Part shown: positions 1 through 64,000 of the stretch, piece by piece
Layout of the letters: every line of letters starts with the position of its first letter
Numbering within the stretch: the stretch's first letter is position 1
DNA from: Alphaproteobacteria bacterium
Lineage (GTDB): Bacteria; Pseudomonadota; Alphaproteobacteria; Rickettsiales; UBA998
Assembly (NCBI GenBank): GCA_004292675.1
Contig: RDXO01000024.1
Coordinates: 1 to 64,000, forward strand
DNA length: 64,000 bases
Direction of reading: 5' to 3'
Notes under the pieces: model-generated
What the model was told of the DNA's origin: nothing
What the model saw: only the letters and a program-made list of their open reading frames with translations
The model's database searches: none
Translations under genes and position numbers: made by a program

Positions 1-92
1 TCAAACAAGGTATCCGACGCATCCTCTATGCAGCACTGAACCTCACCACAATCCCAAAACTATGGCATTACGCTAAACTTGTCGGGTGGTAA
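1..92 (+). CDS. C-terminal fragment of an unrecognised protein
   Basis: An open frame enters from the left edge of the window and ends at TAA 90-92, giving about 29 residues that finish in KLVGW. The tail is basic and hydrophobic (IRRILYAALNLT), as in the last helix of many membrane-associated enzymes. Too little is present to name a family. No other frame stays open over this stretch. Confidence 0.45.
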   Translation, partial: KQGIRRILYAALNLTTIPKLWHYAKLVGW

Positions 93-191
93 GGTGCAGC
101 GCATTGATCTTTTGTACTTGATGTTGTGTGGTACATGTGTTAAATTGTAAAATCAAATCTAGTATAGCGTCATTTGATTGCTAACTATTTT

Positions 192-536
192 ATGACTAAT
201 ACCTGTGTGATGATTGAAGCAATGTATGATCAATTAATGATTGATTTACAGGAACATGTCGATTTTTGCGAATCTCTTGTTCATTCAAGAAAGTGCTACA
301 AAAACGGTGATTATGTCACTGCATCAGACATTATCTCTGATGATGTTGCGTTTGAGTTGATTTTAGGTAAAAGTGATGCAAAGCTGTTCTTGCCGAGGCT
401 TCATCTTTTAGCTTATACGCTCAACCCTCATCCTTGTTTTGGTGACCCCTTAGGGGCTGCTAGAAAGGGAAATAGTCGGAATCCTATCCTCACATCTGAG
501 GAGTTGGAATTGCTCACCTCGCTTGAACGTAAATAA
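192..536 (+). CDS. Hypothetical protein, 114 aa
   Basis: I do not recognise this protein. It is soluble, has no signal peptide or membrane segment, and is mildly acidic in its first half. The open frame extends upstream to a TTG at 174; I prefer the ATG at 192, but neither has a clear ribosome binding site. The gene converges on a leftward small gene, and a bidirectional terminator lies between them. Its last two codons and stop fall inside a 74-bp sequence repeated exactly at 1137-1210, so the gene sits at the edge of a duplicated cassette. Confidence 0.55.
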   Translation: MTNTCVMIEAMYDQLMIDLQEHVDFCESLVHSRKCYKNGDYVTASDIISDDVAFELILGKSDAKLFLPRLHLLAYTLNPHPCFGDPLGAARKGNSRNPILTSEELELLTSLERK

Positions 537-599
537 AGATCGCGCATAATAAGGAAAAAGCCCCGCCTTCATGATGAAGATGGGGCTTTTTCTTTGGTT
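526..599. repeat. Direct repeat, left arm of mnmA-leader cassette (copy 1)
   Basis: These 74 bp are identical to 1137-1210. They contain the end of the upstream gene, a short spacer and a bidirectional terminator. Each copy is followed at once by a leftward small gene of the same family. The exact identity contrasts with the strongly diverged genes that follow. Confidence 0.95.
555..592. terminator. Bidirectional rho-independent terminator
   Basis: The arms AAAAAGCCCC and GGGGCTTTTT flank a nearly self-complementary centre (CCTTCATGATGAAGA). A T-run is present on both strands, so the hairpin can end both the rightward gene at 192-536 and the leftward gene at 599-913. Confidence 0.9.
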
Positions 600-913
600 T
601 AGAATAATGTACATGTGGATATTTTTTTCCACATGTTTGTATTGACTAAATGATCGTCTAAAACGATGTTTTTACCCAGTGGGGGAAGCACCTCTTTTAA
701 ACGTGCATTATCAAGAATTTCGATTGCTCTTTCTTTAGGGATTGCTATCCCATTAAAGAAATAGGTATCTTCTTTTCCGCGTTTCACGGAAAGAAAAAGA
801 CGGTCATTTCCTAAGCATTGATAGAGCATAAAAGTGGGTGTTTTGTAAACATAAAGGATTTGAGTCTTTATTCTAACGCAATGAATAAAAAAAATCAATC
901 TTAATATATGCAT
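599..913 (-). CDS. Small hypothetical protein, cassette family copy A
   Basis: I do not recognise this family. It is paralogous to the product of 1209-1520: the two share FFI, VYKTPT, a YFFN block and an AI-ILD-R-K-LP stretch, with roughly half of the aligned residues identical. No membrane segment is clear, although the N-terminus (LIFFIHCV) is hydrophobic. The start is uncertain. ATG 911-913 has a GGGGG just upstream with very short spacing; TTG 896-898 is the position matching the start of copy B. An upstream ATG at 950-952 lies inside a dispersed repeat and is unlikely. The stop abuts the shared terminator. Confidence 0.55.
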   Translation of the reverse strand: MHILRLIFFIHCVRIKTQILYVYKTPTFMLYQCLGNDRLFLSVKRGKEDTYFFNGIAIPKERAIEILDNARLKEVLPPLGKNIVLDDHLVNTNMWKKISTCTLF

Positions 914-947
914 GTCCCCCGAGACTTCTGCATAATTCTTAATTTTT

Positions 948-993
948 GTCATACCCGCGCAGGCGGGTATCCATACCTTACGCCAATAATGAC
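948..993. repeat. Dispersed GTCATACC palindromic repeat, short form
   Basis: The element begins GTCATACCCGC, contains the dyad ACCCGC/GCGGGT, and ends CTTACGCC-AATAATGAC. It is a shortened member of the family at 24040-24117, 51847-51916 and 53555-53627. Here it separates the small gene from the duplicated mnmA leader. Confidence 0.8.
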
Positions 994-1049
994 GAATTTG
1001 CTAGTTGTGTGTGTTATGCAGGGGTTTCATGTCAAACAGCGAAAGCATT

Positions 1050-1140
1050 ATAAATTTCACTGGAAATCGTACCAAATAAGTATTATATAGAGCGCATGGA
1101 ACATATCGATTTAGGGATTGAAAAACCGCGCCATGAAACG
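1050..1140 (+). pseudogene. Duplicated mnmA leader and first 15 codons
   Basis: These 91 bp match 1523-1613 without gaps and with five differences. They comprise the upstream leader plus ATG 1096-1098 and 14 further codons of mnmA. The reading frame then hits TAA at 1141, where the sequence switches to the repeat first seen at 526. Two of the three coding differences are silent and one changes His to Tyr. The fragment cannot make a working enzyme. It is the right arm of the first cassette copy. Confidence 0.9.
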
Positions 1141-1210
1141 TAAATAAAGATCGCGCATAATAAGGAAAAAGCCCCGCCTTCATGATGAAGATGGGGCTTT
1201 TTCTTTGGTT
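1137..1210. repeat. Direct repeat, left arm of mnmA-leader cassette (copy 2)
   Basis: The 74 bp are identical to 526-599. The junction lies at a short shared sequence (GAAACG here, GAACG in copy 1), which points to a recombination joint between the truncated mnmA start and the repeat. Confidence 0.95.
1166..1202. terminator. Bidirectional rho-independent terminator, second copy
   Basis: Exact copy of the hairpin at 555-592, with T-runs on both strands. It ends the leftward gene 1209-1520. Confidence 0.88.
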
Positions 1211-1520
1211 AGATCGGTGTACTGCTACTGCCGATCTGTTTCCATACTAGGCTGTTCACAAAATTCTCATCCAAAATTGGATATGTATCTATTTTGGGCA
1301 ACAACTTTTTCGCGCGCAAGTCATCAAGAATCTTGATGGCTTGTTTTTCGGAAATACTTATCGCATTAAAGAAATAGCGATGCTCTTCTGTGAAGGGCAT
1401 TGTCACAAAAACCGAGAGATTCCGATCAGCGGTACACTGGTAGTGAAATTGCATAGTGGGTGTTTTGTAAACATAAAAGATTTGAATCTTCATTCTAACC
1501 CAACGAATAAAAAAAATCAA
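1209..1520 (-). CDS. Small hypothetical protein, cassette family copy B
   Basis: Paralogue of 599-913, of unknown function. The region from the first FFI to the C-terminal W-K/Q-I aligns along the whole length with a few small indels. The open frame begins at TTG 1518-1520; an internal ATG at 1491-1493 would shorten it by nine residues. Neither has a convincing Shine-Dalgarno. The gene faces away from mnmA and shares a spacer with it. That two such genes sit between identical flanks suggests alternative versions of one locus kept side by side. Confidence 0.55.
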   Translation of the reverse strand: MIFFIRWVRMKIQIFYVYKTPTMQFHYQCTADRNLSVFVTMPFTEEHRYFFNAISISEKQAIKILDDLRAKKLLPKIDTYPILDENFVNSLVWKQIGSSSTPI

Positions 1521-1568
1521 TAATAAATTTCACTGGAAATCGTACCAAATAAGTATTATATAGAGCCT

Positions 1569-2681
1569 ATGGAATATATTGATTTAGGGATTGAAAAACC
1601 ACGCCATGAAACGCGGGTAGTGGTTGCCATGTCAGGCGGGGTGGATAGCTCCGTGGTGGCAGCAATGCTGCATGAGGCGGGCTATGAGGTCATCGGCATT
1701 ACGCTACAGCTTTATGATCATGGCTCAGCGATCGGCAAGAAGGGGGCGTGTTGTGCGGGGAAAGATATTCATGATGCGCGGGAAGTAGCCCAACAATTAG
1801 GGATTGCGCATTATGTATTGAACTATGAAAGCAAGTTCCGTCATGCGGTGATGGATGATTTTGCAGATTCCTATCTTGCAGGGGAAACGCCTATTCCGTG
1901 CGTGCGCTGCAATCAATCGGTAAAATTCAAGGATTTATTGCATACTGCCCGTGAACTTGGTGCGGATGTGATGGCAACGGGGCATTATGTGCAGCGTACC
2001 GAACATCACGGCAAAGCGCATCTGCTCTCAGGGGTGGATGCCAGCAAAGATCAGAGCTATTTTTTATTTGCCACAACGCAAGAACAGCTTGATTTTCTGC
2101 GTTTTCCTTTAGGTGGCATGACGAAGGAGCAAACGCGCCTTCATGCAGAGCGTTTTGGGTTGGTGGTATCCGAGAAGCCAGATAGCCAAGATATTTGTTT
2201 TGTACCCAATGGTAATTATGCCAGCGTGATCGAGAAACTTCGCCCCGGAAGCTGTGATGCAGGGGAGATCGTGCATGTGAACGGCACGGTGCTTGGGGTG
2301 CATGAGGGGATTATTCACTACACCATCGGGCAGAGGCGCGGGCTTGGGGTGGGATATACGCATCCGCTTTATGTGATTCGTCTTGACCCAGAGCGCAAAC
2401 AGGTGATTGTCGGGGAAAAAGAACATCTTGCAAAAACCTATTTTTATGTGCGTGAAATGAATTGGCTGGATGATTTGGGTGATCATCCGCGTGAGGTGAT
2501 GATTAAATGGCGATCTACACAATCATTGCGCCCTGCAACCATCACGCGCATGAGTGATACGGCTGCACGGATCGATACATTCCAACCTGAATATGCCATT
2601 TCGGCAGGGCAAGCATGTGTGGCTTATGCGGATCATCGTGTGCTTGGAGGTGGGTGGATTACCCATCGCGCACCTCAATGA
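1569..2681 (+). CDS. mnmA: tRNA-specific 2-thiouridylase MnmA
   Basis: The enzyme makes 2-thiouridine at wobble position 34 of tRNAs for Lys, Glu and Gln, using ATP and a sulfur relay. The 370-aa length fits the family. The PP-loop SGGVDSS is at residues 22-28. The two catalytic cysteines are visible: one in CNQSVKF (C114) and one in SQDIC (C210). The N-terminus carries about 15 residues before the PP-loop, and the DNA for exactly these residues is duplicated upstream at 1096-1140. A strongly promoted unrelated gene follows. Confidence 0.97.
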
Positions 2682-2702
2682 CATGTATTACGATTTTTTT
2701 AC

Positions 2703-2731
2703 TTGACGCTCTGTGATGTGTGTGATATAAA
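2703..2731 (+). promoter_or_regulatory. Sigma70-type promoter
   Basis: TTGACG at 2703-2708 and TATAAA at 2726-2731 are spaced by 17 bp, close to the housekeeping consensus. It would start transcription about 40 bp before the gene at 2776. Confidence 0.75.
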
Positions 2732-2775
2732 AAAATCTGACCTTTACTAGAGCATTCTTTAATGCTAACCACTCT

Positions 2776-3408
2776 ATGACTACCGAACTGATGATAGCTT
2801 TGCTTGTAGCGACTGTTTGTGCTATCGCTCTCGCGCTTTGGACTCTCAATGATCGCTACCAAGATACCGCAACTGCGGCGTTTGGTTTGTTTTTGCTAAT
2901 CGCGATTTTGTTGCTGGCATTCAAGATGTTCGACGTGTACGTTTGGTTCATGTCGTCGATGTTTTTTATGATCTATACTCTGTTTTGGCGGGCGATATTA
3001 TGGTATGCTCGACCAATTCTTGAGTCGTTCATGAATGAACGTAGAATTGCTCAGCGTAGAAAGGCGGAACAAAACGCCCAAAAACGTGAAGCAAAACGCT
3101 TGAAGGAAGCGCGCCGTGAATATGTTGAAGTCATTGCTCCTCGCTATTTTGTAGAGAATTCTCTTCCTCTACTGTGTGACGAAGCATTGGAAGACTTGCT
3201 TGTGGTGGCATCGGCAAAAAACGGTGAGGTGTTTGTATCTGGTGATGTGTTTGATATGGTTGTAGAATCATGTCTTACTCTCGAAGAAAAAACCGAACCG
3301 CAGCAGCGCATTACGATGTATGTTCTGAATTATATCAGAGCGAGCATCGCAGTGAAGAAGGGCGCATACAGTGAGATAGTGGATAACCAATATCTCAAAC
3401 TGTACTAG
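2776..3408 (+). CDS. Hypothetical membrane protein with basic helical tail
   Basis: I do not recognise this protein. Three hydrophobic segments lie at about residues 5-24, 33-50 and 54-76. They are followed by a long, very basic helix (about 88-120, rich in Arg, Lys and Ala) likely to be a coiled coil in the cytoplasm, then a soluble C-terminal domain of about 90 residues. It has its own strong promoter and a terminator, so it is transcribed alone. Confidence 0.75.
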   Translation: MTTELMIALLVATVCAIALALWTLNDRYQDTATAAFGLFLLIAILLLAFKMFDVYVWFMSSMFFMIYTLFWRAILWYARPILESFMNERRIAQRRKAEQNAQKREAKRLKEARREYVEVIAPRYFVENSLPLLCDEALEDLLVVASAKNGEVFVSGDVFDMVVESCLTLEEKTEPQQRITMYVLNYIRASIAVKKGAYSEIVDNQYLKLY

Positions 3409-3433
3409 TTCTTTCTGCAGGGCAGCATCAATC

Positions 3434-3475
3434 AAAAAAAGCAGAAATGGGGAATACCTGTTTCTGCTTTTTTTT
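3434..3475 (+). terminator. Rho-independent terminator
   Basis: The arms AAAAAAGCAGAAA and TTTCTGCTTTTTT enclose a loop of about 14 bases and end in a T-run. It follows the membrane protein gene by 26 bp. Confidence 0.88.
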
Positions 3476-3543
3476 GACTACCTTCATCATTTTGTCACAA
3501 TAATCGTGTACAAATGAAGTACGTACATATAGAATGAGTTGGT

Positions 3544-4437
3544 ATGAAAGAGCAAAAAGATACACATCACGCGATAGACCCTGTGCAAACCACGCTTGCA
3601 AGTGCAGGAGCAGGGGGCTTGGCAGGCATTGGAACATATCTAGGTGGCACACACATAGCGCGCCTTGCTGGTGCAGTGCTTGTAGAGCCACAACCAATGA
3701 TCACGCATGATATTAAGCAGGTGCAAAAAGGACTCGGAGCTGTTCAGGAGAACATAGAGACTATCTTAGTCGCGTGCGCAAGGAATAGTGATTTGCAGTG
3801 CGTTGAAGGATTCGTAAATGCTTGGAAAGATAAATTGTCAGATACTATAGAAAACTCTTCGCAGCATAAAGGATGGTTTCAGAAGATTTTTGATAAATCC
3901 CCATCGCTGCAAGAGAATACAAAAAATCTTGCAGCTAATAAAGGGTTGTGGGAGTGGTTGTCTAAATATATTGACCCTAAAGATGCACGTAGCCTTGAAG
4001 ACATCTTCAAAAAATGCGCAAAAGGCGATGCTTCCATAACCAAAGAAGCTGCTTTAGAGCAAGTTAGGAAGATTTTTAATGAAGCGAAGGTGAATGTTGA
4101 GGGAGTCGTGCATGGCCTAGAGCCACTGCAAGCACAGGCAAAAGAAGCACAAGGCGAGTTGGAAGCCCTTCAAGCGCAGATGGAAAAGGTGAAAGAACAT
4201 ATCCCTAAAACCGTTGAAAAACTCGACCCTGCTGCAAAAAATTGTGTGATTGTCGCTTCATGTGTGGCGGCTGTTGGTGCGGCAGCATGGGTAGTGAACC
4301 GAGCTTATCAGCATGGCAAGCAACAACAAAATGATGCGCATTCTCCTCAACCACAAGAGCAGCGCGAAAAAATGAGTCATTTGGAGCGTTTGGAAGCGCA
4401 ACGCGCTATTCCGCAATCTTTATCGCTTGCAACATAA
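3544..4437 (+). CDS. Hypothetical protein with two hydrophobic segments and coiled coil
   Basis: Unrecognised, 297 aa. Near the N-terminus is a glycine- and alanine-rich hydrophobic stretch (about 17-45). A heptad-like region rich in Ala, Gln and Glu spans about 180-222, and a second hydrophobic segment about 233-252 is followed by a polar Gln-rich tail. The layout recalls membrane-inserting secreted proteins or inner-membrane scaffold proteins, but no motif decides between them. A hairpin repeat follows immediately. Confidence 0.65.
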   Translation: MKEQKDTHHAIDPVQTTLASAGAGGLAGIGTYLGGTHIARLAGAVLVEPQPMITHDIKQVQKGLGAVQENIETILVACARNSDLQCVEGFVNAWKDKLSDTIENSSQHKGWFQKIFDKSPSLQENTKNLAANKGLWEWLSKYIDPKDARSLEDIFKKCAKGDASITKEAALEQVRKIFNEAKVNVEGVVHGLEPLQAQAKEAQGELEALQAQMEKVKEHIPKTVEKLDPAAKNCVIVASCVAAVGAAAWVVNRAYQHGKQQQNDAHSPQPQEQREKMSHLERLEAQRAIPQSLSLAT

Positions 4438-4463
4438 TGGTAAAAGCACTATAAATCAAAGTT

Positions 4464-4517
4464 TTATAGTCGTTCTTTGACATAAAAAATGAGTCATTTT
4501 TTGTCAAACGACTATAA
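4464..4517. repeat. Hairpin repeat, family H, copy 1
   Basis: A long inverted repeat: outer arms TTATAGTCGTT / AACGACTATAA, inner arms TTGACATAAAAAATGA / TCATTTTTTGTCAA. The whole block, with about 20 bp upstream, recurs at 48431-48508. Both copies lie between small unrecognised genes and their neighbours. Confidence 0.88.
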
Positions 4518-4540
4518 TATAACGGCTAAATCGAGAGAAT

Positions 4541-5068
4541 GTGATGGATGCGACATTTGGATTAAGTGATCTTCAAAAAAAGGCTATAGATGCTCATATT
4601 GAGGGTGTGATAAGTGCGACGATTGCGCGCAATGAACAAGAGGGCGTTGATAATTGGGTAAAAAGAAATCCCGAAACCTATCGAGAGCATCTGTATAAGC
4701 AGATTGTAAGCCCTGAAAATATCAATCTTATTCATGAAATAACACAAAATTATAGTGAACGGAATAATGGCATTGAGCTCACTGCTTTGCAGCGTCGTGC
4801 TGTGGTTGATCATATAGAGGGGGTGGTTGCTGCTACCATCGAAAAAAATCGGCAGGATGGTGCTGATAATTGGGTGGAACGAAACCCCGAAGCGTATAAA
4901 TCTCATCTATATGACATCATTGTTAAACCTGAAAATGCCAATGTGATTGATGAAATAACGCAAAATTATGTGGGTGAACGAATGCAAGAAGCCTCACGCA
5001 TCCTTGATGGCGTATCCGCACCATCTTTTGGGATGCCTCGTCAATCATCACGAGGATTAGAGCGTTAA
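4541..5068 (+). CDS. Hypothetical protein made of two copies of a ~70-aa domain
   Basis: Unrecognised, 175 aa. Residues about 8-77 and 80-147 are clear repeats of each other. Each has L-LQ-A-HIEGV, then AT-I-N, DNWV-RNPE-Y--HLY, V-PEN, and I-EITQNY. The pattern is soluble, helical and acidic. A short basic tail follows. The open frame begins at GTG 4541; the next codon, ATG 4544, is the likelier start (GAGAG lies 7-11 bp upstream). Both units are well conserved relative to each other, which suggests selection on a paired domain. Confidence 0.75.
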   Translation: MMDATFGLSDLQKKAIDAHIEGVISATIARNEQEGVDNWVKRNPETYREHLYKQIVSPENINLIHEITQNYSERNNGIELTALQRRAVVDHIEGVVAATIEKNRQDGADNWVERNPEAYKSHLYDIIVKPENANVIDEITQNYVGERMQEASRILDGVSAPSFGMPRQSSRGLER

Positions 5069-5132
5069 GGCAAAGTCCATTGATTAGCGTTTTTCATTTG
5101 AACCATCCGTCCTATCGCGGTATATAGATGTG

Positions 5133-5876
5133 ATGGAATCAATATTATTATTCATCGCATCTTGTGGTGCGGGCATGTTAAACGCCATTGCGGGGGGCGG
5201 GACATTCCTTGCCTTTCCAACCCTGTTATGGCTTGGCGTGCCGTCTATTCCTGCAAATGCCACCTGCACGATTGCTATCTGGCCTGGTGCGCTTGCAGCG
5301 ATGCTTGCCTATCGTCAACGGGTGGTGTTGCCACGTGGGAAAATGCTTGCGATGCTGATCATTGCCATTATTGGCGGATGGTGCGGAGCGCAACTTTTGC
5401 TGCATTTGGAATCTTCTCAATTTGATGCATGTGTGCCGTGGTTGTTGCTTGTGGCCACCTTCATTCTGGCTTATGGAAAAAAAGTGGCAGCATGGTTTCA
5501 TCGTGCGGGAAAAATGCCGCAAATCCTCGCATGGGGCATGTTGGTTGTCACTGCGGTGTATGGTGGTTTTTTTGGTGCGGGCATCGGTATTTTGCTGCTT
5601 GCGATGCTCTATATGACAGGGCTTGAAGATTTGCATGAGATGAATGCCTTAAAGGTCGTATTGGCGGTAGGCATGAACGCATCGGCATTTTTTACCTTTT
5701 TGTTTTCGGGCGTAGTGGCATGGAATTATGCCCCGCCTATGATTGCTGGGGCGATCTTTGGTGGCTATATGGGGGCAAAGGTAGGGTTGCGTATTCCGCA
5801 ACAACAGCTCAAACGCGTCGTATTATGCATTGCAATCGTCAGTACTATGTATTTCTTTGTAGATTTTTATGGCTAA
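5133..5876 (+). CDS. TSUP-family (TauE/SafE) membrane permease
   Basis: An integral membrane protein of about 247 aa with around eight hydrophobic segments. The N-terminal motif (GMLNAIAGGGTFLAFPTLL) is the glycine-rich signature of sulfite exporter TauE/SafE proteins, and the second half repeats it in weaker form (GGFFGAGIGILLLAML). Members move sulfite, sulfonates or other organic anions; the substrate here cannot be read from sequence. I chose ATG 5133 over the overlapping GTG 5130. efp starts 40 bp downstream. Confidence 0.88.
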   Translation: MESILLFIASCGAGMLNAIAGGGTFLAFPTLLWLGVPSIPANATCTIAIWPGALAAMLAYRQRVVLPRGKMLAMLIIAIIGGWCGAQLLLHLESSQFDACVPWLLLVATFILAYGKKVAAWFHRAGKMPQILAWGMLVVTAVYGGFFGAGIGILLLAMLYMTGLEDLHEMNALKVVLAVGMNASAFFTFLFSGVVAWNYAPPMIAGAIFGGYMGAKVGLRIPQQQLKRVVLCIAIVSTMYFFVDFYG

Positions 5877-5915
5877 GATCGCTATGAAAGATAAAAATAC
5901 TAAAGAGGATGCATA

Positions 5916-6482
5916 ATGAAAATTGATGGCGTATCAATCCGTATTGGAAATGTGTTGGATTATAAAGGGCAACTTTGGGTGGTGACGCGCACACAGCACG
6001 TCAAACCGGGCAAAGGTGGCGCATTTAACCAAGTGGAAATGAAAGATATTCGTAATGGCACGAAACTCAATGAACGCTTCCGTTCGGATGAAACGGTGGA
6101 GCGTGTGCGCCTTGACCAGATGGAATATCAGTATCTTTATGAAGAAGGCGAACATTTGGTGTTTATGCATAAAGAGAATTATGAACAAATTACGCTTGCG
6201 AATGATTTGCTTGGTGATCAACGTCCGTTCCTTACCGATGGTATGGATGTGACGATTGAACTTTATGAAAATGATCCCATCAGCGTGACATTGCCTCAGC
6301 ATGTGGTGCATGAGGTTGTGGAGACTGAACCTGTGGTGAAAGGGCAGACGGCTTCATCATCCTACAAGCCTGCTATGTTGGATAATGGTGTGCGCGTGAT
6401 GGTACCTCCGTTCATCAATGCAGGAAATCGTGTGGTGATTGATACGAATGAATCTACCTATGTAGAGCGGGCGAAAGACTAA
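5916..6482 (+). CDS. efp: Translation elongation factor P
   Basis: EF-P enters the ribosomal E site and relieves stalling at proline runs. Length (188 aa) and the three beta-barrel layout fit. The loop lysine that is normally modified is present in KPGKGGAF (K33). The C-terminal domain ends in a typical IDTNE-Y--R segment. An AGAGGAT ribosome binding site precedes the ATG. The stop overlaps the start of the next gene by one base (TAATG), so the two are coupled, a common arrangement in alphaproteobacteria. Confidence 0.97.
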
Positions 6483-7300
6483 TGCAACAATCAAACCCGC
6501 AATTTGGATTAAATACCCCACTGATTAACGTCATGACGGCTGCAGCACTCAAGACGACACGGCAAATATTGCGCGATTTTGGCGAGATAGGCAATTTGCA
6601 AATCTCTAAAAAAGGCGCGATGGATTTTGTCACGGTGACGGATCAGCGCGTTGAGAAAATCTTGCAAGAGCATCTTGCGCGGGCGCGTCCTGATTTTGGA
6701 TTTTTGATGGAAGAAAGCGGGGAAGTGCTTAATGCAAAAAGTGCGTTCCGTTGGGTGATTGACCCATTAGATGGCACAACAAACTTTATGCACGCCATTC
6801 CCTATTTTTGCGTATCGATTGCTGTGGAAAAGAAAACGGCACACGGTTCAGAATTGGTTGCAGGCGTAATCTATGATCCTGTGCATGATGAAATGTTTAT
6901 GGCAGAGCAGGGCAAAGGGGCGTTTGTGAATCAACGGCGTTTGCTTGTCTCGAAGCGTGATACGGATTTTTATTTTGTGACAGGCACGTCGCGTCGTAAA
7001 GGGCAGCATTCGGTAGAATGTTCACGTCTTGCAGAATATGCGGATGGCTTGGATGCCGTGATTCGTCGTGGCGGTGCTGCTGCACTTGATTTAGCGTATG
7101 TAGCGGCAGGCAGGTATGATGCGGCATGGTTTCCGAAATTGCAAAAATGGGATATGGCTGCGGGCATCGTGTTGGTGCGTGAAGCAGGCGGGGTTGTGGG
7201 GCTTCCTAATGGCACGGTGGGTGATGCTTATGAATCCTTATCTATTTTTGCGGGAAGCAAAATTGCCCATGATCGTATGATGCAATGCCATGGGGCATAA
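6482..7300 (+). CDS. Inositol monophosphatase family protein (SuhB-like)
   Basis: A Mg-dependent sugar-phosphate phosphatase of 272 aa. The metal-binding motifs are in order: EESGE near residue 80, DPLDGTTNF near 98, and WDMAAG near 222. In bacteria such proteins dephosphorylate inositol-1-phosphate or related compounds and can act with Nus factors on rRNA transcription; which applies is not shown here. Its start overlaps the efp stop codon. Confidence 0.93.
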   Translation: MQQSNPQFGLNTPLINVMTAAALKTTRQILRDFGEIGNLQISKKGAMDFVTVTDQRVEKILQEHLARARPDFGFLMEESGEVLNAKSAFRWVIDPLDGTTNFMHAIPYFCVSIAVEKKTAHGSELVAGVIYDPVHDEMFMAEQGKGAFVNQRRLLVSKRDTDFYFVTGTSRRKGQHSVECSRLAEYADGLDAVIRRGGAAALDLAYVAAGRYDAAWFPKLQKWDMAAGIVLVREAGGVVGLPNGTVGDAYESLSIFAGSKIAHDRMMQCHGA

Positions 7301-7331
7301 AAGATTTTTTTGTGCTTTGTATTCTTAAGGG

Positions 7332-7360
7332 CTTGCCTTGCGCTGAGTGTGTGCCTATAT
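7332..7360 (+). promoter_or_regulatory. Possible heat-shock (sigma32-like) promoter upstream of htpX
   Basis: CTTG at 7332-7335 and CCTATAT at 7354-7360 are 18 bp apart, resembling the alphaproteobacterial sigma32 pattern. Two hairpins lie between it and htpX, so the leader would be about 140 nt. The call rests on sequence likeness and on htpX being a heat-shock gene in other bacteria. Confidence 0.4.
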
Positions 7361-7372
7361 AAAAATAGCACG

Positions 7373-7414
7373 TTTCGATAGGTTGGTTCTTTTTCAAGAA
7401 CACACCTATCGAAA
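7373..7414. repeat. GATAGGT hairpin, copy 1
   Basis: The arms TTTCGATAGGT and ACCTATCGAAA enclose an inner stem GTTCTT/AAGAAC. A related hairpin starting GATAGGTTGG is at 17892-17929. It may act as a terminator for the suhB-like gene or as part of the htpX leader. Confidence 0.8.
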
Positions 7415-7439
7415 ATTCGTGGCTATTATTCATATGTTT

Positions 7440-7500
7440 ATAGCGCAAACTCACGATAGGTGCGCTTATATAAACGTAATTAACCTATCGTGACGCGCTA
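7440..7500. repeat. GATAGGT hairpin, copy 2, directly before htpX
   Basis: The outer arms TAGCGC and GCGCTA and inner arms TCACGATAGGT and ACCTATCGTGA enclose a loop with TTATATAA. It ends 5 bp before the htpX ATG, so the structure would cover the ribosome binding region of the mRNA. No Shine-Dalgarno is visible outside it. Confidence 0.8.
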
Positions 7501-7505
7501 TAGTT

Positions 7506-8423
7506 ATGAACGCATATATAAAAACTTTTTGTTTACTCGCAGCACTCACGGCATTATTCATGGGGCTAGGCATGATCATGGGTGGCACAAGTGGCATGAT
7601 GATTGCTGGTGTGATGGCGGTGGGGATGAATTTTGTCTCCTATTGGTTTTCGGATAGCATTGTCTTGAAGATGTATGGTGCGCGTCCAGTGGATTCTGGG
7701 AAGGTTTATGATCTAACGCGGGAACTGGTGCAACGTGCCAACATGCCCATGCCACGTGTCTATGAGATGGATACCGAGCAACCTAATGCGTTTGCAACGG
7801 GGCGCAACCCTCATCATGCTGCTGTTGCCGTCACACGCGGATTGATGAATATCTTAGATGCACGTGAATTACGCGCCGTCATAGCCCATGAATTGGCGCA
7901 TATACGCAATCGTGATACATTGATTATGACGGTGACGGCAACCATTGCAGGGGCATTAGGGATGCTCGCTAATTATGCGATGTTTTTTGGTTCAAGCCAC
8001 CAAGATGAAGAGGGCAATCATCAGGGAGGAGGGATTGTGGCAAGCCTCGCTATCATGATTTTAGCTCCGATGGCTGCCTCGATTGTGCAAATGGCTATTT
8101 CACGCACGCGGGAATATGCCGCTGATAAAATAGGCGCAGAGATCGCCCATGATCCTATCGCACTGGCATCAGCATTGGCAAAAATTGATCATGCTGCCCA
8201 TCATCGCGCCCATCATGTTGCGGAGCGTAATCCTGCTACAGCGCATATGTTTATTATCAATCCCTTGCACCTGCATAGTATTGATGGCTTATTTTCAACC
8301 CATCCAAAAACAGAACATCGTATTGCCGCATTGCAGAAACTTGCGCAGCAGATGGGACGCGAGGAATCTTTTAGCCATGCATCGCCATTTGATGCACCTA
8401 AAAATGCAGGGCCTTGGGGTTAG
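7506..8423 (+). CDS. htpX: Zinc metalloprotease HtpX
   Basis: An inner-membrane M48 peptidase that degrades misfolded membrane proteins alongside FtsH. Two membrane segments open the protein (about 5-50). The zinc motif HELAH is at residues 128-132, and the downstream glutamate region (SRTREYAADKIGAEI) supplies the third ligand. A second hydrophobic pair lies around 142-160 and 175-195. Length (305 aa) fits. With clpB and rpoH it is one of three heat-shock genes in the window. A strong hairpin sits just before its start. Confidence 0.96.
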   Translation: MNAYIKTFCLLAALTALFMGLGMIMGGTSGMMIAGVMAVGMNFVSYWFSDSIVLKMYGARPVDSGKVYDLTRELVQRANMPMPRVYEMDTEQPNAFATGRNPHHAAVAVTRGLMNILDARELRAVIAHELAHIRNRDTLIMTVTATIAGALGMLANYAMFFGSSHQDEEGNHQGGGIVASLAIMILAPMAASIVQMAISRTREYAADKIGAEIAHDPIALASALAKIDHAAHHRAHHVAERNPATAHMFIINPLHLHSIDGLFSTHPKTEHRIAALQKLAQQMGREESFSHASPFDAPKNAGPWG

Positions 8424-8535
8424 TAATTACGTTTTGTGGCACGAATTCATGCGTGCATTACATACAGTGCATCAATGCGTGCGATCATGACCTTTCTTTT
8501 TGACAAAATCATTCCACCATGGCAGATAGTATGGG

Positions 8536-9018
8536 ATGATAGATTTTCCTACAGATGCTTATATCGCCACTATGACTTTAGATGATCCGCACGTGCTTAG
8601 GCGTGCTGAACATGTTGAGCAAGAGCGACGCATTACCATTGCAGATTTATTGCGCAGCAATCAGTTTTCCTTGCTTGCTGAGGATGCGCAAGGGCCGTAT
8701 GATGTGACGTTGAGTTTATACGATAATCGTTTGCATATTCATCTCACGAGCAGTGCGATGGCTGAACCCTACGTCATTAAGATGCCTGTGGCAGCATTTC
8801 GTGGGATCATCAAAGATTATTTTTTGATGTGTGAAAGCTATTTTGACGCATTGAAACATGCCGATCCGTATAAATTGCAAGCACTTGATATGGGTCGTCG
8901 TGGGATGCATAATGAGGGATCAGAATTATTGACCAACCTCATCAAGGAACATGCGGTGATGGACTTTGATACATCACGCCGTTTATTTACGCTGATTTGC
9001 GTATTGCATATACGCTAA
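8536..9018 (+). CDS. UPF0262 family protein
   Basis: A conserved alphaproteobacterial protein of unknown role. It shows the family blocks: a QERRITIADLL segment near residue 30, KDYF-MCESYFDA about 95-105, LDMGRRGMHNEGSELL about 115-130, and a C-terminal FDTSRRLFTLICVLH. It is soluble, with no membrane segment. The stop overlaps the end of the converging gene by 4 bp. Confidence 0.9.
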   Translation: MIDFPTDAYIATMTLDDPHVLRRAEHVEQERRITIADLLRSNQFSLLAEDAQGPYDVTLSLYDNRLHIHLTSSAMAEPYVIKMPVAAFRGIIKDYFLMCESYFDALKHADPYKLQALDMGRRGMHNEGSELLTNLIKEHAVMDFDTSRRLFTLICVLHIR

Positions 9019-9389
9019 CATTCCCCCAGAGCGAGAAGCGTATCAATAATATCTTCTGCTTTGCGCTTGATCATATAAGCAATATCCTCGCTGGTACGCA
9101 TATGCGAAAAACGGGCGCATAAACGAGCATGATCTTCATCACAATCTTCGATGGTTAAACTCAGAAAATCATCAAGATGGATGCTGAGTACTGCCGTGAG
9201 TTTAGAGGATACTTCATGGATATTGCTATCACTATGTAATGAGCTATCACAGCATAATTCAATATAACCTAAGGGATGCGTGCGATATTCCCCGTGCCTT
9301 AGGTGAGAAAACACATGGACAAGCGACGATGTCGGTGCAAGGCTTGGATGGAAGAAAATAGTCTTGACTCCTGTCAACTGAGATTGCAT
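9015..9389 (-). CDS. Hypothetical protein, 124 aa
   Basis: I do not recognise this protein. It is soluble and acidic, rich in His, Ser and Asp, with an aliphatic helical C-terminus. The start at 9389 is chosen because AAGGAG lies just upstream at normal spacing; the frame stays open further but without a ribosome site. The gene converges on UPF0262 and diverges from the amidase gene, whose start lies 76 bp away. Confidence 0.65.
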   Translation of the reverse strand: MQSQLTGVKTIFFHPSLAPTSSLVHVFSHLRHGEYRTHPLGYIELCCDSSLHSDSNIHEVSSKLTAVLSIHLDDFLSLTIEDCDEDHARLCARFSHMRTSEDIAYMIKRKAEDIIDTLLALGEC

Positions 9390-9464
9390 GATGCGACTCC
9401 TTGATATTGATATGATGAAGTTGATCTTCATTCCACAACGAACATAGCCCTTTGAGTTTAATAA

Positions 9465-10169
9465 ATGGTAAAGCCACACGAGATTTTTTTACGTTTTTCA
9501 CCTAATCATAATGCCCGCCCTGCAGAAGAGATCGCGCTTATTGTGCTGCATTATACAGGGATGCAATCAGAAGAAGAAGCCTTAGAGCATTTATGTTCAG
9601 CGCAAAGCAAGGTTTCAGCGCATTATTTTATCAATGAAGAAGGCGCGATCTTTCAGTTGGTGGAAGAAGATCGGCGCGCATGGCACGCAGGTGTTGGAGT
9701 ATGGCGGGGGCATGAGAATATCAATGATATTTCGATTGGTATTGAATTAGTCAATCCGGGGCATGAATGGGGTTATCGTCTTTTTCCAGAAGTGCAAATA
9801 GATGCATTGCGGAGCTTATGCCTCGATATAATCACTCGCTATGAATTACCTTCCCATGCGGTGATCGGGCATTCGGATCTCGCACCGACACGCAAGCAAG
9901 ACCCCGGGGAGTTTTTTCCTTGGAGAGAGCTTGCCTCGCATGGTATTGGCATATGGCATGATGTCGTACCACAAGAGGATGCGCCGCGTGCAACGGAGCT
10001 TAAAGATGAGCATCGTAAGCAATTACGCGCTTTAGGGTATGCCGTGGATCATGAAAATGAATCATCAGTAATTATGGCATTTCAAAGGCATTATCGCCCT
10101 GAGTACATTACAGGAACGTGGGATGAACATTGCACGTTGTGCCTTCATGCTTTGATGGCAAAGCTATAG
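9465..10169 (+). CDS. N-acetylmuramoyl-L-alanine amidase (Amidase_2) with peptidoglycan-binding tail
   Basis: It cleaves the amide bond between muramic acid and the stem peptide. The zinc site is visible: H29 in VLHYTG, H136 in GHSDLAP, and D146 in KQDPG, matching AmpD/AmiD proteins. A C-terminal segment (about 175-234) has the look of a PG_binding_1 domain (LRALGYAVD, VIMAFQRHYRP). No signal peptide is visible, so it may act in the cytosol on recycled muropeptides as AmpD does, although the binding tail is more typical of AmiD. Confidence 0.9.
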   Translation: MVKPHEIFLRFSPNHNARPAEEIALIVLHYTGMQSEEEALEHLCSAQSKVSAHYFINEEGAIFQLVEEDRRAWHAGVGVWRGHENINDISIGIELVNPGHEWGYRLFPEVQIDALRSLCLDIITRYELPSHAVIGHSDLAPTRKQDPGEFFPWRELASHGIGIWHDVVPQEDAPRATELKDEHRKQLRALGYAVDHENESSVIMAFQRHYRPEYITGTWDEHCTLCLHALMAKL

Positions 10170-10177
10170 AGTGGTGC

Positions 10178-10207
10178 TTGACTTTTTGCGCCCCTTAGCA
10201 CTATAGT
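10178..10207 (+). promoter_or_regulatory. Sigma70-type promoter of pgk
   Basis: TTGACT at 10178-10183 and TATAGT at 10202-10207 are separated by 18 bp. An AAGGAG ribosome site at 10232-10237 precedes the ATG at 10244. Confidence 0.75.
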
Positions 10208-10243
10208 GCGTAAGCATATCTCAAATTCTTAAAGGAGACCACT

Positions 10244-11461
10244 ATGAATTCCACCACTCATTCTATTCTTGATGTTGCCGTAACGGCAAAGCGCGTGATT
10301 GTGCGCGTGGATATGAATGTTCCCATGCATGATGGACGCATCAGCGATGATACGCGCATACGTCGTGCAGCACCAACATTGCAGGATTTAGCAAAACGTG
10401 GGGCAAAAGTGATTGTACTCTCCCATTTTGGTCGCCCAAAAGGCAAGGATGCAAGTCTTTCACTTGCGCCCATCCGTGAGGCACTGGCGCATATTGTGGA
10501 AGGGGTGACGGTGCATTTTGTGGAAGATTGTATCGGTGATCGCGTACAGAACGCCATTCAGTCTATGGCGAATGGTGAGATTTTGCTCTGTGAGAATGTC
10601 CGTTTTTACGAGCAAGAAGAAGCAGGTGATGCAGTATTTGCGCGTTCTTTAGCGGATTTAGGGGATATGTATGTCAATGATGCTTTTTCATGTTCGCACC
10701 GTGCGCACGCATCTATTACAGGGATTGCGCAATTATTGCCGTCTTATTTCGGCATGACGATGTTAGAGGAAGTAGCCGCCTTGCACGGTGTATTCAGCAA
10801 TCCAACGCGCCCTGTTGCGGCATTGGTTGGCGGTTCTAAAGTATCCACTAAGATGGAATTATTGGAACATCTGGTAGAAACGATGGATGTTTTGATGATT
10901 GGTGGCGGTATGGCGAATACGTTCCTTTATGCGCAAGGGCATGAGGTGGGGGCATCGCTCTGTGAGAAGGACTTGCAATCGCTGGCACTCAAGATTTTGA
11001 AAAAAGCCCACGAACATCATTGCCGTATTTTATTGCCTGTTGATGTGACGGTGAGTCAAAAATTTGCAGCCCATGCGCAGTGCCGAGTCGTTGCAGCCGA
11101 TGAAATCCCCGAAGGGTGGATGGCACTCGATGTGGGAGTGGAAACGGTGCGACAATGGCAAGAAGCGATGCACGATGTTAAAACCTTAGTGTGGAACGGT
11201 CCTGTGGGAGCGTTTGAGATAGCACCGTTTGATCATGGCACGGTGGCAATGGCGCGTCAGATTGCTGCCCTTACTGGATCGGGCAAACTTGTTGCCGTTG
11301 CAGGCGGAGGGGATACGGTATCTGCGCTTAGCCATGCAGGACTCACCGATGCGATGAGTTATGTATCCACGGCAGGCGGGGCATTCCTTGAGTGGCTGGA
11401 AGGCAAAGAACTTCCGGGCGTTGCGGTGGTGCATAAGCAAGAGGCGCGCTTGGCTTCTTAA
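10244..11461 (+). CDS. pgk: Phosphoglycerate kinase
   Basis: Glycolytic enzyme that transfers phosphate from 1,3-bisphosphoglycerate to ADP. The N-terminal substrate motif RVDMNVPMHDG, the LSHFGRPKG segment, the hinge ALVGGSKVSTKM, and the C-terminal GPVGAFE and GGGDTVSAL nucleotide loops are all present. Length 405 aa is typical. It has its own promoter. In many alphaproteobacteria pgk lies next to gap or fba; here it stands alone before a toxin-antitoxin pair. Confidence 0.97.
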   Translation: MNSTTHSILDVAVTAKRVIVRVDMNVPMHDGRISDDTRIRRAAPTLQDLAKRGAKVIVLSHFGRPKGKDASLSLAPIREALAHIVEGVTVHFVEDCIGDRVQNAIQSMANGEILLCENVRFYEQEEAGDAVFARSLADLGDMYVNDAFSCSHRAHASITGIAQLLPSYFGMTMLEEVAALHGVFSNPTRPVAALVGGSKVSTKMELLEHLVETMDVLMIGGGMANTFLYAQGHEVGASLCEKDLQSLALKILKKAHEHHCRILLPVDVTVSQKFAAHAQCRVVAADEIPEGWMALDVGVETVRQWQEAMHDVKTLVWNGPVGAFEIAPFDHGTVAMARQIAALTGSGKLVAVAGGGDTVSALSHAGLTDAMSYVSTAGGAFLEWLEGKELPGVAVVHKQEARLAS

Positions 11462-11529
11462 GTAAGCGTGTATACGAAAAAAGCTCTCTTGCGTTTTTGA
11501 CGCACATATGCTAAAATGTTTTTATGGGT

Positions 11530-11650
11530 TATACTCATCGCACATGAAGATGCGTAGTATCAAGATGTGGAAACGATGAGTATTTTTAATAAAATATACC
11601 TTTAATTTCACTTGTAAGGACTCAAATCCTTGAAGTGAAATGGGTATATA
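11530..11650. repeat. Two-hairpin dispersed repeat, family M, copy 1
   Basis: About 120 bp with one hairpin at each end: TACTCATCG/CGATGAGTA on the left and ATTTCACTT/AAGTGAAAT on the right, closed by TATACC and GGGTATA. Related copies lie at 15178-15299 and, inverted, at 23327-23451. No open frame is shared by the copies. It looks like a non-autonomous element. Confidence 0.88.
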
Positions 11651-11668
11651 AAGCAAAAGGCAAACATT

Positions 11669-11836
11669 ATGAAAGAACATCGGCGCGTGGAGTATCGTCA
11701 TATGTCTGGGGGCTTGCCACAAATGCTAAGAGATACCAAACCGAATAGTCGAGTATCATCAAGCGGTGAATTAGCTGTTTTGAAAGCACATATACAGAAA
11801 AATATAACCGTATTTCAACGATTGCGCGATAAGTGA
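11669..11836 (+). CDS. Putative antitoxin partner of the Fic/Doc toxin, 55 aa
   Basis: A 55-residue basic protein, MKEHRRVEYR..., ending QRLRDK. Its stop TGA (11834-11836) overlaps the GTG start of the toxin gene by 4 bp (GTGA), the usual antitoxin-first order with translational coupling. It does not resemble Phd, the usual Doc antitoxin. A segment SSSGELAVLK has the spacing S-xxx-E of Fic inhibitory helices, but the residue after Glu is Leu, so this is only suggestive. The role is inferred from position. Confidence 0.65.
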   Translation: MKEHRRVEYRHMSGGLPQMLRDTKPNSRVSSSGELAVLKAHIQKNITVFQRLRDK

Positions 11837-12216
11837 AAATCATACGTTATATTTCTCTAAAAAAAGCTCTAGCGGCTCATGCTGAAGTGCTAGATGCGTC
11901 AGGTGGGTTAGAGGGTGTAAAAAATCAAGGTGCCGTCGAAAGTATTCTCATGCACATACGCAATGATACATATTACCCCACGTTTGAAGAAAAAATGACG
12001 CATTTGGTGTTTTCTATCATTAAACATCATCCTTTTAATGATGGCAATAAGCGCACTAGTATTGCACTCGGGGCATTGTTTTTGATACGCAACCGATACC
12101 CCGATGAAGTGATTGCGCGTTTTATAGTCGTTTTAGAAGACGTAGTGGTTGCTGTCGCTGATAATGCAATCGACAAACACGCGTTGCAGCGTATTATTTC
12201 TGGACTCCTACATTAG
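11833..12216 (+). CDS. doc: Fic/Doc family toxin
   Basis: 127 aa, the size of Doc. The catalytic motif HPFNDGNKR lies at residues 66-74 and matches the Doc form H-F-(D/N)-(A/G)-NKR, in which a lysine replaces the usual glycine; known Doc proteins phosphorylate EF-Tu and stop translation. The GTG start overlaps the stop of the 55-aa gene upstream. hemW begins 12 bp after the stop. The pair probably lies on a short inserted segment, bordered by a dispersed repeat. Confidence 0.88.
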   Translation: MKIIRYISLKKALAAHAEVLDASGGLEGVKNQGAVESILMHIRNDTYYPTFEEKMTHLVFSIIKHHPFNDGNKRTSIALGALFLIRNRYPDEVIARFIVVLEDVVVAVADNAIDKHALQRIISGLLH

Positions 12217-12227
12217 CATTGATTCTC

Positions 12228-13349
12228 ATGACAGCACTGTATCTTCATTGGCCATTCTGCAAAAAGAAATGCCCCTATTGTGACTTTAACTCGCATGTGC
12301 GTGATGCGGTGGATTATACTGCATGGCACGATGCGATGCTTGCTGAGATGCGCACCATGCATGAACGCGCTTATGTGCCTGATGGCATTACCAGCATCTT
12401 CTTTGGTGGGGGTACGCCATCCTTGATGCCGCCCTCGCTGGTGGGCGCATTGATTGAGGAGGCGGATTGCTTATGGGGGCTGAGTGCGGACTGTGAAATT
12501 ACCCTAGAAGCCAATCCGACTTCCGCTGAGATAGATCGTTTTCGTGATATTCATGCGGCGGGAGTGAATCGCTTATCGATCGGCATTCAATCATTGTGTG
12601 ATGAATCATTGCATTTTCTTGGGCGTGAACATAATAGTGCGCAGGCATTGCAGGCATTGGAATGGGCAGCGCGTATTTTTTCGCGTTATTCTTTTGATCT
12701 CATCTATGCCTTGCCGCATCAAAGCCTTGAGGCGTGGGAGAGTGAACTCCGAATCGCACTGAACTATGCAGGGGATCATCTATCGCTCTATCAACTCACC
12801 ATTGAACCCGACACGGCATTTGCGCGGGTCTATGCGAAAGGAGATTTTACGCTACCTGATGGCGACATGGCAGCCGATCTCTATGAATTAACCGAATCGA
12901 TCATGATGGAACATGGATTATATGCCTATGAAACATCAAACTATGCCAAAGCAGGGCAGATGAGCCGTCACAATCTCACCTATTGGCGCGGTGAGCCTTA
13001 TATTGGCGTGGGCGCAGGTGCGCATGGGCGTATTATGGCGCATGATAACATGTGGGTGGCGACTTCCACCCTCAAAAGCCCTGAACGCTGGTTGAGTGCC
13101 GTGCAGAAAGATGGTCACGCCCTAGAGGAATATCGCAGGCTTTCTGATGTGGAACGTGCTGAAGAACGCTTATTAAGTGGGCTACGATTACGCGAAGGGG
13201 TGTTGTGGGATCATGTTGCAGCCATTATTAATATGCAGGCACTTGCACGGCTTATTTCTTTAGGGTTGATAGAGCGCACGGCAACGCATCTACGCACCAG
13301 CGCACGAGGAGTACTACTTGTAGAGCGCATTATTGGTGAGTTGGTATAA
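12228..13349 (+). CDS. hemW: Radical SAM heme chaperone HemW
   Basis: A radical SAM protein that handles heme insertion; formerly annotated as an oxygen-independent coproporphyrinogen oxidase. The iron-sulfur motif CKKKCPYC is at residues 11-18 (C-x3-C-x2-C), with the following F that marks this group. GGGTPS, EANP and HNLTYWRGEPYIGVGAGAHG are family landmarks. The ATG at 12228 is preferred over the TTG three codons earlier. It converges with guaB with no gap between the stops. Confidence 0.94.
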   Translation: MTALYLHWPFCKKKCPYCDFNSHVRDAVDYTAWHDAMLAEMRTMHERAYVPDGITSIFFGGGTPSLMPPSLVGALIEEADCLWGLSADCEITLEANPTSAEIDRFRDIHAAGVNRLSIGIQSLCDESLHFLGREHNSAQALQALEWAARIFSRYSFDLIYALPHQSLEAWESELRIALNYAGDHLSLYQLTIEPDTAFARVYAKGDFTLPDGDMAADLYELTESIMMEHGLYAYETSNYAKAGQMSRHNLTYWRGEPYIGVGAGAHGRIMAHDNMWVATSTLKSPERWLSAVQKDGHALEEYRRLSDVERAEERLLSGLRLREGVLWDHVAAIINMQALARLISLGLIERTATHLRTSARGVLLVERIIGELV

Positions 13350-14879
<1,530 letters not shown>

Positions 14880-14908
14880 TCATATTCTTGACTATCGGCT
14901 TACCATCC

Positions 14909-15054
14909 CTCATGAGATATGAATGGCTTACTCTCCCGCTTGCGGGGGAGTCCAATCATCTGCGGTTTTTCAACGAAAAACCGCAGATGATTGGGTGGGG
15001 GGGCATAAGACCAAATGTATAGCGTGAAATATTTACATAGTGTGAAGGGTGACA
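14909..15054. repeat. Dispersed repeat, family G, copy 1
   Basis: This 146-bp block recurs at 53351-53532, where it carries about 45 extra bases. It contains a perfect 20-bp-arm hairpin at 14952-14994 (left arm ends CTGCGGTTTTTC, loop AAC) and ends in GCGTGAAATATTTACATA. The rest of the 480-bp gene-free stretch 14829-15309 holds 120 bp without visible signals and a family M repeat. Confidence 0.88.
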
Positions 15055-15177
15055 AGGAGTATCGGGAAGTAGTTTTGCTCCTATTTTGACATGGATGAAT
15101 GATGGGGTTAAGAAAAAATGCTTGGATGAATTGAGAATGATGCTATTAAAGTGCGTATCATCCGCACAAAAGCATTC

Positions 15178-15299
15178 TATACTCATCGCCCACGCACGAT
15201 GCGTAGCATCAAAATGTGGAAACGATGAGTATTTTTGAGTAAGATATACCCTTAATTCCATTGCAAGGACTCAACTCTTTGAAATGAAATGGGTATATT
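15178..15299. repeat. Two-hairpin dispersed repeat, family M, copy 2
   Basis: Same orientation as copy 1 at 11530-11650, with the same CGATGAGTA and GAAATGGGTATA ends. It runs up to the start of the next gene, and an ATG inside its last bases opens a false upstream extension of that gene. Confidence 0.88.
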
Positions 15300-15309
15300 A
15301 GGAACGAAG

Positions 15310-15945
15310 ATGAAAAAACTTATACACGCAATAAAGAAACTATGCATTTTTTTATGCCAACTTATATTAGGTGGTGCATTGGGTGGGGCGATTTTATTTT
15401 TGTGGTTTTACATTCCAGCGAAAATTCAAGGGCGCGCACATTCTTTGACGAAGGAATATTCGAGTGCCTATGAACAAAAAATCTTACGCCTTGCACAACA
15501 AGAGGAGAGTAAAATATATTTTGAGGATATATTTAACGATTTTGAGTGGGATGCAATCGCTCGCGGAAGATGCATCGATCCTGAATCAACCTTAGATAGA
15601 CTTGATACTTCAGGATGTACAATAGAATTCCCGATTTTAGCTGATGGAGACTATGAAATAGCATATCCTTTTGATAATTTTTACACATCACCGCATCTTC
15701 ATTATAGCATTCATTATCACTCAAGAGAGCCATTGATATTTTTGAATAATAAAGATAAAAAAGCAAAGTTGATGTATGTTTTCCCAGAAGAAGGCGTAGG
15801 TTTGGCAAGTCATTTGATAGAAAAAATGAAAACAGATGGTTCAGCAACCAATCTATTGATGAAGCGTTCGCAAAAGCCCTATGTTCATGTTGTAAAAAAA
15901 GATGGTACAGTGCATATGGGGATAGGCACTGAATTATTAGATTAA
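15310..15945 (+). CDS. Hypothetical single-pass membrane protein
   Basis: Unrecognised, 211 aa. A basic N-terminus (KKLIHAIKK) and one hydrophobic segment at about 12-36 suggest an inner-membrane anchor with the rest in the periplasm. The ectodomain has two cysteines about 15 residues apart that might pair. The start is set at ATG 15310 (GGAACGAAG upstream); an earlier in-frame ATG at 15289 lies inside the repeat. Base composition is more AT-rich than neighbouring housekeeping genes. Confidence 0.65.
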   Translation: MKKLIHAIKKLCIFLCQLILGGALGGAILFLWFYIPAKIQGRAHSLTKEYSSAYEQKILRLAQQEESKIYFEDIFNDFEWDAIARGRCIDPESTLDRLDTSGCTIEFPILADGDYEIAYPFDNFYTSPHLHYSIHYHSREPLIFLNNKDKKAKLMYVFPEEGVGLASHLIEKMKTDGSATNLLMKRSQKPYVHVVKKDGTVHMGIGTELLD

Positions 15946-16011
15946 AAATCGCCTATTCAACAATGAAATGGCGTTATAAAAATATGCTTAAAAATATATG
16001 AGTACTCATAC

Positions 16012-16938
16012 ATGTCTATCTACGAAGCTACATTATTATCATACGATACCGTAAAACGCTTGCAGACTTTATCCGAGGCGGAGATCGAAGCCATCGCCGA
16101 TGCGGTGAATGCTGCTAAGCCGTTGAGAAAATTGTATTATTGGATCATATGCGCCATAAGAATGCATATGTTGTGTGTGTATTGTATCGTCTTTATGTTA
16201 TGGACGGATATGCTTGTGAGTGAGTTTTGTGCTGTGGGTGGGGTGGCAATTATAATTGGTACGCTATTATTTTATGCAGACCCAGAAAACAGAATGTCTG
16301 TTTATGACGATGTTATTCGTCTTCTTTCAAGCAAATCACGATCGCAAAATAATAGGCGTGGTGTTGTAAAAAATCATGATCTTTTGTTTTATACATTGCG
16401 TTCAATTATTCTATGGTCTATAGCACTTGTGCTTCCTGTGTTTGTTATTGTTATTCCGTCTAGTTATGATCGTATCACGGCAGAAGAAGCACAATGGTAT
16501 TTAGGGGGAATTGTTTTTTTGTGGGTGTGCGCGCTCACACGCTATGTTGCAGTTGGGTTTCCGAAGATGAATCTACAAGAAGCGGTCGCGCGACATTATT
16601 CACCTCAAGAACGCGATGAAGAAGCCTTGCCATTAATATGGAAAATGGTACTTATTGCGGATGTGGATGCGATATTTTATAAGATGTTCGATCTTATTTC
16701 TAAAAAAAAATCCCTGCTTGCGCTTTTGGTGTATATAGCAACGCCTTTTGTAACAATATTTATGTCTTTTTTTGTGATGCGCTATCATATTGGTGGTTCA
16801 GAAGGAGTAGTAATAGGAACTTTATTTTGTTGCTTAACGTCATCTATATTAACCGTTCCGTACATAGCCATTCATCGTTATATTCGGCACGATTTAATCA
16901 CTGAGAGTATCATTAACCATTGCAAACCAAAACACTAA
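16012..16938 (+). CDS. Hypothetical multi-pass membrane protein (SEAEIEA family, copy 1)
   Basis: Unrecognised, 308 aa. A cytosolic N-terminus carries the block VKRLQTLSEAEIEAIADAV, which is repeated almost exactly in the next gene. About six hydrophobic segments follow, in two pairs near 45-80 and 125-175 and a third near 230-285. AT-rich and unlike the flanking core genes in composition. The next gene begins 3 bp after the stop, so the two form a unit. Confidence 0.7.
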   Translation: MSIYEATLLSYDTVKRLQTLSEAEIEAIADAVNAAKPLRKLYYWIICAIRMHMLCVYCIVFMLWTDMLVSEFCAVGGVAIIIGTLLFYADPENRMSVYDDVIRLLSSKSRSQNNRRGVVKNHDLLFYTLRSIILWSIALVLPVFVIVIPSSYDRITAEEAQWYLGGIVFLWVCALTRYVAVGFPKMNLQEAVARHYSPQERDEEALPLIWKMVLIADVDAIFYKMFDLISKKKSLLALLVYIATPFVTIFMSFFVMRYHIGGSEGVVIGTLFCCLTSSILTVPYIAIHRYIRHDLITESIINHCKPKH

Positions 16939-16941
16939 CTT

Positions 16942-17877
16942 ATGAAGAACGACGTAAGGTATAAGATGCCCATGAACGACAATACATCATCAACACACAC
17001 CACACTAAAACGCCTTCAAGATTTATCCGAGGCGGAGATCGAAGCCCTTGCCGATGCAGTGGAGGCGGGTAGACCGCTTGATTATCCATATTTTAGATGG
17101 ACGCAACATTTACGCCGTTATGTGCTGTTTTATTGGGCATTGGGGCTTACCCCCACAATGCTTTGGAGTACAAACACTATGCAGCACAACGCATCATGGG
17201 CAATAATTAGTGCATTCCTCATGCCTGTTGTGTGCTGGTTTCTAAGCCCCCGCCTTGCCGATGCATCACCCGATGTTAAGGAATCTGTGCGCGATGTGGT
17301 AATGCGATTGCACCAAAGCGTAAAACAAATCTCATTCAGATGGTCATGGTATCGTTGCATAATCATTAATTTTGCATTGTATGGGCTTTTATTAGTGTGT
17401 TGCATAGCATATGCGCAAAGCAATGTATGGTTTATGTGTAGCGTGATAATATTGTGGTTTATGCTGCATCATCGATATAGTGCGGTGGGTACAATCGCAC
17501 AACATGATCTATATCTTAAGGGGAATATTGCATCATACGCTGTGGATATAGGGAAGGAAGCAAAGCCAATCCATCATATTTTATATTGGGTGTTTGGGTT
17601 TTTTCTGTTCATAATCATAGCTTTGCTCATACGTGATCTGCCGAGTCCCGAAGGAGGTGATGCTTTGCCACTGCGAACGTTGCCGTTTACTAGTCTTTTT
17701 TTATTCATCCCAGCGGTTAATGTGCTAGTATATCACGTGCCGTGGGGCAGTGATACGATGCTTTTATTATCATGTTTGGTTTCTATATTGGTCTGGTCAA
17801 GTGCAAAAATTACCAACTTCACCTATCAAAAAATGAAAAACTACGCAATATATAAAGAAATAACAACCGTTTTATAA
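16942..17877 (+). CDS. Hypothetical multi-pass membrane protein (SEAEIEA family, copy 2)
   Basis: Paralogue of the preceding gene: LKRLQDLSEAEIEALADAV near residue 20, then the same pattern of about six membrane segments, although the membrane part has diverged much further than the N-terminal motif. 311 aa from the first ATG; a second ATG ten codons in (MNDNTSS) may be the real start. A hairpin with a T-run follows. Confidence 0.7.
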   Translation: MKNDVRYKMPMNDNTSSTHTTLKRLQDLSEAEIEALADAVEAGRPLDYPYFRWTQHLRRYVLFYWALGLTPTMLWSTNTMQHNASWAIISAFLMPVVCWFLSPRLADASPDVKESVRDVVMRLHQSVKQISFRWSWYRCIIINFALYGLLLVCCIAYAQSNVWFMCSVIILWFMLHHRYSAVGTIAQHDLYLKGNIASYAVDIGKEAKPIHHILYWVFGFFLFIIIALLIRDLPSPEGGDALPLRTLPFTSLFLFIPAVNVLVYHVPWGSDTMLLLSCLVSILVWSSAKITNFTYQKMKNYAIYKEITTVL

Positions 17878-17891
17878 GAACCCATAGCACG

Positions 17892-17935
17892 TGACGATAG
17901 GTTGGCTTCCATAAGAAACCAACCTATCTTTTTTA
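17892..17935 (+). terminator. Rho-independent terminator related to the GATAGGT hairpins
   Basis: The arms GATAGGTTGG and CCAACCTATC flank a 13-base loop and are followed by TTTTTT. The arm sequence matches the hairpin at 7373-7414, so a terminator may have spread as a repeat or been built from one. Confidence 0.8.
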
Positions 17936-17953
17936 AGCACATGTCATAAAGTG

Positions 17954-19363
17954 CTATACACTATAATACATTTTGAATTCAACAGGGTGTGGCGTTTGCT
18001 CATATTCCTGCAATTCTTCCATTTTTAGTTCAATATAGGCATCGATCTGATCATCCGTCATCACATCGCCTTTTTTCAAGAACTCACGATCCGCATCCAA
18101 TGATTCCAACGCCTGACGCAATGAATGACATACCGTTGGTACATCTTTCAATTCTTCAGGTGGAAGATCATAAAGATTTTTATCCATAGCATCGCCAGGG
18201 TGGATTTTATTTTCAATACCATCCAAACCTGCCATCAATAAGGCGGTGAACGCCAAATAAGGGTTGCTTGTTGCATCTGGGAAACGTGTTTCAATACGTT
18301 TCTCTTTCGGGCTGTTCACATAAGGAATGCGAATAGACGCTGAACGGTTGCGCGATGAATAAGCAAGCAATACAGGTGCTTCAAAGCCCGGCACTAAACG
18401 CTTATAGCTGTTCGTGCTTGGGTTGGTGAAGGCATTAATTGCACGCGCATGTTTGAAGATACCGCCAATATAATAGAGGCAAGTTTCTGATAAATCCGCA
18501 TAACCATTGCCAGAGAATAAGGGCTTATCCGCTTTCCAAATAGATTGATGCACATGCATTCCAGAACCATTATCTTTCGCAATAGGCTTAGGCATGAAGG
18601 TTGCAGTTTTTCCATAAGAAGCAGCAACTTGTTGCACAACATATTTATATTTTTGTACATTGTCACCTGTTGCAGTTAAGGTATCAAACTTAAAGCCGAT
18701 CTCATGTTGTGCAGGCGCAACTTCATGATGGTGAACATAAGGCAACAAACCAATAGATTTTAATATTGTCACCATTTCCGCACGCATATCATGCAAAGAA
18801 TCCACAGGAGGCACGGGGAAATAACCGCCTTTCACACGCGGACGGTGTCCCATATTACCAGTTTCATACATCGTGCCAGAATTCTCAGGAGATTCTGCGG
18901 AATCGAGCGCGTAAAATGCTGTATTCATGCTGACTTCAAAGCGCACATCATCAAATACAAAGAACTCTAATTCAGGGCCAAAAAATGCCGCATCACCGAT
19001 ACCTGAATATTTGAGGTATGCTTCAGCGCGACGTGCTGTAGAACGTGGGTCACGTCCATAATTCGCACCAGTTTCAGGCTCAAGTACATCGCAGAACAAA
19101 ACAAGTGTTGGTTGCGCGGTGAACGGGTCAATAAATGCGGTAGAAAGATCAGGCTTAAGAATCATGTCTGATTCATTGATCGCCTTCCAACCTGCAATAG
19201 ATGAACCATCAAACATGATGCCATCAGTCAGTTTCTCTTCATCGATCGCTTCAGCATAGTAGGTCGTGTGCTGGCATTTGCCACGAGGATCAGTGAAACG
19301 AAAATCAATAAATTCAATATCTTCTTCTGAGATAAGCTCAAGAATTTCATCAGGTGTCGTCAT
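17954..19363 (-). CDS. glnA: Glutamine synthetase type I
   Basis: Condenses ammonia and glutamate with ATP; the main nitrogen assimilation enzyme, acting as a dodecamer. Length 469 aa from ATG 19363 equals the family norm, and AAGGAG lies 9 bp upstream of this ATG, which excludes the longer frame. [11 protein letters not shown] and NRSASIRIP mark the metal and ATP sites. The adenylylation tyrosine sits in NLYDLPPEE, so regulation by GlnE is expected. glnB, often adjacent, is not next to it. Confidence 0.98.
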
Positions 19364-19615
19364 AATTATATACTCCTTGCTCATGTGAAAAACAACGCGA
19401 CTACCAATGCATCATGCAACGCAAAATGTCAAGCGTTTATCGTGCATATCTCTATAATTAAGCACGATGAAAAGCGGATGTTGGGAGCAGGGGGCGGAGT
19501 TTTATGACGGTTGTGTTACAGAACGATGAAGTTTTGATGGCAACGTGCATTTGGTTGTTGTGTTCTTTTAGCACCTATTGCTATTATAGAGTTATAGAAT
19601 AGGATATAAAAATAT

Positions 19616-20041
19616 ATGACGCAACTAATATTCTCACATGATCCGCAGTTGGAGATTGATTACAAGGTGCTTGATCCAAGGTTGGAAGCATTGGCTCGTG
19701 AAGAAATGCAGGATTTGTTGGTGCGCGCTGATTCGATTGCGCGAATCAATAATGTTGTGAATCAAGCACCAGAGCTTTCTCCTTCGCAAGGAGTGAAAAG
19801 CCAACCTATTAATTTGTTTGATGCTGACTATGATGTTGCGATTGCTCCGATAGGAAATAACGCACAACTTAATGCGCTTCTTCAAAAAGAAGTGCCTGAA
19901 TTCTTCGTTTCTGATACAGCAGCGCAATCTACGATTGTCTCACACGGGCATGATGTGTCCATGAATGATGTCTCATCGTTTCTTGCTCGCGTTCAACAAG
20001 AGCGTAATGCATCGAAGGATAAAGGATTCAGCATCGTATAA
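19616..20041 (+). CDS. Hypothetical protein, 141 aa
   Basis: Unrecognised. Soluble, no signal peptide, acidic overall, with repeated ALA/LNALL helical patches and a polar Ser-rich C-terminus. It diverges from glnA. No Shine-Dalgarno stands out before the ATG. Codon use and length suggest a real gene, yet nothing points to a role. Confidence 0.6.
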   Translation: MTQLIFSHDPQLEIDYKVLDPRLEALAREEMQDLLVRADSIARINNVVNQAPELSPSQGVKSQPINLFDADYDVAIAPIGNNAQLNALLQKEVPEFFVSDTAAQSTIVSHGHDVSMNDVSSFLARVQQERNASKDKGFSIV

Positions 20042-20177
20042 ACCTGTGCCAGATGGTTTTTTGTTGACATTGCACTGGTTTATGTTGTCTTTTCGATGTT
20101 GAATGACGTTATTTACTTTTTTTTTGGTGTAATAAGTGTAATAATGGGCATAACAAGAAATTATAATTCACAATAAG

Positions 20178-20543
20178 ATGCGAGATACCGCTTTGAACGA
20201 GTGGAACCAGAAAGAAATCAGTCAGAATGCTTTAGTAGGAGATGAGGAAGATCTCCTATCCAAGGAAGATATTGTGATGTTGATGCAGGGGAAGAACCCC
20301 TATGGTGAGCGTATTTATTGTTATCTTCGCCTCAGTATCAATAATTTGCGGCGCATGAAAGAAGCGATTATCAACAAAGAAAAATTTATGCCAAGTGATT
20401 TTGGTGAGGTTTTGGCAGCAGGAAGCGGGCAACCAGCACCTGAATTACGCGCCGAAATGGCGGTGACCTATGGCATGATGCAAACGCCTAAACTTGAACC
20501 GCGTTCCATGCCGTTGATGCAAAAGCCATTATGGGATGATTGA
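20178..20543 (+). CDS. Hypothetical protein, 121 aa
   Basis: Unrecognised. A helical, soluble protein with the segment LSINNLRRMKEAI at about 50-62 and a well-formed FGEVLAAGSGQPAPELRAEM near 77-96, which has the look of a conserved motif. No membrane segment. It is followed by half of a dispersed GTCAT repeat and then the converging Smr gene. Confidence 0.65.
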   Translation: MRDTALNEWNQKEISQNALVGDEEDLLSKEDIVMLMQGKNPYGERIYCYLRLSINNLRRMKEAIINKEKFMPSDFGEVLAAGSGQPAPELRAEMAVTYGMMQTPKLEPRSMPLMQKPLWDD

Positions 20544-20551
20544 TGATTCGC

Positions 20552-20580
20552 GTCATGCCTGCGTAGGCAGGCATCTAGAG
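20552..20580. repeat. Half copy of the GTCATACC repeat
   Basis: GTCATGCCTGC followed by GGCAGGCATC forms the palindromic left half of the family; the right half (CTTACGC--GAATGAC) is missing. Confidence 0.65.
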
Positions 20581-20612
20581 CAACGTTTTTGATTGGACTC
20601 CTGCTCTGTTTG

Positions 20613-21143
20613 TTATAACGCCCGAAGGTGCAGATAAAACGCACCTTTTCCCCCGTGGGGTTGTGTCGCATGATGCAGTGCAATCACGCGTCCGCGCAAG
20701 GGAGCTTCTTCACACCAACGCGGGAGGATTGCTCGTAATATGCTCGGACGCTCCGTAGTACCTTTGCCAGTAATGACCAACAAAATACGTTGACGGCGTA
20801 GCATCATATCCTCAATGGTGCGTACCAAGCGTGCATGTGCCTCAGTTTGGGTTAAATCATGCAAATCAACCGTCATATCGGGGTGAATCCGTTGGCGCGT
20901 CAGACGGCGTAATGTATGTGGATCAAAGGCATAAAGCCCCCGATCATCATCGAAGGATAGTTCAGAGAAGATCGGGGAATGAATGGGGATTTTTTTCGTA
21001 GGTGGTGTGTAGATGTCAGCAAGATAATAGGCTTTGCCGTGCAGAGGTTGCACTTCTGTAAGCGATGCGTGCCATAGGGTGTGATCTTCTTCGCTCAGTG
21101 TAGGGGGGGTAAAGCGCGTAGGCGGAAGATGTTTCATGTGCAT
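20613..21143 (-). CDS. Smr domain protein
   Basis: 176 aa. The C-terminal half is a Smr (MutS2-like) domain: DLHDLTQTEAHARL about 90-103, the VITGKGTTER loop about 125-135, and GGKGAFYLHLR at the end. Stand-alone Smr proteins are often nucleases or nucleic-acid binders involved in recombination or ribosome rescue. The N-terminal half is a proline-rich linker. It starts 1 bp from the argJ stop and is probably co-transcribed with it. Confidence 0.88.
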   Translation of the reverse strand: MHMKHLPPTRFTPPTLSEEDHTLWHASLTEVQPLHGKAYYLADIYTPPTKKIPIHSPIFSELSFDDDRGLYAFDPHTLRRLTRQRIHPDMTVDLHDLTQTEAHARLVRTIEDMMLRRQRILLVITGKGTTERPSILRAILPRWCEEAPLRGRVIALHHATQPHGGKGAFYLHLRAL

Positions 21144-22370
21144 TTAGGAGCGATAATTGGCATTAATCTCAATATAACGCTCGGTTAAATCACACCCCCA
21201 CACATCAGCGCATCCCTCACCAACACCCACATCCACACGGATGAATAATTCACTTTGCAGCATATGTGCTTTTGCGTTAGCTTCATTGTAATGTGCAACA
21301 ACCGCACCCCCGTGCGTGACCAGTTCATCACCAATATAAAGCGTAATCTGATCAGGGTTAATCCAACGCCCAGCTTTGCCAACGGCAGCAATAATACGCC
21401 CCCAATTCGGATCACTTGCTGCCAATGCGGTTTTGACTAAAGGAGAATTGGCAATCGCTAGACCAATAATACGAGCAGATTCATCATCTTCTGCCCCTGT
21501 GATGCGATAAGTGATAAATTTGCGCGCTCCTTCACCATCCTTGACAATAAGCAACGCAAGTTCTTTCATCAGATCATAGAGCGTTTCCTTAAATTCATCG
21601 AGTATGGGATCACCAGCACTATGAGGGGCAGGGGAATTGCTCCCTCCTGTTGCCACCATAAGGACGGCATCATTGGTGGATGTATCACTATCAACCGTGA
21701 TCGAGTTAAATGTTTTTACCGTATAACGTGCAAGTAGCGGTTTCATGATTGCAGCAGGTAAGGATGCATCGGTTACAATAAAGCCCAACATCGTTGCCAT
21801 ATCAGGGGCAATCATGCCCGATCCTTTGGCAATCCCATGAATCGTGACCTTTGTGCTTGCAATCATGCAGGTGCGTGTTGCCATTTTCGGGAAGGTATCG
21901 GTTGTCATGATGGCGCGTGCCGCTTCATCCCAGCCATCGGCATGAATATGTTGGTGAAGTGGTGGGATAGCACTCATCATAGATGGTACGGGTAAAAATT
22001 CCCCAATTACTCCCGTAGAGCAGATCATCACCTGCGATGCATCGCATCCTATCTCGTGCGCAACCTGCGCCGTGAGTGTGCGCACATCCTCCATGCCTTG
22101 TGTTCCTGTATAGGCATTGGCATTCCCTGAATTGACCAATAATGCCCGAATCTCCCCATCATCACACGCACTTCGACACCATAAAATAGGAGCAGCAGCC
22201 GTTAGTGAACGCGTATAGACCCCTGCAACGTGCGCCCCTGCATCAAAGCGCATCATCATCATATCTAAACGATTAGCGTGGCGTATGCCTGCACAAACCG
22301 CACCAAGAGAAACACCACGCAAAGAGGCAAGTGTCGGTAGATTTTTTGGTGCAAAAGGAGAGGTTGTCAT
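21144..22370 (-). CDS. argJ: Bifunctional glutamate N-acetyltransferase / amino-acid N-acetyltransferase
   Basis: Runs the cyclic arginine pathway by moving acetyl from N-acetylornithine to glutamate. The precursor cuts itself before the threonine of MATML (T193), which becomes the nucleophile; KGSGMIAPD just upstream fits the family. NSGNANA and DPNWGRI are also diagnostic. Length 408 aa is complete. It lies 15 bp downstream of serB in the same direction. Confidence 0.96.
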   Translation of the reverse strand: MTTSPFAPKNLPTLASLRGVSLGAVCAGIRHANRLDMMMMRFDAGAHVAGVYTRSLTAAAPILWCRSACDDGEIRALLVNSGNANAYTGTQGMEDVRTLTAQVAHEIGCDASQVMICSTGVIGEFLPVPSMMSAIPPLHQHIHADGWDEAARAIMTTDTFPKMATRTCMIASTKVTIHGIAKGSGMIAPDMATMLGFIVTDASLPAAIMKPLLARYTVKTFNSITVDSDTSTNDAVLMVATGGSNSPAPHSAGDPILDEFKETLYDLMKELALLIVKDGEGARKFITYRITGAEDDESARIIGLAIANSPLVKTALAASDPNWGRIIAAVGKAGRWINPDQITLYIGDELVTHGGAVVAHYNEANAKAHMLQSELFIRVDVGVGEGCADVWGCDLTERYIEINANYRS

Positions 22371-22385
22371 GGAGTAATCCTTGCA

Positions 22386-23267
22386 TTAATAAGAGGTTAT
22401 AGCGTCATCATCATAACCCTGCCAATAGAGCAGAGTTCGTAAATCAGTATGTTTTATACAAGCATTTGCGTGTTGCTGCAAGAACGGTTTTGCATAATAT
22501 GCTACACCTAAGCCTGCTACTTCAATCATGGCAGCATCATTCGCGCCGTCACCCACGGCAAGCACCTGTGAGGTGGTGAGGTTGAGGCGTTCTTGCGCCT
22601 CTAACAGTAAACTACGCTTGGTGAGATGATCCAAAATAGGCTCAGTGACTTCTCCTGTGAGTGCGCCGTCATGATGCAATAGCACGTTTGCGTGATGGTG
22701 CGTGAATCCCAATAAATCAGAGACTTTTTGCGTGAAAAAGGTGAAGCCTCCTGAAACTAACATGGTGGTTGCCCCATGATGATGCATGGTAGCAATGAGT
22801 TCTTTCGCGCCTAGATTGGGAGTGATGCGTTCATACCACACATCTTCGAGCCTATTGATCGGTAATCCATGCAACAACGCCACACGTGACCTAAGGGATG
22901 TAGCAAAATCTAATTCTCCTTGCATGGCACGTTCGGTAATGGCAGCAACGTGTTCCTTGATGCCGATCATATCTGCAATTTCATCGATACATTCTTGCCC
23001 AATCATGGTAGAATCCATATCGGATACTAGCAGTTTTTTCTTGCGATCTTCTGCATTTTGTATGCACCAATCGATAGGAAGGTGGGCGATCAATGCGCTA
23101 AGTTGCGGTAGCCATGCCTCAGGTGGGGTTACCTCCACAAAATCACACGCACGTTGCTGTGCCAGCCATACACATTGCGTTGCGCCCGTGAGCGCACTGA
23201 TGGATTCCATCAAACCATGATCCAAGGGGTGACGCTGTGCATCTGCTACAAGAGTAAGAATATTCAT
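22386..23267 (-). CDS. serB: Phosphoserine phosphatase
   Basis: Last step of serine synthesis. The HAD motif DMDST sits at residues 83-87, with the later VSGGF and GDGANDAAMI loops for the phosphate and Mg sites. The first 75 residues form a diverged N-terminal domain. Start chosen at ATG 23267 rather than a TTG seven codons upstream. It heads a leftward serB-argJ-smr unit. Confidence 0.94.
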   Translation of the reverse strand: MNILTLVADAQRHPLDHGLMESISALTGATQCVWLAQQRACDFVEVTPPEAWLPQLSALIAHLPIDWCIQNAEDRKKKLLVSDMDSTMIGQECIDEIADMIGIKEHVAAITERAMQGELDFATSLRSRVALLHGLPINRLEDVWYERITPNLGAKELIATMHHHGATTMLVSGGFTFFTQKVSDLLGFTHHHANVLLHHDGALTGEVTEPILDHLTKRSLLLEAQERLNLTTSQVLAVGDGANDAAMIEVAGLGVAYYAKPFLQQHANACIKHTDLRTLLYWQGYDDDAITSY

Positions 23268-23326
23268 AATACTTGTATTTCCTTTCAAGAAGCGTTACAA
23301 ACATAGGTAATATGTTTTCGTTGATG

Positions 23327-23451
23327 TATACCCATTTCATTTCAAGGCGTTGAGTCTGCCAAGTGAAATGAAGGGTATATTTTTAGTAAAAATACTCATC
23401 GCACATTTAGATAGTACGCATCTTCATGTGTGATGAGTATAAGCCTACGTT
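23327..23451. repeat. Two-hairpin dispersed repeat, family M, copy 3 (inverted)
   Basis: Reverse orientation relative to the copies at 11530 and 15178: TATACCCATTTCATTTC at the left and GATGAGTATA at the right. It lies between the divergent serB and prepilin peptidase genes. Confidence 0.88.
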
Positions 23452-23490
23452 CTTTCATATTTTTGCTCACACGTAAACAGAATAATCGCT

Positions 23491-24018
23491 ATGATACCAC
23501 AAGACGCACTCATTCTCATTCCGCTCGCCCTACTGAGTCTATGCACTATCTATGCTATGGTGACGGATGTGCAGAGTTACCGCATTCCGAATAAGGTCAA
23601 TGGTTCGATCTTGCTATTATTCATCGTGACGCGTAGTCTTTTTATCATTGATCTGCCTGTGCTTGATAGCCTTTATGCGTTTGCTGCGACGTTTGCTATA
23701 GGCTATATTCTCTTTGCCTTTAGTATTATGGGGGGAGGGGATGTAAAAATGCTCTCCGTACTCGTATTATGGATTGGGTGGAGTATGAGTTTAGTCGAAT
23801 ATCTTGTTGTTGTGGCTATAGTGGGAGGATTTTTTACCATTATATTACTCCTCGCACGCGTGCTTATGCCCTTTATGATGATCAAAATGCAATGGCAAGA
23901 TAAGCCTATTCCACGTTTGTTTACCACAGGTGCGCCCGTGCCATACGGGGTTGCGATTGGCTGTGTGTTTTTATGGATGCTTTGGAGTGGGCAGTTTACC
24001 ATGTATAAGTTGGTATAG
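23491..24018 (+). CDS. Prepilin peptidase, CpaA/TadV type
   Basis: An A24 aspartic membrane protease that cuts the leader of Flp/Tad pilins. Both catalytic aspartates are in place: D26 in MVTDVQSYRIPN and D84 in GGGDVKM. Length 175 aa and about five to six membrane segments match the short CpaA form, which lacks the methyltransferase domain. The pilin and secretion genes are not in the window, so it may serve a Tad locus elsewhere. Confidence 0.9.
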   Translation: MIPQDALILIPLALLSLCTIYAMVTDVQSYRIPNKVNGSILLLFIVTRSLFIIDLPVLDSLYAFAATFAIGYILFAFSIMGGGDVKMLSVLVLWIGWSMSLVEYLVVVAIVGGFFTIILLLARVLMPFMMIKMQWQDKPIPRLFTTGAPVPYGVAIGCVFLWMLWSGQFTMYKLV

Positions 24019-24039
24019 GAGACTAGTGCATAAATCTAT

Positions 24040-24117
24040 CTTCTTGTCATACCTGCGAAGGTAGGCATCCAGCAATATTATGGCACGGATATCAGCTTCT
24101 AAAGGTATGACAAGAAG
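24040..24117. repeat. GTCATACC repeat with perfect 15-bp terminal inverted repeats
   Basis: CTTCTTGTCATACCT at the left end is exactly complementary to AGGTATGACAAGAAG at the right end. The internal dyad CCTGCGAAGGTAGG belongs to the same family as 51847-51916. Confidence 0.85.
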
Positions 24118-24155
24118 TGAGGGTTAGACAAAACTCATTTTTATATGGCAAATTT

Positions 24156-24182
24156 GTATCTATTATGATACAATATAGATAC
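24156..24182. promoter_or_regulatory. Palindromic operator-like site
   Basis: GTATCTAT at 24156-24163 and ATAGATAC at 24175-24182 form a perfect inverted repeat with an 11-bp centre, 26 bp before the following start codon. The spacing of about two helical turns fits a dimeric regulator. No regulator gene is adjacent. Confidence 0.4.
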
Positions 24183-24208
24183 TGTATAATTAGTACTGTG
24201 AGGCGCAG

Positions 24209-24616
24209 ATGACACGAGTTCGTTCTTGGGAAAAAAAAGAACCTTCATTAACAGAAATAGTAGAAGCGATGCGTGTTGCCGCAGATGAAATAGAACCTAT
24301 GGGGCAAACGTGCGCAAAATATGCAGATATTGCTAGAGGATATGCAGATAAGTTAGAAAATGGCGATATTACCGTTAATGAATTAAACAATCGTACAGGT
24401 TATTACGGACGTGATACAGATATAGATGAGAGGGTACATGCATTAACGTGTATTCGGCGCGGTTCAGAAGCACTATATCATGAGCTACCAGAAGCACTAG
24501 ATCACATCACTTCTCAAATGGATCGTGTGAAATTTGTAGCCGCAGTTGTAGCAATGGACAAAGAAATTGAGAATTACACACAGCAACAAAAAGAACGTCC
24601 GTCTCGTTCACGATAA
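24209..24616 (+). CDS. Hypothetical protein, 135 aa
   Basis: Unrecognised. A soluble, acidic, largely helical protein with a polar, Gln- and Arg-rich C-terminus. The upstream region holds a palindrome that could bind a regulator. No partner gene is adjacent, so there is no sign of a toxin-antitoxin pair. AT-rich relative to the core genes around it. Confidence 0.6.
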   Translation: MTRVRSWEKKEPSLTEIVEAMRVAADEIEPMGQTCAKYADIARGYADKLENGDITVNELNNRTGYYGRDTDIDERVHALTCIRRGSEALYHELPEALDHITSQMDRVKFVAAVVAMDKEIENYTQQQKERPSRSR

Positions 24617-24761
24617 CACTTGGCTATATTCTAACTGGACTCTTGTCTGCGCATGACTGGCAAGTTGTTAATTTTGTTTATATAAAACAGCAATTTATAA
24701 TTTTCCTTATCCGAATTTTTTTGTTAATTGGCACGCATTCTTTTGTTGCTCGAGGTTCTTC

Positions 24762-24790
24762 TTGCGAACTTTTGTTATTCTGTGTATATA
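24762..24790 (+). promoter_or_regulatory. Candidate promoter of the rluD-like gene
   Basis: TTGCGA at 24762-24767 and TATATA at 24785-24790 with 17 bp spacing, 32 bp before the ATG. Confidence 0.5.
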
Positions 24791-24822
24791 GCTAATAACA
24801 TTATGGTACAGGAATAATATTG

Positions 24823-25815
24823 ATGGAATTTCACGTGAGTGAACCCGATGCAGGGCAACGCATCGATAAATGGTTAAGTACCCAAGAACATACGCTGACA
24901 CGTCAACGTATTCAACAGCTTATGAAAGACGGAGCGGTTGCGTGTGATGGTCGCGCTATGACGCAATGTTCCCATAAGGTGAAGGCGGGGCAGATTATTT
25001 CTGTTGTGATGCCCGAACTTGTTCCATCCTATGCACAGGCGGAAGATATTCCGCTAGATATTATCTATGAAGATGCGCATCTTTTGGTGGTGAATAAGGC
25101 AGCGGGCATGGTGGTACATCCTGCGGCAGGGGTAGCGAGCGGGACGTTGGTGAATGCGTTGCTGCATCATTGTGGTGAGAGTCTATCAGGCATTGGTGGC
25201 GTGCTGCGCCCGGGTATTGTTCACCGTTTGGATAAAGATACGAGTGGGTTAATGATTGTGGCAAAAAATGATGTTGCGCATCATCACCTTGTGCAGCAAC
25301 TGCAAATGCGTACCGTATCGCGCACCTATCATGCTTTGTGCTGGTTGGGGGTGCAACCTTTGCAAGGTACAATACATGCGTCACTCGGGCGTTCCAGCCA
25401 AGATCGCGTGCTTATGGCGGTGACTCCGTCAGGTAAAGAGGCGATTACAGATTATACGACGTTGCGCACCCGTGAAGTTGAGACGATCGGACGTATTGGC
25501 ATCCGCACGATGGTGGCATTGATGGAATGTCGTTTGCGCACGGGGCGCACCCATCAGATTCGTGTACATATGAAGCATAAGGGCAGTCCGCTTGTCGGAG
25601 ACCCATATTACGGCTTGAGCAATAGCGCGCATTATTTTCGTGGCTTAAATGAGCGCGACACGGAGCTTTTGCAGCGATTGCAGCAATTCCCTAGGCAAGC
25701 ACTCCATGCGATGCATTTGAGATTCATTCATCCGCATACGGAGCAAGAGATGTGTTTTTCTGCACCCTATCCCCTTGATCTTGAGGAGCTGATCGCGTAT
25801 ATATATGGGGGATGA
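24823..25815 (+). CDS. rluD: 23S rRNA pseudouridine synthase, RluD family
   Basis: Makes pseudouridines in helix 69 of 23S rRNA if it is the true RluD. An N-terminal S4 RNA-binding domain covers about 12-65, and the catalytic motif HRLDKDTSG places the active aspartate at D137, near the position in E. coli RluD. The downstream R-GRTHQIRVH motif is intact. 330 aa from ATG 24823; the frame begins one codon earlier at TTG. The close relative RluC cannot be fully excluded, but the length and the upstream position of rpoH favour RluD. Confidence 0.9.
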   Translation: MEFHVSEPDAGQRIDKWLSTQEHTLTRQRIQQLMKDGAVACDGRAMTQCSHKVKAGQIISVVMPELVPSYAQAEDIPLDIIYEDAHLLVVNKAAGMVVHPAAGVASGTLVNALLHHCGESLSGIGGVLRPGIVHRLDKDTSGLMIVAKNDVAHHHLVQQLQMRTVSRTYHALCWLGVQPLQGTIHASLGRSSQDRVLMAVTPSGKEAITDYTTLRTREVETIGRIGIRTMVALMECRLRTGRTHQIRVHMKHKGSPLVGDPYYGLSNSAHYFRGLNERDTELLQRLQQFPRQALHAMHLRFIHPHTEQEMCFSAPYPLDLEELIAYIYGG

Positions 25816-25830
25816 GAAAGTGATAGGCTT

Positions 25831-25908
25831 ATGAAAGATTATTCATTTGAATTTATGGATAAAATAAGCGATAGTAGCGATAATTCTCAATATGAGGTGA
25901 GTATATGA
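25831..25908 (+). CDS. Possible 25-aa leader peptide overlapping rpoH
   Basis: ATG 25831 opens a 25-codon frame rich in Ser, Asp and Glu that ends in TGA 25906-25908, overlapping the rpoH start as ATGA. No Shine-Dalgarno precedes it clearly. Coupling could tie rpoH translation to this short frame, but a chance ORF of this size is quite possible. Confidence 0.3.
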   Translation: MKDYSFEFMDKISDSSDNSQYEVSI

Positions 25909-26819
25909 CGCATGAATTAGCAGTACTTCCAGCACTTGCACCTGAAGCAGGGTTGCAAAATTATTTGGCAGAAATCAAAAAATTTCCTCTCCTTGAGCCT
26001 GATGAAGAATATATGCTTGCCAAGCGATGGGCGGAGCATGGCGATTATGAAGCAGCGCATCGTCTTATTACGAGTCATTTGCGTTTAGTGGTGAAGATCG
26101 CCACAGGATATAAGGGTTATGGTTTGCCCCATACGGAGTTAATAGCAGAAGGCAATATCGGCTTGATGCAGGCGATTAAAAAGTTTGATCCTGATTTGGG
26201 GTATCGCTTGTCAACCTATGCAATGTGGTGGATTAAGGCATCGATTCAAGAATTTGTGTTGCGGTCATGGTCGCTTGTGAAAATGGGTACGAGTGCATCG
26301 CATAAAAAATTATTCTTTAATTTGCGCAAGATGAAACGTCAAATTGATGCATTGGAGCATAATCTTACCCCCGAGCAAACGGCGTATATTGCACAGGAAT
26401 TAGGCGTATCCGAGCGAGATGTTACGGATATGAATGATCGTATGGGGGCGCATGATCATTTCCTCAATCAGACGATAGGAGATGATGAAGATTCTGGTGA
26501 ATATATGGATTTGCTTGAATCCCCCGATCCTAATCAAGAAGATATGTTGGTAGAACGTGAGGAGATGAAGCATCAACGCTTATTGCTTGCTGATGCGATG
26601 GACGCACTTAATGAACGCGAGCGTGACATCATTCAAGAACGTCGTTTGCGTGAACATCCAACCACGTTGGAAGATTTAAGCGCGAAATATAAAATTTCCC
26701 GCGAGCGTGTACGTCAAATAGAAACCCGTGCGATGGAAAAACTCACCGTCATTGTGCTTGAGCGTAGCCGTGCTTTGCTTGCTGCTCCTCCTAAAGTTTT
26801 AGCACTTCCTAGAGCGTAA
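25905..26819 (+). CDS. rpoH: RNA polymerase heat-shock sigma factor RpoH
   Basis: Alternative sigma32 that directs transcription of chaperone and protease genes. Region 2 is visible in LRLVVKIA through ALSTYAMWWIKASIQEFVLRSWSLVK, followed by the RpoH box-like KKLFFNLRKMK that separates this group from RpoD. Region 4 contains the helix-turn-helix ISRERVRQIETRAMEK. 304 aa is typical. The gene follows the rluD-like gene, a conserved order in alphaproteobacteria. Candidate sigma32 promoters precede clpB and htpX in this window. Confidence 0.96.
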   Translation: MTHELAVLPALAPEAGLQNYLAEIKKFPLLEPDEEYMLAKRWAEHGDYEAAHRLITSHLRLVVKIATGYKGYGLPHTELIAEGNIGLMQAIKKFDPDLGYRLSTYAMWWIKASIQEFVLRSWSLVKMGTSASHKKLFFNLRKMKRQIDALEHNLTPEQTAYIAQELGVSERDVTDMNDRMGAHDHFLNQTIGDDEDSGEYMDLLESPDPNQEDMLVEREEMKHQRLLLADAMDALNERERDIIQERRLREHPTTLEDLSAKYKISRERVRQIETRAMEKLTVIVLERSRALLAAPPKVLALPRA

Positions 26820-26888
26820 ATCCCGTTGCATCACTGCGCTAGATGCGCTATATAGGTGCGATAAATATATGAAATAAGGAGTTGCGTG

Positions 26889-28121
26889 ATGGCATTGGAT
26901 GTATTGATTATTGGAGCAGGGGCAGCAGGAAGCGTTGTCGCAAAAAAATGCGCGATGCATCGTGAGGTGTTTGGGCGTATTCATGTAGCAAGTCGCACAT
27001 TCTCAAAATGTGAAGAAATTCAAAAGCAATGTGCCTCAGAAATAAGCATTTCTCAGCTTGATGCAGATAATGTTTCTGAAACGGTAGCAATCATCACGAA
27101 GTTCAAGCCACAACTCGTGATCAATATGGCATTGCCTTATCAAGATTTGGCTATTATGTCGGCGTGCTTGGAAACAGGCGTGGATTATATGGATACCGCA
27201 AACTATGAACCGCGTGATGTGGCGAAGTTTGAATATAGTTGGCAATGGGCGTATCATGATCGCTTCAAAGATAAGGGCATTAAGGCGATTTTGGGCTGTG
27301 GTTTTGACCCCGGAATGACCAACATTTATTGCGCCTATGCACAAAAGCACCTCTTTGATGAGATTCATTATATTGATATTGTTGATTGCAATGCAGGGGA
27401 TCATGGGCAATCTTTTGCTACCAATTTCAACCCTGAAATCAATATCCGTGAAGTGACGCAACGTGGGAAATATTGGGAAGAAGGCGAGTGGAAGGAAATT
27501 GACGCGCTCAGCATCAATCAGATGATTGATTATCCTGAAGTGGGCGGGCGACGCAGCTATTTGCTCTATCATGAGGAGCTGGAATCATTAGTGAAGCATA
27601 TCAAAGGCTTAAAGCGCATTCGCTTCTGGATGACGTTTGGTGAAGAATATATCAAGCACCTCACCGTATTGCAAAATATTGGTATGACGCGCATTGATCC
27701 CGTGATGCATCACGGGCAGAAAATCATCCCGATTGAGTTCTTGAAAACCTTGCTTCCTGAGCCGTCCTCATTAGCAGAAAATTATACGGGGAAAACCTCG
27801 ATCGGTTGCATCTTTGAAGGCATCAAAGATGGCAAAAAACGCCGTGTGATGATTTATAATGTCTGTGATCATGCACTCACTCATCAAGAAGTGGGGGCGC
27901 AAGCCGTATCCTATACCACAGGCGTTCCCGCCGTTGCAGGGGCAATGATGGTGGCACATGGGGCATGGAGTGGTATAGGCGTGTTCAATGTCGAACAATT
28001 TGATCCCGATCCATTTATGGAGCAGGTGGCAAAAATTGGCTTGCCGTGGCATGTGGTGGAATTGGATGCTCATGCACAATTAGGCGAAGATATTTTGTTT
28101 AAGCCACAGGTTGCTGCATAA
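26889..28121 (+). CDS. Carboxynorspermidine synthase (saccharopine dehydrogenase family)
   Basis: Likely makes carboxyspermidine or carboxynorspermidine from a diamine and aspartate semialdehyde, the first step of an S-adenosylmethionine-free polyamine route. An N-terminal Rossmann loop (LIIGAGAAGSVVAKKC) and the CGFDPGMTN segment fit the Lys1-type CANSDH group. 410 aa from ATG 26889, which AAGGAG precedes at 7 bp. The decarboxylase gene starts on the base after this stop, so the two are one operon. Confidence 0.9.
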   Translation: MALDVLIIGAGAAGSVVAKKCAMHREVFGRIHVASRTFSKCEEIQKQCASEISISQLDADNVSETVAIITKFKPQLVINMALPYQDLAIMSACLETGVDYMDTANYEPRDVAKFEYSWQWAYHDRFKDKGIKAILGCGFDPGMTNIYCAYAQKHLFDEIHYIDIVDCNAGDHGQSFATNFNPEINIREVTQRGKYWEEGEWKEIDALSINQMIDYPEVGGRRSYLLYHEELESLVKHIKGLKRIRFWMTFGEEYIKHLTVLQNIGMTRIDPVMHHGQKIIPIEFLKTLLPEPSSLAENYTGKTSIGCIFEGIKDGKKRRVMIYNVCDHALTHQEVGAQAVSYTTGVPAVAGAMMVAHGAWSGIGVFNVEQFDPDPFMEQVAKIGLPWHVVELDAHAQLGEDILFKPQVAA

Positions 28122-29252
28122 ATGATACGCCTTCCCATCGATAGGATGGCAACCCCCGCTTATGTAGCGGATGTGGCTGCCATCAAGCATAATCTTGGCG
28201 TTGCTGCACGCATCAAACAAGAGACAGGCTGCACCATGTTGCTTGCAACCAAAGCCTTTGCGATGCCTGCACTTTTTCCGATGATGGCGGAAGTGTTGGA
28301 TGGCACAACAGCGAGTGGGCTTTATGAAGCGCGTCTTGGGCATGAACATTTTGGTGGCGAGGTTCACGCTTATTCCCCAGCCTTCACCGCTAAGGATATG
28401 GATGCATTAGCAAAAATATGTGATCATATCTCCTTTAATTCCGTGGCGCAACTTGAAGCATTTGGTGGGCATTTTGCTCATGCGGGACTCAGAGTCAATC
28501 CGCGTCTATCCTTGGTGCGCACGAATAGCATCTATGATCCTTCCGCTGCCAATTCTCGCTTTGGAGTGGAATATGATGCCCTCACGCCAGAGGTGTTGAA
28601 GCGTATTTCATATCTGCATGTGCATAATTTGTGCGAAAATCATTCGGATGCATCCATGGCATTGATTGAACATATGATGCGCACACTTCCCCATGCCCTA
28701 GATGCTGTGGACTATGTCAATATAGGTGGCGGGCATTATTTCACACATCCAGATTATGATGTTGATGCATTATGCCACGCGGTGCGTCATCTGCAACAAA
28801 CGCATGGGGTGCGTGTGATTATCGAATCAGGCGCAGCGCATGTCTATGATGCGGGGTATTTGGTGGCGCGTGTGGTGGACATCGTGCAACGATCTGATGT
28901 TGCGATTGCGGTGCTTGATGCTTCCGCAACGTGTCATATGCCCGATGTGTTGGAAGTGCCGTATCGTCCGCATGTGATTGGAGATGATGAGGCGCACCCA
29001 CACGCCTATATCCTTGCAGGCAATACATGCCTCACAGGGGATGTGATTGGAACATATCATTTTGCTGAAGAACTAAAGATTGGTGATGCACTCATTTTTA
29101 CTGATATGATGCAATATAGTTTTGTAAAAAACACGAGTTTTAACGGTATGCCCTTGCCAGATTTGGCTATTTTGGATGAGGCGGGTGACTATCATGTGGT
29201 GAAATCGTTTGGCTATGAAGATTTTGCACGGAAATTATGCATATTGCCGTGA
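28122..29252 (+). CDS. nspC: Carboxynorspermidine decarboxylase
   Basis: PLP-dependent alanine-racemase-fold enzyme that decarboxylates the product of the preceding gene to give spermidine or norspermidine. The PLP lysine is K44 in LLATKAFAMP. The glycine-rich phosphate loop NIGGGHYF and the C-terminal dimer segment around GNTCLTGDVIG, with the substrate-binding cysteine, are present. 376 aa is normal. It starts directly after the synthase stop codon. Confidence 0.94.
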   Translation: MIRLPIDRMATPAYVADVAAIKHNLGVAARIKQETGCTMLLATKAFAMPALFPMMAEVLDGTTASGLYEARLGHEHFGGEVHAYSPAFTAKDMDALAKICDHISFNSVAQLEAFGGHFAHAGLRVNPRLSLVRTNSIYDPSAANSRFGVEYDALTPEVLKRISYLHVHNLCENHSDASMALIEHMMRTLPHALDAVDYVNIGGGHYFTHPDYDVDALCHAVRHLQQTHGVRVIIESGAAHVYDAGYLVARVVDIVQRSDVAIAVLDASATCHMPDVLEVPYRPHVIGDDEAHPHAYILAGNTCLTGDVIGTYHFAEELKIGDALIFTDMMQYSFVKNTSFNGMPLPDLAILDEAGDYHVVKSFGYEDFARKLCILP

Positions 29253-29292
29253 TATTAGTTGAGTTTTTATAAGATACAGGTATAAACAAACG

Positions 29293-29655
29293 ATGCATAT
29301 TGGAACTTGGTTACACACACTTCGTCATGGCACACATATCGGAACAGATATGTTTGGCAATAAATATTATACGGAACGCAAAGCGCGTGCGGGTCAACGT
29401 GCGAAGCGTTGGGTTGTCTATAAAGGGATTGCTGAGCCTTCTAAAGTGCCGCCAGTATGGCACGCATGGTTGCATTATACCATTGATCAGTTGCCGACAG
29501 ATCTTAGCACCCCGCACTATGCATGGCTAAAAGAACATCAACCGAATCTAACGGGTACGAAATTTGCGTATAAACCTAAAGGGCATGTCGCAAGTGGTGG
29601 GGTACGTAATGCATCAACATCGGATTATCAGGCATGGTCGCCTGATGGTCAATAG
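29293..29655 (+). CDS. NADH:ubiquinone oxidoreductase accessory subunit NDUFA12 (B17.2)
   Basis: A complex I accessory protein shared by alphaproteobacteria and mitochondria, found at the junction of the peripheral and membrane arms. The block GTDMFGNKYYTERKA, then RWVVYKG, and VPPVWHAWLHYTID near residues 55-70 are hallmarks. 120 aa is the bacterial length. It begins a short run with mlaD and the DUF2155 gene, an order conserved in this class. Confidence 0.94.
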   Translation: MHIGTWLHTLRHGTHIGTDMFGNKYYTERKARAGQRAKRWVVYKGIAEPSKVPPVWHAWLHYTIDQLPTDLSTPHYAWLKEHQPNLTGTKFAYKPKGHVASGGVRNASTSDYQAWSPDGQ

Positions 29656-29666
29656 GTGAGGGGCTT

Positions 29667-30179
29667 ATGTCACGCCGTATAGCAGAAACAATCATGGGAG
29701 CTGTCGTGCTTGGATGCGCGGGATGGTTCTTCATCTCTGCATATCATAAAAGCAATGTAATGGTCGGGCAAGAGCAAACACTCATTTATGCCAAATTTAG
29801 CGATGTCACGGGTGTGAATATCGGTAGCGATGTACGCATTGGTGGCGTGAAAGTGGGTTCAGTGCAGGAAATAGCACTTGATCCCGCATCATTCCAAGCG
29901 CGTATTGGCTTGAACATAGATAAAAAACTAGCCTTGCCATTGGATTCATCCGCTGCGATTGTCGGAGAAAGTTTGCTTGGAGGTAAGTTTGTGGCACTTA
30001 CCCCCGGCGCAGATACAGAAAAAATGACGCAAGGTGCAGAAATTGAGTTTACCCAATCTTCTGTGAGTTTAGAGCAATTATTGGGTAAGTTTATTTTTAG
30101 TGCAGGGGGTGTGGATGACGCATCTGAGGGCAAATCATCACAACAAAGCGAAGATGATGCAGATTTTACGCTACCTTAG
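29667..30179 (+). CDS. mlaD: Outer membrane lipid asymmetry protein MlaD (MCE domain)
   Basis: The periplasmic MCE-domain part of the Mla phospholipid transporter. A single N-terminal membrane segment (about 8-26) is followed by the MCE core, with VTGVNIGSDVRIGGVKVG at about 48-65 and the GESLLGGKFV motif near 107. Length 170 aa. The end of the gene overlaps the start of the DUF2155 gene. mlaE, mlaF and mlaC are not nearby. Confidence 0.93.
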   Translation: MSRRIAETIMGAVVLGCAGWFFISAYHKSNVMVGQEQTLIYAKFSDVTGVNIGSDVRIGGVKVGSVQEIALDPASFQARIGLNIDKKLALPLDSSAAIVGESLLGGKFVALTPGADTEKMTQGAEIEFTQSSVSLEQLLGKFIFSAGGVDDASEGKSSQQSEDDADFTLP

Positions 30180-30774
30180 TCTCGTTGCCTTTGTTTCTGC
30201 ACTGTTAATCACTTTTGAATGTGCCTATGCACAAGAAGATAGTGCTGCACAAGAAGAGGCTGATTTATTTTCAAAAGAACAGCCTGCACTGGTTGCGCCA
30301 AATGTCGCGCCTTTTGGAGCAGACACACCCGCAGCTGAAGCACCGAATGCCGATGCAGTGCCAGAAGCAGAAGAACCTCAAGAACCCATATCCGAAATAT
30401 TGCCCTACGCGCATCTTGCTATCATTGATAAACGCAATGCCACGCGTGAAGTGGTTACGGTAAAAAGTAATAGTTCTGTTGTCTATGGTCATATGGAATT
30501 GACATTGCAGCGTTGCGTGCGCTATCAAGCCCCTCATGTTCCTGAACATGCAGCCTTAGTTCAACTAAGTGAGCCACGGCGGGCAAAGCAACCCTTATTC
30601 TTCTATGGCTGGTTGTTCCAAGTGCAAAAAGCCTTATCCCATCCTGAGCATCCCTTATATGATGTGGTATTATTAGAATGTCGTGCGAAGGTTAAACAAG
30701 CAACCAAAGTGAAAAAGCAGGATAAGAAAGAACCCGCAGATCAGCCAAAGGACACAGAAGAAGCACTAGATTAG
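30154..30774 (+). CDS. DUF2155 domain-containing exported protein
   Basis: Unknown role. A cleavable signal peptide is likely (hydrophobic core LSLVAFVSALLI, then AYA-Q). A low-complexity acidic and proline linker follows, then the DUF2155 domain with the conserved pattern of a CVRYQAP segment, LFFYGWLFQV, HPLYDVVLLEC and paired cysteines. The tail is Lys-rich. The start is set at ATG 30154, giving the signal peptide; an earlier ATG would not. The gene overlaps mlaD and meets waaA head-on with a 4-bp overlap. Confidence 0.88.
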   Translation: MMQILRYLSLVAFVSALLITFECAYAQEDSAAQEEADLFSKEQPALVAPNVAPFGADTPAAEAPNADAVPEAEEPQEPISEILPYAHLAIIDKRNATREVVTVKSNSSVVYGHMELTLQRCVRYQAPHVPEHAALVQLSEPRRAKQPLFFYGWLFQVQKALSHPEHPLYDVVLLECRAKVKQATKVKKQDKKEPADQPKDTEEALD

Positions 30775-32033
30775 CGTTCTAGATAAGGCAATAACATCGC
30801 ATGGATGCGTATCACCACATCATCATGCGTGTTTAGAAAATTCGTGCCTGCCTCAATGAGTGCTTCGCATTGGTGCGGATGTTCGATAAGATGCGTGATT
30901 TGCTGTGCTAATTCATCGCCATTATGCACATCAATCAACGCCTTAGCCTTGTGTAACTCGTAGCAAACATCTGTAAAATTAAAACGGTGCGGTCCGTACA
31001 GAACGGTGCATCCAAGGCGGACGGCTTCAATAGGGTTCTGCCCACCATGAGGCACAAGCGAACCACCGATAAAGACGATGTGTGCGAGGCGATACCATAA
31101 ACCAAGCTCTCCCATCGTGTCTGCCAGATAGATAGCAGTTTGTGGCGTGAGTGCTTCTTGGGTGCTACGTTGCGCAACGTTCCACCCATCAGATCGTAGC
31201 ATTGTCGCAATGTCAGAGCCACGATGGGCATGGCGTGGAACAAGAATCAGTAATGCATCAGGGTGCGTGAGGCGGACTTGTTGATGCGCCAATGCCAATA
31301 ACTCATCTTCCCCTTTATGCGTGCTTGCGGCAACCCAACATGGGCGCGACCCTAGGGCAGAACGCATGGCATCATAGCGTGTTTCATCCACACTAAGAGG
31401 TGCAGCATCATATTTCATATTCCCAACATAATGGACGTTTGTGCCGCCTAAGTCACAAAATAATTGTGCATCTGCCTCGCTTTTAGCAAAAATCACATCA
31501 AAGTGTGAGAGTATTTTTGCAGAAGCACGCGGGGCTTTGCGCCAACGCGCAGCAGAGCGTGGGGACATGCGCCCATTGAGCAAGATAAGCGGAATGGCAC
31601 GCTGAGAAATTGCCCTAATCATGTTGGGCCATAATTCAGAATCAACAAAACACACCATATGAGGTTGCCAATGTTTTAAGAACCGCGCTACAGATGGGGG
31701 CGTATCCAGAGGGGCATAGGCATGATGGACGCGATCAATCGGATGTTGCGCAATCATGATTGCAGCCGACAAGGTAGTGGTAGTGATCAAAATATGCACT
31801 GAAGGATCGGTGGCAAGAAGATGACGGATGAGGCGTTGCGCCGAATTAGTTTCACCAATGCTTGCCGCATGAATCCAGATGAGCGGAGCAATGGGGCGTT
31901 TTGTTGCGTTTTTCCCATAGCGTTCATCCATACGCTGCCCATCTTCCTTGCCCTGCTTTAATCGTGAGCGTAGATAATAGGGGAGGAATGGGATAGCAAG
32001 ATAGGTAGCGAAGCGATAGATCGATAGGATCAT
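30771..32033 (-). CDS. waaA: 3-deoxy-D-manno-octulosonic acid (Kdo) transferase
   Basis: Adds Kdo to lipid IVA at the inner membrane. An N-terminal membrane anchor (about 8-25) precedes the GT30 motif IHAASIGE, whose glutamate is catalytic. The C-terminal half holds FIGGSLVPHGGQNPIE, the sugar-nucleotide site. 420 aa is normal. It overlaps the DUF374 gene by 4 bp, and that gene overlaps the ABC transporter, making one lipid A operon. Confidence 0.95.
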   Translation of the reverse strand: MILSIYRFATYLAIPFLPYYLRSRLKQGKEDGQRMDERYGKNATKRPIAPLIWIHAASIGETNSAQRLIRHLLATDPSVHILITTTTLSAAIMIAQHPIDRVHHAYAPLDTPPSVARFLKHWQPHMVCFVDSELWPNMIRAISQRAIPLILLNGRMSPRSAARWRKAPRASAKILSHFDVIFAKSEADAQLFCDLGGTNVHYVGNMKYDAAPLSVDETRYDAMRSALGSRPCWVAASTHKGEDELLALAHQQVRLTHPDALLILVPRHAHRGSDIATMLRSDGWNVAQRSTQEALTPQTAIYLADTMGELGLWYRLAHIVFIGGSLVPHGGQNPIEAVRLGCTVLYGPHRFNFTDVCYELHKAKALIDVHNGDELAQQITHLIEHPHQCEALIEAGTNFLNTHDDVVIRIHAMLLPYLER

Positions 32034-32734
32034 GATGGTTCTATCCGTTGATCCGCGTGTGAGGTGATTGCGTGCAAAGCTGATTCAATAGCTTGGCGCA
32101 GAAGCTGACGTTGCGTATGCTTATCTGCATGGGATGCGATAACATCTTGAGGAAGGATCGGGGCGGCGGCATAAAAATAGATTTTAGAGAAAGGCAAGGC
32201 AACCATAAAGCGATCCCACGAGTTCAAGCGATGATGACGTTGCGATGCATAACTGACGCAAATAATCGGTGCATTGGTAAGCATTGCGAGGTGCGCCACG
32301 CCCTCTGATGCGATCTCCGCCGGCCCACGCGGACCATCTGGAGTGATGGCAAGATTATGCCCATTGCGGTATGCTGTTATGAGTTGCCGTAAGGCTTGTG
32401 TACCACCGCGTGATGTTGAACCATAGATAATATCAATGCCGTAATGGTGCAGCACACGACCAATCAACCGACCATCAGCGTGAGATGAAACAAGGGCGTG
32501 CAAAGGGCGACCTTTGGGAGTATGCGATTGCATGAGCATCATACGGCTGTGCCACGCGACAAAGATCGCTTGGTTCGTTCCGTCAAAATAGGGTTTGGCA
32601 TGGTCATCAATCACGCTTTCCATGCGCCCTGTGAGCAGAACGAATCGCGTATAATAGGCGCATAATAACCCAATAAATTGATGCACGCGTTCAGATTTGA
32701 AGAAGCGTTTCCAGTGCGCCTTCCAACGGATCAT
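32030..32734 (-). CDS. DUF374 lysophospholipid acyltransferase-like protein
   Basis: 234 aa. It carries the DUF374 pattern with VAWHSRMMLMQ, VSSHADGRLIGRVL, the GSTSRGG loop, and AITPDGPRGP, related to the PlsC/LpxL acyltransferase fold but with a distinct active-site arrangement. Substrate unknown; its place between waaA and an msbA-like transporter suggests a role in lipid A or outer-leaflet lipid handling. Overlaps both neighbours by 4 bp. Confidence 0.88.
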   Translation of the reverse strand: MIRWKAHWKRFFKSERVHQFIGLLCAYYTRFVLLTGRMESVIDDHAKPYFDGTNQAIFVAWHSRMMLMQSHTPKGRPLHALVSSHADGRLIGRVLHHYGIDIIYGSTSRGGTQALRQLITAYRNGHNLAITPDGPRGPAEIASEGVAHLAMLTNAPIICVSYASQRHHRLNSWDRFMVALPFSKIYFYAAAPILPQDVIASHADKHTQRQLLRQAIESALHAITSHADQRIEPS

Positions 32735-34536
32735 GCGTCATCAATCCCTGATCGTTCAAATTGACGATGATAAAGGCGCGCATAATGCCCATTTTTTGCT
32801 AATAAGCTGCTATGCGTGCCATGTTCAACGATCATCCCTTTATGCAGCACATAAATATGATCAGCGTGCAGAATGGTTGAAAGACGATGCGCAATCACTA
32901 AGGATGTGCGCGATTGCATCAATGTGCTTAGTGCTTGCTGCACCTGATGTTCTGATTGCGAATCAAGCGAAGACGTTGCCTCATCAAGCAACAAAATGGG
33001 TGCATCTTTCAAAAAGGCACGGGCAATGCATAATCGTTGACGCTGCCCCCCAGAAAGTTTCACCCCTGCCGGGCCAACTTTGGTATCATAACCTTGAGGG
33101 AGATCCATGATAAAATCATGTGCGGCTGCCATCTGTGCAGCGTGCATGATGGATTCACGCGAGGCATCAAGGCGACCATAGGCGATATTATTAGCCACAC
33201 TATCATCAAACAACATCACATCCTGAGAGACAATCGCGATAGAATGACGCAAAGACGCAAGAGTGACATCACGAATATCTTGCCCATCAATCCATATATT
33301 GCCCGAAGAGCAATCATAAAAGCGCAATAATAAGTTCATGAGCGTAGATTTACCGCTGCCCGAAGAACCCACCAATGCCACCATCGTTCCCGCAGGAACA
33401 ATGAGCGAGGCACGTTTAATGGCATGTTCTTGTTCCTCATAATTAAAACAGACTTCTTCCATAACGATGTCACCATGAGGGACATGCAGTGGTTGCGCTG
33501 TGATAGTATCAGCAATAGTTGGCTTCTTATCCAGCACGGCAAAGAGGCGTTGCGCTGAAGCAAGCCCTTCTTGTAGCTGATTATTTAGCCCTGAGAGTGT
33601 ACGTAGCGGGCGATATGCCATCATCATGGCAGCAATGAATGAGAAAAACCCACCGGGGCTATTTTCACCATGCAGCACTTGGTATCCCCCATAGCCAAGG
33701 ACAATAGCTACACCAATCGCGCCGACTGCTTCCATCATGGGGCTTGCAGCCGCTTGCACTTTCGATGCTTTCATATAGAGCGCAAATAAGCGCATAATCC
33801 CATGCTGTGCTTTTTCTATCTCATATTCTTCACGACCATAGGCTTTCACGACATGTACATTGCTGAAGGTTTCATCAAGCGTATTAGTGAATTCACCAAG
33901 CTCTTTTTGGATACCATCAGCCACGCGGCGCATACGTTTGCCTAAGCGCAAAATAGGATAAATCGCAACAGGGAACGCAATCAGTGCCAAAAGCGTCAAT
34001 TCCCAACTTTGATAGCACATCAAACCGATTAATACGATGAGGGAGATAAATTCTTTCGCAAGCCCTGCCAATACGCTAGATACCGCTTGACGCATCATCT
34101 GAATATCATTAGTGAAGCGCGATACTAAACGCCCCGAAGATTGGCTATGAAATAACCCTACGTCGGAATAGACTAAATGGCGGAATAATTCCACTTGCAT
34201 CTTCGCCACAATGCTCTGCCCAACATGGCGCATCAGCATCGTTTGCGCATAATTTGTGATGCCTCCCGTGGTTGCTAAAATTACATAAGCAAATGGAATG
34301 AGTAGGAGGAGATCACTTTTTTTGTTGATGAACATATCATCCAAAGCAGGTTGCAATAACCATGCATTACCCGCGCCCGTCAGTGCAGCAATCATCATGC
34401 ACACAGCAGCGAGAATCAGCCGCGCATGATGTTCTGCGAGATAATGATCACGCACACGGCGTAAAAGATCATGGGTGGTATAAGGCACGATAAAAAAAAC
34501 TCCGTCAGCAGGTAGGATAAAATGATTGCAACGCAT
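32731..34536 (-). CDS. msbA: ABC transporter, lipid A exporter MsbA-like
   Basis: A half-transporter of 601 aa. Residues up to about 330 form the six-helix exporter domain. The ATPase domain has Walker A GSSGSGKST at 390-398, the signature LSGGQRQR, and Walker B ILLLDEATSS. The substrate is inferred from its place in an operon with waaA and DUF374: flipping of Kdo2-lipid A or an alternative lipid. Related exporters of multidrug type cannot be excluded. The first codons before residue 18 are doubtful. Confidence 0.88.
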   Translation of the reverse strand: MRCNHFILPADGVFFIVPYTTHDLLRRVRDHYLAEHHARLILAAVCMMIAALTGAGNAWLLQPALDDMFINKKSDLLLLIPFAYVILATTGGITNYAQTMLMRHVGQSIVAKMQVELFRHLVYSDVGLFHSQSSGRLVSRFTNDIQMMRQAVSSVLAGLAKEFISLIVLIGLMCYQSWELTLLALIAFPVAIYPILRLGKRMRRVADGIQKELGEFTNTLDETFSNVHVVKAYGREEYEIEKAQHGIMRLFALYMKASKVQAAASPMMEAVGAIGVAIVLGYGGYQVLHGENSPGGFFSFIAAMMMAYRPLRTLSGLNNQLQEGLASAQRLFAVLDKKPTIADTITAQPLHVPHGDIVMEEVCFNYEEQEHAIKRASLIVPAGTMVALVGSSGSGKSTLMNLLLRFYDCSSGNIWIDGQDIRDVTLASLRHSIAIVSQDVMLFDDSVANNIAYGRLDASRESIMHAAQMAAAHDFIMDLPQGYDTKVGPAGVKLSGGQRQRLCIARAFLKDAPILLLDEATSSLDSQSEHQVQQALSTLMQSRTSLVIAHRLSTILHADHIYVLHKGMIVEHGTHSSLLAKNGHYARLYHRQFERSGIDDA

Positions 34537-34637
34537 GAAAATGAATTGCTATATCTTATAGTTTTAACGTGATCTTTTGTCAAGAACACAACGATCTCCG
34601 CGAATTAAAGAATGCGAGGAAAAATTTTGTACGCTCT

Positions 34638-34664
34638 CTTGAAATCGTTTCGGAGTTCTATTTA
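34638..34664 (+). promoter_or_regulatory. Heat-shock (sigma32-like) promoter of clpB
   Basis: CTTGAAA at 34638-34644 and CTATTTA at 34658-34664 are separated by 13 bp, close to the sigma32 consensus CTTGAAA-N13/14-CCATTTA. It lies about 35 bp before clpB, a heat-shock gene in all studied relatives, and rpoH is in the same window. Confidence 0.65.
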
Positions 34665-34697
34665 TCTATGATATAAGGAACATTATCTATAGAGGAT

Positions 34698-37310
34698 ATG
34701 ATTATGCAAATAGAGCGTTATACGGATGCAGCAAAACAAATGATGCAAGCGGCACAAGCAGAAGCGTTACGCCGTGATCATCAACGATTTATGCCAGAGC
34801 ATATAGTGATGGCATTGCTAAAATCCTTTGATAAAAGTCCCAAGCAGTTGCTGCACGCAGCGGGTGGGGATAGTGAGCTATTGACCCAAGAATTAGAGCG
34901 CATACTCAAAGCGCAGCCTTCGGTATCGGGTGCAGGTGCAGGCAATCTGATGCTTGACCCTTCAACGGCAAAACTCATTGGTGCTGCCGAAGAATTGGCG
35001 ATGAAGAATAATGATGATTTTGTCACGGTAGAGATGTTTTTGCTTGCCGCATCCACGCAAACGGGCGGATGTGCTGATGCGATGAAAAAAGCGGGGATTA
35101 CACCACAAGCACTCAATAATGCCATCAAAACCATGCGAGGGGGGCGCGTGGCGGATTCTGCCGGGGCGGAGAATAAATATCAAGCACTTGCAAAATACAC
35201 CAAGGATTTCACTGCACTTGCGAAAGAGAATAAACTCGATCCTGTCATTGGGCGTGATGAGGAAATACGGCGCACGATGCAGGTTCTTTCGCGTCGCACG
35301 AAGAATAATCCCGTATTAATTGGTGAGCCGGGGGTAGGAAAAACAGCGATTGTTGAAGGCTTGGCGCAACGTATTGTGCAGGAAGATGTACCCGAAAATC
35401 TGAAGGGCAAAAAATTATTATCTTTAGATTTAGGAGCATTGATTGCAGGCGCAAAATTCCGTGGTGAGTTTGAAGAACGTCTCAAGGCAGTATTGGCAGA
35501 AGTCCATGCGCTCGAAGGGGATGTGGTGCTATTTATCGATGAGCTGCATACGCTTGTGGGAGCAGGGGCAGCGGAAGGATCGATGGATGCATCCAATTTG
35601 CTTAAACCTGCATTAGCACGGGGAGAATTGCATTGTGTGGGCGCAACCACTCTTGATGAGTACCGTAAATATATTGAAAAAGATGCTGCACTTGCGCGGC
35701 GTTTTCAAGCGGTGTTGGTGTCTGAACCGACCGTAGAAGATACAATTTCAATATTGCGCGGGTTGAAAGAGAAATATGAAGTACATCATGGCGTGAATAT
35801 CACCGATGGCGCGTTGGTAGCAGCAGCAACACTTGCCAATCGTTATATTACGGATCGGTTTTTACCTGATAAGGCGATTGATCTTGTCGATGAAGCAGCA
35901 TCACGCTTGCGTATGGAAGTCGATAGCAAGCCTGAAGAACTCGATGAATTAGATCGTCGCATTATTCAAATGAAGATTGAATCAGAGGCAATGAAGCGCG
36001 AAAAAGATAAGGCATCGCAGGATCGCCTAGCGAAAGTACAAACCGAGCTTGCCATTTTAGAGCAGCAATCAGCAGAATTGACCCTACGTTGGCAATCTGA
36101 GAAGAATAAACTTGCCGATGCCAACATTCTCAAAGAGAAATTAGAAGCAGCGCGATCCGAGTTAAACACAGCGCAACGTGAGGGCAATTTCACGCGGGCA
36201 GGGGAGATCGCCTATGGGATTATTCCTGATTTAGAAAAGCAGCTTGCCGCAGCGGAGCAAAATTCTGGTGCTGAAGGTGACGATCTCATGCTACGTGAAT
36301 CAGTAACGGATGAAGATATTGCCTCGATTGTCGCACGGTGGACGGGCATTCCAGTGGAGCGTATGATGGAAGGTGAAAAAGATAAGCTACTGCGCTGTGA
36401 AGATGAGTTGCGCAAGCGTGTTATTGGGCAAGAAGAAGCCTTGATTGCCGTGAGTAATGCGGTACGCCGTGCGCGTGCGGGCTTGCAAGACCCAAATAAA
36501 CCACTAGGATCATTTTTATTCTTAGGACCAACAGGGGTAGGGAAAACTGAACTGACCAAAGCCCTAGCCCGCTTTATTTTTGATGATGAGCAGGCTTTAT
36601 TGCGAATGGATATGTCCGAATATATGGAAAAACATGCGGTAGCACGCTTGATTGGTGCGCCCCCGGGGTATGTTGGCTATGAACAAGGCGGAACACTTAC
36701 GGAGGCGGTGCGTCGTCGCCCCTATCAAGTGATTTTGTTTGATGAAGTAGAAAAAGCCCATCCTGATATTTTTAATGTTCTATTGCAAGTATTGGACGAT
36801 GGCAGGCTCACGGATTCCCACGGGCGCACGGTGGATTTTCGCAATACCATCATTGTGTTGACCTCAAATTTAGGGGCGCAGCATATTGCCAATCTTCCTG
36901 ATGGCGCACGCGTGGATATGGTACGTGATGAGGTGATGGATGCGGTGCGTAGTGCCTTTCGTCCCGAATTCATTAACCGCTTGGATGATATTGTCTTGTT
37001 CAATCGCTTGGGGCAAGAGATGATCCGCAGCATTACCGAGATTCAAGTGCAGCGTGTGCAACAACGCTTAGATCATCGTGCAATCGCATTGCAATTAGAT
37101 GATAGTGCCTATCTGTGGTTGGCGCAGGCAGGCTATGATCCCGTCTATGGTGCGCGCCCATTGAAGCGGATGATCCAGCGTCATCTTGAGAATATACTTG
37201 CAACGGATATTCTTAGTGGCAAGATTGCTGATGGCAATGTGGTTCGCGTGAGTGCAGATAAAGACGGCTTGTTATTTAGTGTGGGGCATAGGCATAAGGA
37301 GGTGGCGTAA
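34698..37310 (+). CDS. clpB: ATP-dependent chaperone ClpB
   Basis: Hexameric disaggregase that works with DnaK. Full length, 870 aa: an N-terminal double Clp repeat (1-150), AAA-1 with Walker A GEPGVGKT near 209-216, the coiled-coil middle domain about 400-530 that identifies ClpB rather than ClpA or ClpC, and AAA-2 with GPTGVGKT near 609-616. The first ATG or the third codon, also ATG, could start it; a GAGGAT ribosome site fits either. Confidence 0.97.
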
Positions 37311-37380
37311 GGGGAGGTAAACTTCAAGGATTTTCATAGAAAGTCGTAATGTAAAAATGCCCCTTAAGATGAAAATATGG

Positions 37381-37410
37381 TTGATTTTTGCAGTGATTAT
37401 GTGTTATAAA
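37381..37410 (+). promoter_or_regulatory. Candidate promoter
   Basis: TTGATT at 37381-37386 and TATAAA at 37405-37410 with 18 bp spacing, before the hypothetical gene that follows. Confidence 0.45.
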
Positions 37411-37537
37411 AGGATCTTCCCTTGTCTATACTTCAAAAATTATTGAAGTGCCCATTTTTTTACAGGCAGTATTGCCTAAAATGCGCAATAGATTTTTGGG
37501 ATTGAAAAAACAAAAAGTCCTATTAGGCGAAAAAACC

Positions 37538-38149
37538 ATGAAATTCTCTTTGTTTGCTACGGATGTTGCTCTTGTTGTGGAAGGTTTGGTGATTCGCACT
37601 CTCAACCCACTGATGAAAATTGGTGAGTTTGAGTTTCGTGGACATGCTATCCCGCTCTATTGGAGTGATGTCATGTATGCTTCACGGTTGCTTGACTACG
37701 ACATTTTTCCGATGCTGACCCGTGTCACGGTTTGTGACAAGAAGAAAGCAAGTCAAGCACGCGCATTCAAGTTATTCTTGATTGCGTCCGTTTTGGTACG
37801 TCGGATTGAAGGTATGCGTGTCAACCCCTATCGTGCGTGCGATAAGGTATGGCACATGCTTTTGATTCACACCTACCAGTACCGCCGCTTGTGTTACTGG
37901 AATTGTGGTTTCTTTGTGGAGCATGATCCAAAACTTCCTGCGGAAGAATTGGTTCGACTCTCTAACAGAGAGTATGAAACGCTTGCGCACATCGTGCAGA
38001 ATTGGACTGGAAAGAGTGATTATTTTTCCAGTGCCTTAGCGTCAAATTATTTGGCGGACGATAAGTTTGATGATCACACAGCGTGGTCTTTTCAAGCGGA
38101 GTTCGAGGGGATTGAAGGCGTGACGACTGTGAACGAAATTTTGCAGTAA
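37538..38149 (+). CDS. Hypothetical protein, about 203 aa
   Basis: Unrecognised. Soluble, with short hydrophobic patches, Cys and aromatic residues in the middle (WNCGFFVEHDPK) and an acidic C-terminus. The frame is open from a GTG at 37448, with further starts at 37481 and 37538. I prefer ATG 37538, which has an AGGCG-like site upstream, but the longer forms are possible. A terminator follows. Confidence 0.6.
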   Translation: MKFSLFATDVALVVEGLVIRTLNPLMKIGEFEFRGHAIPLYWSDVMYASRLLDYDIFPMLTRVTVCDKKKASQARAFKLFLIASVLVRRIEGMRVNPYRACDKVWHMLLIHTYQYRRLCYWNCGFFVEHDPKLPAEELVRLSNREYETLAHIVQNWTGKSDYFSSALASNYLADDKFDDHTAWSFQAEFEGIEGVTTVNEILQ

Positions 38150-38177
38150 CATCATTCTGTTAGTTTTGTGCCATGTG

Positions 38178-38208
38178 AAAGCACTACCATGGAGGTAGTG
38201 CTTTTTTT
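38178..38208 (+). terminator. Rho-independent terminator
   Basis: AAAGCACTACC and GGTAGTGCTTTTTTT form an 11-bp stem with a 5-base loop and a T-run. Follows the preceding hypothetical gene by 28 bp. Confidence 0.92.
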
Positions 38209-38290
38209 ACATTTAACCATTTTATTTCTTGCATTATAGGAATAATGAATATATAATGTACTTTCAATTATTTTACACTATGAAGTAACC

Positions 38291-38530
38291 ATGATTTATA
38301 CCATTGCTTGCGCTGGTACAGACGGAAAAGAAGACGGAAAAGAGATCATTGAAAAACACATATGTTCTTGCGGAGGCAAGATATTGTCGACATGTGTCGC
38401 CAATATACTTGTTGTTGATGCTGATCCTAAAGATGTCGTGGAAGTTGTAAATAGTTTGAAACCGTATTACCCAGAACAATATTTTCCTTGGAGGGTACGG
38501 GAGGGAGATTATTTCTCTCTTGTGAAGTAA
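38291..38530 (+). CDS. Small hypothetical protein, 79 aa
   Basis: Unrecognised. A compact soluble protein with three cysteines close together (C27, C25 region CSCGG, and STC) and a C-terminal segment in the style of a beta-alpha-beta fold. The upstream gene ends in a terminator and this gene has its own terminator, so it is probably expressed alone. The cysteines may bind metal, but the spacing matches no family I know. Confidence 0.6.
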   Translation: MIYTIACAGTDGKEDGKEIIEKHICSCGGKILSTCVANILVVDADPKDVVEVVNSLKPYYPEQYFPWRVREGDYFSLVK

Positions 38531-38537
38531 CATGAGC

Positions 38538-38570
38538 AAAAAAAGTCGATCCCCTGTGATCGGCTTTTTT
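38538..38570 (+). terminator. Rho-independent terminator
   Basis: AAAAAGTCGATC and GATCGGCTTTTTT form a stem with one G-T pair and a T-run, 8 bp after the small gene. Confidence 0.88.
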
Positions 38571-38672
38571 GCTATTAGTGCATTAGCCCCCAAAAAAATA
38601 ACACTTGGCAAATGATCAAAATAGATTATAAAGCAGATCACATACTTACAGAACAAACTATGTGCGGATTTT

Positions 38673-41036
38673 GTGATTAAAAAAATACTAATGATAATCC
38701 TACGCCCCTTATGGCGTAGACGATATGGGATGTTGCGGCGCATACGTTTTGTGTCAGGCTGGTTGCTAAAAAACTTAGGAATGCTACCACTTTCACCGCG
38801 TGTAAAAATGGCGATTCATGATATAATGATGCTTGCCATATCCTCATTGATTGTGCAGAGTCGCACCTATCAAGCGTGGCAAACATCAGCTTCTGGAACG
38901 CGCCGTGTGCAGCGTTTGCTTGCAGGGGATAAAGATACGCAGCTTCCCGATGCATTATTGCCCTATGCTCCTTATGCGGAACTTTGGGATGCACTAGAAG
39001 CACGCCCTATGCGCGAAGATGTCCCATGCATCGATGTGATTATCCCCGTCTATCGTGATTATGATCAATCGTTGAATGCGATGTATCGTGCGATAGAAAC
39101 ACGTATCCATAATAAGACACCCTATCGGGTGGTAGTCATCAATGATTGCTCTCCTGATGCACAACTCACGGAAGCATTGCGATCACTCGCGCAACGTCAC
39201 TTATTCACCCTAATGGAGAATCAAGAAAATCTTGGCTTTGTGAAAACAGTGAATAAAGCGATGCGTCTAGAGCCTAGCCGTGATGTGGTGTTGTTGAATT
39301 CGGATACGGAAGTGTATCATGATTGGTTGGATCGTATGATTGCTGCATCGGCTTCTCATCCACGTGTGGCAACAATCACGCCTTTTTCTAATAATGCGGA
39401 AATATGCAGCTATCCGTATTTTGTTCGCGCCAATATGATGGCGTTAGAATGTGAGTATGCAACCTTGGATAGCCTCGCTGCGCACGTCAATCATGGTGCG
39501 GTTGTGGCAGTTCCCACGGGCATTGGCTTTTGTATGTGGATTGCCCGTGCCGCACTTGATGTGGTGGGATATTTTGATGAAGAACATTTTGGCAAGGGCT
39601 ATGGTGAGGAAAATGATTTTTGTTGCCGTACCACTGCGCATGGTTTTGTGCATCTTATGGCGTGCGATGTCTTTGTGCGTCATGTCGGTGGGTCTTCATT
39701 TGGAAGCAGTAAAAACAAGCTAATCGCAAAAAACTATCAGATATTATGTGGGTTGCATCCAGAATATCATGGTCAGGTACAGGATATTCTTCGTCGTGAT
39801 CCGATGGCGATCTATCGTCAAGCCTTAGATGTTGCGCGTATCGATGCCTATTGGCAGAGCCAACATTATACTAAAGGCGCGATCATGATGGTTAATCATA
39901 CGCTTGGAGGTGGCACAGAGCGTCATATGCGTGAGATGATTGCATCATGTGCGGGGGATGCCATCCCGTGCATTATCCTCACACGTGATCCTGATGATGA
40001 GGATGTATTGATGTTGCATGTAGAGGGGGTGCAGCCCACCCCGAATCTATCGTTCCGTATGAGTCATGATCATGCAGCGATGTTGGATGTGTTGCGTCGT
40101 CTCAATATACGCCATATGCATGTGCATCATCTCATTCATTTTCCGTCACGCATCATGGAATATCTGCGTAGCCTAAGCCACGATTTAGGCATTGCCTATG
40201 ACATGACGCTACATGATTATTTCCCCATTTGCCCGCGTGTGAATCTGATTGATGATTCGGGCTATTATTGTGGTGAACCTGCGGTGACGACATGCGAACA
40301 ATGTGTGCGCTCGCATTATTCCTTTGTGGGGAATCATTCCGTATGGGAATGGCGGTTTCGCTATGCAGAGTTTTTGGGGCAAGCACGGCGCGTCTTTGTT
40401 CCCAGCGAAGATATGCACCAGCGCATGATGCAGCATATGCCGCATCTTAACTATGCGGTGCGCGTTCATGCGGAGCGTTTTGATGATGTGCCATTAGCAC
40501 GCACCATGCCACGTATGCACGGGGAACGCCTGCGTGTCGCGGTTGTCGGAGCATTGTCACGCATTAAAGGTTCGGCAGTGCTTGAAGCGTTGGTGCGTGA
40601 TGTAGCGGGGCGCGATTGCGCGATTGATTATACGATTATTGGTTATACGGATAATGCTGCACTCACCAAAGGTTTACCGCATTGCCATGTGACGGGGGCA
40701 TATAAGGAACATGAGATTGGGCAGTATCTTGAAGATGTTGCCCCGCATCTTATCTTGATTCCCAGCCTATGGCCAGAGACCTATTGCTATGCTCTTTCCA
40801 TTGCGTGGCGGTTTGGTATCCGCCCCGTGGTGTTTGATATTGGTGCGCCCGCTGAGCGTGTGCGTGCGCTTGGTGCAGAGGGGGGGGACGTGTTGCCTTA
40901 TGCATGGGTGCATGAACCGCAGCGGATTAATGATTGGTTGGCGCAGCAAGGCTATCACTCGCAGCCCCTTGTACGCCCTGAAACGGTGACATATGCTTCG
41001 ATGCAGGATGATTATTATGGGGAGTTGGTGTTGTAG
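38673..41036 (+). CDS. Two-domain glycosyltransferase (GT2 plus GT-B)
   Basis: 787 aa. The first catalytic domain (about 115-335) is GT2: DVIIPVYRDYDQSL, the nucleotide pocket VVINDCSPD, the DxD-like NSDTEV, and a late RHVGG-F. The second half (about 400-785) is a GT-B-type domain with NHTLGGGTERHMREM near its start and the donor-site segment PSLWPETYCYALSIA near its end. Such fusions build polysaccharides or rhamnan-like surface glycans. The GTG start is followed by an ATG at 38691 as an alternative. It stands alone here; the acceptor is unknown. Confidence 0.88.
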   Translation: MIKKILMIILRPLWRRRYGMLRRIRFVSGWLLKNLGMLPLSPRVKMAIHDIMMLAISSLIVQSRTYQAWQTSASGTRRVQRLLAGDKDTQLPDALLPYAPYAELWDALEARPMREDVPCIDVIIPVYRDYDQSLNAMYRAIETRIHNKTPYRVVVINDCSPDAQLTEALRSLAQRHLFTLMENQENLGFVKTVNKAMRLEPSRDVVLLNSDTEVYHDWLDRMIAASASHPRVATITPFSNNAEICSYPYFVRANMMALECEYATLDSLAAHVNHGAVVAVPTGIGFCMWIARAALDVVGYFDEEHFGKGYGEENDFCCRTTAHGFVHLMACDVFVRHVGGSSFGSSKNKLIAKNYQILCGLHPEYHGQVQDILRRDPMAIYRQALDVARIDAYWQSQHYTKGAIMMVNHTLGGGTERHMREMIASCAGDAIPCIILTRDPDDEDVLMLHVEGVQPTPNLSFRMSHDHAAMLDVLRRLNIRHMHVHHLIHFPSRIMEYLRSLSHDLGIAYDMTLHDYFPICPRVNLIDDSGYYCGEPAVTTCEQCVRSHYSFVGNHSVWEWRFRYAEFLGQARRVFVPSEDMHQRMMQHMPHLNYAVRVHAERFDDVPLARTMPRMHGERLRVAVVGALSRIKGSAVLEALVRDVAGRDCAIDYTIIGYTDNAALTKGLPHCHVTGAYKEHEIGQYLEDVAPHLILIPSLWPETYCYALSIAWRFGIRPVVFDIGAPAERVRALGAEGGDVLPYAWVHEPQRINDWLAQQGYHSQPLVRPETVTYASMQDDYYGELVL

Positions 41037-41112
41037 TCACGTGCAAAAAAAGAAAGGACCCTGAAAGGATATAGCCCGAGGGGGGTATAATCGTCTCAGA
41101 GCCCAATCTTTA

Positions 41113-41143
41113 GATTGCTAGATTAGGAATCTAGTAATCTTTT
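41113..41143 (+). terminator. Hairpin with T-run after the glycosyltransferase gene
   Basis: GATTGCTAGATT and AATCTAGTAATC pair with one mismatch and are followed by TTTT on the + strand. It lies at the foot of the converging 49-aa gene, so it may block read-through from the left. Confidence 0.55.
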
Positions 41144-41291
41144 AGCAACGGCATTTGTCGAAAGGCCGTTTGCATCCGTCGCAAATTTCATCTTCCTCTA
41201 TCCAAATAGAATTTAGAGATTGAGAGATGGCGTTCAAAGAGATTTGAACTTTTTGTGCAGAAACGGAAGCGGAAGCAGTAGTTACGGTCAT
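41142..41291 (-). CDS. 49-aa Cys-rich small protein
   Basis: An ATG at 41291 (leftward) opens a 50-codon frame ending in TAA. The product has a Ser/Ala/Thr-rich N-terminal helix-like part and a C-terminal tail with C37-xx-C40 and C47-x-C49 (CDGCKRPFDKCRC), the spacing of a small zinc knuckle. AGGAC sits 11 bp upstream of the ATG. A near-consensus promoter lies 120 bp upstream, with two hairpins between. It is too short for usual gene callers and I do not recognise the family. Confidence 0.7.
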   Translation of the reverse strand: MTVTTASASVSAQKVQISLNAISQSLNSIWIEEDEICDGCKRPFDKCRC

Positions 41292-41335
41292 GATCTGAAT
41301 CGTCCTAAAATAAACAACTGAACATGCCCTTAGTT

Positions 41336-41392
41336 TTTACACTGTAGTGTAAATAAAACAGTGGGTGCTTGATTAGTTTTTATGTAATCAAG
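41336..41392 (-). promoter_or_regulatory. Structured 5' leader of the 49-aa gene
   Basis: Two perfect inverted repeats follow the promoter: TTTACACT/AGTGTAAA at 41336-41353 (2-bp loop) and CTTGATTA/TAATCAAG at 41368-41392 (9-bp loop). They lie between the -10 box and the coding start and could control the mRNA, or one may bind a regulator. No known riboswitch pattern is evident. Confidence 0.5.
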
Positions 41393-41410
41393 GAAACTAG
41401 GTACAAGTGT

Positions 41411-41439
41411 AGAATAGCAAATATAGAGGGACTTGTCAA
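41411..41439 (-). promoter_or_regulatory. Strong sigma70-type promoter of the 49-aa gene
   Basis: Read leftward, TTGACA at 41439-41434 is followed after 17 bp by TATTCT at 41416-41411. This is one of the closest matches to consensus in the window. Confidence 0.75.
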
Positions 41440-41527
41440 TAATAATTAATCGTAAAAATGCAAATAATCCCAAATGTAGTGAATTTTTATTATATAGTGT
41501 TTGTTTCTTATCCATGTCATAGTATAG

Positions 41528-41560
41528 TTGCTGGATGCCTGCCTTACGCTAAGAATGACG
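41528..41560. repeat. Right half of the GTCATACC repeat
   Basis: CTGGATGCCTGCCTTACGC followed by AAGAATGACG matches the right half of the elements at 51847 and 53555. The left half is missing. Confidence 0.7.
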
Positions 41561-41565
41561 ACTAT

Positions 41566-42858
41566 CTAACCCAAAAATGGATCGCGCACTAAAATCGTAT
41601 CTTCACGTTTCGGGCTAGTCGAGAGCATGGCAACGGGGCATTCAATCAGTTCTTCAATGCGTCGAATATATTTAATGGCAGCAGCGGGAAGGTCTTTCCA
41701 TGTGCGGCAACCATGCGTTGTATCGCTCCATCCTTCAATGGTTTCATAAATAGGCTCAACATGTGCTTGCGCGTTTTGCCCTGCAGGGAAATAATCGAGC
41801 GTGCGATCACCTAAACGATAACCAACGCAAATACGCAATTCATCAAGCCCATCAAGCACATCCAACTTGGTGAGTGCAATACCGTTTAAGCCACCAATAT
41901 GCACGGCTTGGCGTACCATGACGGCATCAAACCAACCGCAACGACGCGCTCTTCCTGTGACTGTGCCGAATTCATGCCCACGTTCCCCAAGCCTTTTGCC
42001 AATATCATCAGTAAGTTCTGTAGGGAATGGGCCGCTACCAACGCGGGTGGTGTAGGCTTTGGTGATGCCCAGCACATAGTTTAATGCGCCAACTCCCATA
42101 CCGCTACCTGTTGCAGCGCAGCCTGCAATCGTGTTGGATGAGGTAACAAATGGATATGTGCCATGATCAATATCAAGCATCGTACCTTGCGCGCCTTCAA
42201 ATAAGATATGTTTGCGCTCCATGCTTGCTTGGCGCAATACACGCCATACAGGGCGTGCATGGCTAAGGAGTCGTGCGCTGATGCTACGCAAGCCATCCAG
42301 CAATTCTGCTTTATTGATGGGCGGAAGTTCGGCATAATCCATCATCACGGCGTGGTAGGCAAGCAGGCTATCCACTTTCGATGCAAGCACTTCAGGTTCT
42401 CCAAGATCGCATACGCGAATCGCACGGCGACCAATTTTATCTTCATAGGCAGGGCCAATACCACGATTGGTTGTGCCAATTTTTGATGCACCACGGAGTT
42501 TTTCCCCAATGCCATCCATATGTTGATGCACAGGTAGAATCAGTGCGGCATTATCCGCAATCATCAGATTCTCAGGCGTAATATGCAAGCCTTGCGCACT
42601 CACCCGCTCTATTTCAGTGAATAATGCATGAGGATCAATCACCACGCCATTGCCGATGATGCTCAGTTTATTTGGGCGCACCACACCAGAGGGCAGCAAA
42701 CTTAATTTGTAGGTTACGCCATCAACCACCAACGTATGCCCAGCATTATGCCCCCCTTGAAAGCGGACAATCACTTCAGCGCGTTCACTCAACCAGTCAA
42801 CGACTTTTCCTTTACCTTCATCACCCCATTGTGATCCAATTACTGCGACATGTGTCAT
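41566..42858 (-). CDS. purA: Adenylosuccinate synthetase
   Basis: First step from IMP to AMP, using GTP and aspartate. The GDEGKGK loop sits at residues 12-18, GHNAGHT at 40-46, and the TTTRGIGPAY-like segment [13 protein letters not shown] at about 127-139. 430 aa is complete. It lies 34 bp downstream of hisZ in the same direction; a hisZ-purA order is common in alphaproteobacteria. Confidence 0.98.
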
Positions 42859-42892
42859 ATAATCTGTTGCTCCATAAATTTTATATTAGATA

Positions 42893-43951
42893 TTATTCAA
42901 ATGTTACCCGAGATGCAAGAGTAGGTTGGGTGGCATGGATAGTAACCGTACCTTCATCACGCCACGCTTTGCCTTGTGCATAGCTTGTCGTAGCACTAAG
43001 ATGCTGCATGGGTGGTGAGGGTGGTATGTTCAGTGCCGTGTCAATCAACCGATCAACATAGAATGTCACACCGCACCCAGAAATATGATGATCAAGGCGA
43101 TAATTCCCGCCACGCGCTAGTTCTTGTCGTGTGGCGCAATCCAGTAGGGTAAAGCATACCCCTTCATGATAATCAAACCCTAAGCTATCAAAAGGATCAT
43201 ATAAGAAGGTCACATGCGCAAAGCGTTGCTGTATTTCTTTTTGAAGTTCGCACATATGGTTGATCATTTCTTGTGCGCTCGCAGGCAAGCCATCTGTCAC
43301 CACAGTACCATGCAAAAGGTCTAAGGTCTGTTGTTTGTAGGGCATCGCTTCGGGCAGTGATCCCATATCTTTATGGATAATTGCTTTGTGAATAATCGCT
43401 TGTGAAGCGGGCAAGCAATGATGGAATAACGCCTCAAACAGCCCCGCAAGTGAGAAACTCACCACTAATTGATTGAGTCCGAGCAATTCAAGCGATTCAA
43501 GAGCGGCCGTGAGTACTTCAAGAGAAGAAATATGGCTACGTTGCCCGATCATCTCAATGCCCGCTTGGCGTAGTTGCCTTTTAGGGGAAAGCCCCGAGGG
43601 CGCAACACGCAATACTTGCCCAGCATAAGAAAGACGCAACACTGAGGGTGCATCTTTTTGGTGCAAGCGTGAACGGGCAATACGTTCAATTTGTGGGGTA
43701 ATATCCGCACGCACCGCCATCATGCGTTGCGAGGCATTATCCATGACACGAAAACTATTATATTGATGCGCCGCCCCTTTGCCAGAAAGCAAGGTATCTT
43801 CAAACTCCATCAAGGGCGGTGCTACTTGTGCATAGCCAAATAAAGTGAATCGATCCAATAGCTTATTGGTGACGTGGCGATCATACTCTGTCGCAGGAGT
43901 GAGGCTATCTTGTAGCCCAGAGGGCAAAAGCGGTGCAGTGTATAATGTCAT
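42893..43951 (-). CDS. hisZ: ATP phosphoribosyltransferase regulatory subunit HisZ
   Basis: A histidyl-tRNA-synthetase-like protein that partners the short form of HisG at the start of histidine synthesis. Class II motifs 1 and 2 are present (APPLMEFEDTLLSG, RADITPQIERIA, RLSYAGQVLR) but the anticodon-binding domain is absent, as expected at 352 aa. It implies a short hisG elsewhere. Its upstream region is shared with the divergent RND genes. Confidence 0.9.
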   Translation of the reverse strand: MTLYTAPLLPSGLQDSLTPATEYDRHVTNKLLDRFTLFGYAQVAPPLMEFEDTLLSGKGAAHQYNSFRVMDNASQRMMAVRADITPQIERIARSRLHQKDAPSVLRLSYAGQVLRVAPSGLSPKRQLRQAGIEMIGQRSHISSLEVLTAALESLELLGLNQLVVSFSLAGLFEALFHHCLPASQAIIHKAIIHKDMGSLPEAMPYKQQTLDLLHGTVVTDGLPASAQEMINHMCELQKEIQQRFAHVTFLYDPFDSLGFDYHEGVCFTLLDCATRQELARGGNYRLDHHISGCGVTFYVDRLIDTALNIPPSPPMQHLSATTSYAQGKAWRDEGTVTIHATQPTLASRVTFE

Positions 43952-44009
43952 AATATGTGAACGGCAGTATAATTAATGGTCAGAAATCATAAGAACATCA
44001 TATCCTTAC

Positions 44010-44038
44010 TTGACGAACTACAAGGTTTATTCTATTTC
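44010..44038 (+). promoter_or_regulatory. Candidate promoter of the RND operon
   Basis: TTGACG at 44010-44015 and TATTTC at 44033-44038 with 17 bp spacing, 42 bp before the adaptor gene. Confidence 0.55.
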
Positions 44039-44079
44039 TCTATTCAGGTCAATGCACGTTACGACATTGAGAGCAAAAA

Positions 44080-45273
44080 ATGCGAACAAAAAATGTGATC
44101 GTAGCAGCATCATACAGCGGAATCTCTATGCGTCAATGGTATAAAAAACTTTCTCCTCAACAACGTGTTGCTTTGTGCATCACCATCATCACCTGCCTAT
44201 GGGTAGGATCAGGGGTTGTGGTCTCAGAACGCAATCAAGAAAAATCCAGCATGATGCCCAAAGCATCAAATCTATCAGAGCAGGAGATGCGCTTAGTGGT
44301 ACGCCGTAGCCAAGCGCAGCACGTGCAACGTATGGCAACGGTGCAAGGGCAGCTCAAGCCATCGAAAGATGTGAAGATCATGGCACAAACTTCAGGCGAA
44401 GTGAAAGAAGTGATCGCGAAGGAAGGGCAGAAGCTCAAAGCGGGTGATGCGATTGTACAGCTTGACATGCAGGATAGGCAAGAACGCTTAAAGGCAGCCT
44501 ATGCATCCTTAACCTTCCGTGAAAAAGAGTTTGAAGCACGCCGTAAACTTTATGCCAAGGGCTATGAATCTGCTCTCACACGCGCTCGATCTTCAGCAGA
44601 ATTAGAACAAGCGCGGGCGGATATTTTACGCATGAAACAAGAAATTGGTTTCACTAAAGTCATCGCGCCGTTTGATGGTGTAGTGGAATCAATTCATGTT
44701 GAAGTCGGTGATTTTGGGGGGATTGGCGTTTTTGGTGCAGAAGGTGCGGTGGCGCGTATGGTGGCACTTGATCCGATGTTGGGTGTTGGGCATATCAGCC
44801 AAGCGGATCGTTCATTTGTTGATGAGGCAGCTCCGATCCGTGTGATATTAGCAGATGGTAGCGAGCATGTCGGGCGGTTATCGATGCTTGCGCATGTGGC
44901 GGAGGATGAAACGCGCAGCTATCCTATAGAAGTGATGTTGGATAATCCTGAAACAAAGCTGATTGCGGGGCAGAATATCACCATTAAAGTACCGCTTGAT
45001 TATGCGCAGGGGCATTATATTCCATCATCAGCACTGTCATTGGATGATGCGGGGGTGATACGTGTTAAAACGCTTGATGAACATTCCAAGGTACGTGCGC
45101 ACACGGTGGAGATATTATCTGAAGATGCAGAGGGTGTATGGGTGAGCGGGTTAGAAGAACATGCGCAGATTCTCATTGCAGGGCATCATTATGTCACAGA
45201 GGGCATGAAGATTGCGCAGGCGCGGTTGACGTTTGAGCCAACCCCTCAAGAAGCCTTGATATTTGATCAATAA
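44080..45273 (+). CDS. RND efflux periplasmic adaptor subunit
   Basis: Membrane-fusion protein that links the RND pump to an outer membrane channel. One N-terminal membrane segment (about 32-48) follows a basic stretch. A lipoyl domain (GQLKPSKDVKIMAQTSGEVKEVIAKEGQKLKAGD split across about 87-125) flanks a short coiled hairpin (about 130-185), then the beta-barrel and membrane-proximal domains. 397 aa. The permease gene starts 11 bp after its stop. Confidence 0.93.
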   Translation: MRTKNVIVAASYSGISMRQWYKKLSPQQRVALCITIITCLWVGSGVVVSERNQEKSSMMPKASNLSEQEMRLVVRRSQAQHVQRMATVQGQLKPSKDVKIMAQTSGEVKEVIAKEGQKLKAGDAIVQLDMQDRQERLKAAYASLTFREKEFEARRKLYAKGYESALTRARSSAELEQARADILRMKQEIGFTKVIAPFDGVVESIHVEVGDFGGIGVFGAEGAVARMVALDPMLGVGHISQADRSFVDEAAPIRVILADGSEHVGRLSMLAHVAEDETRSYPIEVMLDNPETKLIAGQNITIKVPLDYAQGHYIPSSALSLDDAGVIRVKTLDEHSKVRAHTVEILSEDAEGVWVSGLEEHAQILIAGHHYVTEGMKIAQARLTFEPTPQEALIFDQ

Positions 45274-45284
45274 GGAATCATCCT

Positions 45285-48200
45285 ATGATGGATAATTTGA
45301 TTAGCTTATCCATTCGTTCGCACCGGGTCGTACTCATGATGCTTGCATTCATTATGATTGCAGGTAGCGTGACGTATGTGCAGATTCCTAAAGAATCCTC
45401 CCCCGATGTACAAGTGCCGATCATTTATGTGTCTATGTTTTTAGAAGGCATATCACCAGAAGATGGGGAACGATTGCTCATCCGCCCTATGGAGAAACAG
45501 TTGCGCACGATTGATAATGTCAAAAACATGACAGCAACGGCGCAAGAAGGGTTTGCCTCCGTGACGCTGGAATTTCGTGCGGGTTTTAATCCTGATGCCG
45601 CATTGGCGGATGTACGGGCAGCGGTGGATATTGCTAAGGCAGAATTGCCTGCAGAAGCGGATGAACCTAAGGTTAATGAGGTGAATTTTAGCCAGTTCCC
45701 TGTGGTGAATGTGGTGTTGAGTGGTAATACGGATGAACGCACCCTTATCACATTGGCGCGACGTTTGCGTGATGATATTGAGGGCGTGAGTGCCGTACTG
45801 GAGGCAAAAATTGCAGGGGAGCGCGAGGAGGTGCTAGAAATCCTCATCGATCCACGTACCCTAGAGGGCTATAATATCAACCCTGCGGAAGTGTTGCGCC
45901 GTGTGCAGAATAACAACATCTTGATTGCTGCGGGGCAGATGGATCATGATCATGGTCAGTTTCGCATCAAACTTTCAGGACTCATCGAGAATGCGAAAGA
46001 TTTGATGCATATCCCGATTATCAACACCAAAGATAAGGTGGTGGTGTTGAAAGATATTGCTACCATACGCCGAACCTTCAAGGATGCCCAAAGCCATGCA
46101 CGCATTAATGGTAAGCCCTCCGTGGGGATTGCCGTATCAAAACGCGCAGGGGCGAATCTGATTGATACGATTGCCGAGGTGAAAAAGGTGGTGGATCGTG
46201 AACGTGCCTATTGGCCATCGTATATTGAGGTGTCCTATACGCAAGATACCTCCGATGAGGTGCGTGAGATGCTTAGCGATTTAGAAAACAACATTGTGTT
46301 TGCGGTGTTGTTGGTGTTGTTGATGGTGCTATTGACAATGGAAGTCCGCTCCGCCTTGTTGGTGGCAAGTTCTATTCCTGCCTCATTTTTGATGGGGGTA
46401 TTGGTGCTTGGCATGATGGGATATACGATGAACATTGTGGTATTGTTCAGCATGATTCTTGCCTCAGGGATGGTGGTGGATGCCGCGATTGTGGTGTGTG
46501 AATATGCTGATCGCTTGATGCATCAACACGGTTTTACCCCAAAACACGCCTTCCAACGTGCAGCAAGCCGCATGTTTATGCCGATTTTCTCAAGTGTCTT
46601 GATGGGGATATTGGTGTTTCTCCCTTTGCTCTTTTGGCCGGGGATTGTTGGGCAGTTCATGAAATATATGCCAATTACTATGATTGTGGTATTATTCGCA
46701 TCCCTCATTGTGGCATTGATCTTTATTCCGACGATGGGTGCGGTGATGCGTAGTAAAAAAGTGGTGCGCATCTTTATAGAAGGTGAGGATGAGCATGAAA
46801 TCATGTCCGATCACCCCTTTACGCAGCGTTATGTTGCCTTGCTGAAACGCATATTGCACCGTCCGTGGCGCACCGTATGTATACAAGTAGGCGGGGTGTT
46901 TGCCGTCTATGCCATCTTTTTCTTTGCAGGGCCGGGCGTAGAATTCTTTCCAGATATTGAACCTAAAAATGCTAATATTTTAGTGCGTAGTGTGGGGAAT
47001 CTTTCATTAGAAGAAAAAGATCGCATTATGAAGCAGGTGGAAAAGCGTATTGCCCCCTTAAAAAATGAGGTGCGTTTTTTCTTCACGCAAGCAGGAGCAA
47101 CCACGGTACGCGATATTCCATTGGATACGATTGGCATTGTGCAGCTTGAATTTGTATCATGGCGGTATCGTCGCCCTGCTGCTGAGATATTAAATGATGC
47201 ACGGCAGCGTCTTATGGATTTATCAGGTGTGATCATTGAAACAGCTAAGCAGCAAGAAGGGCCGCCAACGGGTAAGGCATTGCAACTTGAATTTTCAAGC
47301 CGTGATCCCGATCGTATCGCGCCGATGGTAACACGTGTCGTGGATGCGCTTGCGAAGGTTGAGGGCTTGCGAGACATAGAAGATGATCGCCCTAAACCTG
47401 CTATTGAGTGGGAATATGAGGTTGATCGCGAAAAAGCAGGGCGCAATGATGTCTCCGTAGCGCAAATAGGGCAAGTGTTGAAATTGGCAACCAATGGCGT
47501 GAAAGTGAATGCATTCCGCCCTGATGATGCCGATGATGAAATTGATATTGTGGTGCGCTTTCCTGAAACATTTCGTACCTTGGATCAATTAGCGCAGCAA
47601 CGTGTATTCACGTCCGTGGGATCATTAGAGCCTATCAGCAATTTTGTGAAGCGTGTAGCAAAAAACGCGATCACGACTATTCAGCGTTCAGAAGGGCTAC
47701 GCACCATGACCATCAAAGCTGATGTTAAAGAGGGTGTGGTGGTGGATAGCAAGGTGCAAGAAGTCGCAGATTTACTCAAAACCTTAGAGCTTGATCCTGA
47801 AGTATCCATCCGTTTCAAAGGCGAAGATGAAGAACAAAAAGAGGCGATGCAGTTTTTAAGCATAGCCTTTGCGATTGCATTATTTGCGATGGTGGTATTG
47901 CTCACGGCACAATTTAATAGCTATTACCGTATGTTCGTGATTATGACAGGGGTGTTTTTATCCACGGGTGGGGTATTGATTGGGCATCTGATCAGTGGTG
48001 CGCCTTTTGGTATTGTGATGAGTGGGGTAGGGGTGATTACTCTTGCAGGTGTGGTGGTGAATAATAATATTATTCTGATTGATACATTTGATGTATTGCG
48101 CAAACAAGGAATGAAGGTGCAAGATGCGTTGTTGCTCGCGGCATCGGTGCGCCTTCGTCCTATTTTACTTACCGCAGGGACGACTGTGTTGGGTTTGATT

Positions 48201-48383
48201 CCTATGGCACTGAGTATGAATATCAACTTTGTAGAACGCGATATTACCATTGGCGCGCCATCGAGTCAGTGGTGGGTACAATTATCTACGGCGATTGCAG
48301 GGGGGCTTTCTTTTGCAACGGTGTTGACCTTATTAGTCACGCCTGCATTCATCATGTTGCGCTATCGTAAGTTGGATGTGTAG
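45285..48383 (+). CDS. RND efflux transporter permease
   Basis: Proton-driven inner-membrane pump, 1032 aa, with two sets of six membrane helices around two large periplasmic loops. The N-terminal IPKESSPDVQVPIIYV, the helix-4 segment ASGMVVDAAIVVCEYADR with its proton-relay aspartate, and FPDIEPKNANILVRS at the start of the second loop are typical of the HAE1-like group. Substrate not inferable. No outer membrane factor is adjacent, so it may use a shared TolC-like channel. Confidence 0.95.
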   Translation: MMDNLISLSIRSHRVVLMMLAFIMIAGSVTYVQIPKESSPDVQVPIIYVSMFLEGISPEDGERLLIRPMEKQLRTIDNVKNMTATAQEGFASVTLEFRAGFNPDAALADVRAAVDIAKAELPAEADEPKVNEVNFSQFPVVNVVLSGNTDERTLITLARRLRDDIEGVSAVLEAKIAGEREEVLEILIDPRTLEGYNINPAEVLRRVQNNNILIAAGQMDHDHGQFRIKLSGLIENAKDLMHIPIINTKDKVVVLKDIATIRRTFKDAQSHARINGKPSVGIAVSKRAGANLIDTIAEVKKVVDRERAYWPSYIEVSYTQDTSDEVREMLSDLENNIVFAVLLVLLMVLLTMEVRSALLVASSIPASFLMGVLVLGMMGYTMNIVVLFSMILASGMVVDAAIVVCEYADRLMHQHGFTPKHAFQRAASRMFMPIFSSVLMGILVFLPLLFWPGIVGQFMKYMPITMIVVLFASLIVALIFIPTMGAVMRSKKVVRIFIEGEDEHEIMSDHPFTQRYVALLKRILHRPWRTVCIQVGGVFAVYAIFFFAGPGVEFFPDIEPKNANILVRSVGNLSLEEKDRIMKQVEKRIAPLKNEVRFFFTQAGATTVRDIPLDTIGIVQLEFVSWRYRRPAAEILNDARQRLMDLSGVIIETAKQQEGPPTGKALQLEFSSRDPDRIAPMVTRVVDALAKVEGLRDIEDDRPKPAIEWEYEVDREKAGRNDVSVAQIGQVLKLATNGVKVNAFRPDDADDEIDIVVRFPETFRTLDQLAQQRVFTSVGSLEPISNFVKRVAKNAITTIQRSEGLRTMTIKADVKEGVVVDSKVQEVADLLKTLELDPEVSIRFKGEDEEQKEAMQFLSIAFAIALFAMVVLLTAQFNSYYRMFVIMTGVFLSTGGVLIGHLISGAPFGIVMSGVGVITLAGVVVNNNIILIDTFDVLRKQGMKVQDALLLAASVRLRPILLTAGTTVLGLIPMALSMNINFVERDITIGAPSSQWWVQLSTAIAGGLSFATVLTLLVTPAFIMLRYRKLDV

Positions 48384-48391
48384 AGTGCTAT

Positions 48392-48429
48392 CACTATATA
48401 ATTACCGATCAATCGGCAATTATATAGTG
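48392..48429. repeat. Inverted repeat after the RND genes
   Basis: CACTATATAATTACCGAT pairs with ATCGGCAATTATATAGTG with one mismatch (18-bp arms, 2-bp loop). It lies 9 bp after the pump stop codon and directly before a family H hairpin. No T-run follows, so it is not an ordinary terminator. Confidence 0.8.
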
Positions 48430-48453
48430 GAAAAAGCACTATAAATCATAGTG

Positions 48454-48508
48454 TTATGATCGTTTCTTGACATAAAAAATGAGTCATTTTTTTGTCAAAC
48501 GACTATAA
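48454..48508. repeat. Hairpin repeat, family H, copy 2
   Basis: Same orientation as 4464-4517: shared AAGCACTATAAATCA upstream, then TTGACATAAAAAATGA and TCATTTTTTTGTCAA inner arms and the CGACTATAA end. The outer left arm has changed (GTTATGATCGTT), so the stem is less perfect here. Confidence 0.88.
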
Positions 48509-48518
48509 ATGTGAATGA

Positions 48519-48833
48519 CTATCGTTGTATGTTGGGAGCATTGATCGTAACATTATTTCGTTCTTCTTCAAGTTTTTGTGCAAATTTTTCATGAGGATAA
48601 CGCATCGCATACATACTTGCGCTAAATCCTAAAGAACCTGCGATGATTCCACCTAAAGCATTGGCTACATGATGCACCTTCTCAGAAGCAGAGAACATAT
48701 CCGCAACCGTGCTTCCTAAATTACGCCCAGAATGCACCATCGCTAAGGTTGCGATTGTACCTATGGCTGTAGCACAGGCAACATAGGCAACATCAGAAAA
48801 AGTCACATGATGATTTTTTTTAACTGTATCCAT
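48519..48833 (-). CDS. Small hypothetical membrane protein, 104 aa
   Basis: Unrecognised. Two hydrophobic segments (about 13-34 and 56-76) rich in Gly and Ala, with charged ends and a Glu-rich C-terminus. It converges on the RND pump genes across the hairpin repeats. Similar in style to the next rightward small protein but not clearly homologous. Confidence 0.6.
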   Translation of the reverse strand: MDTVKKNHHVTFSDVAYVACATAIGTIATLAMVHSGRNLGSTVADMFSASEKVHHVANALGGIIAGSLGFSASMYAMRYPHEKFAQKLEEERNNVTINAPNIQR

Positions 48834-49134
48834 AAAGGGATTTTACTATGATATTTGACTATAATGAAAGATTTTTTTTGTTACATTATCATGACAACGC
48901 GTAAAATGCTATTCAATATCCATATTGTTACGGCATTTGAAGAAATAACAAAAAAATATCAAAAATATGCATTTATTCTCTTGACTAATGCAAAAAAAAA
49001 ACGGCATATTATGTTTTCACTTTGTTTATGCGATTTAATTAAATCAGCGCCCACTTTTAGAATATCAAGATATTATCTTGACATTCATCAGTCACGCAAA
49101 GTGAACTACCAATTTATCTGAGGTTAGTTTCATT

Positions 49135-49362
49135 ATGTCAGACCACAATCATGGTTCGTCTTGGAAGTCTGTTGCATTGAACACTGCTGTTGCTGGTGGT
49201 GCTTTTGTCCTTGGTTTTATTGTTGATAAAGCAATCGAATCACTGACCAAAACCAAGTCCAATGTTGGAACGACTGCTGCTGCTTGGATTTTAGGTGCTA
49301 TGCACTTGAATGAGGCAATGAATTTAATGTCGAAATGGAACAATAGCGATACCAATGCATAA
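49135..49362 (+). CDS. Small hypothetical membrane protein, 75 aa
   Basis: Unrecognised. An N-terminal His-rich polar stretch (SDHNHGSSW), one Gly/Ala-rich hydrophobic segment about 15-33, and a second weaker one about 45-58. A TGAGG ribosome site lies 12 bp before the ATG. A strong terminator follows, so it is a single-gene unit. The 300 bp upstream (48834-49134) is very AT-rich and shows only a doubtful open frame. Confidence 0.65.
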   Translation: MSDHNHGSSWKSVALNTAVAGGAFVLGFIVDKAIESLTKTKSNVGTTAAAWILGAMHLNEAMNLMSKWNNSDTNA

Positions 49363-49395
49363 TCTGCGGTAGTCAGCACTTGTTGCTAATGTAGT

Positions 49396-49438
49396 AAAAA
49401 AGAGCGTTCCCAATCAAAAGCTGGAACGCTCTTTTTTA
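49396..49438 (+). terminator. Rho-independent terminator
   Basis: AAAAAAGAGCGTTCC and GGAACGCTCTTTTTT form a perfect 15-bp stem with a 13-base loop. The T-runs on both strands allow it to work in either direction. Confidence 0.95.
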
Positions 49439-49451
49439 TTTTATAGCCTAC

Positions 49452-49473
49452 GATAACGTTATCAACTATAGTT
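49452..49473. promoter_or_regulatory. Twin palindromes upstream of uvrC
   Basis: GATAACGTTATC (49452-49463) is a perfect 12-bp palindrome, followed at once by AACTATAGTT (49464-49473), a perfect 10-bp palindrome. They end 25 bp before the uvrC ATG, where a promoter or operator would be expected. Confidence 0.4.
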
Positions 49474-49498
49474 AGTTCACTAAAAAAGAGATAAAACT

Positions 49499-51343
49499 AT
49501 GGAATCGGAACTCAAAGGGCGCGAATATATTGTTGCATTTGTAAAACGCGTAAGCACGAAATCAGGCGTATATCGTATGATTGGCGCAGATGATGCGGTG
49601 CTGTATGTGGGCAAAGCAAAGAATCTTAGTAACCGTATTCGTCATTATACCAGCACTTCAGGCTTATCAAGCCGTATTATGCGGATGGTGGCACTCACAG
49701 TACGTATGGAGGTGATTGAGACGCGCAATGAGGCAGAAGCCCTGCTGTTGGAAGCGACCCTCATTAAAAAATATCAGCCTCGCTATAATATTTTATTGAA
49801 AGATGATAAATCCTATCCCTATATCTGCCTCACCAATCACGAATTCCCAAGAATCGTCAAACATCGTGGTGTGCAGCGCAAAGATGAAACCTATTTTGGT
49901 CCTTTTGCATCCGCCCAAGCGGTGGATGAAACCATTACATTGCTGCAAAAAGCGTTTTTGTTGCGCCCCTGTAGCGATACTATCTTTCAACATCGCACAC
50001 GCCCATGCTTGCAATATCAAATTAAACGATGCAGCGCGCCATGCGTGAACATCATTAATAAGCAAGATTATGCTAGCCTCATTCGTCAGGCAAGTCAGTT
50101 TTTGCGGGGCAAGAATCGTGAAGTGCAAGAGCAACTCACGCAAGAGATGCAGGTTCATGCAGCAAACTATGAGTATGAACGGGCAAGTGTATGTCGGGAT
50201 CGGATTCGCATCTTAACACAGATTCAAGAGCAGCAACAGATGGTGCAAAGCACACTCGAAGAAGCCGATGTGATTGCGTGTCACCATGAATCAGGGCAAG
50301 CATGTGTGCAGATATGGTTTTTTCGTGCGGGGATGCATTTTGGCAATCATGCCTATTTTCCCGCGCAGTTTAGTGATCAAACTCCCGAAGAATTAATCAC
50401 GGCGTTTATGGGGCAATATTATCAGACGCACCCCATCCCGAAATTGATTTTGCTGGATCGCACGCCTGCAGATGTGGAAGTGCTGCAAGATGCCCTTAGC
50501 ATGAATGCGCAGCGCAAAGTTGAGTTAAGTGTACCGCAACGTGGGGAGCGCAAACGCGTGGTGGAAGCCTTGCAGAATCAAGCACAGACGGCGTTGCAAT
50601 TACGTTTAGCACAACGTACCAGTGAATTGAAGCATCTTGAAGCGGTGCGCGATGTATTTGGTTTGAAAATCACGCCCAAACGTATTGAAGTTTATGATAA
50701 TAGCCATATTTCAGGCACGCACGCCGTAGGCGGGATGATCGTGAGTGGGGAGCAGGGCTTTGAGAAATCACAGTACCGTCGGTTTACGATTCGCTTGGAA
50801 GAACTAACCGCAGGTGATGATTATGCCATGTTGAAACAAGTGCTTACCCGTCGCCTATCTCGCCTTCGTAAGGAAGACCCCGATCGCAGCCTTGGCATGT
50901 GGGCAGATTTATTATTGATTGATGGCGGCAAAGGGCATATGTCCACTACCGCAGAGGTGCTTGCTACTTTAGGCATCGAAAATCTTCCCTTTGTGTGTAT
51001 TGCCAAAGGGGTGGATCGTAATGCAGGGCGGGAGCATTTCTTTATGCCTGATCGCGAGCCGTTTCAACTGCCTGTGAATAATCCCACCCTGCATTATCTG
51101 CAACGGTTGCGTGATGAAGTGCATCGTTTTGCGATTAGCTCTCATCGCATCAAGCGTGCCAATGCCATGCAACATTCCGTATTAGATGATATTCCCAATA
51201 TTGGATCAGCACGCAAAAAAGCCTTGATGCTGCATTTTGGATCAAGCAAAGCGGTTGCCGAGGCATCCTATGAGGCGTTGTGCAAAGTGGAGGGCATTAA
51301 TGCGCGCATTGCGCAACAGATTTATGATTTTTTTCATGAGTAA
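49499..51343 (+). CDS. uvrC: Excinuclease ABC subunit C
   Basis: Makes both cuts in nucleotide excision repair. N-terminal GIY-YIG nuclease (SGVYRMIGADDAVLYVGKAKNL at about 21-42), a UVR segment about 210-245, the C-terminal RNase H-like nuclease with YDNSHISGTHAVGGM, and a helix-hairpin-helix tail (IPNIGSARKKALMLHFGS). 614 aa is complete. The last 131 bp, from codon 572 to the stop, recur as a diverged copy at 51685-51815. Confidence 0.97.
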   Translation: MESELKGREYIVAFVKRVSTKSGVYRMIGADDAVLYVGKAKNLSNRIRHYTSTSGLSSRIMRMVALTVRMEVIETRNEAEALLLEATLIKKYQPRYNILLKDDKSYPYICLTNHEFPRIVKHRGVQRKDETYFGPFASAQAVDETITLLQKAFLLRPCSDTIFQHRTRPCLQYQIKRCSAPCVNIINKQDYASLIRQASQFLRGKNREVQEQLTQEMQVHAANYEYERASVCRDRIRILTQIQEQQQMVQSTLEEADVIACHHESGQACVQIWFFRAGMHFGNHAYFPAQFSDQTPEELITAFMGQYYQTHPIPKLILLDRTPADVEVLQDALSMNAQRKVELSVPQRGERKRVVEALQNQAQTALQLRLAQRTSELKHLEAVRDVFGLKITPKRIEVYDNSHISGTHAVGGMIVSGEQGFEKSQYRRFTIRLEELTAGDDYAMLKQVLTRRLSRLRKEDPDRSLGMWADLLLIDGGKGHMSTTAEVLATLGIENLPFVCIAKGVDRNAGREHFFMPDREPFQLPVNNPTLHYLQRLRDEVHRFAISSHRIKRANAMQHSVLDDIPNIGSARKKALMLHFGSSKAVAEASYEALCKVEGINARIAQQIYDFFHE

Positions 51344-51413
51344 CACATTCTTTGTAACGCTACTGTAACTTTTTTACATTACTATATATATTAATTTAAC
51401 TATGGAGGGCATT

Positions 51414-51680
51414 ATGTCTTGGAAAGAAAAAATAGAAAATCAAAGAGGCGAACGTGGTTCACTCAAACCAGACGTTTCAGATGTTGCGAATCAAATAGCG
51501 CAGATGGCAGAACAATCTTATGATATTGCGGCTCTTAGAGAGATGGGCATTGATACAAGTGATTTACAAAATCAGCAAGAGATAATGCAAGATCGTGTTA
51601 CGCAAGAACGCGGTAGGCTTGGATTTGCAGAGAATATTGCTGTTGAACGCGAAGCATCGGCTAAAATTAATCAGCGATAA
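51414..51680 (+). CDS. Small hypothetical protein between uvrC and its 3' copy
   Basis: Unrecognised, 88 aa, soluble and strongly helical, rich in Glu, Gln, Arg and Ala. ATG 51414 is chosen because GGAGGG lies 5 bp upstream; an in-frame ATG at 51402 has no such site. The frame stops just before the copied uvrC end begins at 51685, so the gene is enclosed by the true and the copied gene end. Confidence 0.65.
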   Translation: MSWKEKIENQRGERGSLKPDVSDVANQIAQMAEQSYDIAALREMGIDTSDLQNQQEIMQDRVTQERGRLGFAENIAVEREASAKINQR

Positions 51681-51684
51681 AAAT

Positions 51685-51815
51685 GCAAAAAAGCCTTGAT
51701 GCTGCATTTTGGATCAAGTAAAGCGGTGGCGGAGGCATCCTATGAGGCTTTGTGCAACGTGGAGGGCATCAATGCACGCATTGCGCAGCAGATTTATGAT
51801 TTTTTTCATGAGTGA
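51685..51815 (+). pseudogene. Diverged copy of the uvrC 3' end
   Basis: 131 bp aligned to 51213-51343 with no gaps and nine differences. Eight fall in third codon positions of the uvrC frame (seven silent, one Lys to Asn); the ninth changes the stop from TAA to TGA. Only the last 43 codons are present, with no start, so no UvrC can be made. See the matching finding. Confidence 0.92.
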
Positions 51816-51846
51816 TCATGAGCGTTCTGCATAACTCTCACCTCGT

Positions 51847-51916
51847 GTCATACCCGCGAAGGCGGGTATCCATGTCTTAGTGCTGTTCTGGATTCCTGCC
51901 TTACGCCAAGAATGAC
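51847..51916. repeat. Full GTCATACC repeat
   Basis: Left half GTCATACCCGCGAAGGCGGG and right half CTGGATTCCTGCCTTACGCC, ending AAGAATGAC. The ends GTCAT and ATGAC are inverted. It is the most complete form in the window. Confidence 0.88.
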
Positions 51917-52111
51917 CATTGTACGATATAGGATGGCACACCCAACGCAGCCACCCAAGAAACACTCCGCTATGAATGCGATGTATTCTAAATCCGTGAT
52001 CGCTCCCAAGCCCAATAAGAGGATGCCTAAAAGACTCATGCGTAGCATACATCTTTGTGCATAGAGGGAGGCATGATGGGGAGAGGTGGGTTTTGTAAAT
52101 TTCATAAACAT
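51848..52111 (-). CDS. Possible small membrane protein ending in a repeat
   Basis: Unrecognised, 87 aa at most; ATG six bases in gives 85. One or two hydrophobic segments (about 26-40 and 45-68). The last 18 residues are encoded by the GTCATACC repeat, which suggests the repeat has inserted into and replaced the original end. A shorter true protein or no protein is possible. Confidence 0.4.
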   Translation of the reverse strand: MFMKFTKPTSPHHASLYAQRCMLRMSLLGILLLGLGAITDLEYIAFIAECFLGGCVGCAILYRTMVILGVRQESRTALRHGYPPSRV

Positions 52112-52270
52112 AGGTTAGCAAAAGCAGACGCGCAATGCAACTATAAGTATAATGACCTTGAAATCTATTATCCTATAAGTGTATTTTTGAGGATTTTCCT
52201 AACATTTATTGTGACATATTTTCTTTAAAAAATGATTGCGATAGCGATAAAGAACGAGTATAAGTGACGG

Positions 52271-53338
52271 ATGCAAATTATCGTACTCGGAGCCCACCGT
52301 TCGGGCACATCTATGGTTACTCGTCTCATTAACATGATGGGCGCGTATTTTGGTCTTGGTGAATCATCTATTGGCGTGAGTAGTGATAACCCAAAAGGGT
52401 TTTGGGAGCGTGGTGATGTGATTGCGGCAAATGATGCCATACTTGCGCATTATGGTTGTGCGTGGGATCGCTTGGCACAGTGGCAAGGTTCAGAGAAAAT
52501 CGCACCAAAAGATGCCCAAGCACTTGCGCCGATCTTCAACAACATGAAAAACATTATTCTAGAGATGGATGCAAGCCGTCCATGGGTGATGAAAGATCCG
52601 CGTATGTGTTTAACCTACCCATTTTGGCGACCTATGCTTGAGATGCCCGTGGTTGTGTGTGTCTATCGTAATCCGCAGGAAGTAGCGCGATCGCTTAAAA
52701 CGCGCAATCAGTTTTCTTTGTCGTTTTCTATGGCATTGTGGGAATATTATGCTACAGGTGTTGTCAATGCCATCCAACGTACACCAACAATCTATGTGCA
52801 GCATTCTGCTATGCTTGCTGATCCGATTGCGACGGTACAGAAGATGTATGATGATCTCACGGCATTGGGGGTGCGAGGTTTAACCTTGCCGACAGAGCGT
52901 GAAATTACCAGCTTTGTTGATCCCTCATTATACCGCTCTCGTGGTAATGAAGCATTGATGACGGAGATGATGACGGATACACAGAAGAAATTAGTCGCGT
53001 ATGTGAGCGGACGTGAAAAAACCTTATTGAATGAATGGCAAAAGCCTTCGGAGCTTGCTTCTGATTTGATTCTCTCGTTAGAGCAATTTAGTGCAACGCA
53101 AGCACGGTTAGAGCAGCATTATCAATTATTCTCTGAGGTAGAGCAACGCAAAAATGAGCTTGAAAGTCAGATGGATGGTTATAAGCGTGAGATTCAGCAT
53201 GTGCAGTTACGCGCCCAAGATACTATCGCAAAATTACGTGCAGATCACGATGCGTTGCGTGCTTCCACAAGCTGGCGTTTAGGGCAGAAAATTGTGCGAT
53301 TCGGGCGTGCTGTGACCTTCAAAGGCAATCCTGCGTAA
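52271..53338 (+). CDS. Sulfotransferase family protein with coiled-coil tail
   Basis: 355 aa. The N-terminal PAPS-binding loop LGAHRSGTSM is at residues 6-15, and the 3'-phosphate site corresponds to VCVYRNPQEVARSL about 128-141. The C-terminal 100 residues form a coiled coil ending in a basic SWRLGQKIVRFGRA, a tail also seen on bacterial surface-glycan transferases. It may sulfate a glycan or work with a glycosyltransferase such as the one at 38673. No PAPS synthesis genes are near. Confidence 0.85.
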   Translation: MQIIVLGAHRSGTSMVTRLINMMGAYFGLGESSIGVSSDNPKGFWERGDVIAANDAILAHYGCAWDRLAQWQGSEKIAPKDAQALAPIFNNMKNIILEMDASRPWVMKDPRMCLTYPFWRPMLEMPVVVCVYRNPQEVARSLKTRNQFSLSFSMALWEYYATGVVNAIQRTPTIYVQHSAMLADPIATVQKMYDDLTALGVRGLTLPTEREITSFVDPSLYRSRGNEALMTEMMTDTQKKLVAYVSGREKTLLNEWQKPSELASDLILSLEQFSATQARLEQHYQLFSEVEQRKNELESQMDGYKREIQHVQLRAQDTIAKLRADHDALRASTSWRLGQKIVRFGRAVTFKGNPA

Positions 53339-53350
53339 ACTCACCACACC

Positions 53351-53532
53351 TCATGAGATATGAATGGTTTACTCCTCCGCCTGCGGGGGAGTCCAAGAAT
53401 CAAGGTTTTTCAACGAAAAACCGCAGATGATTGGGTGGGGGTAAATAGAATGCCCCCACGGTTCAGCATCGGATTGGAGAGCGTAAGACCGAATGCATAG
53501 CGTGAAATATTTACATAATGTGACGGGTGGCA
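53351..53532. repeat. Dispersed repeat, family G, copy 2 (longer form)
   Basis: Matches 14909-15054 at both ends (CATGAGATATGAATGG and GCGTGAAATATTTACATA), with about 45 extra bases near 53442-53485. The left hairpin arm has decayed here while the right arm is intact. The gene-free stretch 53339-53664 consists of this element and the next. Confidence 0.88.
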
Positions 53533-53554
53533 ATCCCGCATAAGTCTATATTCT

Positions 53555-53627
53555 GTCATACCAGCGAAGGCTGATATCCATTGCTATAACTATTGTTGCT
53601 GGATTCCTGTTCTTAAGCATGAATGAC
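53555..53627. repeat. GTCATACC repeat, diverged full copy
   Basis: GTCATACCAGCGAAGGCTG and CTGGATTCCTGTTCTTAAGC, ending in GAATGAC. It directly follows the family G repeat. Confidence 0.82.
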
Positions 53628-53664
53628 GCAATGTACTAGTTTTTACGCAGATGCCTCATAATGA

Positions 53665-55122
53665 TTAAAAATCACTAGAGAAACTTTTCATGGCACGCAA
53701 GCCTCCAAATAACCCACCAACCGTTTGTTGTGGTGCTATGACTGGCGGTTTGGGTACGGGGCATACGCGATTTCTTCCCCCATTTTTTGCTTCATAAAGG
53801 GAAATATCGGCACGTTTGATGAGCGAAGAGGCGTTATCACTGCTAAGATTCAGTTCCGCAATACCAATGCTGATGGTTTTATTAATGGCTTTCACTTCAT
53901 GAGAAATCGCAAATGGTTCTTGAGCAATATTATTGCGCATACGATCTGCAATCATATAGGCATCGTGCAGGGTTGTCTCAGGCATGAGTACCATAAATTC
54001 TTCACCACCCACACGCGCCACAAGATCAGAGCTGCGGACATTCGCCACCATGCGTTTGGAAAGTTCGCGGAGAATTTCATCCCCCACATCATGCCCATAG
54101 GTATCATTGACGGATTTGAAATGATCCATATCCAGCATCATGATAGCAAAGTTTTTTTGATTGCTAAGTGATTGATTGATGATGTTTTGGATATGCGCAT
54201 CAAGAAAATTACGATTATATAAGCCTGTAAGTTTATCCGTTACGGCAAGTGAGACACTTGCTTGATAGTTAGCGCGTAGGGCATCTTGATATTTTTTGCG
54301 TCGAATCTGCGTTTTAAGGCGTGCCTCCATCTCATTAAGTTCGATCGGCACATGCAAATAATCATTAATCCCTAGTTCTAAACCTTTAAGCATGAGATGT
54401 TGCTCTTGCTCATCAACCAGTGTGATGATTGGCACGTTACGCAAATGATCGATATTTTTGAGTTGAGTTGCCAAGCGCAAGCCGTCCATATCAGAAAGCA
54501 TGGTACTGACGACAATAACATCAGGCTGCACATGTTGCTTGAGATTTTCTAGGGCTTCGGCAGGGTCTGTATAGGTGGTTACTTTGTAACGTGAGTTGAA
54601 ATATTCTGAGATATTGCGCGATTGCACCAAATCATCGTCAATGACAATCATGTGCGCACCTGTGACATCGGCAGTAAAGCTATTGGAATCATCCGCGAGT
54701 ACGCCAACTTGTCGCCCTGTTTTGTCACGCATCCGCAATTCATCAAGCAATACTTTGATACGCACAAGCGATTTCACGCGAGCGAATAACGCCGTATCAT
54801 TGATAGGCTTGCTGATAAAATCATCCGCTCCCGCTTCCAAACCGCGTACACGATCAGACACATCGCTGAGTGCCGTCACCATCACCACGGGAATATGGGA
54901 TACTTCCGCATCTTTTTTGAGGCGTGTACATACCTCAAAACCATCCATGCCCGGCATCATCACATCTAGTAAAATCAGGTCAGGTTTGTGTGCTGTGACT
55001 TGTTTAATCGCTTCAAAGCCATCGGTTGCGGTAATGACATCATAATATTCATTGCTCAGCATTGCTTCCAATAATTTGACGTTAGCAGGAACATCATCGA
55101 CAACAAGAATTAAAGCGGTCAT
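53665..55122 (-). CDS. pleD: Diguanylate cyclase response regulator PleD
   Basis: Makes cyclic di-GMP during the swarmer-to-stalked type transition in alphaproteobacteria. The first receiver domain has the phosphoacceptor at D53 ([11 protein letters not shown]), the second (about 155-275) has lost most acidic residues, and the GGDEF domain (about 295-455) has an active GGEEF motif. The inhibitory I-site RSSD lies five residues before it. 485 aa. Its start overlaps the divK stop as ATGA. Confidence 0.95.
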
Positions 55123-55517
55123 GCAAAGCCTTCGCGTACTGGTTGTGGTTCATTGAGGTGGAAGCGTACTGATTTCAGAAATTCAAGGATAGCAATGGGT
55201 TTCGCGATATAGGCCTGACACCCAGCGCGCATAATTTTCTCCTCATCATTTTTCATAGCAAACGCAGTGACAGCGATAATCGGTATATGATTAATGTCCT
55301 TATCTGCCTTGATCCGCCTCGTTACGTCAAGACCCGAGACTTCAGGAAGCTGAATATCCATCAAAATTAAATCAGGGCGTATCGTTTTTGCCAAAGTGAT
55401 GGCTTCGTAGCCCTCTTTGGTTTCAATGGTTTCGTATCCGTGTGCGCCAAGTAAATCTCGAAATAATTTTAGATTCAGATCATTATCTTCAACAATAAGT
55501 ATTCTTTTTTTTGTCAT
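55119..55517 (-). CDS. divK: Single-domain response regulator DivK
   Basis: Cell-fate regulator that controls DivJ/PleC kinases in Caulobacter-like bacteria. A lone receiver domain of 132 aa with the acidic pocket EDND at 10-13, phosphoacceptor D54 in LMDIQLPE, and K-P near the end. ATG 55517 is chosen; the frame is open 14 codons further up. divK-pleD is a classic alphaproteobacterial pair. Confidence 0.94.
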
Positions 55518-55655
55518 AGTGCGCAACACTTCCATAGTTAGAACGACTATCTGCTCCATATGTACAAAGCATATATAATAGAATTATCTTACTAGGCAAA
55601 GATTAAGAATGGATTTATAAAATCCATGCGAATGCGTCTCATGATGGAACAGAAG

Positions 55656-56315
55656 CTAGACAAACAGATAAAATGCCACTAAAAAAACTGCAAGGTGGCT
55701 ATCAAGCCGATCTAAGACTCCGCCATGCCCGGGGAGTAGTTGTGAGCTATCTTTCACGCCCGCAGCACGTTTGATCAGTGATTCTAAAAGATCGCCTACT
55801 TGCCCAATCACAGCAAAAAGCACTCCATAAAAAGCGGCATGAGGCAAGGAAAAACCTAGCATAGGTAGGCTTATCATCCCCATGCAGGATGCAGCGAACG
55901 CCCCACAGGCAAGCCCTTCCCATGTTTTGGATGGACTAATACGTGGTGCAAGTTTATGACGACCAAAGCGTTTACCGCCAAAATAAGCACCAATATCGGT
56001 TGCAATGACGCATAAAGCGATGAATAAGGTTAGATATAGCCCAGATTCAGGGATAGATCGCACCGCAATCATGGCAATGCAACTAAAGATGATATAGGCA
56101 TATCCGAGCAGATGCACCCATAGATGATTGCGCCTAAACCACATGATCGTGCTATTCGGCAATTTAGGTACAAGGGTACGCCATTCATACATCATGGCGG
56201 CTAGGGCAATCAAAATAAGGATAATGAATGCCTCCATCACCAACATTGCTCCCACCACGATGGGGGTGAGTATGAGAGCGGTTTTGATACGTTTAGATAG
56301 TTCTTCGTTTGCCAT
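55656..56315 (-). CDS. cdsA: Phosphatidate cytidylyltransferase
   Basis: Makes CDP-diacylglycerol, precursor of the main phospholipids. The C-terminal signature is exact: SLIKRAAGVKDSSQLLPGH followed by GGVLDRLD. About six membrane segments. The start at 56315 (MANEEL) overlaps uppS by 23 bp; longer starts would lie deep in uppS. 219 aa, slightly shorter than the usual 260-280. Confidence 0.95.
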   Translation of the reverse strand: MANEELSKRIKTALILTPIVVGAMLVMEAFIILILIALAAMMYEWRTLVPKLPNSTIMWFRRNHLWVHLLGYAYIIFSCIAMIAVRSIPESGLYLTLFIALCVIATDIGAYFGGKRFGRHKLAPRISPSKTWEGLACGAFAASCMGMISLPMLGFSLPHAAFYGVLFAVIGQVGDLLESLIKRAAGVKDSSQLLPGHGGVLDRLDSHLAVFLVAFYLFV

Positions 56316-57042
56316 AGCGTCGTTCACGTTGTGCAAAAGCTGCACATGCTTGCTCAAGATGTTCGGCTTTGAAATCAGGCCAAAGCGTATCGGTGAAATA
56401 GAGTTCTGCATAGGCAGCTTGCCACAGTAAGAAATTACTAAGGCGCATATCGCCACCCGTGCGTATTAAAAGATCAAGTTCAGGAAGTGGGGATGTATAA
56501 AGATTATGCGCGATCATCTCATCCGTGATGCTCTCGGGGGTTATTCCTTGTTCGATGCATTGTTGCATAGTGCGACGGCACGCTTCGGTGATTTCTTGGC
56601 GCGATCCATAGCTTAAACAAATGTTAAAAATCAATCGATTACTATGGCGTGTTGCATCCATAGCACGCACTAATTGTGCGCGAATAGATTTAGGTACGAG
56701 GGATAAATCTCCAGATATATGCAACTTAATATCTTGCTTGATTAAGCTCTTCAGTTCCTTGCGTAAATACATATCAAGGAGCAGCATTAAATCTGCTACT
56801 TCATCATGCGGACGTGACCAATTTTCACGCGAAAAGGCATAGACGCTCAAACAATGAATGCCATACTCAATACACGGCTTGAGAATGTTGCGTAGCGTCT
56901 CCGCCCCGTGACGATGCCCATAGGATACGTTCTTCCCATGTTGTTGCGCCCAACGTGCATTACCATCCATGATAATCGCAATATGTTTGGGCATTTTTTC
57001 CGCAGCGATCACAGAAATTGGAGATTCAGAAGATTGATTCAT
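56293..57042 (-). CDS. uppS: Undecaprenyl diphosphate synthase
   Basis: Builds the lipid carrier for cell-wall and O-antigen synthesis. The catalytic aspartate lies in IIMDGNARWA, with GHRHGAE and SFSRENW-like FSRENWSRP, and the C-terminal LIRTGGDMRLSNFLLWQ. 249 aa from ATG 57042. Upstream longer start is not supported. Part of pyrH-frr-uppS-cdsA. Confidence 0.96.
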   Translation of the reverse strand: MNQSSESPISVIAAEKMPKHIAIIMDGNARWAQQHGKNVSYGHRHGAETLRNILKPCIEYGIHCLSVYAFSRENWSRPHDEVADLMLLLDMYLRKELKSLIKQDIKLHISGDLSLVPKSIRAQLVRAMDATRHSNRLIFNICLSYGSRQEITEACRRTMQQCIEQGITPESITDEMIAHNLYTSPLPELDLLIRTGGDMRLSNFLLWQAAYAELYFTDTLWPDFKAEHLEQACAAFAQRERRYGKRRTI

Positions 57043-57049
57043 GGCAGTA

Positions 57050-57601
57050 TTAGACCTGCATAATATCTTTTTCTTTTTGTTCGAGCATAGTATCAATTTT
57101 TTTCACATAATCATCCGTCATTTTTTGTAATTCATCGGAAAGTTTACGTTGTTCATCTTCGGATATTTTGCTATCTTTTTCTGCCTTCTTGATTTCATCC
57201 ATGCCATCACGACGCACATTGCGCACTGCAATGCGCCCATGTTCGGCATATTTTCCCGCCAATTTCACCAATTCTTTACGGCGTTCTTCTGTTAAAGCGG
57301 GGAGGGGAACGCGGATGGTTTGCCCATCAACGCTAGGGTTTACGCCCAAACCAGCATTGGCAATCGCTTTTTCTACGGCTTTGACCATGCTATTATCCCA
57401 CACTTGCACGGTAAGCAATCGTGATTCAGGTACGTTGACCGTACCCACTTGACTGATAGGCATACGTGAACCATAGGCTTCCACCACAACAGAATCCAAC
57501 AGATTCGTTGAAGCACGCCCTGTGCGCAGCCCTCCAAATTCATGCGTAAGTGACGCAAGCGCGCCGTCCATACGTTTTGTATATTCTTTGACGTTAACCA
57601 T
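57050..57601 (-). CDS. frr: Ribosome recycling factor
   Basis: Splits post-termination ribosomes with EF-G. 183 aa, the normal length, with the conserved LRTGRAS, the [16 protein letters not shown] helix and [13 protein letters not shown]. It lies 29 bp downstream of pyrH, as in most bacteria. Confidence 0.97.
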
Positions 57602-57630
57602 GATGTTATCCCTTTGTTTTGTAAGTGTAA

Positions 57631-58386
57631 TTATGAGCGTTGATGACGTACAATCGTGAATTCTCCCTCACCACGAAGCACACGGGCAAATTGCCCTTCT
57701 TTGTGGATAGAAAAAACGATGATTGGGATGCTGTTATCACGTGCGAGAGCAATCGCGGAAGCATCCATGACTTTAAGGTTTTTCACAAGCACATCCTGAT
57801 AATCGAGGCTATCAAAACGTGTGGCGGTGGCATCGAGTTTAGGATCAGCGGTATAAATCCCATCAACTTGTGTTCCTTTGAATAAGCCGTCACAGCCAAG
57901 TTCACTGGCGCGCAAGGCAGCGGCAGTATCTGTTGTGAAAAACGGATTACCCGTTCCTGCAGCGCAAATGACCACGCGCCCACGTTCCATATGACGAATC
58001 GCACGACGGCGAACATAAGGTTCGCACACTTCCATCATATGGATGGCGGAAAGTACGCGTGTATCAATACCAATTTTTTCAAGAGCATTTTGCACCGCAA
58101 GCGCATTGAGAACAGTTGCTAACATCCCCATATAATCTGCACTGGAACGCTCCATACCACGCGCCGCTGCCGACATACCACGATAGATATTGCCACCGCC
58201 AACCACCATACAGATTTGTACGCCCATATCCATGGCTTGCTTAATTTCTTGGCAAATGCGATCAATGATCACATCATCTTGCCCGTAAGATTTTGACCCC
58301 ATCAAGGCTTCTCCTGATACTTTGATCAAGACACGCTTAAATTGAGGTTGTGCGATAGTGGAAAGAGCAGGTGCAGCAAGGGACAT
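57631..58386 (-). CDS. pyrH: UMP kinase
   Basis: Phosphorylates UMP with ATP. The nucleotide loop [12 protein letters not shown] near residue 18-29, [10 protein letters not shown], and [16 protein letters not shown] are diagnostic. I take ATG 58386 as the start; an ATG five codons earlier is possible. It heads the leftward operon; a parS site lies 51 bp upstream. Confidence 0.97.
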
Positions 58387-58437
58387 AAGATACCACGACA
58401 TGAAGGTAAAAAGTGAGCATATGACGTGTTACTGAAA

Positions 58438-58453
58438 TGTTTCACGTGAAACA
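58438..58453. other. parS centromere site
   Basis: TGTTTCACGTGAAACA is a perfect 16-bp palindrome and an exact match to the ParB-binding parS consensus. It sits in the space between divergent pyrH and plsY. ParB loads here and spreads along the DNA; parS sites normally cluster near the replication origin. Confidence 0.93.
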
Positions 58454-58606
58454 TGTTAGCAACAGCTATACCAAAGGTGAAAACGCATCATCATATGATT
58501 ATCCTTCTTCTTTTAGCGAAAATTTCATAAAATGCAACGTTTTTTACCATGATATGCAAAAAATCCTTTGACATCAACAAATCCATTGCTATAGGCATGA
58601 TGCATC

Positions 58607-59239
58607 ATGATGTTATTCTTTGCTGTGTTTATTGCGTATTTTGTTGGATCGCTCCCTATGGGGGTGATTGTAGCAAAATGTGCCAAACTCCCTGATCCGC
58701 GCACCAAAGGTTCGGGCAATATTGGGGCAACCAATATGGTGCGCACCGCTGGCAAGAAGTGGGGCGCGCTCACCTTATTATTGGATGCACTCAAAGGTAT
58801 TGTTGCTGTTATTATCGGCATGTCTCTTGCAGAGACGGATGGCTATTTGATTGGTCTGGTGGCGGTACTCGGGCATTGTTATCCCGTATGGTTGCGTTTT
58901 CGTGGGGGCAAAGGTGTTGCAACTGCGCTCGCTGTGATTGGTACGACTCATGCAGGTTATATGGTCGATGGCTGGTGGATTATTCCTGCACTTACCGCAT
59001 CATGGATCGGTATATTTTATGCCACGCGCTTGGTTTCATTGGCATCTTTATGTACTTTTGCACTAAGTGCGGTGCTGAACATCATTTTTTATGATCAGTG
59101 GATATTACCCTTGCTTTTGACATTTTTAATCTTTATGCGTCATAGAGACAATATCTCACGCCTTATTCAAGGAACAGAACATGGTTTTAAGTCATCACGA
59201 ACCAATGCAGCATCATCAACAAAATCAACCGATGGTTGA
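58607..59239 (+). CDS. plsY: Glycerol-3-phosphate acyltransferase PlsY
   Basis: Uses acyl-phosphate to start phospholipid synthesis. Five to six membrane segments and the three conserved loops: GSLPMG near 14-19 followed by KGSGNIGATNM about 40-50, then FRGGKGVATA about 100-109, and RHRDNISRL near the end. 210 aa. It overlaps dprA by 59 bp if dprA starts at its first ATG. Confidence 0.96.
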   Translation: MMLFFAVFIAYFVGSLPMGVIVAKCAKLPDPRTKGSGNIGATNMVRTAGKKWGALTLLLDALKGIVAVIIGMSLAETDGYLIGLVAVLGHCYPVWLRFRGGKGVATALAVIGTTHAGYMVDGWWIIPALTASWIGIFYATRLVSLASLCTFALSAVLNIIFYDQWILPLLLTFLIFMRHRDNISRLIQGTEHGFKSSRTNAASSTKSTDG

Positions 59240-60392
59240 TTTTGGGATGGATGATCACGCACATAACGAACATAGATCGCTTGCATCATCGCCCATTCTT
59301 GATATTGTGCGCCTGATTCGTAGTGAGAATGTTGGCCCGATGACGTTCTTTGAACTGATAAAACGCTATCAAACACCCGCAAAAGCATTGAAGGCATTGC
59401 CTGCATTGGCACAACGTGGTGGATCAAAGAGAAAAATTGTCATCTGCTCTATCGATGAGGCACAGGCAGAAATAGAGCGTGTGCAGAATTATGGCGCAAC
59501 CTTTATTCCCTATGGTCATGCCCATTATCCGACATGGTTACGTCATGTTCCTGATGCGCCTCCCTTGCTTACGGCGTTAGGGCATACGCACCTATTATCC
59601 ATGCATAAATTGGTGGCGATGGTGGGGTCGCGTAATGCTTCGGCAAATGGTTGCCGTTTTGCACATCAACTTGCACAACAACTTGGGGGGATGGGGCATA
59701 TTGTGGTGTCTGGTCTGGCACGGGGCATTGATAGCTTTGTGCATCGTGGTTCACTTGCCACAGGCACGGTTGCCGTGATTGCTGGAGGAATCGATTATGT
59801 GTACCCAAAAGAAAATCAAGAATTATATGAACAAATTCGTGATGTGGGCGTGATTATAAGCGAAGTGCCATTTGCAACAGTGCCACAACATCGTCATTTT
59901 CCTGCGCGCAATCGTATTATTGCGGGGATGACGCGTGGAACGATTGTGGTGGAGGCAACCATGAAATCAGGATCACTCATCACGGCGCGCCAAGCGTTGG
60001 ATTATCATCGTGATGTGTTTGCTGTGCCGGGATTTCCGATGGATCCGCGTTCAGAAGGCACAAATAAGCTGATTCAGGAAGGGGCAATGCTTATCCAAAA
60101 AGCCGACGATGTGGAACAGCACATGACGCAACAATCCTATAAGGTGGAAGATTCACGTTATCATCCGTGGATGATGCGCGATGGTCACAATACCCATGAT
60201 GAGGATGAAACCTATGATATTGAGCGCATGACATTGATGCATCTTATAAGTCACACTCCTATTGCCGTGGAAGAATTAATGGTGATGAGTGGGATAGAGG
60301 CACGCATTATGCATGTTTTATTGCTTGAATTAGAATTAGCAGGCATCATTCAACGTCATGTTGGCGGACGCGTGAGCAAGATTTACGAATAA
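59181..60392 (+). CDS. dprA: DNA processing protein DprA
   Basis: Loads RecA on incoming single-stranded DNA in natural transformation. The Rossmann-like core is clear: VGSRNASANGCRFAHQL about 151-167, SGLARGIDSFVHRGSL about 178-193, and VIAGGIDYVYPKEN. The C-terminal winged-helix domain is present. 403 aa from the first ATG, which overlaps plsY; MVDFGMDD at about 59232 may be the real start. In alphaproteobacteria dprA often sits between plsY and topA, as here. Confidence 0.94.
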   Translation: MVLSHHEPMQHHQQNQPMVDFGMDDHAHNEHRSLASSPILDIVRLIRSENVGPMTFFELIKRYQTPAKALKALPALAQRGGSKRKIVICSIDEAQAEIERVQNYGATFIPYGHAHYPTWLRHVPDAPPLLTALGHTHLLSMHKLVAMVGSRNASANGCRFAHQLAQQLGGMGHIVVSGLARGIDSFVHRGSLATGTVAVIAGGIDYVYPKENQELYEQIRDVGVIISEVPFATVPQHRHFPARNRIIAGMTRGTIVVEATMKSGSLITARQALDYHRDVFAVPGFPMDPRSEGTNKLIQEGAMLIQKADDVEQHMTQQSYKVEDSRYHPWMMRDGHNTHDEDETYDIERMTLMHLISHTPIAVEELMVMSGIEARIMHVLLLELELAGIIQRHVGGRVSKIYE

Positions 60393-60420
60393 AAAGTGTG
60401 ACAGATAGGATGAATGACAC

Positions 60421-63090
60421 GTGTATACGTTAATAGTAGAATCGCCTTCTAAGGCAAAAACCATCAATAAATATCTGGGATCAGATTTTCATGTGTTAGC
60501 CTCCTTTGGGCATGTACGTGATTTACCGTCTAAGGACGGCTCTGTGCGTCCTGATGAAGATTTTGCGATGGATTATCAAGTGGCGGATGATTCTAAACGT
60601 CATATGAACGAGATTGCGCAATCACTCAAAAATGCGAGCATCTTATATTTAGCAACTGACCCTGATCGTGAAGGAGAAGCGATCTCATGGCATGTGGTGG
60701 AAGCATTACGTGAGGCAAAAAAACTCCCGAAAAATATCGAGATTCAACGTGTAACCTTCACAGAAATCACCAAAAAAGCCGTGCTGGATGCTATCGCTAA
60801 GCCACGCGCTATTGATATGGATTTGGTGAATGCGCAACAAGCCCGCCGTGCATTAGATTATTTGGTAGGGTTTGGTATTTCTCCTATTTTATGGCGTAAA
60901 TTGCCGGGGGCGAAATCAGCGGGTAGGGTGCAATCCGTTGCACTGCGCCTTATCTGTGAGCGTGACAGCGAAATTGAACAATTTATCCAAGAAGAATATT
61001 GGGATATTAGTGCCAAACTTAGCACCAAACAAGGAAGCATGGTGCTGAGTAAACTCATTCAATGGCAGGGGGACAAGCTCGAAAAACTCACCATCAAAAA
61101 TGAAGCGCAAGCAACCATGATGGTGGAAGCATTGCGTGGTAAACATGCGCTGGTGGATGAAGTGAAACCGCGTCAAATGCGGCGCAATCCCTATCCGCCC
61201 TTCACTACCTCAACCTTGCAGATGGATGCATCCCGTAAATTGGGCATGAGCGCCAAGCAAACGATGATGGTGGCACAAAAACTTTATGAAGGCATTGATC
61301 TGGGGGGGGAAACAGTCGGCTTGATTACCTATATGCGTACTGATGGTGTGCAAGTATCGCAAGAAGCGATTGCGGATACGCGTCGCTGGATAGAAACGGA
61401 ATGTGGCGCAAAATATCTCCCTAATCAGCCACGTATGTATAGTTCCAAAGCGAAAAACGCACAAGAAGCGCATGAGGCCATCCGCCCCACCTCCGTGACG
61501 CGCACCCCTGAAAAAATGCGCGCCCATCTTACTCACGAGCAATTTAGGCTCTATGAATTGATTTGGAAACGCTTAATCGCATCACAGATGGAAGCAGCCG
61601 TTTATGATCAAATGTCGATTATCTTCAAAGAGTTAAGTAATCCTGCGATGCTGCGCGCTTCAGGATCAGTATTGCGCTTTGATGGATTTTTGAAGATGTA
61701 TCGTCAAGGCTTGGATGATGACCAAAATGATGAAGAAGAAAATCAGGCATTGCCTCCGCTGGAAGTCGGAGAACGTGTTGAGATTGCGGATGTCACACCC
61801 GCACAACATTTTACCGAACCGCCACCACGCTTCACCGAAGCATCATTAGTGAAACGCCTTGAAGAATTGGGCATTGGTCGCCCTTCCACCTATGCATCGA
61901 TTATATCTGTGTTGCAAGATCGTGGCTATGTTGCGTTGGATAAAAAACGCTTCATTGCACAAATGCGCGGGCGGTTAGTGAATAGCTTCCTTGAACATTA
62001 TTTTGCGCGTTATGTGGAATATGATTTCACTGCCAATCTTGAACAACAGCTTGATGAAGTGAGTGCGGGAACGCATGATTGGAAGAAAGTTTTACATGAA
62101 TTTTGGCATCCTTTCTTTGCGCTGCTTTCACAAATGAAAGAGATCGGCACAAGGGAGGTTTTGGAAGAGCTGGATCGTATGCTTACGCCATTCATTTATG
62201 GCAAAGCTGAGGTGCAGGCAGAAGAAAAAATCTGCCCTTCCTGCCATGTGGGATCATTGCATTTGAAAACGGGGAAGTTTGGCGCATTTTTGGGATGCAC
62301 GAACTATCCTGAATGCCGTTATACGAAGCCACTTGATCCGCTGGGGAACGTGGAAGGCACAAACGCGCAACCACATGATGCCGCATTCCCGATTAATTTA
62401 GGAGGGCATTCCGAAACAGGGGCTGCCATGCAGGTGAAAAAAGGCCCGTATGGTGCGTATGTGGAAATGACGGAAGAAGGAGCGGAAAAACCCAAACGTG
62501 CCAGTGTTCCTAAAACCATGAACGCCGTCGAACTCACACGCGAACAAGCAGAAGCACTTTTGGCACTCCCCCGCCGTATTGGTACGCACCCGGAAACGAA
62601 CAAAGTCATTACCGCAGGGCTAGGGCGGTTTGGCCCCTATATTCGCCATGATAGCGTCTATATTGGACTGAAAGAGGATGATGTGCTGAACATCGGCATG
62701 AATCGCGCCGTTGATTTGATTGCAGAAGCAAAAACAAAGCCACGCGGAGCAGGGGCAGAGCCGTTGCGTGTGCTGGGTGAGCATCCTGAACTTGGCGGTG
62801 TGATTGGTATTTATTCGGGCAAATATGGCGCATATGTGAAACATAAAATGATCAATGCGACCCTGCCTAAAGATGCCGTGGTGGAAGAAGTGACAATGGG
62901 TGAAGCACTAGCATTGCTTGCCAAAAAACAGCCTAAAACCGCAAAGGCAAAAGCACCAGCAAAAACCAAAAAACAAGCCGCGCCTAAGCAAGAACCGAAA
63001 GAGAAAAAAGAGACAAAAGAGAAAAAAACACCAGCAAAAACCAAAGAAAAAGCCAAAGCACCCGCCACAAAGAAAGCCAAAAAAACATGA
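60421..63090 (+). CDS. topA: DNA topoisomerase I
   Basis: Relaxes negative supercoils. The TOPRIM domain (LIVESPSKAKTI, then DPDREGEAI near 82-90) and the catalytic tyrosine Y304 in GLITYMRTDG are intact. A zinc-ribbon repeat with CPSC and C-N-YPEC lies at about 602-640, followed by two cysteine-less relatives. The last 40 residues are low-complexity Lys/Ala/Pro. GTG start. 889 aa is typical. Confidence 0.97.
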   Translation: MYTLIVESPSKAKTINKYLGSDFHVLASFGHVRDLPSKDGSVRPDEDFAMDYQVADDSKRHMNEIAQSLKNASILYLATDPDREGEAISWHVVEALREAKKLPKNIEIQRVTFTEITKKAVLDAIAKPRAIDMDLVNAQQARRALDYLVGFGISPILWRKLPGAKSAGRVQSVALRLICERDSEIEQFIQEEYWDISAKLSTKQGSMVLSKLIQWQGDKLEKLTIKNEAQATMMVEALRGKHALVDEVKPRQMRRNPYPPFTTSTLQMDASRKLGMSAKQTMMVAQKLYEGIDLGGETVGLITYMRTDGVQVSQEAIADTRRWIETECGAKYLPNQPRMYSSKAKNAQEAHEAIRPTSVTRTPEKMRAHLTHEQFRLYELIWKRLIASQMEAAVYDQMSIIFKELSNPAMLRASGSVLRFDGFLKMYRQGLDDDQNDEEENQALPPLEVGERVEIADVTPAQHFTEPPPRFTEASLVKRLEELGIGRPSTYASIISVLQDRGYVALDKKRFIAQMRGRLVNSFLEHYFARYVEYDFTANLEQQLDEVSAGTHDWKKVLHEFWHPFFALLSQMKEIGTREVLEELDRMLTPFIYGKAEVQAEEKICPSCHVGSLHLKTGKFGAFLGCTNYPECRYTKPLDPLGNVEGTNAQPHDAAFPINLGGHSETGAAMQVKKGPYGAYVEMTEEGAEKPKRASVPKTMNAVELTREQAEALLALPRRIGTHPETNKVITAGLGRFGPYIRHDSVYIGLKEDDVLNIGMNRAVDLIAEAKTKPRGAGAEPLRVLGEHPELGGVIGIYSGKYGAYVKHKMINATLPKDAVVEEVTMGEALALLAKKQPKTAKAKAPAKTKKQAAPKQEPKEKKETKEKKTPAKTKEKAKAPATKKAKKT

Positions 63091-63141
63091 TTGTGCTGTG
63101 CGATAAAATGTTGTATCTTATTAAGTAAGGAGTAAACTATT

Positions 63142-63447
63142 ATGATGGATGTGCGAATTTATCAACCGACAAAAACCGCTATGCAATCAGGGCGCGCCAA
63201 GACGAAACGCTGGAAGCTGGAATTTGTGCAGCGTTCAGGGAATTATGTTGAGCCATTGATGGGCTGGGTGGGAATGCGTGATACGCAACAACAACTGAAC
63301 CTATGGTTTGAGACGCAAGACCAAGCAATTAGCTATGCGCAAGAACATGGGTTGCGTTATAGTGTGCAAGAACCACATAAAAAAATCATGCGCCCAAAAT
63401 CCTATGCGAGTAATTTTCGCTATGATCAGGTGCGCAAAACATCCTAA
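63142..63447 (+). CDS. Complex I accessory subunit NDUFS4-like (ETC complex I subunit)
   Basis: 101 aa. The bacterial counterpart of the mitochondrial 18-kDa (AQDQ) subunit: an early RIYQPTKTAMQSG, then KRWKLEF, PLMGWVG, and the C-terminal KSYASNF. An AAGGAG site lies 9 bp before the ATG. With NDUFA12 at 29293 it shows that this organism keeps the mitochondrial-like accessory set of complex I. Confidence 0.92.
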   Translation: MMDVRIYQPTKTAMQSGRAKTKRWKLEFVQRSGNYVEPLMGWVGMRDTQQQLNLWFETQDQAISYAQEHGLRYSVQEPHKKIMRPKSYASNFRYDQVRKTS

Positions 63448-63490
63448 TACACATATTTTTTTGGTATATACACATCCATAATGTTTTTTC

Positions 63491-63519
63491 TTGACAAATG
63501 TTATATTGCACGGCAATAT
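63491..63519 (+). promoter_or_regulatory. Promoter with an operator-like palindrome over the -10 box
   Basis: TTGACA at 63491-63496 and CAATAT at 63514-63519 are spaced by 17 bp. The palindrome ATATTGCACGGCAATAT (63503-63519, 7-bp arms) covers the spacer end and the whole -10 box. A bound protein would block polymerase. It precedes the gene at 63552 by 33 bp. Confidence 0.65.
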
Positions 63520-63551
63520 GATGATAAGATATGTGATAGAAAGGATTGAGC

Positions 63552-64000
63552 ATGGGTGCAGTACAAGAGAATAATCAAGCATTGGTGGATAGCACGGTCA
63601 CGAAACAAAGCAATTTGTTTGAAGACCCATCCAAACAAGCGGAATATGATAAGGATGGTAAGCTGAAGCGTACTGCTGGGCTAAAGGTGACTGATGCACT
63701 TTTTTATTGGGGGGTGAATAATATTGGTGTGTTTGCTATATCCGTTGGCTTTACCTTCATGAGTAAGTATGGTGACAAAATGGCGGAGATGAAGATTTTT
63801 CCGCAAGGAACGAAATGGTTTCCTGAAATGATGTTCAAACGCACTGGGAAGGTTGAAGACTTTTTAGTTAATAAATTCAACATGACAAAAAATAAACAGG
63901 GTACTGGTTCTGCCGAGATGACAAGAATGGTTGCCCTTTCTTTTTTAGATGGCTGCATCATGGCTTTTCCTATTGCGTGGCTTGAAAATAACCGTACCCA
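63552..64000 (+). CDS. Hypothetical membrane protein, cut by the window end
   Basis: The first 149 codons are present and the frame is open at the end of the window. An acidic, polar N-terminus (about 1-45) is followed by a hydrophobic segment near 52-68 and another near 134-148. A GAAAGGATTG site precedes the ATG. Family not recognised. Its promoter carries a palindrome, so it is probably under specific repression. Confidence 0.7.
   Translation, partial: MGAVQENNQALVDSTVTKQSNLFEDPSKQAEYDKDGKLKRTAGLKVTDALFYWGVNNIGVFAISVGFTFMSKYGDKMAEMKIFPQGTKWFPEMMFKRTGKVEDFLVNKFNMTKNKQGTGSAEMTRMVALSFLDGCIMAFPIAWLENNRT

Follow-up and report, generated by a model that had tools for sequence, protein, structure and literature searches.

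The DNA analysed here, called the window below, is a stretch of 64,000 nucleotides from the genome of an Alphaproteobacteria bacterium (contig RDXO01000024.1; genome G000) and contains an intact uvrC gene, the 3' end of which is found a second time further downstream, beyond a small gene. The features of the locus are listed below, some of them with reference to a second, congeneric genome (G001).

49499..51343, plus strand: uvrC, an intact open reading frame of 614 aa with Pfam GIY-YIG, UvrC RNase H and HhH domains, carrying the resident 3' end (tail 1)
51213..51343, plus strand: tail 1, the resident copy of a 131-bp repeat defined by alignment, stop codon TAA, attached to the uvrC body
51344..51413, plus strand: AT-rich intergenic region (27% GC) between uvrC and the small gene; the probable site of a multicopy insertion sequence in G001 is 51375-51389
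51414..51680, plus strand: small ORFan of 88 aa, preceded by a Shine-Dalgarno-like GGAGG (92 aa if the start is at 51402)
51685..51815, plus strand: tail 2, the displaced uvrC 3' end defined by alignment, stop codon TGA, without a uvrC body
51816..52270: sequence 3' of the displaced end, including a dispersed palindromic repeat (51825-51879); common to both species and diverged from 52007 on
50747..52006: tract in which G000 and G001 are 100% identical (628 + 617 nt; the 15 nt at 51375-51389 are missing from the G001 contigs)

The two tails align over 131 bp without gaps and with 9 mismatches, so that the initial annotation, which had described 51685-51815 as the last 131 bp of uvrC with nine differences, was right in coordinates, alignment and count, and self-comparison places the repeat far above chance (E about 1e-50). 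Eight of the nine differences are found in codon position 3, seven of them being silent and one exchanging Lys for Asn, and the ninth distinguishes the stop TAA of tail 1 from the stop TGA of tail 2. Since this last change keeps a stop, both tails end with a working stop codon as expected for a proper uvrC end. The sequences that follow the two stops are unrelated to each other. Tail 2 starts 472 bp downstream of the start of tail 1, defining a repeat unit of 472 bp, and the stretch consisting of uvrC end, small gene and tail 2 occurs a single time in the G000 genome. Nearby duplications of this kind were not found elsewhere in about 253 kb of G000 sampled outside the window, matches being limited to the window and one stretch of G001. 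An RNA element was also considered and rejected, as the only two matches that Rfam yielded were below threshold and lay upstream of uvrC, away from the duplicated region.

The gene between the tails had been annotated as encoding a small helical protein, and the open reading frame is indeed present, with a single-sequence structure model that is mainly helical though weak (pLDDT 74, pTM 0.38). Among 344 genomes of the order, relatives of this protein were found only in G001 and, as one weak match over 46 aa, in G006, and searches of phage, plasmid, PHROG, Pfam and viral-contig collections gave no significant match. Similarly, a degenerate pattern for the uvrC tail matched 0 viral contigs. Only the TAA at 51678-51680 separates the small gene from the UvrC frame of tail 2, and the two share one reading frame. 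In addition, the 12-mer TGGAGGGCATTA is found in tail 1 (51288-51299) and again at the ribosome-binding site of the small gene (51403-51414) in the same frame, and has no further copy on either strand of the 317 kb sampled. Both the shared 12-mer and the frame agreement of small gene and tail 2 may be due to chance.

The second genome is the metagenome-assembled genome PH2015_06S_46_36 (RDZH01) of a congeneric alphaproteobacterium, the sample prefix of which appears in a paper on Microcoleus mats of the Eel River (PMC6776057). It is the only congener in the collections searched (n=1) and itself carries the recombined block, that is, an occupied site. Its uvrC is 98% identical to that of G000 at the amino acid level and lies with an identical end at the terminus of contig 25, and the terminus of contig 4 carries the small gene together with tail 2. 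The terminal sequences of both contigs recur many times in G001, mostly at contig ends, suggesting that in this genome uvrC and the small gene are most likely separated by an insertion sequence and that contigs 25 and 4 would be adjacent. Upstream of uvrC the window contains about 1.1 kb (48380-49498) with small open reading frames at 48519-48833 (minus strand) and 49135-49362 (plus strand), where the G001 counterpart comprises about 130 bp only, including a dispersed palindromic repeat. Other members of the family have a uvrC of at most 66% amino acid identity, without the small gene, and comparison with these distant relatives did not decide the polarity of the eight tail differences. The search among relatives that the initial annotation had proposed thus delivered one close relative with the same double structure but no genome in which uvrC runs straight into the sequence after 51815, and the collections searched contained no third genome of the genus with a donor or an empty arrangement.

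How did a single genome come to carry two versions of the end of the same gene? The tails differ by about 6.2%, in third positions, which falls within the range for uvrC stretches of equal length compared between the two species (between 5 and 17 differences, with a mean of 10 per 131 bp). In the part of uvrC upstream of the block, G000 and G001 differ by 8.25%, with 84 of the 103 changes in third positions. If changes were distributed evenly over codon positions, as in a copy decaying in place, finding eight of eight in third positions would have a probability of 1.5e-4, as opposed to 0.20 at the rate observed for uvrC between the species, which argues for divergence of the species type. Judged from this pattern, the two tails most likely represent alleles of separate lineages within the genus and differ as orthologues do, in agreement with the earlier proposal that the copy diverged in a separate lineage while being translated as UvrC.

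The comparison of the two species also bears on how the block may have moved. Over 45,060 aligned positions G000 and G001 differ by 6.5%, but not a single difference is found at 50747-51374 and 51390-52006, together 1,245 comparable nucleotides. At the background of 6.5%, about 2e-33 runs as long as this tract would be expected, and the next-longest identical runs between the two genomes measure 444 and then 167 nt. Both ends of the tract fall into homologous sequence, one within uvrC and the other within the downstream region. Identity over 1,245 nt against such a background suggests that the whole block recently crossed between species by homologous recombination, and the alignment indicates that the finished structure either passed recently from one of the two species to the other or reached both from a common source. 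The origin of the DNA in a related genome, as initially proposed, fits well with this tract. A cross-assembly artefact behind the identity is possible but less likely. The 444-nt tract (38603-39046) begins upstream of a glycosyltransferase-like open reading frame and runs into it, and possibly represents another exchange.

Taken together, the structure is probably the scar of a recombination between congeneric lineages that did not involve an integrase and was followed by spread of the block. As the flank after tail 2 is common to both species and diverged from 52007 on, the downstream side is regarded as the original flank, with tail 1 and the small gene as the presumed newcomers and the tail 2 side as the older part. 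Briefly, in the ancestral state one lineage would have had a uvrC ending in tail 2 with its TGA directly before the present downstream sequence and its sulfotransferase-like gene. Incoming DNA from another species of the genus would have consisted of a uvrC end, namely tail 1 with its TAA, and the small gene. It could be imagined that this DNA entered by homologous recombination within uvrC on one side and an illegitimate join at or near 51685 on the other side; alternatively, a circularised fragment may have entered through a single crossover. uvrC would have remained intact, now terminating in the incoming sequence; its former end, moved 472 bp downstream, would have been left as a non-functional remnant. 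In a second step, which the identical tract indicates, the finished block, together with flanks in uvrC and downstream, was apparently exchanged recently by ordinary homologous recombination, and in a third step, presumably later, the G001 lineage would have acquired a multicopy insertion sequence between uvrC and the small gene.

Classic homology-facilitated illegitimate recombination (HFIR) usually deletes sequence of the recipient instead of duplicating it. HFIR junctions usually show microhomology of 3-10 bp (PMC3240628), and GCAAAAAA at 51685 is a candidate for such a microhomology at the non-homologous junction. Single crossovers of circularised DNA leave target duplications of 109-950 bp (PMC3240628). 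As in these modes of entry (PMC3240628), the uvrC locus would have one homologous anchor beside which foreign DNA may have been gained, but the published cases are laboratory events with marked DNA, whereas the comparison at uvrC covers the recombined product. Transformation-induced merodiploidy is not a close match, since its duplications are 100 kb and more in length (PMC3784515). A ComEC-family competence protein scores above the family cut-off in both G000 and G001, making DNA uptake possible, although ComEC proteins are so widespread (10 of 14 control genomes) that their presence weighs little.

Could the locus also be the product of a mobile element? Integration of e14 in Escherichia coli displaces the 163-bp end of icd (PMC6379469), and the uvrC locus could be the remnant of an element of this type that brought its own uvrC end as attachment core, thereby restoring uvrC, and of which integrase and most of the interior were lost with the small gene left behind. 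The geometry is the expected one, in that an incoming 3' end has restored the target gene, the old end is displaced and both ends are present, and the small gene is an ORFan as genes of such elements often are. There is, however, no integrase in or beside the 472-bp unit, only one small open reading frame lies between the copies, and the two tyrosine recombinases detected in G000 are encoded on contigs 12 and 13, away from uvrC; moreover, neither phage, plasmid or viral relatives of the small protein nor a viral contig with the tail pattern came up in the searches described above. This reading thus appears rather unlikely, and the initially suggested resemblance to elements that enter the 3' end of a gene found no support; recombination without an integrase is favoured over site-specific integration. 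It is distinctly improbable that the block is a minimal non-autonomous passenger, an ORFan that moves between species by host homologous recombination rather than through an integrase, flanked by pieces of a conserved gene and of its surroundings and leaving uvrC functional throughout.

Tandem duplications are common, and a partly similar tandem array exists at mnmA in the window, but it is very unlikely that the uvrC end was duplicated locally in a single lineage, with the small gene enclosed by the two copies: a remnant free of selection would be expected to change at all codon positions, as the probability of 1.5e-4 illustrates, and a single duplication does not yield the observed order because the two stops are followed by unrelated sequences. 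We give no more credence to a chimera formed during metagenome assembly from the uvrC loci of two co-occurring species. The contigs of G001, a metagenome-assembled genome, do break exactly at the site between uvrC and small gene, but both genomes have the same junction of small gene and tail 2, and this junction contains no long shared sequence that could mislead an assembler. Tail 2 could finally have been selected at some time as a translated helix-hairpin-helix extension at the C-terminus of the small protein, cut off later by a stop, as small gene and the UvrC frame of tail 2 are in one frame with the TAA between them. Such agreement has a one-in-three chance, though, the TAA is present in both genomes and tail 2 terminates at the stop position of uvrC itself with a working stop, leaving this proposal highly improbable.

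The array at mnmA spans 526-1613. A copy of the mnmA 5' end (1520-1613) with 94% identity lies at 1047-1140, a 74-nt stretch containing a terminator is identical at 526-599 and 1137-1210, and two diverged paralogous small genes with 44% amino acid identity are encoded on the minus strand at 599-952 and 1209-1520. Identity is uneven along the unit, being 100% for the terminator, 44% for the small proteins (amino acids), 90% for the leader and 94% for the mnmA end, and this unevenness suggests that the array may have arisen by joining of alleles rather than by plain duplication. Its small genes were absent from the 16 other genomes searched, including G001, in which no counterpart of the array was found. 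A dispersed palindromic repeat of the GTCATACCCGCG-AGGCGGGTATCC type, of which G000 and G001 contain many copies, adjoins both duplicated gene ends (51825-51879 and 921-976). Furthermore, a leader or promoter region of 120 bp is repeated with 87% identity at 11530-11649 and 15178-15298, upstream of two open reading frames.

The probable recombination scar at uvrC shares features with several known systems. As in e14 and icd (PMC6379469), an incoming version would have taken the place of the 3' end of a protein gene, with the old end displaced downstream, but e14 is a 15-kb prophage, whereas the uvrC unit measures 472 bp and contains a single ORFan but no recombinase. At Rhs and type VI effector loci an incoming 3' module is joined to a conserved upstream part and displaces the old 3' region, and arrays of orphan immunity genes are found (PMC5361080). 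These loci encode polymorphic toxins and their immunity genes, in contrast to the housekeeping repair gene and the unrelated small gene found here. Most likely, the event is of a known kind and brought about by ordinary machinery, with an unusually clear record, and does not represent a new kind of mobile element. A single genome contains two neighbouring alleles of the end of one housekeeping gene, separated by a newly gained gene, and the same product is present in a second species. The locus would thus be a clean natural record of DNA exchange across a species boundary and would show a route by which ORFans may be gained beside core genes without visible mobile-element machinery.
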